Source: Collybia mongolica (Eukaryota > Basidiomycota > Agaricomycetes > Agaricales > Clitocybaceae). From it: DNA of 64,000 nucleotides. Positions 1-64,000 of the stretch are shown one piece after another (the stretch's first letter is position 1; each line of letters starts with the position of its first letter). The stretch covers positions 930,001 to 994,000 of the forward strand of contig JAAXNY010000005.1 in NCBI GenBank assembly GCA_013420905.1. Direction: 5' to 3'. The notes under the pieces were generated by a model. The model searched no databases. It was not told where the DNA came from and was given only the letters and a program-made list of their open reading frames with translations. Made by a program: the position numbers and the translations under genes.

Positions 1-30
1 CCAGCTTTCAAATTGATGTAAATGATCTAG

Positions 31-1323
31 GTGCTGGATGGGGGATGTAGGCGGCGGCCAGCGCGTCTTTGAAATGTGCACGAAGGCTCTCAAAGTAGAC
101 AACCCTTTTGGAATTAAAATAGTGAATAATTGAATAATAATCGTGCCACAGGCAGGCTATTGTCATTTTGACACCGTAGGTTTACGTGTCTGGTTCTGAA
201 CTTGGCAAAAATCATTTTAATCATTCACCTCACCAGGCCGCTGGATATGGTGAGTTTTAACCTACATCAAAATCTCCCACCCAAAGCTGAAAATGTTCGA
301 GGCAATGAAGCGCAAGTTGGAGCTGCTATTCGCGAGTCCGGGGTTCCCAGGAATGAAGTGTACATCGCCACGAACAGGTTTCCACGCGATTCAACCTCAC
401 CTGCGTGCTACGAAGGATAAACTACACAAATGTAAGGGAAGTATTTGAGGCATCGTTGAAAGAACTCGACTGTGGTTATATCGATTTATACCTTATCCAT
501 TGGCCCCAGATTATACGGTCAGGTGTGCATATAGTTTGTTCACTGTTCTGTTTATCCTACGCCTAGTATATGGTTCTTCCAAGGCATACCGTCCAGATGA
601 ACATCCTAACTTCATCGACACATGGAAAGAGATGGAGAAATTATAGAAACTGGTGAACAACGATGTACTCCTTGTGCGCATTTCCTGATTCTCCTACGTA
701 TCCTAGGGAAAGTGAAAGCCATCGGTGTCTCTAACTTTTCTGTCAAGACCCTTACGAAACTCCTTCAACACTGTTCCATCATCCCAGCTACTAACCAGAT
801 TGAATTACACCCATGCCTTCCCCGAAATGACCTGAAAACGTTCTGTGAAGAGAAAGGGATACTCCTGACTGCTTATGCGCCGTTGGGTAATTGAAATGTA
901 TTTGTGGCTATACCGTCAAAACTCTAATATTTTGATGTTCAGGTCGATCGACGACCTTCTTCAACGAGCCATCAATCACAAGGATCGCCAATAAGCTGAA
1001 GATCTCTCCAGCACAAGTAGTTCTCAGCTGGGGGGTACAACGTGGCACCGTCGTCATTCCCAAGAGCGAAGACGAAGGCCGAATGAGGGCCAACATCACT
1101 GTATGTCCATAGAGATTGGATGGCATGGGATACTCACGACGGATGCCAATAGCTAATTGAACTCCCTGCCGAGGACATGGAAACGATAAATAAAATACAT
1201 ACACAACCGGGAATGCATAGGTCACTTTTTACGTTCCATGAGCCTGGAGGGGTGGTCTTTGGGTGGACATATGAGGACCTTGGGTGGAATATGAAGGAAG
1301 GTGGCATTGTGCCTCCGGATTGA
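31..1323 (+). pseudogene. Aldo-keto reductase pseudogene, 5' truncated by the window edge
   Basis: The exons follow the same plan as the intact reductase at 24855-26284: a GGGQR segment, GYCHFDT (catalytic Asp), AAGYG (catalytic Tyr), LIHWPQ (catalytic His), KVKAIGVSNFSVK, PATNQIELHPCLP, ISPAQVVLSWGVQRG, VIPKSEDEGR and a C-terminal FGWTYEDLGWN. Two lesions are visible. The catalytic Lys position (TTKLA in the intact copy) reads ATNR. One base is missing near 641-650, giving an in-frame TAG at 644-646 and breaking the phase to the next intron. The first exon, with the start codon, lies left of the window. The family reduces aldehydes and ketones with NADPH. This copy is probably inactive unless the deletion is an assembly error. 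Confidence 0.8.
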
Positions 1324-1390
1324 CAAAAGCGAGACCATATGTAATCCAAATATGTGTAGTATTTGATTCTCAAGTGTCAAACTTCTCTGC

Positions 1391-2694
1391 CTACGTAACC
1401 CATAAAACATCCATAGCCGCTAACTTGGGCATCTGTCGTGCAACCAGCGGCTTAAACTCACCCAATCCATCGCTCACCTTCAGAGCGATGCGTACAACGC
1501 GCAGCCTCGCAAATACACCGCTTGTGAGAACGGCGTCCAGCTCGCGCCAGACAGGATACTCGCAGATCTCCTGCACATCCCGCGCTGTCACCGAGAATTT
1601 CCAGACCCCAGTAAAGTCAAGCATGATAGAGAGCTCCTCTAACACACTACGATCGGTCAGTAGTACAGCACGCAGAGCGGCTACGAGAGTGGGAAGGGGG
1701 TCTGAGGGCTTCCCGCGTGCGAACTTGGTACTAAGCCTGATGGTGTGCAGCACCCCGAGATTTATTGGGGATGACGCATATGGCCCTTATAGGGTGTCAG
1801 CTAGGGGAGCAACAGGGAGGCAGCGGTATACAGACCCTCGTTGTCAGCACCGAGCCGTTCCCATGATAAGCGCTCCAGTGATTGTGCAGCCGCCTCAGTT
1901 ACTTCGGCAGCGAACGCACAATTTGCATCGAGCGAAAGTTCGCGAAGCTGGCTCAATCGCAACGGTGAGTACGCGTGCCGCAAAGCATCGACCAGAAGGT
2001 GTCCGCTTTGCGTAGATCCCCGGATCTCTAAGGATAACAGATGTCCTTTACCCCACGGACGGGACTTATACAAACTCATAGAGCTTGTCAGCGTTTTTCT
2101 TGCGCTGGCATAGCGTTCTTGATCTATGTGGATATTTATCCAGCGTAGTGTCTTTAAGTGGATGAATCGTGCAAAGTCGGATATCGGAAGATTGCTCAGA
2201 TGGTCAAGGGTGATCGTGCTGACGAGGCTGAACGACAGTTCCAGGATCGCGCTGCGTAGCTCTAGGGGAATGATGTCCCAAGATAACGCTCTGGCATAGA
2301 TGTTCCGAAAGGTAAAGGACCGTAATTCATGTAAGATCTGGAGAATATCGGGGAGTGTGTTCTCGATGGTAATCCAATCGCGCCCCCGGAACTCCGCTTG
2401 GACATTGGAGATTACGGATAGATCTCGGATATAACATGCAAGGCTTGGGTTGTTATTCAGGGCGCGGTATAGGCCTCTGCATGGCTTCGGATGGCTGAGC
2501 ACAATGTTCGAGAACAAGTGGGTGCGACAAGGAGGAAGAAAGGAACGGGAAACGAGTGAGCAACGTTGCAGTACCGGTTTATCGCTGCCGAGTTCATCGA
2601 TTATGCTGTAAATGATATCAGCAGGTACGTGAGCATGCACCATTGAGCGCAAACTGTGGAGAAGGTTCAAGCTGTGTCTACCTCGTGGAAACAC
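1391..2694 (-). CDS. F-box-like protein, possibly disrupted
   Basis: Two minus-strand reading frames follow each other. The first (2694 down to 1801, ATG start) opens with an F-box-like segment at residues ~19-60: VPADIIYSIIDELGSD, then CSLVSRSFLPPCR and HLFSNI. It continues with leucine-rich text typical of fungal F-box proteins (a substrate-selecting SCF ubiquitin ligase subunit). The second (about 1753 to 1391) continues in another frame with leucine-rich text and ends VLWVT. The gap of about 50-80 bases has a possible GT...TTAG intron with a CTGAC branch-like site, but the signals are weak. A frameshift is the alternative, so the gene may be a pseudogene. No partner can be named. Confidence 0.5.
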
Positions 2695-3335
2695 GATAAG
2701 TCTGAATACTTCCCCTGCGCGCGTTCCATCAGTGTAGTGCTTCTAAGTCCTCCATCAGCAGTTGCAGTTTAGTAATCACGTGTGCTGGCCAATGGCGCAA
2801 TCGCGAATCAGAATATAAATAAGGCCATGCCAACAGGGTGGGAGAGGTATAACTTCGACTTCTCACGATGTTGAACTGGGAAGCATAGTGTCCGGTCCGT
2901 GGCTGATCTCTTTGTAGTTTATTATACTTACTATATTGACTCTACTTAGCTCCACCAATGAAAGCTAAGGACGTTCAGTAGAGAATCACTTATATGTTTG
3001 TAGGAGGTTGTTGATATGGAACAATCCTTGATTCGATATTGTAGTATACTCAGATCGAATGGTGCACCCTAAAACCCAGTTTTAACATCAGCTTTTAATC
3101 AGTTCTTGGCTGAGAAGCGGTGTGTAGAGCTTGTATCCAAGAGGTCCGGGTACTGGTTAACAAAATGAGTTATGCTGCGTGGTTATCACGGTATGGCTTT
3201 GTATGCATGGGGGTCGTAACAGCATAGCATACGCAATGGGCATACAAGTGGGCGTTTTTGTATCTAGATACGAAGGAAAATAGGCAGCTAATGCAGCGGT
3301 CGAGTGCCAAGAATAAAGACCCGACAGAACACCAT
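2695..3335. other. Intergenic, no gene seen
   Basis: This is the spacer between the 5' end of the F-box-like gene and the 3' end of the uL2 gene. An A/T-rich AATATAAATAAGG string near 2812-2826 could serve as a TATA element, but its target is unclear. No coding pattern is recognised. Confidence 0.4.
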
Positions 3336-4332
3336 TTAAACCTCCTTGACCTTGACGGTACCGCGTAGCAGACCAGTCTAAACGATAGAAACGAAAATGA
3401 GAATATTTCAAAGCGATGGAAAGTATAACACGTACCCGGCGAGCGGCAATGAGACCGACTTTCTGTCCAGGAACGGCGGAGCGAGCAATGGTCGAGGCTT
3501 TTCCGATATGTTGGTGATTACCACCACCATGAGGATGGTCCACGGGGTTCATCGCCACACCACGAGTACGGGGCCAGCTAGAAGGGGCGTCAAAAACCTG
3601 GCGGTACGCGTTTCAAACATATATACGCACTTGTAACGCTTAGCCCTATATTTGTGGTAAGCACGGCCAGCCTTGAGCAAAGGCTTGTCAATGCGTCCTC
3701 CACCAGCAACAATTCCAATGGTTGCTCGGGCACCACCAGAGATGGTCTTTTTGGCGCCAGAGGGCAGACGAATGCGGGTCTTGTTGTCGTCAGGTGAGTG
3801 GCCAATAACGGTAGCGTAGTTGCCGGACGTCCGTGCGAGTGCACCACGGTCACCGACCTTCTCCTCGACGTTGCAGATGATGGTTCCTTCGGGGCATTGG
3901 CTCACGGGGATGACGTTTCCAACGGAGAGTGTGGCCTTCTTGCCACAGTAGACAAAGGCGCCGGTGTGGAGGCCCTCGGTGGCAATGAAGGTTTCTTTGC
4001 GGAGCTTGTAGCGGTAGGGGTCGCGGAAGACTACTCGGGCCAGGGGGGCACCGCTGGGGTGAAATTTTAGAATTCAAAAAGTACTAGTCAAAGAACTGGG
4101 GGCGATAACGCACCGGCCAGAGTCGTGGATGATCTCCTTTACTATTCCGCGAATGTAACCGTTGCTCTCAGCGAAATCGAGGTTGCGGAGGCGGGCGGGT
4201 GCTTTGTTAAGATGAGTGTGTGCCTTGAACTGTAAACGAGGCGAGACGGTGAGTTTCACGAGATCTCAACGGGAGTTGGTATTGTCGTACGATGGCATGC
4301 GAGCGCCTTTGTGCCCTGATAACCCGACCCAT
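3336..4332 (-). CDS. RPL2: 60S ribosomal protein L8/L2 (uL2)
   Basis: This is a core protein of the large cytosolic ribosomal subunit at the peptidyl-transferase centre. The exons read [10 protein letters not shown] (start 4332-4330), [113 protein letters not shown], then [19 protein letters not shown] with the conserved histidine loop, VGLIAARR and [17 protein letters not shown]. Four introns are inferred: 4230-4290, about 4070-4127, a short one after KRYN, and one before TGLLRG. Length is about normal for the family. One oddity: residues 10-14 (RSHAI) replace the usual glycine/serine-rich KSGGSI stretch, so the first donor site may be slightly misplaced. Confidence 0.93.
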
Positions 4333-4771
4333 CGTATATTCTGAAATTTGAAGTTAGTCCCGAGATCAAAGTCATACACCTGAAGTCCATCCAGCGAGAT
4401 CCAAGTCCATCCAACCCAAAAGTCCATCGATTTCGCTCCCGTTTTCTCCTCAGAGGACTTCATTACGTCCATGAAGCGTCCCATGTACATTTCTGCAGCA
4501 TAAAATGGCATACTCACATCCTAGTATCTTGAGGAGAGGTTTGGTGGTGATACGGACCTGTTGCTGCACACTTGTCTCAGAGTAAACACTAACAAACATT
4601 ATGTAATACTAAGAATCATCATTGCCGAAAAGGTCACTGGCGGGCTCGGCTCCGAGGTTGCTTTGCCGTTCAAGCGGATTCTCCTCTTCTAGCTTTGTAT
4701 TTGCTCGCGGAGGATCACAATTTTAACGCGTTGGATTCCTCCTGTATACCTCTGTGGTCTCGTGCTCTCAG

Positions 4772-5598
4772 ATGGCTAACGGAATGACATGTACGTTGAG
4801 TTCTCGCTTCGCAGGCATAATCTAATTTAGAATGGTGTAGACACAAGTCTACGCTATGATTACTTGTCCGACGCACGTTTCATGAAACTCTACGAACAGT
4901 TGCGAGGAGAGATCCTTGGACCTCTGAGCCTATTTACTGTCAGCTCTTCCCTAAGAAACCACGGTAATCATGTGTGATGTACGCTTTTTTGCCCCTAGTA
5001 TCGGCTCCTGCAGTCCGCGAGCTCGTTGCGCAGGTTAGCGCTATAAAAAGTCAATTTTCTCGCAGTGTCATTTGTCACAACCAGTTCTCGTTACAGCTTC
5101 ATTGATTTCTGGGGCTCCCTTCAAGGTTATTACCTGTGAATTCGAAGTCATCTGTACTTCCGGACTTATGTATCAATCTTTCCCAACTCGTATAATCGCC
5201 GAGCGTAGTTGGGCATGATGCACCGGTTCAGGCGCTTGCTTTTCATCTCACTGGAAGCATATGTTCTCGATAAGATATGATTATACCATGCGGATATGAA
5301 TCCTTCAGACAGGCTGGTACACTAGAAAAAGTACGACCCGGAATTGCCATCCTATGATACTCCTGTTTCTGACGAACTGTATCGCCAGTTGAAGGCCATG
5401 CACCCTTTACGCAATTGCTGATACGGGGTGCTGTGCCTACCACGGACAGCAAGAACGACAATGCTGAACGGATAGTAAACGTGATTGCTACGGGGGGTAC
5501 TGATCAGGTATGGATGTTTTCACATGAAATATATTATACAAAAATATTCTGAGGACACGCCATCTCTCCTACAGCCGGTCAAATTTTGGTGCCCCTGA
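4772..5598 (+). pseudogene. Unrecognised multi-exon gene, possibly broken
   Basis: A start after a CTCTCAG string gives MANGMT. Joining across GTACGT...GTGTAG gives YTSLRYDYLSDARFMKLYEQ, then LGPLSLFTVSSSLRNHG, VSAPAVRELVAQ, a join over a very short 33-nt intron to LVTASLISGAPFKVITCEF, later KYDPELPSYDTPVSDELYRQ and DNAERIVNVIATGGTDQ, ending PVKFWCP-stop at 5596-5598. The composition and regular splice signals suggest a real protein. Around 5400 the frame must shift by one base (LKAMHP to TQLLIRGAV), and the link near 5200-5310 is unclear, so this may be a pseudogene. I do not recognise the family. Confidence 0.35.
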
Positions 5599-5873
5599 TT
5601 TTTTCAGTTCACCCAGGTTCCAGGCTTCTTCACGCCTATCCGTCTTGTTTACCGCTGCTATCGTTTTGACTCATCCCCATCTTGCCTTTCTTACAATGTC
5701 TCCGTGTGTCAAACCAGTCAAACCACATCCCACCATCTATGTTAATCGTTTGGCCTAAAGGATAGTCTAGTGAACCATTCTCTGCAGTGTTGTGACTGGA
5801 GGGAACTTACCAAGAAGACTCTTATGACACAAGGAACGAAACTGTGTTCGCTATTTCCTCTGGTCGTCCCAAA

Positions 5874-6185
5874 CTATCGAGAAGGGAAGTCATTACGGAG
5901 AGTCCCGCATTTGCAACCATCCGTCAAAGAAAAAGATGAAATATCTGAATATTCCTTAATAGCCTCATTGAATCCTACCACATCAAGGCCCCCAAGGTTC
6001 TCAACGGCAGTATGTATCATGTCTTTTACTCGATCCTCCTTAGTGATGTCGACTTCGTATATAGTTGCCTTGCGTCCCGTCGCCACCTTCACTTGTTCCG
6101 CGACGGGGGCCACGGCTTTACCAATGCTGTCTGCTGCTCCAGTGATGATAGCAACCTGTTGAGAAGGTATATCACGCAGTCCCAA
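5874..6185 (-). pseudogene. Short-chain dehydrogenase remnant (N-terminal part)
   Basis: The reading frame shows the Rossmann start of the SDR family: VAIITGAADSIGKAVA (a TGxxxGIG-type loop with Asp-Ser in place of the usual residues), then IYEVDITKEDRV and ENLGGLDVV. The NNAG motif that should follow is degraded to GFNEA. Nothing downstream supplies the catalytic Ser or YxxxK, and only about 100 residues remain of a ~250-residue family. This is therefore read as a decayed fragment of an NAD(P)H-dependent dehydrogenase. Confidence 0.6.
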
Positions 6186-7700
6186 AGATTTGCCGAATGA
6201 ACTAAAAAGTATCTACCCCAAAGAAGATATAGTTCAGCTTTATAAGGTACATGGTCGCTGGGTGTTGCCGATCAGTAGGTCAGATGCTCCGTTATGATGT
6301 GCATGCATATGTCTTATGGAAATAACTCCAATTTTCTGGATACCAGTTCTTGAACATTAACCCACGAGTGAACTTTGCTTGAAAAGTGGTCATCGGGGCT
6401 ACCACTATACCCGAGAGTTATTGAAATTGTGCCAATGAGATCATAGATGGATCTCGCAGTACGAATGGGGGATTGTCGATTTATCATCTACCATATGCAG
6501 GATAAGGAAAGTAATGCCGTGCGTCGAGCGTGGATCCGAATGCCTTATAGTATGATTTTGAGTCAGTTTGTTTCATGTGTATACTTGCTATCGGGGAGAT
6601 CAATTTGATTGGTCCAAGATTACTTATCAAAGATTGGTGGTCGCCACTTGATGGCTCTAAAGAACCTGTGTTGTACTCCGTAATAATCGGTGATGGTGTT
6701 AGCCAATGTCGGTGCGGGTACGGTCATTTTTACGGGTGCGTACTGCGTGAGCACACTTGAAGACCCACTTTTACATTACAGTTGCTCTTCTACTCTCCGG
6801 GGTGTCTTAATCACTTAATGCCCCAACTGGCCCCATTACCTGATGGGGAGGTTTCACAAAGACGGTAATTATAGTTTGAGGCTGAAGTCCACGACTTTAG
6901 TCAGTTACGATGACCTTGTTGGTAGGATCCGGAATAAAATTGGGGGAGAAGGCATGCCATGGAGTATTTTTGGGCCGCTGACCCACGTCGATTTCATATT
7001 CGACTTGAAGGCAAAAAAAGTATGTATACATAATCATCGAAATCTCAGCCATCAACTTTGCTGAACGACTTGGAATAGATCTCAGGAGGCAAGTAGTGAT
7101 CAGATTATAGATCAAACAACCCATCACTGCAGGAACAGGCTAATAATATAGGGAAAGGCAGATTGAGCAAACGGTTCTCATGACTTCGAACTCCACACGT
7201 AGCGGCCACGGCTTCATCACATGGACTGGGGTTTGGGTTCAAGCTTGTGATGTGGCGTTATTTTGGTGCGACCCCCATTCAAAAAAAAAAAACAGCTGAT
7301 GAAGCTATTTTTGAAGATTCTATCCAAATGTACTTTTTCGCCTCTTCGTTGTTCATATAATACAGGATGGTTTCCGCCCTTCATGGGGGAGGGGAAGCCG
7401 GATACCTACCCTGAGTATTATGATGGGAAAAGGTATGGTTTATCGTTACTTTTTTGGGGAATGAAGATGGTTACTCTCGGGTTCGCCACACCTCCCGTTT
7501 GAAGCTGCGAAAACAGGTTTATAATTCGTTCAGGTTTCAAGCTGACCTTTCCCTTGAAATGCCATGACGCTTCCCGCACCTTTTAATAAGAAACAAAGGA
7601 CTACGTCTGCACCGGCCCGATCATACAACAGTGCGCTCGCCACTAGGCTAGTGTTCGCGGTGAACCCGATACCTATCACAGTTGCAGCCGTCGCTGCCAG
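6186..7700. other. Gene-poor stretch, nothing recognised
   Basis: Only short unrelated reading frames of 60-80 codons occur on either strand. No motif, splice pattern or repeat was identified, apart from an A-rich run near 7280-7291. Confidence 0.4.
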
Positions 7701-7719
7701 CACCACCTCCCTGATTAAC

Positions 7720-8450
7720 TACACTTTTGAAGGCCTTGCAGGGGCCTGCCTCTTCCTCCGGGACCTAAATTCCAGTTTATATAATAATACAAAAATGCCA
7801 AAGACAGACTTCACGAAATTTGGAAATATAACTGGAACAAGAAACATGGCAAATAATTCCCTAGTTGACTCCGAAAAGTCTTTAGGATCGACCTCGAACT
7901 CGGTTAACACATTTGTGTCTTCTCACTTCGTCTGTTAGTTCCATCCTAGTTCCCCGGCGCTCATTTCAAGAGGTTTGTGGAAATAATGCGACAGTACTGC
8001 GAGCAATTTTTGGAGCGACCATTCAAGGACACTAAAGATCATTCCCTTTTACACCATTCCATCGTCTCACCTTCCACCCAGCTTGCGGGAACGGCAACTG
8101 ACTATTATTTATGTTAACCGATTAGTTGAAAAATTTGGGGGGGCACCAGATGCCCGGATGAGTATATAAAACCATCTCGCTCCCTCCCCTATAACCTGAA
8201 CATTTAATTTCCAACTAGAACGGATCCCGCCAGCCATCAAAGCGACTCCTTAGTATTTCGACACTAACTGTTCATAGACATATCCAATTCTCAGTTCGTC
8301 CTTGGTGTGTATTCTGTACAGTGAAGTTCATAAGAAGGCGCAGGGAAAATTTTTCCGGGGTGTTGGATCGGACCATCTTCCTACGTTTTCCGACAAGGAA
8401 TCGCTGCCTTATATCGAATGAGACATTTTCGTATTAAAAGGAAAATCATT
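7720..8450 (+). pseudogene. Cytochrome P450 relic related to the gene at 56.0-58.2 kb
   Basis: Several blocks match the intact P450 at 56025-58211 in the same order. The proline hinge (CTTCCTCCGGGACCTAAA at about 7755, PPGPK-type) is followed by the stretch around 7795-7860. At 7939-8030 there is TTCCATCCTAGTTCCC..GGCGCTCATTTCAAGAG followed by the equivalent of MRPYCEQ...GPF. At 8095-8150 the exon matches the equivalent of RLFEEFGGA, and at 8281-8430 the I-helix-to-ExxR lead (FSDRESLPYI-like). Stops and indels interrupt every frame, and the heme-binding exon is missing. Introns are still recognisable, so the copy arose from DNA rather than a processed transcript. Confidence 0.8.
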
Positions 8451-8619
8451 GAAGAGTTTCCCGAAATAACAAAACCACAGGGAGCAGCACCAATCTTTCA
8501 CCCTGGAAAACAATAAAGGACGAACAGGATTGTAATCCCAGAGTGCATACCATTGAGGAAACGAGGTCCTTCGGCGTTCCCCGTTAGCTGACAGCCTATT
8601 TGTATTTATCCAGGACTCC

Positions 8620-11425
8620 TAGAGCTTCCTGGCCACTGTTGGAGAACGAATTTGTTTTCAGCGGCCGCCATGTCGAGGCTCCAATTATTGTCCCGTCGAC
8701 GTGACCCATTTCTGAACTTCCTAGATATCCGAGCAAGGGCCATTGTTAAATTGAGAAATATGAGATGCAACGTGTCCATTTTGCACTTTGAGGTCGGAGG
8801 GTACTTGGGATAGTCGAATATCATAGTTCTCGTAAAAGCTGATAAAATCATACAGTCGCGACGGGCTAAATAACATAAAGTTATGTACAGAGTCCACTGG
8901 AAAATACCGTACTCACTACATAAGTCACATTGGCCAAGTACCCCTGTCTGGAAGATGGTGTGCAGTAAAGGCCCTGAATTAGTTGAGCGTAAGTCCTATC
9001 CTGACCGTCCATCCACGACTTTTGCATCGTCCGATTGCTGAGTCCCTCCGAGAGAGACCCCATTCCAGCTGTGGCGGGATCTTCAAGTAATGTCCCCAGT
9101 CCCGGTCGAACAGAGTTTTGCTATAGCGCCTCGTGTTCCGTGTACTAGGCTGCTTTGAGGTCCTTCAACTAGGTCGAGCCGTGATTAAGCCGGAGAACTG
9201 GGGGAAAAACTGGAACAAGCTGGCTGAGAGAGGCTTGGCAATTGTCCAAAATTGGGGTTTGTCACTAAAGTGGACCGTGAGACCAGTGAGTGATGTCCAG
9301 AAAATTGGAGAAATGGATAACATCTTCTTATCCCTACTCGTCGAAAAATACCACCACGATGTACCACGTCGGGCCTTGAGTCGAAGGCCCATCCGCTGGT
9401 GCGTTTCTATCGATTGATCATCGATCCTGGTTGGTCCGCCAGTGCCCCAGCATTGAGCACCCCATTGTCCATGTGGAATGTCAGACGTCCGACTTTGGTC
9501 TTGGGCCCTTCCACCTCATTCCTGTGCGCTCTGGAGATACCTGTTTCAACAGGCGAACATACGCACATTACCATGGGAATGGATGATTCCAGACCATGGT
9601 GGTCACTGAAACATTCATCTCGCACGGCAGGGGGAGCTGTTGTATTTTGATGACCCCGATCTTCATCATGGCCTACCACAAGCTGACCTTGAGGAGTTGG
9701 CTCGTAAAGGTTGCCCCGAAAGCTGAACCATCATCTCTATTTTGAGGAGTCCTAATCCTGTGCAATACCCACAGCTCCACAGGTCGCTCCTTAATAGGAC
9801 CCTGATGGTGATCATTGTTGTGACGATGACGATGACTGATCATAACAGCGGCATGTGCACCGGCATACAAGACTAGCCAGATACAATTGTCAAGGGCGGA
9901 GCGAGAAAGTCTGCCCATCCTACACTGATGGTTTACGATGAAAGCGATGGTCCACAAGGGTTACCAGGCAGCCGCACAAGGAAGCGACTATCAGCTGGGT
10001 CGTGGAGCATACGATCTCCAAAAGCCGAAGGGAAAATGGATGTCTCATATACCTGTAAGTAGCCACAGTCAGTCGAAAATCGAATTACTACCTGATGCCA
10101 GGCTTACGCTCTATTGACAGAACAGACACTGTCCAGTACGAGTCCTCTATTCGAAGGATTAGCCATAGCTCATGTCGATATCGTTCAGATTTCGATAGCG
10201 TTATCATAGGACTGGGACTGAGACATCTTGAGCTTGATCGATGAGTAGTACAGCGCCTACCATTCCCATATAAAACGCATTGTAACAAAGGATATAGCTC
10301 GCTAATTTGGTGAGTCGCCGCCCCGCTATATAGCAAAGATGTAATACGATGATAACTCAGGCCACTCATAAGAACGAGGAACTCATCGACGCGTCGTATT
10401 TTGGGCTGGATCATGCGAAGATGAATGGTCTGTCATCCATGTCGTTCGGAAAAGCTACGATATGATTGCCCATCGTTGGAGGTGCATTCGCATTGAAGAC
10501 AAATAACTTCAGGTTGGCTGGCTGGGGCCTCATCACTAGTGGAGCTTGAAGCCTGGGGAGTGCGAAACGGCGGGTTATGCCTTTTTCCCTGCAGATTTGT
10601 ATGATATTGTTACTTCTGAACATGGGTTCAACAAAGCAGTGAGTGAGATAGGATTTTGAAGATAAAAGGCAAGGGCGACGAGCTGCCCCAGAATGGTGCT
10701 CAGATAAAGATGTTTGAACTTGATTTGCCGAATATATTTGACCTTTTGGAGTCACAAGGTGCCACCTCGCTCCCCAATCATTTTTCTCGTCATTCTCATT
10801 ACCCATGCTTTACATGCGCACAAGTCCTAGCCATCCGGCTTTGGTTGGTGCTGCTCTAGAAGGCTCATGTTTCCCATATGCAGCGTGCATTCGTTCACAG
10901 GTGATGGACGTCTGACCCTTGTAATATGTTGGATTCTGCCTCGCGAATTGCGGGCGTTGTCCAAAGCTGGGACGATGGGAACTCGACAACATGCTAGAGC
11001 GTTAATACTGAGATTACCTTATTCACAATCTCAAGGCAGAAGGCCCACGGACGTAGCATAATCAAAATTTCGAGCCACCTTCAAAAACTGAGCTCTTGGG
11101 TTTGGAGATTCAACGGTCGAAAGATTTAGTGGGCACAGGTGAGTTAAAATTTCCGTTTAAGAGTGCTCCCCCATTAATGCGGCCAATTTAGAGTCTTTTA
11201 CATGGTTCTCAACGGCCAAATTTCGCCATTTTATTTTGTACTCTCATGGGCCCATCGGATCGTTCTCCCCTTATACTCCTTATGAACAGTGAACGACTCG
11301 GACCATCCTACGGATCGCGTCTTAGCCGAAGGGGCCGCCAGGCCCCGTGTTCCACCCGCTCTCTGGATCAACCATTCTGACTCATGAATGGGCTACTGGC
11401 CTGCGTGCGGCTCCACGTTCTGCCC
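8620..11425. repeat. Dispersed repeat, copy A
   Basis: A block of about 2.8 kb runs collinear with 21960-24850. Anchors by eye include 8670/22042 (GTCGAG.CTCCA), 9255/22461 (ATTGGGGTTTGTC), 9560/22903 (CGCACATTACCATGGGAATG), 9770/23118 (CACAGCTCCACAGGTCGCTC), 10098/23457 (CAGGCTTACGCTCTATTGAC), 10610/24006 (GTTACTTCTGAACATGGGTT) and 11412/24842 (CACG.TCTGCCC). Spacing stays within about 100 bp, so this is one old duplication. Reading frames inside differ by indels between copies and match no family I know. No terminal repeats or target-site duplications were seen. Confidence 0.8.
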
Positions 11426-11752
11426 AAGTGAATTGGTACAGGTGGCCAAATTCTCTAATAACAATACTTTTACGGCCGGCTCGATTCCTCTAGATGCATT
11501 TGCTCTACCGCAATTTACCTCCCAGTACCGTGCAGGCCCGAACTTTAGAGGTTTGGGCTGACACGCCCACAACCCCAGTAGCACAATCGATGACATCAGC
11601 CTTATATCACTGCGAGGCTTCATATAACGAATAAACTCGGCCTCATAAATCCCACAAAAGCTATGGGATACTATCCTCATTTCAGATTCGATTGGGACCG
11701 GTCGTCGTGAGTACTTGAACACTGTCATAAACATGGCTGAAGGACCGCAATA
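11426..11752. other. Spacer downstream of the UstYa-like gene
   Basis: A minus reading frame (11393-11734) runs across the end of repeat A and has no recognisable motif or start context. Nothing else is supported. Confidence 0.3.
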
Positions 11753-12385
11753 TCATTCAGCTCCCCACGCCTCTCGATTCCTCTGAGCCTCGTCGAAGGC
11801 CCTAGTCCAATCCTTGCAACTATGTGTAACATCAGCTACCGCAATCCCCGGCCCTTCGGGATTGCGTCCCGACTCCAATCGCAGGTCACTTCGACAAAGA
11901 ATCTTCTGCCTGAGATAATCCATACACCGGCTAACAGAATGATCTGGCGCTCTCCTTGTCGACTGAAACTCGACTATCGCATCTTTGATAGTGTTGAGGC
12001 AATGCAGCTGATGGAACAATGAGATAGTGAACGTCTCAGAGCCATTACGGCCCAGACGAAGCGTGGAACCTCCTCGAGGCAATATTGAGCCCCATTCATC
12101 CAAACCCCGCTTTGTATCAAGTGCATAGTGCACTGTATTTTCGATGGTCATAGGAACGTCGGACAGCACTCCGATCTGCCAAACTCGGGTTCGCTTGAAA
12201 CTACCTGCTACTAAAGCACTGTAGATGAGCCCACACTGCCTTTGGAATCATGGTGCTCGCACTCAACTGGGAACAATAGAGCTGATAGTTTCAAATGCAA
12301 ACCGGTGGTACGAGGACAGAAGGCTGAAGGTAACTAGCGTTGCGATTGTCGCAGCAGTGGCAGAAAATGCGAGCGTTGAAGGCAT
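11753..12385 (-). CDS. UstYa-like (DUF3328) oxidase family protein
   Basis: The first exon (ATG 12385-12383) encodes a short tail and a membrane span, ATAATIATLVTFSLL, the usual N-terminal anchor of this family. The second exon, read after about 12205, contains VLSDVPMTIENTVHYALD, the hallmark HQLHCLN, then CMDYLRQKILC and a C-terminal CKDW...W. UstYa proteins carry two HxxHC motifs and act in oxidative cyclisation of fungal RiPPs (ustiloxin, cyclochlorotine) and other products. The first motif is intact here. The second reads SVSRC, so its histidines are lost and activity is doubtful. The intron donor is poor (ATT before GTTCCC). A TATA-like string lies at 12448-12456, about 65 bp upstream of the start. 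Confidence 0.75.
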
Positions 12386-12447
12386 GGCGGCGAGAACGAT
12401 GTATAGATCTTCCCGCCGACAAGAAATTTTTTTGTTAAACGCCACAC

Positions 12448-12456
12448 TTATATATG
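12448..12456 (-). promoter_or_regulatory. TATA-like element of the UstYa-like gene
   Basis: On the minus strand CATATATAAG lies about 65 bp upstream of the ATG at 12385, a usual distance for fungal core promoters. Confidence 0.45.
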
Positions 12457-13104
12457 ATCCATGACATAAATACACACATCTCTTATCGTCAACTACACGC
12501 AGGGGCTGCTTTATGCCCCCTTATGGGCAGCAACAATCGCCAAATCAAGAATAAAAATATGTAACCGAATGATCGTATTTGCTGGGAAAATGATTCACTG
12601 AAGCTCAAGGTAGAAGGCCTATCCTAGCCATCTTCCTCGAGATTGATCACACGCTTGCCGTGCCTCTGTGCGAATTGCCTAGAAATATAGAGGAGTGCCT
12701 GGACACCTTGGGGAACCCACATCGTGATTCTGATGCCCGTTCCTTTCATGTATAATTGACACAGATTTGGATATTTACTGGATGTCAGGAACTTCCCAGC
12801 GGAATGATCCAAATAGCTGCTTGGGAATAAAGCCCACAATTGTGAAGTCCCGTTAGGGAAACATGGGGATAGGGTTACAGAATGCCTTCCGATCACGTCC
12901 GTACCGCGAGGTAAACGATATTTATAAATCTACTCTACTGGCCGGGGTGGTGGGTCACTATTCCATACCCCCATAGGAAAATACATGGACTCGAGAAGTC
13001 GGTTTAAATCAACAGGGAAACACACGAAAGCCTGTCGAGATTAGCAAGAATGTACACTATAAACGCCGGACCTATAGTAAATGCCCCCAAGTAACGTTCT
13101 AGCC
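12457..13104. other. Spacer between UstYa-like and membrane protein genes
   Basis: A 90-codon minus frame at 12624-12896 shows no family motif. Nothing else is recognised. Confidence 0.3.
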
Positions 13105-14402
13105 TTAAACAACATGCTTAGCATGCTCATCCCCACCACCGGCCGGTATACTATCCGGTATTTGAGAGGAGACCTGAAACGTAGACACTGTGGTTGTTAT
13201 CTTCCCACCGTCTTCGCTATTGAATGCTGTTGTTGATGGTTTTGCAGAACGGAAAACAATGCCCGTCATTTCCGTGTTTTGACCACAAGTTGGAATTGTT
13301 CTGGCAGTGTCTCGGGTCCACCCCCTTCCGCGGTGAACACACAGAATAATGAGGCCAGAGGAGATACACTAGACATGGATTCAGTGTTAACAAGCATGGG
13401 AGTTACCTTGGACTTACCTGTGATTGAGCATAGATATTGACGAAAAGAATGACAGCTGTATTTCCAAGTCCATACAAGACGATGGTAATGAAATTAATAA
13501 GATCATATGACGCTGCACTTTCAATTAGCATAGCGGCAATGCTCGTATAAGTGTCGCCGTATACTGGACCCATAGTCTCTCTGAGTCCATCTCATGTAGT
13601 AGAGACGTCCAACAATTAGAGAGGTTACCAGAACGTTCAATGTGACCGAAAGGGTCCAATATGGGAGCCCGAAACGAGCAGCCTGTGCAGAAAGGAGTCC
13701 CTTCGCGGGTTGAGACGCAGCGACTGTTCGTAGAATAGCCATGGCTCAACTGCGTTTTAGTCTAGAGCGAGTAGAATCTGTGTTATGACCTACCCACGGA
13801 GACAGACAGCATTAGCGAAGGGACGACGACGACACGCCAGTCATTCCAAACGATATAACAACGATATATCTAAGATGATGTCAATATTGCTATGCAAATC
13901 AGACAAAGTCAACACTTACAATCAGACTGTCCACAAGTAAGGTAATGGTATTGGCACATGCATCTCCAAAAATCTCTGAAACTTGAGTAGGAATCTGTTC
14001 ACCAAAGAAAGCTAGGGGACCTGCAGACAGGTGTGAATAACGGCATAATTTCAAGGTTTTGGTGTACCTCCTGGATAGCTCCGGTAGTCAACCCACCCCA
14101 ATTCATTGTTGTGAATATTCTCCGCAACAATTCCTCCAGCCAGAACGAGAAGGAGAGTGATAAACCCTTGGGAAAACCAGGGAAATACACTTTTCCGCCT
14201 CCCCTCTCTGAAAAGATAGTAGGTGCAGATGCAAAATATTGTGGAGTGAATACCTTGAGAAGGGCTTACTTGAGCAGTAAGACATAAATGTCGGATAGTG
14301 CAAACCATAAGCAAAGAAGCCAAGGCTCGCCCCAGCATTCGACGCCCTTTCATACCAGAGCTCATCTGCAGACTCATTAGTAGCCCATGGTTTGGAAGAC
14401 AT
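13105..14402 (-). pseudogene. Multi-span membrane protein of an expanded agaricomycete family, with frameshift
   Basis: The exons join to MSSKPWATNESADELWYERA, GASLGFFAYG, IHSTIFCICTYYLFREGRR, FITLLLVLAGGIVAEN, WVDYRSYPGG, GPLAFFGEQ, YIVWNDWRVVVVPSLMLSV, RFGLPYWTLSVTLNVLVTSL, IVGRLYYMR, GDTYTSIAAMLIESAASYDL, CISSGLIILCVHRGRGW and a ~60-residue tail ending DEHAKHVV-stop (13107-13105). This order of about seven hydrophobic spans, with YPGGP...FFxEQ, a tryptophan-rich IVW..DWR loop and VGRLLYMRR, is a common mushroom-clade family of unknown function. One base too many lies between YYMR and the GLRETMGP segment near 13588, so the two halves are in different frames. Otherwise all splice phases fit. 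Confidence 0.75.
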
Positions 14403-15105
14403 GTGTACTGGAACCAGGCGAGCGAGTATCAACCCTGTGTCAAGGCCAGATTCACGGTCATTGGCATTGGTTTTAAAGGTATTTCTGAGTTCAAAGGGGT
14501 TTGCAAGCGGTGGTGATGATAAAAGTGATAGAAAATGTGGTTACAATTAACATCAACATCAGGTCGAGAGTGCGACGATTCTTGAGAACATTGCCGCGCA
14601 AGGACTTTGATCATTATGATTGTAAAATCATGGGCCCGGGCCATGGAGGTTCAACATTCAATGCGATCTGGTCAATTCAACAGTCGGAAGGCAGGAATCG
14701 GAATCGGTCCAAACAAAACACAAGCAAAACACCTCTAAAACTCTAAAATAAAAAACAGCACAGAACGTTACCTGCTCCTCCGAGTTAAGCAAGGACAGAA
14801 TGTTGGCATGAACTATTATTATTCTTCATGAGTTAACGAAGTTCGTACTTCTTTTAAATTCTGGAATTTTGCAAGCGAATTGGCCAGCAGGAATGGTCTT
14901 CTCATGATCATCAATGTTTGATCATCCAGATCACTGACCCTGATATCAAATTTCTGACAGACACCAAGTTTGAAATAATGAGGAGGTTATAATAAGTTGC
15001 GAGGTGATGAATTCAGGCCTTCCAGGCTTGACCAACATTGAATAGAATGAACAGCACGAGACTGCTTTTCACTGGTACTAAGAGCACTGTGCGTCGTTAT
15101 CAATG
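14403..15105. other. Spacer, no gene recognised
   Basis: Short frames only. An upstream exon of the UstYa-like gene to the right could lie here but is not identifiable. Confidence 0.3.
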
Positions 15106-15550
15106 GCTATTATTATCAACTCGTCCGTCGGCTTTACACTTCACGCGTATTCAAATGATCTTCTCGCAAGCGAGACCGCGCTGGTAATGCACCTCCTCCC
15201 CTCCTCCCCCATCAATAATCTCTCTGACAGATGACGTTATGGTCATTTCAGAAGCACTCCTGAATCAAAACCTGAGGGGCTGTGATGCATCTATGGATGT
15301 GTTACATCGGCATTTTCATAGAGCCTTGAATGTCGCAACACCGGATTATGTCCGGCAAGGACTTCTATGCGCCCCTGACCTTGCACTGGAGCCAGTATCA
15401 ATTGAAAAAAAGGGTCTACCTGTGATGCCACAGGTTATAGCCAAGTGGGAAGGTGTACAGCACCAATGTCGCGATTGGTCCCAGACACAAAAGTGGATGG
15501 AGAGGGATCATGACGAATGGAAGGAAGATGATGACTTTGAAGTGATTTAG
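15104..15550 (+). pseudogene. Second UstYa-like (DUF3328) gene, C-terminal part
   Basis: The exon at about 15230-15550 encodes the C-terminal half of a UstYa-like protein: MDVLHRHFHRAL, DYVRQGLLCAPDLALEP (compare DYLRQKILCRSDLRLES in the gene at 11753-12385) and HQCRDWSQTQKWMERDHDEW. A possible preceding exon (MAIIINSSVGFTLHAYSNDL, 15104-15182) has a GTAATG donor, but its phase does not match cleanly. The HxxHC motifs are both degraded (HRHFH; no HC before DYVRQ) and no membrane anchor was found, so this copy is probably truncated or decaying. Confidence 0.55.
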
Positions 15551-16398
15551 ATGCATATACCGGTTTGCAATTCTAGTCGGTAGCGATGCCAAGAAAGTCG
15601 AACAAGAATCGCATGACTATCCCCTCCTCAAAATCGAGTAACCTGTTAACCTTCCCTTGCGGCATCTTGGCGATGCATCTATGGGGGATAAGGCGATTAG
15701 TTTGAAAAGTGCTGTTGGCTATCGAGATGTCTGTGTCCGTTGGGGTGGTTCTCGAACGTGCAATGAGTGTCCCTACATTAATGATGGCACCAAAGCCTGA
15801 AAGGAGGCCGATGAGGGGTTAAGGTTAAGTCTGTGGCCTTGCATTTTTCGATACTTTGAAGTATGATCAACGGATATGACGAGGGATAAACTCGGTAGGA
15901 ATTTCAGGTGCTGACACAAAGAACACCCGATGACTTCAATCCTCGAAATGGGGTGACCAATTGGGTATAATCTTGAGAAGTACTCAGCTGGATAGATGGT
16001 CCAACATAGTTGCTCAATGTTCATACACATCTAGGAGTAGGATTCCTGTGCTGAGCGACACAGTGGATGGGTCGGGACTCGGAAGCGAGCCGATATCAGA
16101 GCTCTTTCGCAACTAACAAATTTGGTGGAGTGATAAAATCAAGCATTCCTATTGATTAATGAATCCACTCGCTCAAGCCGATCAGAATGCGAGATTTGAA
16201 ATGATGCTGGATTCTGTGTGGTTGCGGAACAGCTCAATTTGATCCTCTGATAACTCACAAGGAGTGCATTCGCTCTTATCCTCTTAAATTTTTTATACAT
16301 CTTTGCAATGACACAACCTACTCTGTATTACAGTACGCAACCCATCCAACCTCTACATGACATCTATAAACTAATTCCCGGATGTGAAGCTGTTACAT
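15551..16398. other. Spacer upstream of the GTPase gene
   Basis: An 85-codon minus frame (15773-16030) is leucine-rich but has no diagnostic motif. Nothing else is recognised. Confidence 0.3.
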
Positions 16399-17640
16399 AT
16401 GTCGCAGTCGAATATCTCGCAAGCCCCAGCAACCGTTGACACGCAGGCAGTTGAAGAGAGGCGTGCAGATTTGAGAAGGCGAGCTGGGCGATTCCGTGTT
16501 CTCATCGTTGGCAGAGCCAATGCGGGCAAAACAACTATCCTCAAGAAAATCTGTAACACAACCAACGATCCTGAGGTCTACACCAAGGACGGACAAAAGG
16601 TCAGTAGAATGGTGATCTAGATCCAAACTCACATGCAAAAATATGCCACAGATTGATATATCAGAGGTTGAACCTGGCGTACAGGTTGGTTGTTGAGGTA
16701 GTTCTTCATAGCACATGATTAACCATAGTGCAGCGTGGACTTCATGACATCGAGAACGAGATGGTTTTTGGCAGCAATCCTACATTCATATTTCATGATT
16801 CTCGAGGGTTTGAGGCTGGTGGTGTCGACGAACTGAAAAAAGTGAATGATTTTGTATTGGCTCGCTCGAAGGCGGGGAGACTCTGTGACCAGATTCATAT
16901 TATCTGGTATGTCAATTTAACTTATTTACACAGGGAAGTGCACAGGAGGTAACCAAATGATTTTGTAAGGTATTGCATTCCAATGGATGATGACCGTCCT
17001 ATCACACACGCCGAAAAACAGTTCTTGTCTCAGGTGGGCACAGGCAAGGGTAAATGTGATACCAACTCCTTAAATGTCATTCTGATCAATCCAACAGTTC
17101 CTCTCATTGCTGTGTTTACAAAGTGTGAGGCACTTGAGCTCAAAGCTGTAGCAACATTGGAGGACCGAGGTTATAGTTTCAAAAAGGCTGCAGAGAATGC
17201 ACCGGAGTATGTTCAGAAAAATTTGAAGAACACTCATTTGGATCTGCAGAAGATGAAATATCCTCCCCAGGATCATGTGTACCTGCAAGGTTAGCGAATA
17301 TTGGAATCTGTCTAAAGAAAAACACTAATCTTCATACAAGAGTTAAACAAACCAGACCAGCAATGTCTGGAGCTGGTTGAAAGCACAGTAACAATTCTTG
17401 ACAGTGATGTTCTGCAAGCAATCCTTGTTTCAACACAGCAAAACAATCTGGAGTTGGCAATGAAATACTCACTTAGGTAAATATCTTGGATGGAGATGGA
17501 TAATGATCATTGATCAATGTCACAATAGGTGGGGTTTAAAGGAGGCCTTAAAGCCTAGAAAGGAGAGGGTGTCCTATGCTACCATGTTCCAGAAAGTATT
17601 GTTTTACTTTCCCTATTATGTGGTTAGTAATGTTGGATAA
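16399..17640 (+). CDS. P-loop GTPase (G-domain) protein of an expanded basidiomycete family
   Basis: The start is the ATG at 16399. Exon 1 carries FRVLIVGRANAGKTTILKKI, a perfect Walker A/G1 loop (GRANAGKT). After two short introns come RGLHDIENEMVF and PTFIFHDSRGFEAGG (G3, DSRG), then DQIHIIWYCIPMDDDRPITH, then VPLIAVFTKCEALE (G4-like TKCE in place of NKxD/TKxD). Later exons read DHVYLQ, LNKPDQQCLELVEST, AMKYSLR and WGLKEALKPR...VLFYFPYYVV, with a stop at 17638-17640. All intron phases fit. Proteins of this type bind GTP; cellular roles are unknown. The real gene may run on past the repeat array into the exon at 19787-20301. Confidence 0.8.
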
Positions 17641-17727
17641 TTTTTGCTGCCTGCAGCACACTAAAAAGCATCTAGAGTAATCAAGTAAGTGGTGGGAGGT
17701 AACTGATAAATTTTTTATATTACAGAC

Positions 17728-19625
17728 TGTGAGTGGTTACACTTTTGTAGTATAAATGTAAGCATATCTTACTATTGTAAGATTCATAGATAAGCTGATA
17801 ATGAGTCTATCTGAATCAAGGTATAATGGCTTGATAGGTATTGCAGGATGTAAGTGGCAGTACTTGTCTGTATTCATAAGCACATCTTATGGCTTGATGT
17901 ATGCTGCAGGATGTGAGTGGCTATGATTTTTTGAGTCTATAAGCCCATCTCATGGCTTGATATGTGCTGCAGCTTGTAAGTGGCTATACTTCTTTGTATC
18001 CATGAGCCCATCTCATGGCTTGATCTGTTCTACAGGAAGTGAGTGGCTGTGCTTCTCTGTATCTATGAGCCCATCTCATGGCTTGATATGTCCTGCAGTA
18101 TGTGAGTAGCTGTATTCTCTGTATCTATGAGTCCATCTCATAGATTGATATATATGCAGGAAGTGAGTGGCTGTGCTTCTCTGTATCCATAAGCCCATCT
18201 CATGGATTGATATATGCTACAGGAAGTAAGTGGCTATGCTTCTCTGTACCTATGAGCCCATCTCATAGATTGATACTATATGTACTGCAGTATGTGAGTG
18301 ACTATGCTTCTCAGTATCTATGAACCCATCTCATGGCTTGATGTGTGCTGCAGCATGTGAGTGACTGTTATTCTCTGTATATATGGACCCATCTCATAAC
18401 TTTATGTGTGCTGCAGCATGTGGGTAACTGTACTTCTCTGTATCTATGAATCCATCTCATGACTTGATGTGTGCTGTAGTATGTGAGTGGCTGTGTTTCT
18501 CTGTACCCATGAGCCCATCTCATGGCTTGATATGTGCTATAGCGTGTGAGTGGCTGTGCTTCTTTGTATCCATGAGCCCATCTCATGGTTTCATATATGC
18601 TGCAGAAAGTGAGTGGCTATATTTATCTGTATCCATGAGCCCATCTCATAGTCTGATGTGTGCTGCAGTATGTGAGTAGCTGTGCTTCTTGTATCCATGA
18701 GCCCATCTCATGGCTTGATGTATGTTGCAGGAAGTGAGTAGCTGTGTTCTCTGTATTCATGAGTCCATCTTATGGCTTGATGTGTGTTACAGTATGTGAG
18801 TGGCAGTACTTCTCTGTATCTATGAGCCTATCTCATTTCTTAATGTATGCTACAGTATGTAAGTAGCTGCATTTTTCTATATGCATAAACCCATCTCATA
18901 GCTTGGTGTGTGCTGTAGTCTGTGAGTGGCTGTATTTCTCTGTATGCATGAGTTTATCTTATAGCTTGATGTATGCTGCAGGAAGTGAGTGGCCATGTTT
19001 CTTTGTATGCATAAGCCCATCTCATAGCTTGATGTATACTGCAGGAAGTGAGTGGCTGTGCTTCTCCATATCAATGAGCACATCTTATGGCTAGATATGT
19101 GCTGCAGTCTGTGAGTGGCTGTGCTTCTTTGTATCCATGAGCCAATCTCATGGTTTGATGTGTGTTGTAGTATGTGAGTGGCTATATTTCTCTGTATCTA
19201 TAAGCCAATCTCATAGCTTGATGTATACTGTAGCATGTGAGTAACTGTGCTTATCTGTATCTATGAGCCCATCTTATGGCTTGATTTGTATTGGAGTATG
19301 TAAGTAGCTGTGTTTCTCTGTACTCATGAGCCCAACTTATAGCTTGATGTGTACTGCAGCATGTGAGTACCATGCTTCTCCATATCCATGACCCCATCTC
19401 ATGGCTTAATGTGTACTTGCAGCGTGTGAGTGACTGTGCCTCTCTGTATCCATGAGTCCGTCTCATGGCTTGATCTGTGTTATAGTATGTGAGTGGTTGT
19501 GCTTCTCTGTATCCATTAGCCCATCTCATGACTTGACGAGTACTGCAGTATGTGAGTGGCTGTGCTTCCCTGTATCCATATGGGCTCATCTCACAGCCTG
19601 ATGCATGCTGTAGAAAGTGAGTAGC
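17728..19625 (+). repeat. Tandem array of ~30 intron-like ~63-bp units
   Basis: The unit is about 63 bp and is imperfectly repeated from about 17728 to 19625. It reads, in order: GTGAGT, a GGCTGTGCTTCTCTGTAT stretch, a small inverted repeat CCATGAG-CCCAT-CTCATGG, CTTGATGT, YGCAG, then three free bases (TAT, GAA, CAT, CTT, AAA, CGT or TCT) before the next GTGAGT. Essentially every unit therefore starts with a consensus 5' splice site and ends with a YAG acceptor, about 60 nt apart, the normal size of introns here. Reading frames on both strands stay short and break often, so the array is probably not coding. Confidence 0.9.
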
Positions 19626-19786
19626 CATAGTTCCAGTGTTTGTATTTTTCTACAATTTACTTGTTATTGATCAATTATAGATGTTGTCAACACACAAAGT
19701 CACTCAGTCCTTAGCAAGACTGGTTTGTTGCACCCACTTCTGAATTTATCCAACTAATCTAATATCTTATATGCCTTTCATAGCTT

Positions 19787-20301
19787 CAACATCTCTCCTC
19801 CCCTCTTGATATCTCTATAATGAATTATGCATGTGGTTTGTCATCTCTTCACTCTCCAATTTTGAAGAAATCTCATAACTTAATAGCTTTTTCCATTATT
19901 GCAGAACATCTCACTATAATTTGTAACCAAAAGCATACATTCTTTGCTGAAACTATCTCTGCTACCATTTCTCTTTACCAACAGTCCCTGCAGTGTGGCA
20001 AAGTTACAGCAGCAGTTCAAAGGGCATTTTCTGAATACAAAGTAGACACTTCTACTCTGCTAGAAACATCTGCTTCTTCAAACAAGGAGTTCAGGTTCCA
20101 AGATCTCATTCCAAAAAGGTGTGGTGCATCTCTTTCCAAAGTCAACTATAATCTAATTTGTTTCTTTTTTAGCCAAAAACAGAAAGCCAAGGAGAAGGAG
20201 GTTGCTGTCATACACAGCTTGGCTACTGGCAGTATGGGGACCCAGGCCAGAGAAAAATTTCATAACACACTTTTTGAGATCATTTGGGCCAATCGATTAG
20301 G
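19787..20301 (+). CDS. Exons possibly forming the C-terminus of the GTPase gene
   Basis: After a TTTCATAG acceptor, an open frame reads helix-rich sequence (SIIAEHLTIICNQKHTFFAE, TISATISLYQQ, GKVTAAVQRAFSEYKVD), then across a GTGTGG...TTTTAG intron joins to QKQKAKEKEVAVIHSLATG and QAREKFHNTLFEIIWANRLG, followed by a GTAAGC donor. The helical ALxxY.....AAVxxAxxEY pattern resembles the C-terminal region of basidiomycete G-domain proteins. This may be the missing C-terminus of the gene at 16399-17640, with the tandem array lying inside the intervening intron. That link is inference; it could instead be a separate gene whose start and end are not visible. Confidence 0.4.
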
Positions 20302-20323
20302 TAAGCTTGATGTTACATTTTAA

Positions 20324-21070
20324 TACATTTCTTTCAGCTAATTCATTTATTTTTTTACTAACAGACAAGTAAATCTTGGATAATAATTTCCACTGGAATA
20401 GTGATTGAAGAATATATATTTGTTTGGTTGTCAGAATAAGTATTTCAATTGTACACTGGGTATATACATAAGCCAATAATATGAGGCAAAACAGAATGAA
20501 AATATGTTTGTAGTAATCCATATATATAAAGCATACTTTTCTGCAAAATACATAGAAGAGAATATAAATGCCTAACAAGTATCTGAGTAGAGAGTATGAT
20601 AGATATGATTAGAATAAATGAGCAGAAGATAATCCCAATATATTTAATATAGTTTTCTATAACAAAAGTTAGATTTATCCCAAATCTTTCTGTCTTGGTA
20701 TTACTAAATGGTTTGTCTTGCCATAGCAAACCAAATGCAAACCCAGTTGGCATACAGCTGATGTAATTTCCGTGCCTATCCTGTATTTGATACACATGGT
20801 ATCATTTAACATATATTCACAAAAAGTGCCATGGGATATACTTTGTGTATATTTGGGGCTTATACATCACATGTACATCATAATATACATTTAGGATATT
20901 CAAAATATATTCAAGCTTATCACATCATTGGTCCAATAGGTAAGATATGCCTCATTCAAATACAACCACTTGTAACATCTGTGATGTGCCACATGATATT
21001 CCTGTCAAACAGGTGTCAAGACCAAAATCATTCAATAGGAAGGGTAGTCATGATGTAGCCTTGGCAAGAT
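20324..21070. other. A/T-rich stretch, no gene recognised
   Basis: Low-complexity A/T-rich sequence with short frames only. It lies between the exons to the left and the transposase relic to the right, and may include decayed transposon flank. Confidence 0.4.
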
Positions 21071-21074
21071 CCTC

Positions 21075-21830
21075 TAGTATATTGTTAGATAGTACCCTGC
21101 GCCCCCAATATTCTTTTCCAGCCCATGCAGCTTGTTGCCATTGAGGCCCTTCTGATGTGCATCTAAAAAATGGAAGGCTGAGTTGCAAATCTGAGCATTG
21201 AGGGTAAGAAAGATCTGTGTGGTAATTATGAGAACAAACTGCCTCATTGATTCCAGTGGCACAGAATCTAATGCAGCAATCATATTGGCCTCAAGATCAG
21301 CTTCTAAGCTTGAGGGAGGGTTCAGTTGATATTTCCACTTTGCATAGCCCCAATACTATTCAATAAAATTATGTTTGCAATGGAACTTTGGTAGGAAAAT
21401 GACTCCATATCCACATAATTTGCAGTGTATCTCCAACAGTGACTTGACCCCAACAAAATTTGGTTCGTTGTATAACATCCCTCAACAACAGCAACAGTCC
21501 ACCCCCTTCTTGTACTTGAATTTTGGGCACTCAGCTTGAATTTTCTGAACATCCTTATAACCATATTCCTCCAAAATAATGGCCATCCCTTTGAAGACAC
21601 CAGCTTTGGGATGATTGGGAGGAAAATATAAGGTTGGCTGATACATGATCTAGCAGAGGAAATCCAAAGTTATACTTAGCAGTATAGCAGAGTCTATATA
21701 CTCACCTAGCAGAGGAAATCCAAAGAGAATAATCTGAGGATCCTCTGCCAGGTGTTTCTATCCTATATACCTAGTCTAAACAATAGCAGGGGGTTCCCAT
21801 TGTTGCCACATGGCTCAGGCCTGTACTGTA
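21075..21830 (-). mobile_element. DDE transposase relic (fungal mariner-like type)
   Basis: Read on the minus strand, one frame gives QPTLYFPPNHPKAGVFKGMA, IILEEYGYKDVQKIQAECPK, LYNEPNFVGVKSLLEIHCK, CGYGVIFLPKFHCKHNFIE, a stop, YWGYAKWKYQLNPPS, MIAALDSVPLESMRQF and a tail with FHFLDAHQKGLNG. This order (LPKFHCELNxIEQYWGxAK, then ALDSxPxxxMRRF) is characteristic of a widespread agaricomycete DDE transposase, and the Glu before the stop corresponds to its acidic catalytic residue. The Gln before YWG has become TAG, and an Arg codon before GMLYNEP reads TGA. Other frameshifts occur downstream, so the element is dead. Confidence 0.75.
21649..21727 (+). repeat. Short direct repeat
   Basis: CTAGCAGAGGAAATCCAAAG occurs twice, about 57 bp apart (near 21650 and 21707), inside the transposase relic. 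Confidence 0.8.
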
Positions 21831-21959
21831 TATTCACTCTAGCCCTCTCTCCATGCTGCTGCCCATATTTGACAATTTGCATCCGTCCTTGTCATCCTTA
21901 ACACAATGGCTGATATTATAAGCACACTTGTCTATGTAATTCATGAGTTAAATTTTAAG

Positions 21960-24850
21960 GACTACCCTCAAAGCTTCTTGGTCACTGCCGGGGGAACGTC
22001 CGTACTTATCGTGCACCGATTTTTATCATTGGTGGCCGCCGCGTCGAGACTCCAGTTGTTGCCCCATCAAGTTGATTCATTTCTGAACCGTCTAGTGATT
22101 TAGGCAAGAGCCATTGAAGAATTGAGGAAACAGACGCGTCCATCTTGTGCTTTGAGGACAGCAGGCACGCTGAGATGGTTTAAAATTTTTGATAAAACCG
22201 ATATATTTGTGCACTTCTTTAAACTCTAAACGGGTTACAGAAGAGACGTAAGTTATAGACAAGGCCTGGACGAAGCTCACCACGAACTGTCATACTTGAT
22301 ATACTAAATCTCCCTTCTAAAAGATGGTGTGGAATAAAGGACCAAGATTACTTGCGCAAAAGTCCCGTTTTGCGTCGTCCAGTCATGAAAAAGCAGAGCC
22401 TGAGTAGAATTGAGGGCTAGGCCGGGACATATTGGCCAGGAGAGGCTCGTAACGTCCGAAATTGGGGTTTGTCCAGAAGTGGACCGTGAGACTAGTGAGG
22501 ATTGTCCAGAAATTGGGGGGACGATAACGTGTCATCGATGAGGTGTCAATGGGGACATTCCACAGCCCCCGACTTTACTCCCATCTCTTCCCATATAAAA
22601 GACAGGCATCTTGTCTTTTCCCTCCTTTCCTCTAACCATCACCCCCCCAGAAACACCCACCTCCCCTCCCCTCTTGCTGATAAACAGCGGCTGAAATACA
22701 CATCGGGCCTCGAGGGTCGGAGATTCGTCCACTGGTACGTCCCTCCCTTATCGATTGATCTTCGATTCTGGCTGGCCCATCAGGGGCCCCAGCCTTGAGC
22801 ACCCCGTCCTCCATGCAGAATGTCAGACATCCGACTTTGGTCTTGGGCGCGTCCACCTCATTTCTGTGCGCTCTGGAGATGCCTGTTTCAACAGGCAGCC
22901 ACACGCACATTACCATGGGAATGGACATTTCCAGACCATGGTGGTTACTGAATCATTCTCTCGCACGGCAGGCGGAGCTGTCGTATTTGACATCGTCTCT
23001 TTCCTCGTCATGGCCTACCACAAGCTGACCTTGAGGGGTTGGCTCATGATGATGGGCACGAAAACTGAACCGTTTCGTTATCCTTACTTTGAGGAGCCGT
23101 AATCCTGCGCAAAATCCACAGCTCCACAGGTCGCTCCTTAAGAGGACCATGCTGGTGATCATTGTTGCGACGATGACGATGACTGATCATGACGGCGACA
23201 TAGCGGCACCGGCATACGAAACGAGTCAGATCGTTCATACCCTCGCCGACGGTGGAGTGTGGGGGTCTACGCATCCTATACTGATGGTTTACGATGAAAA
23301 TGAGGGTCCACAGGGATCACCAAGGCAGTCGCGCACGGAAGTCGCTATCAACTGTGCCACAGAGCGTACGATCTCCTAAAGCCGAACAATAGATGGATGT
23401 CTTATATAACCTGTAAGTAACCACAGTTAGTCGAAAGTCGGACCACTACCTTACGCCAGGCTTACGCTCTATTGACAGAACGAACGACGACTGCACTGTT
23501 CGGGACGAGTGCTCAATCCGAGATATTAGCCATAGGTCATCGATATCATTCAGATCTCGAAGGTGCTATCATAGGACTGAGATTGAGACATCTTGACATC
23601 GAGGTTGATTCGTGAGACGTGTGCGTTGCATACCCTTCTCTGGTCGATGAGTAGTGCGCCTGCTCTTCCCGCCAAAACCCATCGCAACGGCAGGCAACGG
23701 CTCGTGAATTCGGTGAGCCGTCGTCGCCCTATATGCAAAGACATAATACGAAGATAACCTGGGTTACTTGTAGTAATGAGGTCCCTTCAGTCCGTCGCAT
23801 CTTGTCGACCATGTGATGAGCTCGCCGTCCAGATTAATCTGCCATCCATGTCGCCAGGAAAGCTGCGATGTAGTTGCCCATCGAGGTTACTAGTGCTAGC
23901 GATACAGGCCGCCTCCGGGCTTGACTAACGCCCACTACTCTTGGAGTTTGGAGCCTGGGAGTTGCGAAACGACGAGTTACACCGTATTTCCTGCAATTTT
24001 GTACGGTATTGTTACTTCTGAACATGGGTTCAGCGAAGTAGAGCTCGAGAGTGTGAAAGAACTGTGAAGGTAAAAGACAAGGGTGACGAGTTGCTCCAGA
24101 GTTGGTGCTTGATCAGTCAAAGATGTTTGAACTTGATTTGCTGATGACACTAGCATGTTTGGCCTTTGGAGCAACAAAGCGTCATCCCCCCCCAATCATT
24201 CCTCTTGTCATTCTCAACTCCCAGACTTTACGTCTACACAAGGCCTAGCCATCTGGCACTAGTTGGCCCCATTCTAACTTCTAGGAGGCTCGTGACGCCC
24301 AATTGCAGCACAAAAGCGCACAGGTGTGATGGGCGCCAGAGCATCATATAGTAACAATACATAGCATTCCGCCTCACGAACTACGGGCTCTGCCCAAAGC
24401 TGTGGACAACATGGGCCCCACAGCACACCAAAGCAGCACTGCTGAGTGTAATTTGCTCGCACTCCCAAGGCAGAAGGTACAAGGATGCGCCATAATGTTT
24501 ATCTTTTTGACACCTTCAAGCTGAGCTTCTAGTTCTGGGGGTTCAACGGTTGGGAGACTTAGTAGGCACGGGTGATTCTATTGAGGAATTCTTCATTAAC
24601 GCGGCCAATCTAGGCTTTTTGTGCGGTTCTCAGCGGGAGAAACTTTCCCTATTTTGTTCTGTACCCTCATGGTTATCGGGCCCTTCATCACTTGTGTTCC
24701 TCGCATACAGCAAAACGAAAGAATTCAATTCATCTACGGCCCGCCCCTATGTCCAACAGTCACCAGACCCTATATTCCGCCTGCTTTCCGGATCAATCCA
24801 TTCCGACATATAAACAGGTTGTTGGTCACCGTGTGCCTCCACGCTCTGCC
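21960..24850. repeat. Dispersed repeat, copy B
   Basis: Collinear with copy A (8620-11425). It ends exactly at the 5' edge of the intact aldo-keto reductase gene, whose start codon follows the shared CACGCTCTGCCC at 24842-24851. A core-promoter-like CATATAAAAG at 22595-22604, followed by a pyrimidine-rich run, is present here. No coding frame is conserved well enough to call a gene; minus-strand frames such as AVMISHRHRRNNDH and KERPVELW are shared with copy A but are broken around them. Confidence 0.8.
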
Positions 24851-24854
24851 CATC

Positions 24855-26284
24855 ATGACCACCAATGTTACCAGGGTCTTACTCAATAATGGCACAAAGA
24901 TTCCTGCCGTTGGATTAGGGTGCTCACGATGAAAGCTCCTTCCTTAGATTGACGTTGATTCCTGAAACTAGGTGCTACATGGGTTTTGTAGGAGGCGGGG
25001 AGCGCGCGCTTCAAATGTGTAAGAAAGCCCTCAAAGTATGCTTATCTTTCCCTTTCCTCAAGCCAAGCCTCACGCCCCAAGTTAGGTTGGATATCGCCAT
25101 TTTGATACGGTGATTCTGAAATTCACATAATACCCGAGTCTTGCTGAGATAACTCGGAATCAGGCTGCGAGATACGGTAAGTGCCCTATCCATGTGCGTT
25201 CCTATCTCCAAACTTACCGAACCTTGGGTTTCTCCAGACAACGAGGAACATGTCGGAGCCGCAATCCGTGCCTCTAATATTCCAAGGGACCAGATTTATC
25301 TCACCACGAAACTCGCGTCAGTCGCCATTTGAGGCTTACGAGATCCAGGAGTCCTAAAGCTACCCTTATCTAGAATCTATCACACCAATGTGCGAGAAGC
25401 GTTTGAAGAATCATTGCGGAAACTTGGTTGTGACTATGTTGATCTCTACCTTCTCCATTGGCCACAGCGGGCACATACGGGTATGTGGTCGTTTCAATTT
25501 AAACTCTTTATTGTATCCACAATTTCTCAGAGGAGAGAACTGATGCATTCCGGCCCGACGAACGCCCCAATTTTATCGATGCGTGGAAGGAAATAGAGAA
25601 GCTCTTGGAAACAGGTAAACGCTTATCTACGCTCCGCGATACCTGAAGGAGCTGATGTCTCGTAGGGAAAGTGAAGACTATAGGTGTCTCTAACTTCTCG
25701 GTCAAAACTCTTAGTCAACTCCTCCCTCACTGCACCGTGATCCCTGCCACCAACCAGGTGGAGATGCACCCATGTCTTCCGCAGAACGAGCTCAAAGCAT
25801 TCTGTGACGCAAAAGGGATAGTTCTGACGGCCTACTCACCATTAGGTAGGTCAAACGTGGGACTTATTCCATAAGCCGACAAGCTGATTTGGGACATATA
25901 GGTCGTTCGACGGCATTCTTCAGCGAGCCAACTATCAAGAGTATTGTTGAGCAGCTTGATGTCTCTCCTGCGCAGGTTGTCCTCAGCTGGGCTGTTCAAC
26001 GGGGTACCATCGTCGTTCCAAAAAGCGAAGACGAAGGCCGGTTGAGCGCCAACCTCTCTGTGCGCGACTTTTACATAAACTTCTGGAACTTGCAACTGAT
26101 CGGGTTGACATAGGTGGTCAAGCTCTCTGATGACGATATGCGAGCAGTGGATGAAATCCACTTGAAGCCTGGGATGCATAAATCTCTCTTAAAGTACCAC
26201 GAACCCAATGGAACTGTGTTTGGCTGGACATATGAAGAACTGGGCTGGAACATGACGACGGGCGGTGTCGTACCTCAGCCGTAA
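24855..26284 (+). CDS. Aldo-keto reductase, intact
   Basis: About ten short exons join in phase to a protein of about 310 residues: MTTNVTRVLLNNGTKIPAVG, CYMGFVGGGERALQMC, GYRHFDT (catalytic Asp), AARYD (catalytic Tyr), NEEHVGAAIRAS, QIYLTTKLA (catalytic Lys), GCDYVDLYLLHWPQ (catalytic His), PDERPNFIDAWKEIEKLLET, KVKTIGVSNFSVKTLSQ, PATNQVEMHPCLPQ, LTAYSPLG, SPAQVVLSWAVQRGTIVVPK (cofactor-binding region) and a C-terminus with FGWTYEELGWN. The full D-Y-K-H tetrad is present. The family reduces carbonyls, usually with NADPH, in the cytosol. It resembles the broken copy at the window start throughout. The first donor (GTGCTC) is weak. Substrate cannot be told. Confidence 0.9.
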
Positions 26285-26403
26285 CATCTTAGGGGATCAG
26301 TACGTAGGACGGTGACCAAATTACAAGTCACATTGCCCAGGCTCTTCATAGAATCCACCTTGCAAGTCAATAATTAAATACGGTTACTGTTACATTGACG
26401 GTG

Positions 26404-27602
26404 TTACAGTATTTTGACATAAGATGCCGGAAACAGCCCTTTTTTGCCATTGATCTCTCCTGTCCACCTTGAATCGCAGTATCAGGTGAATGATGTTATG
26501 AAGGGCCGTAGTTAATCTCACCAATCATCCGATGTCCTCTCTGTAACCAAAACTCGCTGATCAGCCTTGAGATTAAGATCTCCCGCATCCTATACGCCAC
26601 CGGGTTACCCAAAGTACTCGAGTCAGCGATGACAGACCCGAAACTACGCACCGTGGACTCATAGTCATATAGCGCGTCAGCCCATTCTCCATATGTCTCC
26701 TCTTCCTCCTCTTCCTCCTTCTCCTCTTCCTGCTGGTGCCGCTGTATAGGAGGCGGTGGCGAATCAGCCGAGTTCGACGTTGCGCGCCGGACAGGCGGAG
26801 GGGCAAATGTGCTCCTTTTCTGTCCAAACGCGGCAGGGGCGGGAGGGGGGGCGGCGGGCGGGGCGTTCTTCCTTGCGCTCGAGGTAACGATGGACCCGAA
26901 CATTCCCTTTGCAGAAGAAGTGTCCACATCTCCGAATTTCTGGCATGGGGTCAGGACATGAGGAACGCAAGCCAGCAGTAGGATTGAAAAACGTGCGATC
27001 GTTACGTACCCGCGACGACACAAGGTTGGACGCTGGCTTCACCGCAACTGGGGGTGGCGCGGAGCGCTGTGGGGGTGGTGGCGGGGGTTGGGCGCTGTTT
27101 CGCGCCGAGAACGCCAGGGACGCAGCGGCCACTCGTCCGACAGCATTGTTGACTTCTGGATCTGATGCCTTCCGGCAAGGAAGCAACGTGTCAGCGACTC
27201 ATCCAATATACATAGCCAAACCGGGTGTTGGAATCTCACAGCAGCAGAGTACGGACTCGATTTCGGCACGCCGTGTTTCAGGCCTGCGGAGAACAGCTGC
27301 GATGTGGCTTCGGGGTTGTTTGCGAGTGCGCGATGGACCGCAGAGGCGGCGGCACCCCCTGACGAGCTCGACCCGGCGGCACCGTGAGATGACCCCTCAG
27401 AGGCCCCAGCGAATATCTCAGGACGCGATGAGAAGTATCTACAGGGATTTGAGCTGATGATCAGTCATCCGCCACAGACGATACGAATCATGATCAGAGT
27501 ATCGCAACGAAACGTCCTCTGGAATGCACGAATCGACACTCACTCATCCAATAACGAAAAGAAGGCCTCCTTCTCGTGGTGTTGGAGGTTCGCAAAAACC
27601 AT
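26404..27602 (-). CDS. SH3-domain protein with proline-rich middle
   Basis: Six exons join in phase. The start at 27602-27600 gives MVFANLQHHEKEAFFSLLDE, then YFSSRPEIFAGASEG, AVHRALANNPEATSQLFSAG, an Ala/Pro-rich middle, KFGDVDTSSAKGMFGS, proline-rich stretches (AQPPPPPPQRSAPPP, FAPPPVRRATS, SPPPPIQ), an acidic Glu run, then a C-terminal SH3 domain: EWADALYDYEST, DAGDLNLKADQRVLVTERTS, DDWWTGEINGKKGLFPASYV and KIL-stop (26406-26404). The ALYDY, DDWW and FPASYV signatures are complete, so the domain should bind proline-rich ligands. Such proteins usually act in actin organisation or endocytosis; that role is inferred. In the unspliced text the SH3 seems to be broken, but both interruptions are ordinary GT-AG introns. 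Confidence 0.9.
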
Positions 27603-28046
27603 TTTGGCAGTCCAAGATAATCGCTGCCCCGGGCCCAAATCCGAAAATCAGGTCACACCCGTGCCAAGTCCATTTTGATCACCGGAGTTATTTTCAGAGC
27701 TTGCGTTATGACTACATTATTCTATTCACACACAAGACGACAAGCAGCAAAGGGACAAGTAAGTGGTTATCAATAGTATCAACGTAGACATTACAATAAT
27801 AGGTACATATCCGAAATAGGAACACGTTTTGGCAAGGAGAAATACGAGCGGCGTCATCAAAAGGAGAGGGAGACAGATCATCAAGAAAGCGAAGCGATGA
27901 ACTAATAGCAAATAATCACCACACAGCAACTGCAGATGAGGATGGAGATGAGGATTAGTAGTACGGGTGAGGCCCAACAGCGAAAACTAGAGTGGAGGGG
28001 TGCGAGGGTCAAGGGGCGGGGGGGGGGGCCTTCCAAAAACGAACGT
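27603..28046. other. Spacer upstream of the SH3 gene
   Basis: Holds the promoter side of the SH3 gene and the 3' end region of the SSXT-domain gene. No further gene is seen. Confidence 0.4.
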
Positions 28047-31000
28047 CTATGTAGCCCAAGAAAAAATATCAAACTCATTCGACTGGTCCGCGGACGGGCT
28101 GGCATTTTGAGACTGCATCTGCGGGCCAGGCGTCCCCGACATATGGCGCAGCTGCATGTGATCGGACTGCAGCCCCCCGCCAGGCGACGACGCAAACGGA
28201 TAGCCCCCTTGGCCCTGCTGCCCCCAGCTTTGGCTGCTCGTCGGCGACGGCACACCACCCCCCGGGCCGCCATACGCACTCGAAGGCGGCGACATCCCAT
28301 ACGACGACGACTGGCCCATCTGCATGCCCTGCTGGTGGTGCATATTCTGCTGCTGCTGCTGCCACCCAGACGCCATCTGCTGATTCTGTTGCTGTTGCTG
28401 CTGCTGGTGCTGTTGAGGATAGACCGGACTCCGCGCCGCCATCGCGCGCGACGCCTGCATCTGCTGCTGCGCCATCAGTCTCTGGTAGTCCTCCTGGCCC
28501 ATGGACGGCCCCCGCTGCTGCACCCGCGGCGTCATCGGCGACTGCGCGCCGTCCGAGGGCGACCGCGTGCTCCGCGCAATGCCCGGTATCGCCGAATTCG
28601 ACCGCAACGCCGGGAACTCGCCGCTGCCCCCCGGCATGGGCATGGGCATAGGCGACGCCGAGCCCTGCGGCGTACCCATCCCACCGGCCTGCATCTGCGC
28701 GAGCCGCTGCAGCTCCAGCATGCGCTCCTGCTGTTGCTGCTGCTGCTGTGCGTACGCCACCTGCTGCGGGCTCATCTGCCCCGCGTTCATCTGCTGCCCG
28801 CCCATCTGCCCCGCGTTCGGGTTCACGTTCATGTTCATATTCATGTTCATTTTCGTGTTGCTGTTGCCGAGCCGCGATTGTTGCATGAGCAGCAGCTGCT
28901 GGCGCTGGTGAGGGTTGAGGTTGTTGATATTCATCCCTGGCGGGAGCATTATACGGGGGTCCACGCCCCCGCCACCGGCCCCTGGCCCGCCCCCATTCTG
29001 CCCTGCGTTGTTGAGGCTGAACATTTGTGCTTGTTGAGACATGGGCGACTGGGGTGGGTTGGCGGATACGGGGCTAGCACTGGGGACGGGGAATTGACCG
29101 CCGGACATGCCCATGTTGTTCTGCATCGACATTCCGTGCATCTGTTGTTGCATCGGGTTGGGCATAGCGCTTCCTGGTCGCTGCTGTATTGGCGTTCCCA
29201 TTTGTTGGGGATTTTGTTGGTGTTGGTGTTGCTGCTGCTGCTGCTGCTGTTGTTGTTGTTGCTGTTGTTGCTGCTGTTGTTGTTGTTGTTGCAGCTGTTC
29301 CTGTTGTTGCCTCGCCTGAATGGCCTGCTGTGCAGACAATGAAGAAAGCTCAGCAAATAGTCAATTCCATGCATCTAAAAACGACGACGAACCTGGGCTT
29401 GCATCATTTTCTGCACCTGCACCCCAACAGGGAGCGTTTGGAACCCGGGGACAACCTTCATCATGTACTGCACAAACTGATGGTTCGGTGTCTGCAGTAT
29501 TGTGTAGAGCTGGTGATAGGCCGCATTCGTTGTTGGGTTGGCAGAATTCCCCAAATTCGACGGTCCAGCGGTGGCGTTAACATTAGGATTGTTGTTCATC
29601 ATGTGCCTGCCGCTCTGCATAGGCTGTGGCAGCGCTGCACCCGACGGCGGAGACATCTGTCTCGCCGCCTGCTGCTGTGCTGCGTGGATCTGCGCCTGCC
29701 TCGCGCGTTCCCTCGTAGATGCAGCGAGTTGTGCCTCTGCCGTGTTCAATAATGACGGATTGAGAGATGCCATTTGTGCTTCAGATATGCGGGGGGACGA
29801 GTGTGCGGGTGGGGGTTGTTGGGGCGCTGCCATGCCACCGCCGTTCGACATGGGCAGCGAGAATTGGGAGGGGGGTGCGTGTGGTATGGGAGGGATTTGT
29901 GCTGGGGGTGGCATCATCGCTGAGGGGGGCTTATTCTCGCCCGTATTTCGTCGCTTCATGGAGAGGTCCGCAGGGAGCTCGTCGAGTCGTTCACGTTTAA
30001 GGTTGGGAGTAGAATTGGTGGATATTGAGACCATGTTGGGGGCGGTCGTAGGTATTATATTATTGGCATTGCGGCGGGCAATCTCCTTGGCGAAGATGGA
30101 GGGGAGTTCGGAATAAATTTGCTGGATACGGTCCATCGGTGCGAACTCGACGTGAGGAGGGGGATCCATTGTCGGGAGAAGCATGTTGCTGTGGTTCTGT
30201 GATAGAATTAGAACAGATGAGAGGAACAGAGATTTGTGCAACTTACGCCCTGCCGGCTATGATCGGCAGCCGCGGCCAGCCAGGTGAGGTTAGCTTGCAA
30301 GCGCGAGGAGTATCTGCTGGAGATGAGGGGTGATGAAAATAGACGCCGGGGGGGGTAAACTCACTGTTGAAACCGTACTTCGGTTGTTGCGAAGCCCCGT
30401 GACTGAAACTCCATGCAAACCCTGAAGATAACGTCAGCGCAGCACTTTAAAAGCCCTCGAAATACATACTTTAGTAGCTCCATGTTCAGTTCCAATATCG
30501 AGACGACTTTTGGGTCATTAGCTTGTGTTAGGGATGTTACGACAGATGATGGGGTCTCGAACGATGATGCTGCGTGTGATTTTGACGATGGCACCGAGTT
30601 AACATCATGGCTTGAACCTGTGGTCGAGGGTCCAGCAGGCGCAGTGGTTGGTGCCGTGTCGACTGGTTTCCCCTCTCCCTGTCCAGCAGCATCCTCCTTG
30701 TTTCCCTCTACACTACCTTCTACACCGGTCGCCTTTGTATCATCCCCTCCATTTTCCTGTTCATCATCCTGATCGGGAGGCGGAGAGAGTTCGCTTAACG
30801 GGGTAGACAGCCGCGAGGCCTGAGCGACTTGTTGCTCCTCCTCTTCTTCCTCTTCTTCCTCCTCCTCCTTCCTGGGGGCCTCCACCGGAGCTTCCTTCTC
30901 CTCCGCCGTTGGCGGTGAGTCAGGCTCGCCTGTCTCGGGTGCTGGGGATAGTGAGGAGCTCCTGTCTCTGGTAGGTGATGTGGAGTTGCCGTCCGCTGGG

Positions 31001-31239
31001 CTGGCAGGTGAAGATGTGTGTGATAGGACTGGATCCTGTGCGTCGACAGGGGTTACTGGGCCTGGGCGTGAAGGGGTGTCTTCGGAAAGAGAGGTAGTCG
31101 GTAGTTTTGGGTGCAGACCGTCCTGGAGATACTGGTCATCATGTGAGAGGTCTGACCATGAGAGAAGCTGGTTGTCCGGCAAGATTAGATTCTGCTTGTC
31201 CAGAGGAGACGGATGGTGATTACGATCGAGATGAATCAT
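28047..31239 (-). CDS. SSXT/SS18-type glutamine-rich transcription coactivator
   Basis: Five exons join in phase from the first in-frame ATG (31239-31237); an upstream exon ending at the TTTTTTGCACAG acceptor is possible. The N-terminal ~250 residues are Ser/Pro/Glu-rich with a Glu run. Then comes an SSXT-like helix pair: VSILELNMELLK, VCMEFQSRG, QYSSRLQANLTWLAAAADHS. It resembles SS18, where this region binds the SWI/SNF ATPase complex. Next are MDRIQQIYSELPSIFAKEIA, a Pro/Gln-rich stretch, HQLYTILQTPNHQFVQYMMK, a long polyGln tract (29220-29320) and a Gln/Met/Gly-rich tail ending NEFDIFSWAT. It likely acts in the nucleus as a chromatin-remodelling coactivator. The long antisense plus-strand frame over this gene is a product of the repeats. 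Confidence 0.8.
29220..29320 (-). repeat. CAG/CAA trinucleotide tract (polyglutamine)
   Basis: A near-continuous run of CAA/CAG codons within the SSXT-type gene encodes about 30 glutamines with few breaks. Mixed CAA and CAG codons should slow length change. Confidence 0.95.
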
Positions 31240-33400
31240 ACCCAAGCCCCGAAATAGAGGGCCAGACGAATTCGACAAGACTCTGTGCAAAAAAGATGGG
31301 GTTGCCTGGTGCCAGCTGTTTTCCGGCGCTCCTCGATCAACGGTCCAACTCCCAAGCGAATTCGTTGCAAATTGATCAATAAATCTCCGTGTTTCCGTCA
31401 GAGAAATGTCGGTCTGGCTTTGTCCGTTTCACGGTATTTTGTTCTGAATTCGATCCTAAGCTCGCAGCGTAAAAGGTGTTGTTTCAAACAACAGGGACAG
31501 CCGTGTGACTTGTTCCTAGACAGCGGAGTCTCAAACAGCCCACAGTACGGAATTCCCATGGAAAAATTGCAATCCCAACTGCAAGAGAGCATGAATTGCC
31601 CTGCGAGTGGCGAGGAGAGCGGGCGGGGGGGGTGGCCAAGAATCCCATTTCATACTGAAAGCCCAGCCTTATAATTATCAACCGTGCTTGTGCCGGCTTT
31701 TAACCTGTCATCGATCAAGATTCATCTACTTTACCCACCACTCAATAGAAGTCTCGATTCGGTTTCCTGCCTGCCACTACCCTATTTGCCGCGAATCACA
31801 ACCTATCATAGTCCATAATCGTGATATATATCGTCCCATCACCTCCACACCCGCACAAGGTACACTTTTTTGCTTCCAAGATTGTCTCATGATTGTCATC
31901 TATTCCAAAAAATTGGCTCACCACAAGCTCGACCGAACATGTCCTGATTTGTTCCCAAGTCTCCCACTGTATGAGTACCTCGCCGCAATCCAACGCTGTA
32001 AAACGGCGAGCGCCCACTTCTGTGCCAGCCATCAAAACGTCTTGGCCCTGACAATAATACATCTTTACAAAATAAATACCAATTCCACGTAAAGTTTAAC
32101 ATAACCGAGCGACCCAGACAGAACTTGGAGCACATGAACCCGCATGCATGTTATATATATTGTCTCTCTATTCAGAATCCGAGGTTGGTTCCGGAACAAT
32201 CTGGGGATGATATGGTTATTTTTGGCTCATCCAGAATGTCATGCATGGGAAGATAAACAGTTTCTTTCAGTAACTCAGACTGAAGCTCTGATTGGAGACC
32301 CATGCAGGACGGTAGTACATGCTTTGTGATTGCTCTCTACTTGGCTCAAAAGCTAGCCAAGGCCCAAGGAACGGAAACATCACCCAACTCACATTGTTTG
32401 TTTCTATTTGGTCCGTGTCAGACTGATGGGGGCACCCCGACGTTCCTTTATTAGTACGTTCTACATAGTTGGGCTAACTGTAAGGGGCGATAATCAAATA
32501 CTGTAGCAACAATGTCAGGCCCAAAGTGGAAAAATCTCAGCAAAAAGGCACCTTAGTACACAGTTTGGTGGGTCTGGAAAAAGTAAATTAGGGATGGAGT
32601 GTTTCCAAACCAACAAGTCGCACGGATATAGTTATATGAATGACTTGAGACTTCCACTCCCCGTAGATGTCCACCCTGTTTCCGTGTACGAACCTGGGAC
32701 GAGCAGGTTTCTATGCACAGTTTGATGAGGTCAGAGATCAGATCAGAGCGCTCTGTAACATACTTGGACGGTGCTGGGAGTCCCCCCCCATTACCCATTG
32801 CCCATGTCGTTCGCGATTCTTGTCCAAAAGATTTTCATCGGTTGATATATGTTGTAGCATTCAGTTCCCCCTTGCAACGACTCCACATGCCAGACCTGTG
32901 AAATCTTTCAGTGCGGTGGTATCGAAAAGCGGGTTTTCAGCCGTTGCCTAGAGGGGTTTGAATGCCTTGGACCTGAGCTCCATCCTAAAGCTGTGTCTGA
33001 TTGGTACTGCCAGCTGCGAGTGGGGTGATTTGCAGAGTTCGCGCGTGACCTGTGGCTTTTTATGCACGGCGAGGTCAGAGATGAGGTCAGAGTGCACCGC
33101 AACGCATTTGAGCGGTATCAAGGCTGCCCTGAACAGACCCCACCTCCCAGGAGGCTTGATATTCTCTCCAAGGGTTCGTCGGTAACATATGTTGTATTAC
33201 CCGAGTTTTCCCAAGTTTCCCTGCCGAGATCCATATATAACGAGGCTATGGCGTCAGGACCTGGGTATTATGCATATAGTGATGCTCGGGTGGGAGGTGG
33301 GTGATTATAGTAATATAGATTACTGTGGTGCTGATTTCCTTGATTGAGTTTAGCCCGAACATGAAAAAGACATAGGCCGTCTCCATCGAAGCTTGCGTTC
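31240..33400. other. Gene-poor stretch with an internal degenerate duplication
   Basis: No gene is recognised. Two similar pieces at about 32665-32880 and 33050-33215 share a GAGGTCAGAGAT.AG.TCAGAG core and a later TATGTTGTA string, suggesting an old local duplication. Only short frames occur. Confidence 0.35.
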
Positions 33401-34380
33401 ACGTTCTTAGGGGTGAGATCAACGCCGCATTTATTTCTTCACGAAACGGGCATGTACTCACATTTACCCTCCATGCAAATACCGTCCTGGAGAGTCTCCG
33501 GATCGTCATCCAGGTCTCTGTTGAACAGTAAGCCTCTGCCTACAGAAGTCAGTGCCGATAATGAACGCACTACGGCGGCGTTACACGGCCTTAGCAACGA
33601 GAGCGGTTGGAGCAAATGTAGCCCCTCGGCATGGGTGGTGGTGGGGCCAGTCTAGGATACGCGGTGAGCACGGGCGAAACAAACAGTAATTGACATGAAG
33701 TACAATCCGTGGGATATAAGGGAGCTCTGATTGGGGGCGTGTGGGATAGACAGCATGGGCGCTAGAATGTTGTCAATCTAAAGTCCCTATCACCAAAAAA
33801 TTACTCACAGGCAGCGGTTTCCGTTCAGTCTGATTTCCTGTAGTTCGGGATTCGACATGATCTTAACGTCAGCGAGTTGTTTGACCCTTAGAATGGATGA
33901 GAAATGGCTGGTCAAATCACAATTGAGCGTGGCACACATACATTGACTAGCGTGGCGTCGAAAGTCGGTCATACACCGTTGTAGCAGGTTGATTGTGGTA
34001 CTAACATCCATGCCACGGTCGAGACCTTCGGCGTGTGGAGTTTGTATGATTTCCATGATGAGAATTATTGTATGTTCTAGATTCCCAACAAGTGGCGAGG
34101 GTGTTGTTTAGGTCGCATTTGGGGAAATACTGCCAGTCGAGGGTTGAGGGGGAAGATTTTACAGGCATCGAGCTGGAGATACCGATACTTTGGGGTCGAA
34201 AACTTCCAGTGCAGCGTGGTCAAATGATAGCATTTCGTCCGTCGTAGGGGAATTGACTTTTACGTTGAATTTGGCGCTTGCTAGATACTTGTGGGGCTTG
34301 TTTCGCGGTGGAGGTTTTGGGCCTTTGAAGCATGCATGAGCAACATCACTAGATCCCATAAGCTAAGTCCGAATACAATC
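33400..34380 (-). pseudogene. Possible degraded F-box/leucine-rich gene
   Basis: Several minus-strand pieces look protein-like and are bounded by splice-like signals: LEVFDPKVSVSPARCL (near 34160), SSILRVKQLADVKIMSNPEL followed by QEIRLNGNRCL and a GTGAGT donor (33805-33910), and LFNRDLDDDPETLQDGICMEG-like text with a GTGAGT donor (33460-33560). No F-box was found and frames do not join over the full span. This could be a decayed leucine-rich protein gene of the kind common in this clade. Confidence 0.25.
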
Positions 34381-35740
34381 ATGTAAATCGCGTTGCCACC
34401 GCGTGGGGAGGATACCGATGGTCCTAGGCCTGTGTTTGAGGTGGGGAAATTTCGCGGAGTTCGGTTGTGACCTGTTGATGTGAACGAATTAGCGTCGACA
34501 CCCCATACTTATCTCAAGAATGGCAGACCTTTGGCCTACTCAGGTAACTTCTCCACAAAAGACGGTTATTATTTCAAGCTGAAGAATCGTTACGTTCTTC
34601 GATTGGGGTCGGTGGAGTCAGTCATCGATTATTCTGCATCGACTCGCATGCTCAAGTTTTTCCCACTCTGGATAATGCACATCGCAGACGCTAGCCCTGG
34701 ATGTGAATCTCGTTGCGGTATATTCAAGATCAAGTTTGAGGAATGAAGAGACGTCGTGTCCTAGCGTCAGGAATCGCAGGGTTCTGATCTTGCACAAGTG
34801 GGGCCTAGAGGTACGCCTCCTTTCATTCCTTGGAAACGAGGGAAAGGGACGAAGTTGCGTTCAAGTAGGCAGAACCTAGCTGTGTCCTGATTGCACAGTG
34901 GCTGCACAAGTGTGCCAGAAGGCACGCCCTCCTGGGGATGCACAGCAGCAGTAGCGCCCAGGGGCCAATGAGGAAGCCTCAAGCCACAGCCGGCATAAGT
35001 ATGATCCTTGTTGCCTATGTATATATTCCGCATTGACTTTTTCACAATATTTCTCTTGACAGTAATATTGTTGCTATACTCTCTACCGCTGCCAAAAAAA
35101 ACATGCTTGGACGATGCCGTCCCCAAGTAGACCCAGATAGGGCCCACGTGCGACTTCAGTATTACCAGTGACTCGACCAGCGAGTCGAAGAAGTTCAGAG
35201 CACCGGAAATGTTGCGGATATATCATCCCAAAGCGGGCTGGCTTTCGCTCGAGAGCTACAGGAGGATGTATCTTAGACCGCGTGTGGTACTGGACGTCGG
35301 GCTACTCACCGATATTGACCATCACTTAAAAGCACGTCTCTTAGCGGGGTTGCATCCGCCATCCTGCAGGCGTCCGGTTGAACTCGATCATCCCACCCAA
35401 GGCCCATACCATCGGTGTCCAATCCAGACTGCGCATGCGAAAGCCCCATAATCTTCGAAGTTTCGCTTCAAGAAAGTTTCCTGACATCAAGCGGGCACAT
35501 CCCTGTTGACTGAACACGAACTTGTATCAGGATCCGATTCGTAAAGGAAATTGACCAGTATCCCTACATGCAGCTGTCCATCCGGCGTCCCTTTTGATCA
35601 AGATATGTGCGATTGCGACGAGAAGTGTTGTCATATAAGGTGCGGTGCCCCGCGACGATTCTGCGACTCATATGTCAGTGCTACCCCTATTATTACTGCC
35701 TAGTCCCTTTGGGATCTCACTAGGCGCTATGCACTATTGC
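34381..35740. other. Gene-poor stretch, nothing recognised
   Basis: Frames at 34480-34746 (plus) and 34767-35147 (minus) are moderately long but show no motif or homology I can name. Composition varies, consistent with old transposon debris. Confidence 0.3.
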
Positions 35741-35749
35741 CTTCTGGGG

Positions 35750-36010
35750 CGCGCATTTTTTGCACAAAAAGTGGCCGACCACCTTGAGTGTCCCTTGAGT
35801 CATAGTTTACGATGACGAACCGGGCATGAAGGAATGTGTACGATAAATGTGGCTCCTCAGGACGTCGAACGGGACAGTGACCACCATGGTCTGGCATCGT
35901 CCATTCCCATGGTAATGTGCGCATGTGTTGGTCTGTTGAAGCAGGCATTTCCAAAGCGCACAGAGATGGGCGGACAACCCAGACCAAAGTCAATCGGCTG
36001 TTTTCCGACA
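35750..36010 (-). repeat. Dispersed repeat, inverted fragment C
   Basis: The segment around 35875-35985 matches the reverse complement of 22830-22950 in repeat B (GACCACCATGGTCTGG, then CATTCCCATGGTAATGTGCG, GTTGAA.CAGGCAT, GCGCACAGA.ATG). A possible F-box-like start on the minus strand (VSLPIQLLFQITG, near 36045-36080) runs into it, so the repeat may have interrupted a gene. Confidence 0.65.
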
Positions 36011-36099
36011 GCGAGGGTTGCACACCATACCCAACCGGTGATTTGGAACAGTAATTGGATTGGCAGACTCACTCTAGATCTTTGCGGCAAAACTTTGGA

Positions 36100-37435
36100 A
36101 TCCTTGGGCTGTGGTTCAATGGGAGATCCTGTAATTAAGGAGGTGGTCGAGGAAGGAGATGATTCATGAATCCTAGCTTTTATGTTGGGGTATTGGTGAG
36201 TTTTCGGTAGTGGTGGTGGAGCTCTACTTATCTTCATCGATAAGACAGGTTGACACTTTTGTCCACTCTTCCGTTTCGGAGAAAGACTTGGTGATGTGCG
36301 CCCAGTCTTACGGTTCTCAGGTTCCAATTTTGGTGGTGTGTTTATCTTACAACTGTCATCTTACATTCCTTTCTTTTCCAGCACTTTTTAGCTCACCATT
36401 TTTCGGCCGTCAGAAGGAGATATCCCCAAAGAACAACTAGATGATCTTTCCCTCATATGCCCATCGGCCCACCGCTTAGAGACCATTCGACAGGTCAATG
36501 GGACAGCACTCGACGCCTAATATAGTGCTGAAGTATCCTATTGGCAAAATGCGTACTCTCACATATACAGAAAATGCAGCGAATCACTTATCAGATGACC
36601 GAAACCCGATCGAATCAATGACTTTAGCCAGAGGCCAAAACTAATCGACGGACCTACGAATGCGGACCATTATTCAAATAACTGAATCTAGAATGTACCC
36701 GGTGAGGCCCGTGACATGCTCTCCGCCAATAAGACAAAATCCTCAGATTCGACATATGTCCAACATGAGTCTTATCGTACTGAAAAGATTAAGACCGTCC
36801 CAATATTACTTGATGTGTAGACAAGCTACATCGTCAAAACCTCCAGTATTGACCCACCTCGAATGTGATGTTCAAATCTCAAGAGCTTCACTGCAATTTT
36901 GATTCCTAGTGGGCTACGTCTGTCTCTCCACAGCACTGAAAGTCTGAAACTCATAACGATTTTAACCTATTGGTCACGAAACGAATGAAATTCTGCGGTG
37001 AGAAATTCTCCTTTGTTAGTATCTGTTAGTATTGCATTATTCTATGATATATGTGCGCATTTCAATATTAAATAACATATGTACGGCGATATAACACGTT
37101 CACTGGCGTTCAGGCCAGTTGGACTTGAACACGTGCTGGGACCCAGGTAGCACTACTAAGCGCGCCGCGTGGTCGATTCCAAATTTTGTTTTTCACCTTC
37201 ATCGAGGTGAGAGGCTTAAAGGAAATTGTGATAAGTGTCTCATCGGTAGCCTACTGGTAGGTTCTCACCCTAACATGCGTATTTTCAACTCATTTTTCTG
37301 TGTACAGACAGCCCGAAACCGTTGTAATTGATGCATGCGACGTGCGCGTGTCATTCAGAACTGGAATACTTATACATCGATCCCCTTGTAACTGGAATGT
37401 ATAGATTGTAAGTAAGTCGACTAGATCTAAAAAGC
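36100..37435. other. Gene-poor stretch upstream of the transporter gene
   Basis: Short frames only. Nothing recognised apart from the promoter side of the gene starting at 37436. Confidence 0.35.
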
Positions 37436-38737
37436 ATGGTTTTATTGCTACTGTATGACTGGGCTACGACCATCTCCCTGGTTTTTGGAGGGTGCTGCAG
37501 GTGCGCTTCGTGTCCTCTCCAGAAAGAGTCTTTGGACCTGATGCGGGGTAACAGCGGCGCAATCACATTGGAACAACTAACGTCCGAATACCCCAAAGCT
37601 GGATCCTTAATCACATTCTTCCAGTTCATGATCATCTCTCTATATGGTCTGCCTCGACATATCACTTGGACATGCTATGGACCGCGCTTCAAGCCACGTC
37701 GGATCCCTCTCACACCTTACCTGATTCAGGTCGCGCTATTCTACCTCATTTCCTTGCTAAACAATGCAGCGTTTGGATATCATATTCCGATGGCGGTGCA
37801 CATCATCTTCCGGAGCGGAGGCCTCATAATTAGCATGGTTCTCGGATGGCTTGTCGTTGGAAAGAAGTGAGTGCTCGTTAGTTGTTACACTTCCTTCTTC
37901 ATTCGACCTTTTCTTTTCTTTACCTCTGCTTTCCAACTCGTCCCGCAAAGACACGATACAAACGCCGTTTACTCCAGATATTCCCTAAGCCAAGTGCTCT
38001 CAGTCATTCTTGTTACGTTCGGAGTTATCCTTACAACACTTTCTGCATCCCAAAATTCGACATCTGCAAGCTCGTCTGCGGATCCATACACGTATGCCAC
38101 GGGGATCGGGATCCTGACCCTCGCCCTTCTCCTCTCCGGCTTCCTAGGCCTAGTGCAGGACCGCACCTACGCCAAATACGGTCGCCCCGATCCTCCAGGG
38201 ACGAAAAACCACACTGGCACTGGATCCTCACCCGCATGGCAAGAATCGATGTTCTATCTCCACTTCTTGTCCCTCCCGATGTTCATTCTTCTCCGCGGTG
38301 ACCTCTCCGCTCAATTCGCAGCCGTCAACGCCGGGACGCGTACTTCCCTAACTTTGCCAAACTTCCCAGGCACCTTGCCTCTTCCCCGTAACACGACCCT
38401 CACCTCGCCCGGGCCATGGACTATACATATCCCCACGGCGTACCTCCCACTCCTCGCCAACACACTCACTCAGCTCCTGTGTGTTGCTGGTGTGCATCGC
38501 CTCACGACGAGAGTGAGTGCACTAACGGTCACGCTGGTCTTGGTTGTCAGAAAGGCTGTGAGCCTGATATTAAGTGTTGTGGGGGTAGCGATGGTGGGTG
38601 AGAGACGATCAGCCGAGGTAGATAAATTTATGATGTGGACCGGTGCTGGAATGGTTTTACTTGGAACAGTTGGATATACTATTGGGAGCGGGAAGCCGGC
38701 AACGAAAAACGATGGTGCTAAATCTAAAAAGGAGTAA
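37436..38737 (+). CDS. UDP-N-acetylglucosamine-type nucleotide-sugar transporter (UAA family)
   Basis: Three exons join in phase: MVLLLLYDWATTISLVFGGC (span 1), SGAITLEQL after an intron at about 37499-37552, FFQFMIISLYGLP, FKPRRIPLTPYLIQVALFYL, NNAAFGYHIPMAVHIIFRSG and ISMVLGWLVVGKK. A second intron (~37868-37977) leads to YSLSQVLSVILVTFGVILTT, GIGILTLALLLSGFLGLVQD, WQESMFYLHFLSLPMF, then LTQLLCVAGVHRLTTRVSAL and LILSVVGVAM, ending with a lysine-rich cytosolic tail (KSKKE). The family has about ten spans and moves UDP-GlcNAc (Yea4/SLC35B4 type) into ER or Golgi for chitin and glycoprotein synthesis. NNxAF...IPxHIIFRSG is diagnostic. The C-terminal lysines may act as an ER-retrieval signal (inferred). 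Confidence 0.9.
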
Positions 38738-39276
38738 TATATGTTGATTTCGTGGGACAGTCGAGTTCATGAAAACATCAGCTGGCTCGGGAGAAATCTC
38801 GTGCGGGAAGGCAAGTAATACTCGTCTTCGGGATGGAACACAGATCGTGATTATATTTCTATTATGCACTTCATCAGAGAATGAGATGCGCAAAAATTAA
38901 TGATAGTAAGGTAGTATAGTAATGTGCGAGCATAGGTGTACAAATTGGCATAGTAATGTAGTTGTGGGAGTGCATATCGGTATGGTGGTCGAGAGGTATA
39001 TCAAATGTTGGAAATAAATAACGAATAATGATAGTGCTGTCCGTGTGGATTGTGATGGTCCATGTCCAATAGTCCCAATGTGGGGGAAAAAAAATAGATG
39101 ACTAGCATGTGGAAAAAAATATGCCCCCAGATAGATCGATAAGATGGTAGTAGTGTCCGTACACCCGACAGAAAATACGAAAGGAAATTAAAAGAAGCAT
39201 TGAGAGATATTATATTAGTCTGTCCCCTGATTATTTTGGAGGAATTTTTGCGAAAGGCAGGACTCACGCAGGTGCC
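38738..39276. other. Convergent 3' spacer
   Basis: Spacer between the 3' ends of the transporter and the cyclin gene. A/T-rich with short frames; no gene seen. Confidence 0.4.
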
Positions 39277-40911
39277 CTACACTTCAAGTGTTTGTCCGCC
39301 CTTCGCCCCACTGCCTGCCCGAGAATGCACAAGCACGAGCCTCCTCAGTGTACTGTGTCTCTGTTGAACTCCCGTCACCTCTGCTGATGGGTCGCCGACG
39401 TCGACTCCTGGGGGTCCACTGCGGTCCTTATCCTGAGCCTTCGTAGCAGCGCCCCACATTCGACTTAAGAAGCTGCTAGAGGCGCCCGATCTGGGAATAG
39501 CAGGCAGAGTGGTGCTAGAAGACAGACTGATGTCGCGCCAGCTACCCCGCATCCCATCGTTCTGAGAAATACTTCCTGGCAGAAAAGATCCAGACGACAG
39601 GCGCTTACTTTCCCGTTGAAGCCGAGCCGTGCGCGCGGTCAAGAAGGCAGGAGCAGGTGGCGTTGGCGCAGGAGAGGAAGCCGTGATTGTATGCACAGAG
39701 GACGTGTCTGAGGGCATACGAGCTCGAGCCTGTGTCAGATGCTGTGACCTATATGTATATGACGGCGTGGAGCGGTGGATGAACGGCTTCTTCACTGGCG
39801 TTCTAGCAGCAGGCTCATCACTTCCCCCTCGCTGAATGGGCTCGAAGGTGACTCCGGTGGTATGCAACTGCCCTTGATACACCTGTGCGGAACTCCCATC
39901 CTCAGAACATTCGTCTTCTGAGCTTAGCCAGCCTGAGGACGACGATGAAGAACCGGTATCGTCGACAAGAGAGCCCATCTCAGACGACGAAGACGAAGAA
40001 AGAGAGTCTGTGCTTAGGGCGGTATACATAATCGAAGGGATGGCAGCTCCTTGACCCGAGCGTGCAGAGAGATGTGGGGGAGAGAGGCGTTTGGCGACCG
40101 TTGCTGACAACAGTTCCCGAGGCGGACTAGAGGGTGAAGGAAGATCCTCCGGAGGCGTAGCGGGAGCTTGAACCTGCTGAGCTCTTGCCTGTGCTCTAGC
40201 CCGACCTGCCTTCGCAACCTTGCTCACGGCCGACGCCCGGGTGCTGGCGTCCTGCGCTTGCCGGGTGTCCGATGACATGAAAGGTGCAAACGCTCTACAC
40301 GCTTCAGTCTCGTCGAATCTAAGATCGTAGTCGAGGAGATAGAGAAGCTGCTTCTCCATGAGGTTGATCTCTTCGATGTCGAACAGGACCGCGTAGTTCG
40401 CCCAATGGCAGTTCTTGGGCGAGGAATCATTGAGGTACTTGGCGGTGACGATAAGCGTCGCGAGGAAGACTCTGTGGCGTGTACAGGGCATTCCTACAGA
40501 TAAGATTAGCCCGATTAAGCTTGGAATAGCGGCGGCTGACTGACCTTTCGCCATTGCGGGCAACTTCGTGTGGAGCCGCTCGAGGTAGATCAACGTCGTG
40601 AGAAGTGTAGATACTTGTACATTCGAACACTTGACGAGATGAAGGATGAAGTTATCCAAAGAGATCATCTGCTGGGTGGGCGGCTCCGTAGGGTCGGCCG
40701 GGGATGCCTTGTGGGGCGTGGGAGGAGGGGTCGGGATGCCTGCCGTTGGCGAAACCTCGCCGTCAATATGGATCACTTTCGCTGCTTGGCGAGCAACGTA
40801 TTGTATCATATCCATTGAAACCTGCTTTCCCACGAGCTGAACGAGATGAGAGTTGTGGGAGCTAAGAGGAACAAGCGAGGCAGGGTGACGGCGTGAGCCT
40901 GAACCAGGCAT
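39277..40911 (-). CDS. Pho85-type (PCL) cyclin
   Basis: One frame from ATG 40911-40909 to the stop at 39277-39279. An N-terminal region leads into a cyclin box: [75 protein letters not shown] and [17 protein letters not shown]. This is the PCL1/2-type cyclin fold that activates Pho85-like kinases in G1 and polarity control. The ~300-residue tail is Ser/Pro-rich with [14 protein letters not shown] acidic-serine clusters, probably phosphorylated and unstable. A 51-nt GT-AG intron (40494-40544) sits in the middle of the cyclin box. It is a multiple of three without a stop, so the retained form would add 17 residues there. Confidence 0.88.
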
Positions 40912-40948
40912 TGTACGGGCAAAGGAAGGATTGGATAGATTATGTAGG

Positions 40949-40959
40949 ATTTATAAATA
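40949..40959 (-). promoter_or_regulatory. TATA element of the cyclin gene
   Basis: TATTTATAAAT on the minus strand, about 40 bp upstream of the cyclin ATG at 40911. Confidence 0.55.
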
Positions 40960-41392
40960 CCCCGTCAAGGGATGTATAAACGAAAGGAAAAATGAGAATG
41001 AGGGAGAAAGGAAGATCAGCGTAGTTTTATTTAGAGAAAAGGGGTTCACATATCATACGTAAACAAACGCGCTTCGATCACGAGACATGTAGCACGTGGT
41101 GACTTCAGCCTCCCTCGTGACCTTGATTTTTTAAAAGGTCAGGTCTTCAAGCTTCAGCTTCAGGAACGTCAACTTGAATTTGAGTCTCTCATCAGCATCA
41201 GATTCATGGCTATCAGCCTCTGGTTCATAAAGCAAGATCAAATTGACCCGGGATCGTTATCGGGACAAGCCAAGTAAAATCCGAGGCAGACTCACCACTA
41301 AGGTTGTCGGACCGCCGGCTCCCGCCGAAATTCCAGCCTGTTCATGGGGATGGAGGAAGATTGGAGCTGGATGTTTAACTGTGCCTGCTTTC
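40960..41392. promoter_or_regulatory. Divergent promoter region between cyclin and FGGY kinase
   Basis: About 430 bp shared by two divergently transcribed genes. Two GAAGCTT-type strings and direct CTTCAAGCTTCAGCTTCAGG repetition occur near 41147-41165, but no factor can be named. Confidence 0.35.
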
Positions 41393-43536
41393 ATGTCAAC
41401 TCAGAGCCATTATATCGGCGTGGATGTTGGAACTGGCTCAGCGAGAGCCTCTCTAGTGAAGAAGGATGGGACGGTTGTCGCTTCCTCGACCCAGGAAACA
41501 ATCACCTACCGCGATGCCCATGATCATAGGATTTTTGAGCAATCGACATCGAACATCTGGTCTGCTATTTCAAGAGCAATCAAGAAGTGCTTGGACGACT
41601 CTCAAGTGCCGGCATCCACTGTGAAAGGTCTAGGTTTTGATGCAACATGTTCTCTCGCCGTAACCGACCTAAAGGGGGAACCCGTAATTGTAACCAAAGG
41701 TAATCAACTCGGACAGCTTGGGGACAGGAACATTGTGCTATGGGCAGATCATCGAGCGGAAAAAGAGGCAGATTTGATCAATAGTACCGGATCCGTAGTC
41801 TTGGACTATGTGGGGGGGACCATGAGTGTGAGTTCGCATATCTTTTATTTGATATGAGTTTTATTAAAATGATGTAGTTAGAGATGGAAGTACCGAAGAT
41901 TTTATGGCTCAAGAACCACATGGAACCCAAATTATTCGAGCGCTGCCAATTCTTCGATCTTCCTGATTTTCTCACCTACCGTGCCACCACGGACAGTACT
42001 CGATCTTCCTGCTCAGTCACCTGCAAATGTTCTTTTGTACCAACGACCGGATGGCAGTCGGACTTTTTCCAAAAGATTGGCCTCGGTCAACTCGTTATAG
42101 GTGGATATGAGCAAATAGGAGCTGCAAATGGCAATGTGCTCACCGCTGGCCTCCCGGTTGGGAGGGGCCTGTCAAAGACAGCTGCAGAGGAGTTTGGCCT
42201 CGAAGAAGGAACGCCTGTTGGAAGTGGCTTGATCGACGCGTATGCGGGCTGGCTGGGCACTGTTGCGGCGAGATATAAAGACAATGGGAAGTTGTCTGAT
42301 GTCATACCCTCTCTTGATGAGTCACGACACAGACTGGCTGCAGTGGCCGGTACCAGTACTTGTCATATCGTGCAGGTGAGTTCTCGGTTTTAGGCTAAAG
42401 GCGTCCGTTAAAGCATACCTATCAATAGAGTCCTAAAGGAGTCTTCGTCGACGGGGTGTGGGGCCCATACAAGGTAAAATATTTTCAATAAGTACAACAC
42501 ATTTGCTCAACCCCCATAGGATGCTGTCTTTCGTGACTGGTGGATGAACGAGGGCGGACAATCCTCGACGGGTCAGGTAAAGCTACATAAATCTCAAGCT
42601 TGACAGTTCTTATGAGCGAGAACAAAACACAGCTAATCGACTTCATACTCACCACCCATCCGGCGTATTCCAAACTCGTCAAGCTGGGGGACCAACAGCA
42701 AAGAAATATCCACAGTGGTACGTTGACTGCATCACAATCAACAGGACCAGGGCTGACCGCCATCCAGTCCTTCAGGATACTCTCGAAAAGCTAAAGACCG
42801 AGAAAGGTGCAGAAACCCTGACTGAATTGACGAAGGACCTTCACATGTACCCTGACTTCCATGGTAACAATACCTATCTATTATTAACCCTGTGCTAACG
42901 AATAATCAGGCAATCGGTCGCCAATAGCTGACCCTCGCATGCGGGGCTCCTTCGTGGGCCTCGAACTTGTACGCCAGTGATCACTTTATAGTTGCCTCCA
43001 TCATTGATTAATACCATAGGACGATGGGCTCAACGACCTGGCTAGGAAATACAACGTGACTCTTGAAGCCATCGCACTCCAAACCCGCCACATAGTCGAC
43101 GAGATGAATTCCAAAGGGCATAATATCACGTCCATTTACATGAGCGGTAGTCAGGCAAAGAATACTACCCTCATGCAATTGTTCGCAGATACGTGTAATA
43201 TGTCGGTAGTGTTGCCGTCTGAGCACTCAGATGCCGTCGTTTTGGGCGCTGCTATGCTCGGCCGTTTTGCGGCTGAGGCCGCGGAGGTGGGAGGTAAAGA
43301 AATGAGTGGAAAAGAACAAGCTGAAGTTTTGTGGAAGATAATGGTTTGTGGACTTCGATCATTCTTGCTTAAACTTACGGTATCTTAAGGTCGAAATGAC
43401 CCCAGTTGGGACTCTGGTCTCTCCCGCAGCGACGGGCAGAGAGAAGAAGTTACTGGAGGCAAAGTATAAAATATTCCGAGAGACTATCGAGATTCAGAAG
43501 CGGTGGAGGAAGGAAATGGACGATGCGTTAAGTTGA
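41393..43536 (+). CDS. FGGY-family carbohydrate kinase
   Basis: Start chosen at ATG 41393, giving MSTQSHYIGVDVGTGSARAS; an upstream ATG at 41371 is out of frame. Further motifs are GLGFDATCSLAV, NIVLWADHRAEKEADLIN, PKILWLKNHM, FFDLPDFLTYRATTD, GSGLIDAYAGWLGTVAARY (GxxDAYAG, catalytic Asp), AVAGTSTCHIVQ (ATP-binding), DWWMNEGGQSSTGQ, GNRSPIADPRMRGSFVG, YMSGSQAKNTTLMQLFADT and AVVLGAAMLG. At least six short introns are inferred. The closest pattern is the eukaryotic FGGY/YDR109C type that phosphorylates pentuloses such as D-ribulose, using ATP in the cytosol; the exact sugar is inferred. The two catalytic halves are intact and length is normal (about 590 residues). Confidence 0.9.
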
Positions 43537-44170
43537 AGAAATGGACATACGAGTTACCACAATATCAGCTAGAATTTGAAAACACATACGGCTAGGTCCC
43601 ATGTTCTTAAGTATCCTTAAGTATGCATTCTAACTGTCATTCCGAAATATGCTGGGGTATGGTGGTTATAAGGCGTTACAGATCACATGTGTTCCGTGGC
43701 ACCTGACAGTCCATTGTTACCAGATTACCTCTGTACCCTCGCCGGGTTCGACGCCACACTGCTTCAATGAGATCGATCTCCCTTCCATTTTTTTGTGCTC
43801 CGCGTGGTCCCAGCGAGACGCTGGCCAAGCATGTCTAACTGAATGGATATGATAAAAATTCCGTTCAGCACGCTCAAACCCGACTTCAACGAAGATAATT
43901 CCGATAGCGCTCGGGCCTCATGTGCGTTTCGAATTTTTAGTTTCCAACTACCATTGCATTTCTGTACCTTATACGTCACTTATCTCGATCCCCCGCATGG
44001 GGGGTATACCCAGCAGTCGAATCGCAACTTCAACACTATCCGGCAAATTTACCAGCCCGCCAACCCCAAACATCGTGCCAAGTGAAAACAAAGAAGGCGC
44101 CCAAAGTTCGTGGATTCAGATCGTACGCTTACAGTTAATAAAGTAGTACAACAAACACAATACAACAATG
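43537..44170. other. Spacer at the edge of the terpene cluster
   Basis: No gene recognised. A string near 43665-43735 (ATAAGGCGTTACAG...GTTCCGTGG...CCATTGTTACC) has a weak parallel at 60620-60665, hinting at copied flank sequence. Confidence 0.35.
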
Positions 44171-45976
44171 CTAATGATCATGGTTAATAACTGATGAGAC
44201 GGGATATTTGGGTTTAGTTTTAGAGTTCGATCGTATCTTGCGCCGTACCCGGACCTGCTGGATAGCGCGAATAGCCATTGCGGTGGTCACGCCGTCGTTT
44301 TTGATGAGGATACCAGATGCCCCATATTTGTAAAACCAACCATTGCTCCACGCTCCATTACCGTCCTGCAGAGAAAAGAGCGTTTCGAGGTCACGATCGT
44401 CCCATAAATCGACAATTGTCCCTGCGATAATCCGTGCAGCTAGAGAAAGTGCATCTCCCTCCGCTCCGAAGCGTTCTAATATTCTTTCTTCGAATATAGA
44501 CCTGAGGCGTTGGCGCACTTCGGAAGAAGTTTGGAGAAGGCGGGACACGAAGTACAAGAATAAGTCGGCGCTAGCGTAGTAGTATGTCCCGGAAATGTAG
44601 GCGCGATTGATCAAGACTTGTTCAATCCAATCAAGCGTTTCAGGAAGTTCAGGACCTCTTCCGTTCTCGTAGAAAAGAGTTAAGACATTGACACACACAA
44701 CAGGATCTAAGCCGAGCGATAAGTTAGGGCGTAATGAACTACCACAGGGAAAATCTGGGAATCACCTATGCGAGGGCGTGAGTGGTCGAAGTATACTTGG
44801 ACTATTCCATCCGAGTTCCTGTAGTTGAGCATTTCATCCATGACTTCGTGTTTCGTAAGGGTATCGACGTGGTCTGCAACGGTGAGTCCGATCGACGTTG
44901 TATCGAGGTCATTCCTGATCGAAAGATGAGGTTATATTGGCCAGAACGAGAAAGGCCGTATTTGCTCACGGAAAGGATTCGGTGGTGAGCACACCACCGT
45001 TCTTGAAGAAATTAAATTGCCCCACATGCTTCACGTAGTCTACCAGTGACCTTTGAAAAATAAGAAATGTTAATAAAAGATGACGGGTTAGATCTGAAGA
45101 GTAGCGGGACTTACTTATCTCCTGTAGCATCAAGGATCAGAAGTTGGCCAAAGTTCTGGAGTAAAGATTCTATTGGCTGGAGCAAATGAGAGGGAAATAA
45201 CGCTAGGCCATACCTCAGAGAGCTCAATGTTGTTCGAGGTTACAGAGATATGTTTCTTCTTGTGGGAGGTCAAAAACTTTTTCCCTCGCATTATCGGATC
45301 ATAGCAGAGATTTTTGAGCTCTCGGATTACTTTTATTTCGTCATCGAAGACGATTCCATGCATCCCAAATGATCGGGCAGTCAGGACGTTCTCGAGCTTG
45401 TCATCAACAAATATTGTACGAGAAGGTTCTACTCCAGTCTTCTCAATAACATGCTTGAAGAAACCAATATTTGGTTTGCGTTCGCGCGCGGCCGCACTGC
45501 ACATAATCGCCTGTTAGACAGCCAACCGCTGAGTCGATCAAGTGAACGACGTACGATGTGAATACGCGATCAAAAAGTGCCCACTCCTCAGGAGTGGCTT
45601 TCGTCTGTAACACTTCCCAGTCTGGCGCAGAGATATTCGACATGGCGTATATGGCAAGCCCCGCATCCCGTAGCTCTCGAATTATTTTAAGCATAGTGGG
45701 GCTGCTCTGAAGAGAATCACGGGCAGCTTCGAATGCGCCTTTTGCATCGGTAGGAGAAATATTGAACTCCTGCGCGACGAGAGCATATACTTCTTCTTCA
45801 CTGAGATTGTTCTTTTCGTATTCAAACCAGTGATGAGAACGAAGGATGTTTTTGAGAACCTTGGCTGGAAGAGGGGATTTTGGAGTAGAGGCAGACCAGG
45901 TGAAGAGAACGTCACCAAGGTCGAATACGACGGCCGTGTAGCCTTTCGACCTTGCCGAGTGACGGAAGTTGGCCAT
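44171..45976 (-). CDS. HAD-type terpene cyclase with DLDTT motif (AstC/drimane-synthase-like)
   Basis: Seven exons join in phase. The N-terminal half is a HAD fold: VVFDLGDVLFTW (Asp nucleophile position, but Gly at the usual second Asp), LAIYAMSNISAPDWEVL, ARERKPNIGFFKHVIEKTG and SRTIFVDDKLENVLTAR. The C-terminal half is an alpha-barrel cyclase: NFGQLLILDATGDK, YVKHVGQFNFFKNGGVLTTE, then NDLDTTSIGLTVADH with the class II-type DxDTT motif, MDEMLNYRNSDGIVQVYFDH, SRPR, DPVVCVNVLTLFYENGRG, SGTYYYASADLFLYFVSRLL and GNGAWSNGWFYKYGASGI. This layout matches AstC-like fungal sesquiterpene cyclases that protonate farnesyl diphosphate to drimane skeletons. The product and whether phosphate is removed are unknown. 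Neighbouring P450s, BBE and SDR suggest the pathway's core enzyme. Confidence 0.85.
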
Positions 45977-46027
45977 CTAGATAATAGAATACAATCGTAA
46001 AGCTATCACTTCCCTCCCTTTTTATCT

Positions 46028-46360
46028 CTAGAAACCGGGTAGTAGTTCTCTATTCATAACCTCCGGCTTGATCTCCGTGAACCGTGAGGAAGCTTGGGGA
46101 GTTAGATAAAGATGCTTTGGCCGGACGCCTTCCGAACCAAACGAGGTATATTCGGAAGTAGGAGGCGGTGCATAAGGAACATTTTGGTCTAAGAAGCCAG
46201 AAATAATAGGTTCGAGGGGATAGCGAGAGCCAGGTACCACGGGGGAATATTTGGCCGGTCTGCCGATGAACTCGGAATATGTCTGCGATCGTCCTATAGC
46301 TATGGAGACCTAAGCAACCCCAGAAGATTTGCCAGATTGTGAAAATTCCGTCATACTCAT
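46028..46360 (-). pseudogene. Small unrecognised frame with one in-frame stop
   Basis: From ATG 46360 a frame of 111 codons is open apart from one TAG (46312-46310): MSMTEFSQSGKSSGVA, stop, then VSIAIGRSQTYSEFIGRPAK, YSPVVPGSRYPLEPIISGF, PYAPPPTSEYTSFGSEGVR and a tail ending NRELLPGF. The CTTAG could also be a splice acceptor. The tail reads like real protein, but I do not recognise it. It lies just upstream of the terpene cyclase on the same strand. Confidence 0.3.
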
Positions 46361-48010
46361 TTTAGTACTGCATAATGTAAACCTGTAGATCCAGTGTGGC
46401 GGTTAGCGCAGCAGTGGGAAATATATTGGTTCCTTTATCGAGTTATCTCCTCGGGTGAATTATATTCTGTGTCGAATAGACGAAACCCAGATAGAAACAC
46501 AAAAATGATGATACAGCTCGACCTCGTAGCAGTGATTCGAACTTTTGAAAGACAGATTTCTATTTGGTGATGTTTGTCCATTCTGTCATAATCTTAACCG
46601 CTATGGCTGATGTCCGAGTTCTCCTTTCTCCTCCAGCAGCATCGGCTCCGGTAGAGTCGGTTGCGGTTTTGCAGTAGAAGTCGCCCTTCCAAGTCTGTTC
46701 AATGCACGTATTACGACTTGTCAATTCGGACGGTTGATTTCCTTCCTCGCACAATTTTCGCCGATCACGAATCAGTCGTGGTTCGCGGTGGTAATGGCAT
46801 GATAGTGAATCCTCATGCCAACCCCTCTGGTAAGGTGCCGATGCTGCCGTATAGTGTGCGTTTCAAGTGAAGGCTGTAATCTCCACAGAACCGATCAAGA
46901 GAACCCATACTCTCCTCTACCTCCAATGGGGACACTTTGGGCCCCTGGGGATATCTACGATAGGTAGCGTTGGCTAATTATGTGGCTGATCATGAATTCA
47001 TTATACTAGGCGATAAGAATTTGGTCAACGTAGGTGGAAGAATAAAAAAATCAGATTGGTCTCGTAATTCGCTGCCATTTTGAAGCCGCATCAAGGGTGG
47101 CGGAACCGGACACCGGACTTCCGGTTGGGGAGAGCGGGGCCCGAGTCCAAAATACCCTCGTACCGTAACAAATTGACATAAGATGGTCATGTGGAGATAC
47201 CTCGAAGTCCTTTGGGTTGGCGAATTACCTTCTACCCTTGAAATTCGTCCCTATCAGTCCCAGATGACCGTGACTTCTTGGTACAAGGTAAGGTCTAATG
47301 CAAACACAAGCTCCCGATGGCACAGCACCCGAACCAATCAAAGTTGTGTCTTGCAGGTCGCGAAGGTGATTTTGATGTCGTTGGTACCTAACCCCCAAGC
47401 CTCTACGCATACGTCACGTTATGACTTTTATCCTATGAAAAGCGGTCATGCGTAGAAAAAAAATACCATACGAGGTACGAAGCCACAGTTCCACCGAGTC
47501 ATTAGAAGGTCATATTTTCCGCCACCCCCTTGAGTTATCTTTACACTATTCTTACCCCCAAGTTATTTGGTACTGCCCCAGCGCTCAGCCTTGGAGTGGA
47601 ATGGAACAATGCATTGGTGCAACGCATGTGCAAGATAGACAGATCCTCCGCCCCAGACCGATATAATAGGGTTAAATTTAGTTCCCCAATGAGAAGACGG
47701 TGATAGCATTATTTTCGCTTCATAGCCTCAATAACTCGCGTACCTGGATCTCCACAGGTTGCCACCGTGTATTTTCTTTCCTCCGAGACGAATTATGACC
47801 TTCTTTGCCAAGTCTAGCGACAATACAATCTGTGTTCGAGAGATGTCCCCATGTACGTCGTTTCGCTGGTTCTTTCTTTACGCGTTGATAAGCTACACTT
47901 CAATCATAATTTTAGCTAAGATTCTTTTATCTAGATGGAACCATCATACGATCAGAATCTAATTCTACAACAGTTACGTCCATTTAGTACATATTTTTTG
48001 GTAACAGAAC
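46361..48010. other. Spacer inside the cluster, no gene recognised
   Basis: Short frames only (for example 47183-47455). Nothing with motifs. It contains the first copy of the direct repeat described next. Confidence 0.35.
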
Positions 48011-48154
48011 CAGAGAATCCATGTCCCCACGTATGTTGTTGCACTGGTTTTTTTTTTTACGCGTTGATAAGTTACACTTCAATCATAATTCTATTTAAAG
48101 TTTTTTTTATCTAGATGGAACCATCATACAATCAGGATCTAATTCTACAACAAG
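47838..48154 (+). repeat. Direct repeat of the P450 3' flank
   Basis: About 135 bp is present twice, at 47838-47971 and 48016-48154: ATGTCCCCA.GTA.GT, TTTACGCGTTGATAAG.TACACTTCAATCATAATT, ATCTAGATGGAACCATCATAC, ATCTAATTCTACAACA. The second copy ends at the stop codon of the P450 gene (48157-48155), so the 3' UTR region has been duplicated in tandem with about 180 bp spacing. Confidence 0.9.
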
Positions 48155-50087
48155 TCACTTCCTTTTCCTAAAATCAATGTACAGATCCTTCGGTAAGCTA
48201 AGGGCGAACGCAGAAAATCCATTTTTGGGATAATCCTTGTGCGGTGAATCGTTCGGCAAGGACCACTCCCAGTTTTGAAGAAGCAAAGCGGTGAGAGTCC
48301 TGAGTTCGTACATCGCAAAGTTGCGGGCGGGGCATTGACGGGGACCAAGTGCGAAGGGCCTAAAAAAACATATTTAGTAATATCCAGGGCGTTTGGAGAG
48401 GCGATAGTTACAGCCATAGACTGGCATCCACGCGAACCTCATCCTTCTCTGACTTGCCCAAAAATCGCTCTGGGAGAAAGGACGCGGCATCCGGCCAGTT
48501 TGTCTCGTTGTGGTGGATTGAAGTGATGTTGAAGATGACAGAGGTGCGGGGAGGGAGATAGTACGTTTTCCCGTTTGACGCTTTTAGGTTTGCGGGTTGC
48601 GCAGATGCACGAGGGACCATGTAAGTCTAAATATTCAGTGGTAAGATATTATTTAAAATATAGACGACCAGGTGACTTACGATAGGCGTGTTGATCCGCA
48701 GCGACTCCCGGATACAGGCTTGGACGAAATTCATTTTACGCAAATTGGTGACGTTCGGTTCGTCGTTTCCCAGCGCCGATAAAACTTCTTCACGAGCCCG
48801 TCTCTGGAGCTCTGGTTGCTTCGCCAGATAGTAAACCAGGCTGGACATTGCGCCCGCAGTAGTATCCTGTCGCCAGGCCGTCAGACACAGAACAAACAGA
48901 CGATGGAGAGAATACACACATGACCCGCAATGAAGAACACGACCCTGGAGTAGTAAGTGAGCTCAAATTCGTTGAAAGCAGGTGACCAGGCAAATACATG
49001 TTATCTCGATACTCTTCATCAGTCATTCCCGGTTCCTCCAGCATATAGGTGAGCATGTCATTCCCTTTGTTTTCTTTTTTGTGTGTTAGAATACCCTGGA
49101 ACTTTGACACAAGGCTATCGATGTTGGCGATGATCTTTTTGCGGGGGAACCAATTTTCAAGTTTAGGGAAAACGATGAACCTGTGGAGCAGAATTAGCAA
49201 GTATGGCGAAAATTTATAAACGACCTACAGGGGATTCGAGATCGCGTCCATTACTTCGTTGTATTGTCTGACAAAGGGACTGTGGTCGTCCTCGATGGCG
49301 CGGAAGTCGTGTCCAATAGCCGTTGTCCCTATCAACAACGCATTCAGGACTTGTGTTCGACAGCATCAGATTCAAATTTTGGAGGACCTACCAACAGCAT
49401 CTAGAGTAAAGCGCTGTTATGTTGTTTCATTAGCTATGTTGGTGGACAATGCGATGGAAGCGAACGCTACCATCGTATAATCGTCCCATTTGATTAATCC
49501 GCCGTTGCCCATCTTCGTGAATAGCTTGTGGGCCAATGATGCAAACTCGTGGATGGGAAGGTTCCGAGATAGTGCAGATTTAACAACGTGAGAGTGCCTT
49601 GTCCAGGCTTCTCCGTTGGAGAGAATAACGTTGGTCTTCCCGACGAACCTCCAGAGCAACATCTCATCTGGTATTTTGTTAGTGTTCAGCTCTCACAGGG
49701 AGAGATGGCTATACCCACCAGGTGGTTCTTCCTTCGGCCAAAGGCTAATGTTTTCTGACAGTTTTCTAGCGATCTAAGTGAAGAGTAAGCGAATTGTATT
49801 ATACAGTTCATCCCTTCTGTTACCTGATGGTCAAGTACGTGCACGATCCAACGTCCAAGGGCGTAAACCAGCACGACGCCTTCCCCCTTTTCATTGGCAA
49901 AGGGCAAAAGAAGGCGCTTGATGCGAACATCTTCAACCTCGCCCGATGCATAGCTCCAAAGGAGGGGGATAATGGGAGCTCTAGGGAGACGGCGAAGTTC
50001 TGCAGGGGGGGTGAACGCCCATTTGGCGAGGACGAAAATTAAGGCAATGGGGAGCAGGATTTGCCAGCCTGCAGGCAAGTCTAACAT
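48155..50087 (-). CDS. Cytochrome P450 (cluster gene 1)
   Basis: Start ATG 50087-50085. A membrane anchor (WQILLPIALIFVLAKWAF) is followed by PPAELRRLPRAPIIPLLWSY, ENISLWPKEEPP, LWRFVGKTNVILSNGEAWTR, HSHVVKSAL, TLDAVGTTAIGHDFRAIED, an I-helix VVFFIAGHDTTAGAMSSL, the ExxR motif in QACIRESLR, RASAQPANLKASNGKTYYLP, NWPDAASFLPERFLG (PERF) and the heme loop FALGPRQCPARNFAMYELR. The stop is at 48157-48155. About nine exons are inferred; two small mid-gene exons near 49400-49500 are the least certain. The heme loop has Pro-Ala after Cys, a known variant. It is an ER-bound monooxygenase, likely hydroxylating the cluster's terpene scaffold (inferred from position). Confidence 0.88.
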
Positions 50088-51573
50088 GGCGAGAATAGTG
50101 AGAACTTGTGGTAAATGAATCGTAGACGTAAGGGTCAGCTGTTTTAATTAGCCCAGTTCAGCAAATTTAGAATAAGCGTTAAAGTAAACGCGTGTGGTTA
50201 TTTCCGCGCCAAAGCGCCAAGTCCACGGTGCTAATTTCATACCGAGTTTGCGACCAGGAGCCTACCACGGCTCTTAGGAAATTTCAAACTTTAGATGTCA
50301 ACTCTGCATCACAGATCCTACGAGCGCGGCCGCAATCAGGTTCTGAAAGCGACACTGAATGATGCTGCCAGCACGCGCGGGACAGATAGGTCCGTGTCGG
50401 TACCAAAGAGTCGACAAAGTAACAAGTTGACGGCCGTAGAGTCAGGACAATAGGTTCCATCTCCGGAAAATGAATCACATAGTGGAGTCGTGAATTGAAT
50501 AGCGATTTTTTTTTTTTTTTGAAACGCAGACTGATTATGCGACCGAATAGCCTGACGTTGGCATATGCATGCGGTGTATCGGTCATTCCACCGCATGCCT
50601 GTCATCATCCAAGCTGGTTACAACCTTCGGTCCGATGTTACCGGAAAAAATGCACAGACATTATGTGCCTTGCCTCAGCACGCCGCATTAGGGCTGACCA
50701 TGTACGCAGCAGCCTAAACGTCTGAACCCACCGAAAGTCTACTACTCTTGACGTGCAGCATCAATAAACATCATGATGTATAAACTGTAACAACTGTCTG
50801 TCTAGTATCAATCAACTGTGGAGTATTGTTAGGTAAACTTGGGCATGAACATCCTTCCAACTCCAAGACACGATCTGTGGGGTTTGGTCGTCGCGTCAAA
50901 AGTATATCATGATGGTTACTTCTTGATAGACGGACTCTGTACGCACGCTACAGGACCCGTTGGTTGTTCACGTAGTTTGAAATACATATTTATGAGACGG
51001 CGCTTGAAATAGAATGATGCGGCCGGTGTTCCAGGCACAAGCGACAACGGTATCATACCCCACGACTATCATCCCCACTGGAATCTCTGTATGTGATACA
51101 GAGTACTGAATTGTGATTGAGTAACTCGGGCCCTATCACACAAACATACCGCATTGATGAGATCGCATCGTCCACAGTGACAGATACAAGGGGCCTTTTG
51201 GATTTTGATCTCCTGCCTCTGCGTATGCATGACATGAAATATCAGGGGTCTATTCTGTCCAGCTCCGATTCCTGCTCCCGCGGTTTCTTGGTTCTCACAG
51301 ACGTTTCTTATTCAGGAACTATGATACAGTTCGGGGGCGGTGTCGGCCACACATGGGAATTTCGCGTATGGTTTGTCGCCACGGCTTCAAAGTTAGATAT
51401 TTGCCACCCACCTGAACTAGCCGCCGGATGGCTGTGCTCATTGAAGTTGAAACAACGTGGATACGAGCTCTAGAGTGGTTTGATGAGCTGTGCGACGAAG
51501 AGGCAGGAGAGCGGTAAGACTTTCGCACAGCAAATAATAAAAAGATGAACGGGTATTATGCTCAAAAGGAATT
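50088..51573. other. Divergent spacer, no gene recognised
   Basis: A 118-codon plus frame at 51117-51473 shows no motif. A T-run lies at 50505-50521. The region contains promoters for the P450 (minus) and the BBE-like gene (plus). Confidence 0.35.
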
Positions 51574-51580
51574 TATAAAT
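51574..51580 (+). promoter_or_regulatory. TATA box of the BBE-like gene
   Basis: ATTTATAAATAC lies about 50 bp upstream of the ATG at 51631. Confidence 0.6.
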
Positions 51581-51630
51581 ACGTAGACCCTATCGCAACT
51601 GGTCTCGTGTTCCTTGCTTGTCCCTCCGCA

Positions 51631-53692
51631 ATGCTTCAACTTCCATATCTAGCCTTGGCCCTCGCTGCGGCAGCCCTATCCCCCGTTGGCGCGGCGGCTA
51701 CCTGCAAATGCCTTCCCGGAGATCCCTGCTTTCCAAGTCAGCAGACGATTTCTGCGTTCGAAAAGAACCTTTCTCATCCTCTAATTCATCCCCGTCCTGT
51801 CGCCGCCGTTTGCTTCCCGCATGACCCGAGCTTCAACGCCGCCGCCTGCGATGCCGTCAAGAAAAATTGGAACAATGGCGTGTTCCGCGCCTCTCTTCCA
51901 AACACCTTCCAATTCACCAATTGGGAGTCCATCATTAACTCCACGACCATCAAACAGTGCGACCCGTTCGGAAATGTTAACGACCCCGCCGATGTGTGTT
52001 TCCAAGGAAGAATACCTTGGGGAGTTGTCAATGTCACAAGGGTTTCCGATATTCAACAAACTTTGAGTTTTGCCTCGAAGCATAACCTCAAGCTGGTAGT
52101 CAAGAACACTGGGTGCGGTTTATGTTTTAATTTCTATGCTATTAATCCTAAACTGTCTATCAAAGGCACGAGACGTTGGGCCGAAGTGCAGGACAAGGGT
52201 CTATTATGCTATGGACCCACAATCTGCAAGATATCAAACTTTTCGATAACTTCGTCCCCAAAGGTGCTCCCCAGGGCACTCGAGGTGCTGCTAGTACGTA
52301 AATCTTTTCGAATCCATTCTGACGTAAAATTCATCTCTCGCAACGTAATCTAGCCGTAACTATTGGAGCTGGTGTCAATTGGGCGCAACTGTATGATGCT
52401 GTCGCAGCGCACGGTAAAGTTGTGGTCGGAGGTATCGGTGCAGGAGGCACAGTTGGAGCCGGCGGTGGCTGGCCCATGGGAGGCGGTCATAGTATTTTGG
52501 CACCCTTTTACGGTTTAGGTGCGCTAGTCTTGACTAATGAGAAAATACGGACCTAAAGGAATTACCAGGTGTCGACAACATCGTCGAAGAAACGGTTGTT
52601 CTTCCAAATGGCGTATTTGTCATCGCCAACAAATACACTAACCCCGACCTCTTCTGGGCATTGCGTGGGGGAGGTGGTCCTAGTTTTGGGATCCTCACCT
52701 CTGTCACGTATTTGACCCACCCGGCAGAGCCAGTCACAGCTGCGTTCCTAGTCAGCCACACGACGAGTGCCGAGGCGCGCCTTGCCCTCTTCAACGAGTG
52801 GATCAAAGCCCACCCCGCCCTCATTGATGCAGGATGGGCTGGCTTCTGGCCCTACAACGGCAACCAGTTCTTCCTCACGCTCATGGCCCTCGGTAACCCC
52901 CCAACCAATCCCAAGGCAAATTCGACTCTCCAAGGGTTCTACGACACCATCTCGCGGATCCCTGGCGTCGCCATCGACCTTGAAGTGACGAAGCCGTACA
53001 CGGGATTCCAGCAGTGGTACGACGAGAACTTTATCAATAGCCAGCTGGGAATCGGGTTCAACTATACCGTTGGCGACTTCAGTGGGGTCCCGCTTGCCGC
53101 TGCCTCCGTCTTGATACCCCGCTCGAACTTTGAGGAGAATACCGAGGCATTGGCCAAAGCTCTCATAGCTCTCGACAATGCCCGTCCATTGTACGTATAG
53201 ATTCACTCCACCCCAGGTCCTATCCAAATTCATTTCGTTGCTTTTGCATAGCCTTATTGGAGGTGGAGCAGTATCGAAGCCTGATCCTGACGAGATGGCC
53301 GTCAACCCTGCCTTCAGAGTGATGCTGAGTGACCTTACCATTGCTCTCAGCTGGAACGCCTCTACCGCGACACCCCAGGACATCCTGGCGGTTCGACAGA
53401 ACGTCACGCGGTTGGCGAATGGTGTGAGGGCTGTCGCGCCAGATGCTGGTGCCTATGTCAATGAGGTCGGTTGATGTTCAGCGTCTCCAGGTTCGGGGAT
53501 CATAGGAAACTAATGAACGAGCTTTCTTAGGCTGAAATCTTCGAGCCCAACTTCCAGAAGGCGTACTGGGGAGATCATTATCCCCGCCTTCTCGCTTTCA
53601 AGCGCAAGATTGACCCGAAAGATCTACTGATCGTTTTCCAAGGTGTGAATTCGGAGGGGTGGGATGATGAGGTTATTTGCAAGACTGAGTGA
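51631..53692 (+). CDS. Secreted BBE-like FAD-linked oxidoreductase
   Basis: Start ATG 51631 gives a signal peptide, MLQLPYLALALAAAALSPVG, cut near GAAA. Then CKCLPGDPCFPS, WGVVNVTRVSDIQQTLSFAS, KHNLKLVVKNTGHETLGRSA (TGH with the His that binds FAD), GQGSIMLWTHNLQDIKLFDN, VTIGAGVNWAQLYDAV, GKVVVGGIGAGGTVGAGGGW, GGGHSILAPFYGLG, VDNIVEETVVLPNG, ALRGGGGPSFGILTSVTY, SMW-free substrate domain, and a C-terminal BBE motif: EIFEPNFQKAYWGDHYPRLL, AFKRKIDPKDLL, stop 53690-53692. The PCMH (FAD) and BBE domains are complete. The second covalent Cys of dually linked enzymes is Gly here (single covalent link expected). Such enzymes oxidise alcohols or make rings in secondary metabolism. Confidence 0.88.
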
Positions 53693-54082
53693 GGGCAGCT
53701 TTTCCGCAAAGGCTGATACATTTATTTCACGCTCGTTTTCCCAACAATTTCCTAGTCATTATACTCCTTTGTATTTACTATACCTTTATTAGAGAAACCA
53801 TTATAGAGCATGATGTGTTTTGAACTCGTGAGGTTTGAAGAGGAAGCAATGAGAATTTTAGGAGCCTCATGCGCGAACCGAATGCCTTTGGTGCTCTGTC
53901 CTTCAAGGCTATTATTCACAAGCTCAGGAGCACCCTCAGTATTGGCACCCGCCAACATGTTTGATCATGAATGGTTTGTTGACTAAAACACTAGTATTCG
54001 TTTTTTCTTTCTAATCTCAACATACATGTACTGTGATCATATTGACCTATGACGACGATAGAAACGCAGTGAGAAAACAAAA
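53693..54082. other. Convergent 3' spacer
   Basis: Spacer between the 3' ends of the BBE-like and SDR genes. Nothing recognised. Confidence 0.4.
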
Positions 54083-55227
54083 CTAGTTTCCCAAAGCCAC
54101 GAGGAGGTTTTTAGAGTACTCTGGTGGGTCAATACCGTCAATGTTCGTAGTATGGGCAATATCCGCCCATTTCTCGGCATCGGCGATTGTGTTCTGGGCT
54201 GTAAAGCGAATAAGAGTTACCGCATCACTCCCAAGCTGAATCCTCAAAGGCAAGTTCTTTTTCTCAGACAGGACCAGGAACGCTTTGGCTGCCCTCTCCG
54301 GACTGCCGATGAAAGGGATGAGGTTTAGCATGGCACGGTACTGGCTTGTTGGGGAGTGCTCTGCCGAGTATGCAGGGTGTGGGGGCAGGATGGTCAAGTC
54401 GTTTCGCCAGCTGGTGTTGAACCCTCCTGGTTCGACTGCGGAGGCTTGGATGTTCCATTCTGGTAACATTTCTTTCCGGAGAGACTCAGTGAATCCTTCG
54501 ATCGCTAAAGTCATATGTCAGCATTGAATGAGAAGACGTTGAAGAGTAACAGTTCAGGCGTACCGAATTTGGAAGCGTTGTAGTACGACAACAAGGGCTG
54601 GGATGTATATCCTCCAGTAGAGCTGAGGTTGAAAATTCGGCCACCTTTGCCTGGGGGGTTGACCTCGCGGAAAACCCTGATCGCCTGGAGGGAAAAACGT
54701 ATCAGTGAATGTTTTCTTCTTCGGTTTTGGTAATAAGTATTACCTGCTTCATGACGTGGACTGGTCCCCAAAACATGATCTCAAACTCAAGTCGAGCCAT
54801 ATCCATGGGACACGCTTCGATTTCTGACAAGACTGCCTAAATCGGGAATCAGGGAAAAGTCATCGCGAAATGGACGGGACCGACATATCCAGCGTTGTTC
54901 ACAACAACATTGATCTCCCCGAATTTCTGGAGCCCTGCGTCAAAGGCCGCCTTAATGTCCTCGGGATTTGTGATGTCGACTTTAATAACCAACGCGCGTT
55001 TTAAAGTCTCCGCATCGTATTTTTTTTCGAGTGCTGCTTGAAGGATTTCGGGCTTGCGCGCGGTAGCCACGATTGAATGGCCTGAGCTGAGGATTTCATG
55101 CAAAAGGGCATTTCCGAGCCCTGATGTCGTGCCAGTAACTGCCAATTGGATGACAATGATGTTAGATAAGTGGGAAGAATCATATGCTAATGGAGCACAC
55201 ACCAAACCAAACGCTCTTTTGTGCCAT
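54083..55227 (-). CDS. Short-chain dehydrogenase/reductase (cluster gene)
   Basis: Start at 55227-55225; the first exon MAQKSVWF joins over an intron to VTGTTSGLGNALLHEILSSG (TGxxxGxG cofactor loop), IVATARKPEILQ, VIKVDITNPEDIKAAFDAG, INVVVNNAGYVG (NNAG), MARLEFEIMFWGPVHVMKQ, GRIFNLSSTGGYTSQPLLSY (catalytic Ser) and YNASKF (YxxxK), AIEGFTESLRKEML, ASAVEPGGFNTSWR and a C-terminus ending NLLVALGN-stop (54085-54083). The catalytic Ser, Tyr and Lys are all present. Length (about 290 residues) is usual for the classical SDR family, cytosolic, NADP(H)-preferring by the Arg after the first strand (ARK). It probably interconverts a hydroxyl and a ketone on the cluster product (inferred). Confidence 0.9.
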
Positions 55228-55276
55228 TTGTTGATTATGAGGGACTTGAGGATGGACTGATTCTTGCGAAGTAGGC

Positions 55277-55284
55277 TATATATA
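55277..55284 (-). promoter_or_regulatory. TATA element of the SDR gene
   Basis: TATATATA lies about 50 bp upstream of the SDR start codon at 55227. Confidence 0.55.
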
Positions 55285-56024
55285 CGGTAGATAAGAACAC
55301 GGTATATTGGCTGATGCGCGATATACCCAACCAGGCAGGTAGATATCGATTGCGTGGCACGCCAATAGAGCGCTTATACTTCACTCGAAGTTTATTGACA
55401 AGGGCCGTGGTCCGCTCCTTCATAGGCCACATGCCAAAATGTCCTCCCCAGATGGATCTCCGGGCTACCTCCCGATGGCAGAAAAGTCTTCTATGATGAG
55501 ATCGGTGCTGTAAGCTTGATGATAAAAAGACCGTTGCTACAAGTAAAGAACGGGGGTAGAGTAATGATCCGATGATAAAGGTGTACCAAGGATAAGTGAA
55601 CCATAAATACCTTCGAGGATCTTGATAGAATCTTTAGTTCATATGTAAAATTTGCTATCACTGATGTGAAGTAAATCTTAACAGGCGTTTCGGTTCATGG
55701 GCTAAGGCGTGTGAAAAAAACCTTTGACCCCATGGCACTAAGTATTACTCCGAGTCCATATTGACGTTACAAGTTACTCTTACGCATTCACCAAAGCGCC
55801 AAAGATACGAAGCAATATGAAAAAAATTGGCAGAAGTATTTTCACTTACAGAACCCAATTAGCAATCGCCGAATTTTTTAACAATCGTGTCCGACGTGAT
55901 GTTACCATCAACCACCTTGGTCTGTCTATTAATATTGCTGCCCATAATTACTAGCGATACCATGACCAAGTCCCCCCCTCATAGATATAGTCCCAGTCCA
56001 GTCCAGTGCAGCTAGTATTCATCG
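55285..56024. promoter_or_regulatory. Divergent promoter region, SDR and P450 2
   Basis: Intergenic region between the divergent SDR and second P450 genes. A short frame at 55314-55496 has no motif. Confidence 0.35.
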
Positions 56025-58211
56025 ATGAACTCATTATCTATCGTAGTTCTCGTCGTCGCTGCCAGTGCCACGTGTCTTATCTATCGTACTTTTCAAAAGT
56101 CATGGAAGAGCCTACCTTTTCCTCCAGGTCCCAAACCTCAATTTATATATGGCAATGCCAAAGATATGCCGCATGAAAAGTCGTGGATCGGGTTCCATAA
56201 CTGGGGCAAGAAATACGGCAAGTAATTTCCTGAGTTGGCTCGGAAGCCCTACTAGTAGCATCAATGTTAATTCTACTACTGCTTATTAGGCGGTCTCATC
56301 TATTTCAGGATTTTTCAGACGAAATTCGTGGTCATCAATGACCACAAGATAGCGTTTGAGCTCCTCGACAAACGCTCAAACCTTTATTCTGACAGGCCAA
56401 GGAGCCTCATGCTCGATTTGTACGTTTATATATTTTCGACTTCGACTGGATTTCTGATCAAGGGGAATCTCGAATCTTCCTATAAATAAAGACTTGGATG
56501 GGGATTTAATATGACCTTTTTCAATTATGGGGCAAGATGGAAGGAACATCGACGTGTCATGCATCAGAACCTTAACAATCGTGCTGTTCGTGAATGGCGC
56601 CAGCTGCAACAGGATATTACCCACAGGTTTTTGAGGAAGCTTGTCGTCGATCCTGATGACTGGCTTTATCAAATTGAGCAGTACATCTCATCGTTTCCTC
56701 CATTTATGCCCGGAAGCTGACCAATCCCTATAGTCTTACAGGATCAGCAATCATGAAATTGTATGTATGCCGTCGATATGATCATGATTGGTCTGACTTT
56801 GCGTGCCTATGTATCAGCACTTACGGTTATGACCTTAAGGAGAAGGACGAATATATGCTAGTGGTCAAGAAATCTGTTGAGGCTTTGACCGCGACTCAAG
56901 GAATCGGGTTCATGGTGGATAAGGTCCCTATTTGTATGATTTCACTCTTTTAGAGTTGTATACCTCCCGCTCAATCTCGAACTGACAGTGAAATATGGTT
57001 GGCCGATACATTGGTCATGAGTCGAATACTGTTAACATATCTGCTTTCTCTGTATCTGTTTAGTTCCATCTTGGTTCCCTGGCGCTCATTTCAAGAGATA
57101 TATAAAGGTGATGCGACCATACTGCGAACAAATGCTGGAGGGACCATTTAGGACCACAAAAGAGCTTTGGGAAAGTTTTTTCATTTTTTTTTTCTACTTA
57201 TAATATCACGTTTTCTCACTTTCTTTGCAGATCGCTGGAAAGGCGGCGGACTCCTATGTCACACGATTGTTTGAAGAATTTGGAGGGGCCCAAGTGCCTG
57301 AAGATAAGGAACAGATCATCAAAGACACGTCTGCTGTGCTCTATGCGGGTGAGCAATGCCGTGTTCCTCACCTCGTTCATGATCTGATCGTTTATGTTTA
57401 AAGCTGGAACGGATTCGGTTAGTCACCATTGGAACTGTTTTCTTGGAAACTCTAACCGTTCGTAGACATATGCAATCCTAAGTTCGTTTTTCCTGGTGTG
57501 CACGTTGTACCCCGAAGTTCAGAAGGTGGCCCAGGAAGAAATTTTCCGGGTTATTGGAACGGACCGTCTCCCTACATTTTCTGATAGAGAATCGCTGCCT
57601 TATATCGATGCGATGGTGAAAGAACTTTTTCGTTGGAATCCCGCCGCTCCACTATGTAAGCAACTCAGTCAATCACATTCAACAAACCACCTCATAGGGC
57701 ACACCCTAGCACCCTCGCATCAAATCCTTGTTGACGACGAGTACGACGGATACCTTATTCCCGCCGGGACGATCATTCTTCCAAATATCTGGGCGATGGG
57801 ACATAACGAGGAAATCTACCCAGAACCGCTCACCTTCAATCCCGAACGGTACCTCGGCTTGGAAGAGGAAGAAGCGAGAAAGATAGACCCGAGAAATTTC
57901 ATCTTCGGCTTTGGTCGCAGAATATGCATCGGTCAGTACTTTGCAGACCAACAGGTGTGGTTGGCTGTTGCGTGCCTGCTAGCAACCTTCGATGTGAAGA
58001 AAGCGAAAGATGAGTTTGGGAAGGAAATTGTTCCTGTTCCTAATTATACAGAGTTTGTTGGGTATGTTTCGTTGCAGCCTCTGACGTGGAGTTTAGACTC
58101 ATGGTGCTCGTATCCGTCGCTTTTAGATTCCCGGATCCGTTTCCTTGCATAGTGACAGTCCGTGATGCAAATGCTGTCAAACTCATCGAGGAAGCAACTA
58201 TCGAATCATGA
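56025..58211 (+). CDS. Cytochrome P450 (cluster gene 2)
   Basis: Start ATG 56025. Anchor MNSLSIVVLVVAASATCLIY, then LPFPPGPKPQFIYGN (proline hinge), GFHNWGKKYG, VVINDHKIAFELLDKRSNLY, SDRPR, FFNYGARWKEHRRVMHQNLN, STYGYDLKEKDEYM, VPSWFPGAHFKRYIKVM, IAGKAADSYVTRLFEEFGG, an I-helix ending AAGTDS..TYAILSSFFLV, the ExxR motif in AMVKELFRWNP, PAGTIILPNIWAMGHNEEIY, FNPERYLG (PERY) and heme loop FGFGRRICIGQYFAD, which has Ile in place of Pro after Cys. The final exon ends LIEEATIES with the stop at 58209-58211. About ten exons. This resembles fungal O-methylsterigmatocystin-oxidoreductase-type P450s. Decayed pieces of it exist at 7.7-8.5 and 63.3 kb. Confidence 0.88.
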
Positions 58212-58513
58212 ACTAACGGGTATTTTTGTCGATGAGCCCTTGGAGTAGTACTGGATTTGTTTGATAGTAAATACGGCTCGAAGTAGCAAGCGATAAGTGC
58301 ATTTGACACTACCTTTGGCAGTAGGCATAGTGTTAATCCTTACAGGATGTATAAATGAGCAAAAGAGCTGCAACCAAAGAAAGCCCTTATGATGTGAATT
58401 GTGAAACGGCTCAAGTATTGGGTGTTATTTTAAAGTCTCTTTGACATTTGCTTTCAAAAAGCCAAAAAGCCAGTTGAGACTGCGGTCGTGCACGTGGTCA
58501 ATGACATATAAAC
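58212..58513. repeat. P450 3' flank, first copy
   Basis: The stretch at about 58305-58420 (CACTACC...GGCA...GCATAGTGTTAATCC, AGGATGTAT.A, CTTATGATGTGA.T.ATGAAA-like) matches 62914-63025 in order, so the flank of this P450 was copied together with pieces of the gene. Confidence 0.7.
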
Positions 58514-58531
58514 GAGGTAATTAATTACCTC
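58514..58531. other. Perfect 18-bp palindrome
   Basis: GAGGTAATTAATTACCTC is identical to its own reverse complement. No gene lies here, so its role (binding site or transposon end) is unknown. Confidence 0.7.
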
Positions 58532-61160
58532 CATCAGCAAATCCTGGGTCCCCTGCAGAGATCTGCTAGCAGCCCTGCATAGATACCCATAGACACCCAT
58601 AGTGCCATAGATGCCATAGAGTAGGTTCTGTTGCTGTACACCTCTGTGCAGACCTCCATAGCTCTCAGCAGTTATAGCTAAATTTATGCTCATCTGTAAA
58701 GTGCTACAAGGTCCTGGATAGTTCCACTTATTACTGGACAGAGCATGAGAGATTATGGTTCCAGTCTGTAGACACACCCCTTGCTTTCGAGATTTGTACA
58801 GTCTGGGAGAATAGGGCAGACAGTATTCCATTACATTGCCACATTTTTAGTGAGGTGGGGTTATTGTCTATGAATTTAATAGGTAACGAGGATTACTCTA
58901 ACCAAGTCTGACAGTCAATCGATAACATTACAAAGTCCCAGGCCATTGAGTATACTAACCTACAGTAGGCACAGGTGCAGGGCAATCCATTTCTGACAGT
59001 TAGTGTAAATGGGTACAAATGAGTGTTCACCTACCAATGATGCCTCAGGTTGATCATACAGTGCCATATGACTGTTCTGCCACAGGTTATTATGTGTAGA
59101 ACTGTAGTGCAAGAGCATGCTTACCCTGACTTGTAGATGTTAACAAAGGTGACATTTTCCCATGGTAAACCCAGCCCCGCCAGCACTGCAGACTTCTTCG
59201 GCCAGCTTTCTGAATTGCGTCATGATCCATGGACACCCTTAGTCTTGGTCCAAGACACTGAGTTCTTCCTCGTTGGTCTGGTCTTGTCTAGCATGGCTGG
59301 TCGTTGAACATTGAGACGTGGAATTGTAAGGTGGGAGGAATTCGCCTCATAAACAGAACTTCGAATTGCCACCTCAGACCTCTGACAACACGGCAATACA
59401 GTTAAACCCGATGCCGGTAGACCCGTGACACTTCACATGACAGGTGTGGTAATCACACGGTACGGCCCGGCTACACCATACCCGTACCCGCCACACCACG
59501 GTTTGAACCAAGCTGTGCCCAACACTAGTCTTGGAGAATTTAGAATGGAACTTTGTCTTGAGATGTTCGACCCAGCGTTCATTGCCCTATCATGCAGTAT
59601 GCTTCCTAAGTAAACTTAGACAAGGCACAAAAACCTGTATTTTGCATACATACAATAATGTTGGATTTTGAATTTTGAGTAAGTTCGGCCCAATTTTGCA
59701 CAACCTGCCAAACCAAGCATATCCCTGGGCAGATAAGGTAGTAAATATACAGAACTGTGTAGAAGTATGAGCCACTATGGATATCAGGACAGACAGGGTG
59801 GATTCTACACACAACTGCAAAGCGCTGCAGAGTTCAGTACAACATCTATGGATGACTATGGGCACTACAACGTCTGTCGGCTGATTGTGAGAAAAATCAG
59901 GGTTTGCTGATGTCGATAGCCGCATTTCATGACAGACCCTGGTATGTTCGCCTCCTACCTGAGGATAGCTCGTGTAGCTGATATCATGTCTTGACTCTAA
60001 CTGAGCAGTTATTTTAGTGCATGTCGTAAGAAATTCGTTGACTTCGCGTTATGCCGGAGATCTGATACTATTCGTGGCGACAGTCTGAGCCTCTGAGGCT
60101 ACTTCAAGCGGCCTGGATTTATGTTCCGCTGTGCAGCGGCGTGTAGTTCGGATACGAACCAAACGACATAAAATTCCCGAAAGAATTGTTAGGACGAAGA
60201 AAAGACTTATCACTAACCTCAAGAAAGTCCAGGATCCGACTGGCTGACTTTCCCGGTCGGTGCGGCTACAGACACTTTCCTCACGGAGCTCCGAGTCAAG
60301 CGTGAGTGCGATCCACTCTTGAGGTAGTATGAGGGGAACTGAGCTATTTTAGATGAACATGGTTATCTCTAGGTCGAGATAATCTGAATGACCGGTTGTG
60401 CTAGCAACAACTAAAGAGAAGAGCCTGTTGAAACCTAGATGCCAAGAGTACGAGACACTTTCGGAGGTATTGAGGTTCAAAAATCAGGGGAGAAGGTGCG
60501 TAAGTTCAAGAAATGCGTATCCAACGTTGAGCCAATTTCATTAGGAACCGAGATCGCCATATTCAGGATTCATGTTCCCAAGCATTGAGTCGAAAAGAAA
60601 GGGGTATTATGGGTAAGGTATAAGACGTTACATGTGCTTCGTGGAAACTTCATGATCCACTGTTGCCTCCTCGGGTTAACGTAGTACGTGGCACTCATAT
60701 GAGCGTTCTGTTTTCTTGGGCTGCCATTTTTTCCCGTCCGTAGAACATGGGGGAGCATTTGAGGAAGTATATCCGAACGACGCGTGACCCGAGGGGAGAT
60801 ATTGACACCAGTGGAAGGTATCTGATAGCACGGAAATGTCGACGGTTCCGTGATTTGACAAATTGGAGAGGTGAATCCACATATGAGAGCATGATGTCCG
60901 AAGATTTTGCACTGCCAATCCCACCCTAGGCCGTCCGCGCTGATTTTTCCTTGATGCAAGTAAAATGTTGGTGGAGTAATTGCGATCATGAGCTTTGTGA
61001 ACAGCCTCCCGAGGCATGCTGACTCTAGTATCGTTGGAGGCAAGACGGAAGGGACGTAGATGTGTGTTTTCGGGTTAGTTTGCGCGCTTACATATGATCA
61101 GGTTCGGCTGACTTCGGCTGACTTAGGGAGTTACGGCAACAACCAGAACTAGCGAAACAC
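58532..61160. other. Gene-poor stretch, nothing recognised
   Basis: Minus frames at 58454-58831, 59590-59925 and 60570-61043 reach 110-157 codons but have no motif I can name. CCATAG/CTATGG-rich strings near 58580-58620 and 59840-59865 face each other in opposite orientation and may be remains of a transposon. Confidence 0.35.
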
Positions 61161-61164
61161 CCCG

Positions 61165-62880
61165 CCGAGCGCTCAAAGATCCAGCAGCAGTTCGCAGATC
61201 TCAAGTGTGGATGTAACAGATGAAGAGTGGAAGAGCATACCAGAAGTGGGAAATCTGACGAGGAAGAAAAGGCGAAGGGAGGAAAGGTCATTTGTAGTTC
61301 CCCACGGTATTCTTGGCGGAGACAGAAGCAAAAATGAGTACGAAAGTTCACTGAATCCTCGACAGCAAGAGGTATGGAGCTCCACTTTGTTGTTTATCGT
61401 TAATTGAAACATTCTCTTCAGAACCTGACTCTGGCGCACTCACCAACTTTGTGGAAATTGGTCAAGCTTGAGATAAGTATTAAGATCCTTTCTCTCAAAC
61501 TAGGTCAGGTTTGTTCTACTAGAATTCTGGTTTATATGACTTGATCCTTTTATTAGATATCTGGCACTACGACAAGTTCAGGATCGGCCGCTTCTGTAGA
61601 TTCCAAAGGATATTTCACGTCACTCAATAGGGATGCTGAAGCTGGTGATATCAAACGGGTACGAGTGCTTTTCGAATCCATGATCAAGTCCAATCCAAAA
61701 CGCTCACCCGGTTGGATTGCCGCTGCTTGTCTGGAGGAGCACGCGGGATGAATGGAGGGTGCGAGGAAACTCATCAAGGCGGGATGTGAGCAGTGCCCGA
61801 AAAGTGAAGACATCTGGTTGGAGTCAGCGAGGCTTCATGTAGGTGCCCCGTTCATCATATTGGCAATATACTGAGACATACACTTACACGATGTCAGAAT
61901 AACGACGATGCTAAAGTGATATTTGCCAATGCTGTCCAACATGTTGGGCAGAGCGTCAAAATCTGGCTAGCAGCAGCAGACTTGGAGCACGACGTCAAGG
62001 CTAAATAACGGGTGCTACGAAAAGGTCAGTTGTCCCAAATATTTATTATCATTTGTTTGATTAAGCAATCGCAAACCACAGCACTTGAACATATCCCCAA
62101 TTCTGTGCGGCTATGGAAGGAAACAGTCAATCTTGAATTCTCCTCCGCAACTGATGCTCGGATCCTCTTTTCGCGTGCTGTAGAAGTCATCCCCTTATCC
62201 GTCGATTTATAGCTTGCCCTTGCCCGACTTGAAACCCCCGAATGCGCGAAAGCCGTCCTCAACAAGGCTCTCAAAGCCGTTCCTACGCCACATGAGATTT
62301 CGATTGCTGCTGGTAGGTTGCTTGAGCAGCAAGCAGTGGTGGAAGGAAAGGCTGAGGCAAAGCGAAACAAGGAGTTGGACATTGTGGATAAGACCATCGC
62401 GGCCGGTATACGAGAATTGAGACGGCGCCAGGTGTTGTTGACAAGGGAAGAGTAGTTAAAAGAAGCAGAGAGGTGCGAGAGCGAGGGATTCTCCAGGACT
62501 TGCGAGGCAATCGTCAAAGCGACTGTAGCAATGGAAGTAGAGGAGGAGGATCATCTGGACATTTGGGTAGGAGATGTAGAAAGTGCCGAAGCTAGAGGGA
62601 AAGTGGGAACCGCGCGGGCAGTCCTGGCATTTGCTCTGAAGATGTACCCAGATAGGACAACCTTATGGATGAAGGCTGCAGAGTTGGAGAAGACCCATGG
62701 ATCGGGTATGTGTTTTGAGGATGCTGTTTATAAGGTTGTACGACTTCCTTCTTATAGGGAAAGTCTGGATGCAATACTTAGTAGAGCAGTGCATCATTGT
62801 CCACGGGCTGAGGTTCTGTGCTTGATGGCAGCCAAGCTGGCGACGTTCCCACTGCGTGTGAACTTGGTCGTACTGATTTT
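61165..62880 (+). pseudogene. PRP6 pre-mRNA splicing factor pseudogene (internal part)
   Basis: The text follows the U5/tri-snRNP protein Prp6 in order: KIQQQFADLK (out of frame with what follows), [181 protein letters not shown] and HAT repeats up to AVHHCPRAEVLCLMAAK. Four in-frame stops occur at 61749, 62006, 62210 and 62453; three of them replace Arg (CGA) or Trp (TGG) codons expected in the family. Intron-like joins remain, so it is a genomic copy, missing both ends. Confidence 0.85.
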
Positions 62881-62913
62881 GCACTGCTAAAAGAATTGGT
62901 GGTGTCGTTTCGA

Positions 62914-63430
62914 CACTACCATTGGCAGCAAGCATAGTGTTAATCCCTGCAGGATGTATCAGTGAGTAACAGAGCTACCGCGCAGCCAAGAGAAATCCTT
63001 ATGATGTGAGTCATGAAACAGCTACTATGCCATGGAAGCTTGTCCGCTTCTTTTTTCCTTCCAGCAATGTTGGGTCGGGTAGTCAAGCCGGACCAGGTGT
63101 ACGAATTGCCATAAGTATGCGCATGGGAGGGTAGCAACAGCTGCATGGGTCACATTTATTTGCACATCAAGAGGGACTACATACCGACCTTGTCACTTTA
63201 CGCACCGCTTCCCAACCCCCACCATCATCGGGGACAACTACCATCCACATTGTTACACTTGCATAGACCATCTATCGCTCCAAGCTGTACACGTACGCAA
63301 AATCGATTTCAACAGTCTTGTGGGATCAGCAACCATGTGTGTCAAACGCCACCGCGCCCAGTTCAACCTTGTGCCTACAGGATCCAGATCAGCACTTAAG
63401 GTTATGACCTTAGGATTGAAGAGTTTTTGT
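62914..63430 (+). pseudogene. Second P450 fragment with its copied 3' flank
   Basis: 62914-63025 matches the 3' flank of the P450 at 58305-58420. 63318-63415 then matches its small middle exons (GGGATCAGCAA.CATG, then ATCAGCACTTA.GGTTATGACCTTA), which lie at 56743-56840 in the intact gene. The order is reversed relative to the intact gene, so this is a rearranged leftover. No coding frame survives. Confidence 0.65.
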
Positions 63431-64000
63431 AGATGTTATTTATTTTCGTATCTTTTGAAAACTATCACGAACTTCCGTACTTTGAACAATGTCGTCGAAA
63501 TCGTAAGCTGGGAAACACCACCGTTGCTTATTATGCTAGGTGATGGGGGCAAATTTTATAGTTTACTTTGCTAAAACGGTAGTACAAAAACCTGCTACAT
63601 GAATAACGGTAGCAAATTTCGGATTGAAGGGATCACAGAGTCTATCCGTAACAGTGAACAGAGGTAGTTATCAATTGAATGACAACCTAGGGAGTTATGG
63701 TGGAATAAAAAGAAATTGAATCAATGGAAATTTAGATCATGCGTGAGAAGTAGGAATAGGACCACAAGAACTAGGAATGTGTTGTATGCGAGTATGCAGC
63801 TGCACACCACACACCGAGTACTCGGATCTGGGGATAGTCACAAGGCTAAGAATCAGTAATCAGTAAAGCTGCAAGTAAGGGTTCAGGTAAAGTGTCTCAC
63901 AGCCTAAAAGAACCTTCCGAAATTGATCTCGAAGCTATTATCAAAAACCGAGATTCCAATGCGTTTCCCAATAGTGAAACCACATCCCAAAAAATTAACT
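63431..64000. other. End of window, nothing recognised
   Basis: A/T-rich sequence without gene or repeat signals. Confidence 0.4.

What the first reader, a model, noticed from the sequence alone, without database searches (positions are those of the whole stretch)
44171..58211. Candidate sesquiterpenoid cluster built on a HAD-type DxDTT terpene cyclase
Five genes in 14 kb fit one pathway: a HAD-alpha-barrel cyclase with DLDTT (44171-45976), a P450 (48155-50087), a secreted BBE-like FAD oxidase (51631-53692), an SDR (54083-55227) and a second P450 (56025-58211). AstC-type cyclases make drimane sesquiterpenes in ascomycetes; a compact basidiomycete cluster with a BBE-like oxidase would be a notable variant. 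The sequence shows the motifs and the proximity; that the genes work together is inferred.
Basis: partly seen in the sequence, partly recalled or inferred. Interest (0 to 1): 0.78.

Follow-up and report, generated by a model that had tools for sequence, protein, structure and literature searches.

The report
Mushroom sesquiterpenoid cluster around HAD cyclase
A mushroom chromosome carries neighbouring genes that probably make an oxidised C15 terpene, starting from a two-domain cyclase of a kind already known from other mushrooms; the cyclase and one P450 also sit together in several other mushrooms, while the other neighbours are less certain members.

Summary
In detail: five genes lie at the stated coordinates. 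Four splice into complete proteins: HAD-type DLDTT cyclase (503 aa), P450a (483), BBE-like FAD oxidase (590), SDR (304). The second P450 has a junction that no tested join reads while keeping both conserved sides; it may be broken. The cyclase matches the AstC crystal sequence over residues 11-478 (E 9.9e-103) but, unlike AstC, keeps the HAD motif-I Asp, as does the drimenol synthase of 9mhs. In a quick tree it falls in a 20-row clade (SH-aLRT 99) with a Taiwanofungus enzyme whose motif is the one printed for AncA, a monocyclofarnesol synthase; so "drimane" is not secured. Cyclase-P450a linkage recurs: 9 of 32 species named in both lists share a contig, crude expectation 1.2, and a second such pair lies in the same genome. 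BBE linkage is patchier and not seen in the three closest relatives; SDR and P450b have no outside support. Basidiomycete HAD-cyclase clusters are already known (antrocin). Verdict: real, largely intact, a new member of a known kind; supported core is cyclase + P450a.

The parts
44171..45976 (-). HAD-type terpene cyclase; exons 45976-45555, 45496-45214, 45155-45115, 45050-44970, 44914-44766, 44706-44171; 503 aa; HAD motif FDLGDVLF (exon 1), DLDTT (exon 5)
   Evidence: gene model; AstC 22tz E 9.9e-103; HAD Pfam; Collybia nuda homologue 90%
48155..50087 (-). cytochrome P450 (P450a), 10 exons, 483 aa, heme motif FALGPRQCPA
51631..53692 (+). BBE-like FAD oxidase, 6 exons, 590 aa, flavin-linking His context VKNTGHETLGR
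   Evidence: gene model; PF01565 and PF08031; homologues
54083..55227 (-). short-chain dehydrogenase/reductase, 5 exons, 304 aa, YNASK
   Evidence: gene model; PF00106
56025..58211 (+). second cytochrome P450 (P450b), one junction unresolved, possibly a pseudogene; includes a proposed GC-AG intron 56218-56289 and a proposed 9-base exon 56989-56997
57175..57230 (+). stretch between the two readable halves of P450b; no join tested keeps both conserved sides

Best explanation
A sesquiterpenoid gene cluster whose supported core is a HAD-terpene cyclase plus P450a. The cyclase's C-terminal domain protonates farnesyl diphosphate through the DLDTT Asp and cyclises it (class II); its N-terminal HAD domain, which keeps the motif-I Asp that AstC has lost, removes phosphate, so the enzyme releases a cyclic alcohol or its monophosphate (inferred). 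P450a then oxidises the skeleton; the BBE-like oxidase, if it takes part, oxidises a hydroxyl or desaturates, probably outside the cytosol (inferred). SDR and P450b are possible late-step enzymes without independent support. The skeleton is either monocyclofarnesane (AncA-like) or drimane; I lean slightly to monocyclic. Shown: intact genes, homology, conserved residues, recurring linkage. Inferred: the reactions and their order.
For: Intact models. Match to AstC residue for residue 11-478. DxDTT Asp pair and the partners Asn324 and Tyr361 of AstC numbering are kept (roles from PMC13244436 sections 12 and passages of 14). HAD motif FDLGDVL equals that of the 9m7d/9mhs drimenol synthase, where AstC reads VELKDIV. 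Linkage: cyclase and P450a homologues share a contig in 9 of 32 species named in both 120-row lists, crude expectation 1.2; on contigs under 400 kb 5, expectation 0.1. A second HAD-cyclase domain with a P450a relative 0.7 kb away at C10:784669-787706 of the same genome. P450a-BBE on one contig in 4 of 22 species, 3 of them on contigs of 19.6-76.6 kb.
Against: No expression or chemistry. In 23 of 32 species the listed homologues do not share a contig. The BBE-like gene is not on the cyclase contig in C. nuda, Panaeolus or Galerina, and the best C. nuda BBE row is only 39% identical. Termitomyces cyclases of the same clade are reported to have no P450 or oxidoreductase within 30 kb (PMC10126200). 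P450b may be broken. An intact 94%-identical copy of P450a lies on C1 without a HAD-cyclase in the 26 kb read there, so P450a can be elsewhere.
Confidence: 0.7

Rival explanations
1. One reading: all five genes form one drimane pathway; the cyclase makes a drimane alcohol.
For: Family founder AstC and the basidiomycete AncC make drimanes (passages of PMC13244436; PMC10608071); the aromatic pocket is partly kept: F230, F257, F268, Y361, Y446, Y448; a drimane isolated from Termitomyces matched one reported from Clitocybe conglobata (passage); compact neighbourhood between a sugar kinase and a TPR protein.
Against: Nearest identifiable characterised relatives make monocyclic products; SDR and P450b lack outside linkage support; P450b unresolved; BBE not linked in the closest relatives.
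Confidence: 0.25
2. Monocyclofarnesane pathway: the cyclase stops after the first ring, as AncA and Termitomyces DS3 do, giving a gamma-monocyclofarnesol-type alcohol that P450a and others oxidise.
For: 20-row clade (SH-aLRT 99) holding the window enzyme, Taiwanofungus P0014 with DDRIE (printed for AncA; AncC has DDKIE) and Termitomyces P0009/P0010 of DS3-like size; DS3 gave monocyclic nectrianolins (PMC10126200 section 9).
Against: P0014 = AncA and P0009 = DS3-like are identifications by a five-letter motif and by mass, not by accession; the branch joining P0014 to the window clade has support 81 only; AncC itself was not in the tree; DS3 was also called a possibly dysfunctional drimenol synthase by its authors. 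The window enzyme's own motif is DDKLE, which is neither.
Confidence: 0.48
3. Chance neighbourhood in an oxidoreductase-rich genome: only the cyclase and P450a belong together, the rest merely lies nearby, and part of the set is decaying.
For: P450s are abundant (110 match rows, lower bound); no independent linkage for SDR/P450b; a truncated copy of the SDR/P450b 5' halves lies 110 kb away; P450b junction.
Against: BBE shares small contigs with P450a homologues in Dendrothele, Dentipellis and Hericium, in Dendrothele together with a HAD-cyclase.
Confidence: 0.3

Closest known systems
AstC of Aspergillus oryzae (astellolide cluster; PDB 22tz, 22ty)
   Same: HAD + TC two-domain architecture, alignment over query residues 11-478, DxDTT pair, Asn324 and Tyr361
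   Different: AstC has Glu at HAD motif I and lacks phosphatase activity (PMC13244436 passage); the window enzyme has Asp. About 40% identity; Lys314, Lys451, Ser450 and Gln265 of AstC are Arg, Ser, Ala and Thr here.
AncA / AncC of the antrocin cluster, Antrodia cinnamomea (= Taiwanofungus camphoratus)
   Same: basidiomycete HAD-cyclases clustered with P450s (AncB, AncE) (passages); P0014, AncA by motif, is 58-60% identical
   Different: sequence of AncC, AncB, AncD and AncE not available to me; whether that cluster holds a BBE-like gene was not checked. The original paper (Chen et al., Angew. Chem.) is not in the library and was not seen.
Termitomyces DS1-DS3
   Same: HAD-cyclases; Termitomyces rows P0007, P0009, P0010, P0012 lie in the same 13-row clade
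   Different: no P450 or oxidoreductase within 30 kb in strain T153 (section 9); DS3 makes monocyclic alcohols, DS1 and DS2 were inactive
AsDMS, bacterial drimenol synthase (PDB 9mhs, 9m7d)
   Same: HAD motif I FDLGDVL and DDK.EN; TC-domain match
   Different: bacterial; makes drimenol; much more distant
ancA cluster of Sanghuangporus (ACEPAI_7410, P0025)
   Same: basidiomycete HAD-cyclase in a predicted cluster (PMC12001456 passages and section 18)
   Different: 57% identity; falls in another 17-row clade of the tree

Membership tests
HAD-like terpene cyclase (HAD-TC) | N-terminal HAD domain | tested here: met
   PF00702 35.3 bits, cut-off 26.4; PF13419 28.1 bits, cut-off 23.8
HAD-like terpene cyclase (HAD-TC) | C-terminal class II TC domain with DxDTT | tested here: met
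   AstC TC construct 22ty matched at 9.2e-69 over residues 206-479; DLDTT in place. The local Pfam copy gave no TC family for it
HAD-like terpene cyclase (HAD-TC) | acid network Asp273/Asp271/Asn324/Tyr361 (AstC numbering) | tested here: met
   all four present in the window enzyme; the AstC chain itself carries the crystal mutant N273
HAD-like terpene cyclase (HAD-TC) | cyclises FPP | not testable with these tools
   needs enzyme assay
AstC functional type (no phosphatase) | degenerate HAD motif I (Glu13) | tested here: not met
   Asp in the window enzyme
AncA-like clade | groups with AncA in a tree | tested here: inconclusive
   20-row clade SH-aLRT 99 holds P0014, but the nearer branch has 81; P0014 is AncA by the motif DDRIE only; AncC not in the tree
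Biosynthetic gene cluster | cyclase and P450a linked in other species | tested here: met
   9 of 32 species share a contig, 5 of these on contigs under 400 kb; lists capped at 120 rows
Biosynthetic gene cluster | BBE-like gene linked in other species | tested here: inconclusive
   with P450a 4 of 22 species, with the cyclase 3 of 21; not in C. nuda, Panaeolus, Galerina
Biosynthetic gene cluster | SDR and P450b linked to a HAD-cyclase elsewhere | not tested
Biosynthetic gene cluster | co-expression | not testable with these tools
   no RNA data
Berberine bridge enzyme-like (BBE-like) | FAD-binding domain plus C-terminal BBE segment | tested here: met
   PF01565 67 bits, PF08031 36.2 bits
Berberine bridge enzyme-like, bicovalent flavin | both the His and the Cys that bind FAD (recalled) | tested here: not met
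   His context VKNTGHETLGR present, the second site reads GGIGAGGTVGAGGG without Cys; same in most of the 21 top homologues printed

The most novel reading that the evidence does not exclude
HAD-cyclase + P450a (+ BBE-like oxidase) is an old, repeatedly reused mushroom module: the same P450 family travels with HAD-cyclases of different clades (window type, Dendrothele, Schizophyllum, Roridomyces, Lentinus, Serpula) and twice within this genome, and marks an uncharacterised family of oxidised monocyclofarnesane or drimane metabolites with a late FAD-oxidase step outside the cytosol.
Probability: 0.35. Interest if true: 0.55.

Novelty: new member of a known kind. Interest (0 to 1): 0.42.

Why it matters
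HAD-cyclases are missed by the usual class I sesquiterpene-synthase models, and in basidiomycetes only a few have a known product. A P450 family that recurs next to them gives a handle for finding such pathways in mushrooms, and the window enzyme, with an apparently complete HAD active site and a place near both monocyclic and bicyclic producers, is a good test of what decides one ring or two. For the field it is a useful new case, not a surprise.

Tried and rejected
Second-P450 repair by alternative splicing: all stop-free GT-AG or GC-AG joins across the junction were listed (12) and none kept both conserved sides; a truncated copy of the region on the same contig did not settle it, since it lacks the acceptor AG too. 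Idea that SDR and P450b form a duplicated working pair: rejected, the copy at C5:1096-1099 kb covers only window 54559-55719 and 56294-57398 (83% and 82%), i.e. the 5' parts of both genes. Idea of a decayed glutathione transferase gene at 46.6-47.4 kb: three reading frames gave no Pfam match. CxA instead of CxG in the P450a heme motif as a sign of decay: rejected, 108 of 120 listed homologues have the same Ala, 2 have Gly, 10 did not match the pattern. RNA families in 40000-64000: none at gathering score. Structure prediction was not run: the AstC crystal match already settles the fold. Literature: eight searches listed no paper on this cluster or on a HAD-cyclase cluster with a BBE-like gene; the library holds open-licence PMC papers only, so this is weak evidence of absence. 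Placing the own-genome C10 TC domain in a tree failed to give a supported position (branch 2.27).

Limits of the linkage test: contig lengths were transcribed by hand into; only species with names in the 120 printed rows were compared; one shared long scaffold is weak evidence; the random expectation assumes 45 Mb genomes and ignores assembly structure. The own genome has no relatives held, so real synteny could not be drawn.
Full report
Setting. The window is C5:930001-994000 of an unnamed 45.97 Mb genome in 26 contigs. The cyclase is 90% and P450a 92% identical to Collybia nuda proteins, so the organism is probably a close relative of that mushroom (inference).

Genes. Splice models were made by hand from translations of all frames and GT-AG pairs. 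Cyclase: 503 aa, six exons, five introns of 55-64 bases. P450a: 483 aa, ten exons, introns of 48-63 bases. BBE-like: 590 aa, six exons. SDR: 304 aa, five exons. P450b needs a GC-AG intron (56218-56289) and a 9-base exon (56989-56997) to fit; even so its two readable parts (to 57174 and from 57231) are out of frame with each other. Twelve stop-free in-frame joins exist across the place and each loses one of the two conserved sides. It may be a pseudogene, an assembly error or a case of unusual splicing. Neighbours outside the set: a cyclin (39277-40911), an FGGY kinase start (41243-41857) and a TPR protein piece (62531-62887).

The cyclase. phmmer against PDB chains gives AstC (22tz) at 9.9e-103 over residues 11-478, the AstC TC domain (22ty) at 9.2e-69 and the drimenol synthases 9mhs/9m7d at about 1e-50; the HAD part alone also matches YihX phosphatases (2e-11). 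On an alignment numbered by the AstC motif, D271, D273 (N in the crystal mutant), N324 and Y361 are kept. Positions that bind the diphosphate in AstC differ: K314 is R, K451 is S, S450 is A, Q265 is T; F309 and F360 are Y; R314, Y309 and Y360 are shared by all twelve non-AstC rows compared. At HAD motif I AstC has E13, the window enzyme D, with FDLGDVL as in 9mhs/9m7d. The JACS 2026 paper (PMC13244436; [quoted passage not shown] So the window enzyme is expected to be a working cyclase-phosphatase, unlike AstC (inference). One caution: the paper names Asp166 and Asp167 of AstC, on my map 166 is Asn and 167 Asp, so numbering there is not exact.

Which branch. A quick tree of 73 rows (60 best homologues, 11 others, AstC, the window enzyme) puts the window enzyme with C. 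nuda (100), in 13 rows of Agaricales (99) and in 20 rows (99) that include P0014 of Taiwanofungus camphoratus, whose join to the 13 rows has support 81. P0014 has DDRIE, the motif listed for AncA; AncC is listed with DDKIE (PMC10608071 passages). AncA makes (R)-trans-gamma-monocyclofarnesol, AncC (+)-albicanol. Termitomyces rows P0009 (56.3 kDa) and P0010 (55.5 kDa) lie in the 13-row clade and resemble DS3 (57.2 kDa, no hydrophobic tail) in size, while P0072 and P0074 (60.1, 60.7 kDa) resemble DS1 (59.5). DS3 made monocyclic nectrianolins; DS1 and DS2 were inactive (PMC10126200 section 9). The nearest identifiable characterised relatives are therefore monocyclic producers, by indirect identification. 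Against that: AncC could not be placed, the window enzyme's own motif is DDKLE, and a drimane found in Termitomyces matched one reported from Clitocybe conglobata (passage). I give monocyclic about one half and drimane somewhat less.

Linkage. The protein search prints contig length and often a locus tag. The cyclase and P450a homologues share a contig in 9 of 32 species named in both 120-row lists: Collybia nuda (360,512), Panaeolus cyanescens (74,578; tags CVT24_006369 and _006362), Galerina marginata (3,405,100), Dendrothele bispora (76,605), Schizophyllum amplum (192,446), Roridomyces roridus (1,304,583), Punctularia strigosozonata (2,122,796), Lentinus tigrinus (215,369) and Serpula lacrymans (2,944,186); crude expectation 1.24, and for contigs under 400 kb 5 against 0.11. 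The other 23 species do not share one. P450a and BBE: 4 of 22 (Dendrothele 76,605; Dentipellis fragilis 55,120, tags g2277 and g2280; Hericium alpestre 19,601, tags g4773 and g4777; Wolfiporia cocos 3,454,563), expectation 1.24; under 400 kb 3 against 0.13. Cyclase and BBE: 3 of 21 (Dendrothele; Marasmius tenuissimus and Paramarasmius palmivorus on long contigs), expectation 0.89. In C. nuda, Panaeolus and Galerina no listed BBE row is on the cyclase contig; Panaeolus has several 71-76% relatives on other small contigs, C. nuda and Galerina only rows of 38-39%. So cyclase + P450a is a well supported core, BBE a labile partner.

Own genome. Besides the window, cyclase matches lie on C4:3405119-3406726, C10:784669-785469 (TC part), C10:799738-800391 (HAD part), C11:714890-715390 and C9:3066010-3067663. 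The C10 TC part is followed 0.7 kb later by a P450a relative (786136-787706, about 50% identical), then a P450 of the P450b kind, an SDR and an FAD-binding monooxygenase. The stretches read around C4, C11 and C9 (10-20 kb each) hold no P450a match. P450a also has an intact copy on C1 (455 of 483 residues identical, no exon indel) and a distant one at C10:204130-205726.

Accessory genes. The P450a heme motif has Ala for the usual Gly in 108 of 120 homologues, a family trait. The BBE-like protein keeps the flavin-linking His and lacks a Cys at the second site. A truncated copy of the SDR/P450b 5' parts lies at C5:1096-1099 kb.

What is known. Basidiomycete HAD-cyclase clusters exist: antrocin (ancA-ancE; AncC with P450s AncE and AncB; passages of PMC12001456, PMC11026467, PMC11035983; the original paper was not seen) and a predicted ancA cluster in Sanghuangporus (PMC12001456). 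The finding is a new member of that kind. What may be new is the recurrent P450a family and the occasional BBE-like partner.

Conclusion. Observation confirmed; interpretation partly supported; core = cyclase + P450a, BBE possible, SDR and P450b open; product unresolved between monocyclofarnesane and drimane.

Noticed in passing
G000 C10:784669-790000 and 799738-800391 (L033, L034, L035): Second candidate terpenoid locus in the same genome: a TC domain without its HAD part, a P450a relative, a P450b-like gene, an SDR and an FAD-binding monooxygenase; a HAD part lies 14 kb further on.
   Followed up: partly
G000 C1:2495034-2496957 (L040): Intact copy of P450a, 455 of 483 residues identical, 91% DNA identity through introns, with no HAD-cyclase match in the 26 kb read there.
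   Followed up: partly
G000 C5:1096-1099 kb (L058, L059): Truncated copy (82-83% DNA identity) of the 5' parts of the SDR and P450b and of the stretch between them.
   Followed up: yes
P0092: A protein named Pendulispora rubella, a bacterium, is about 50% identical to the window cyclase and falls among fungal rows (support 98) in the tree: possible gene transfer or contamination.
   Followed up: no
window 47840-48150: Two similar direct copies of about 130 bases just beyond the 3' end of P450a, partly shared with the C1 copy's flank.
   Followed up: no
G000 C11:714890-715390 and C9:3066010-3067663: Two further HAD-cyclase-like loci, the C9 matches with stops inside.
   Followed up: no
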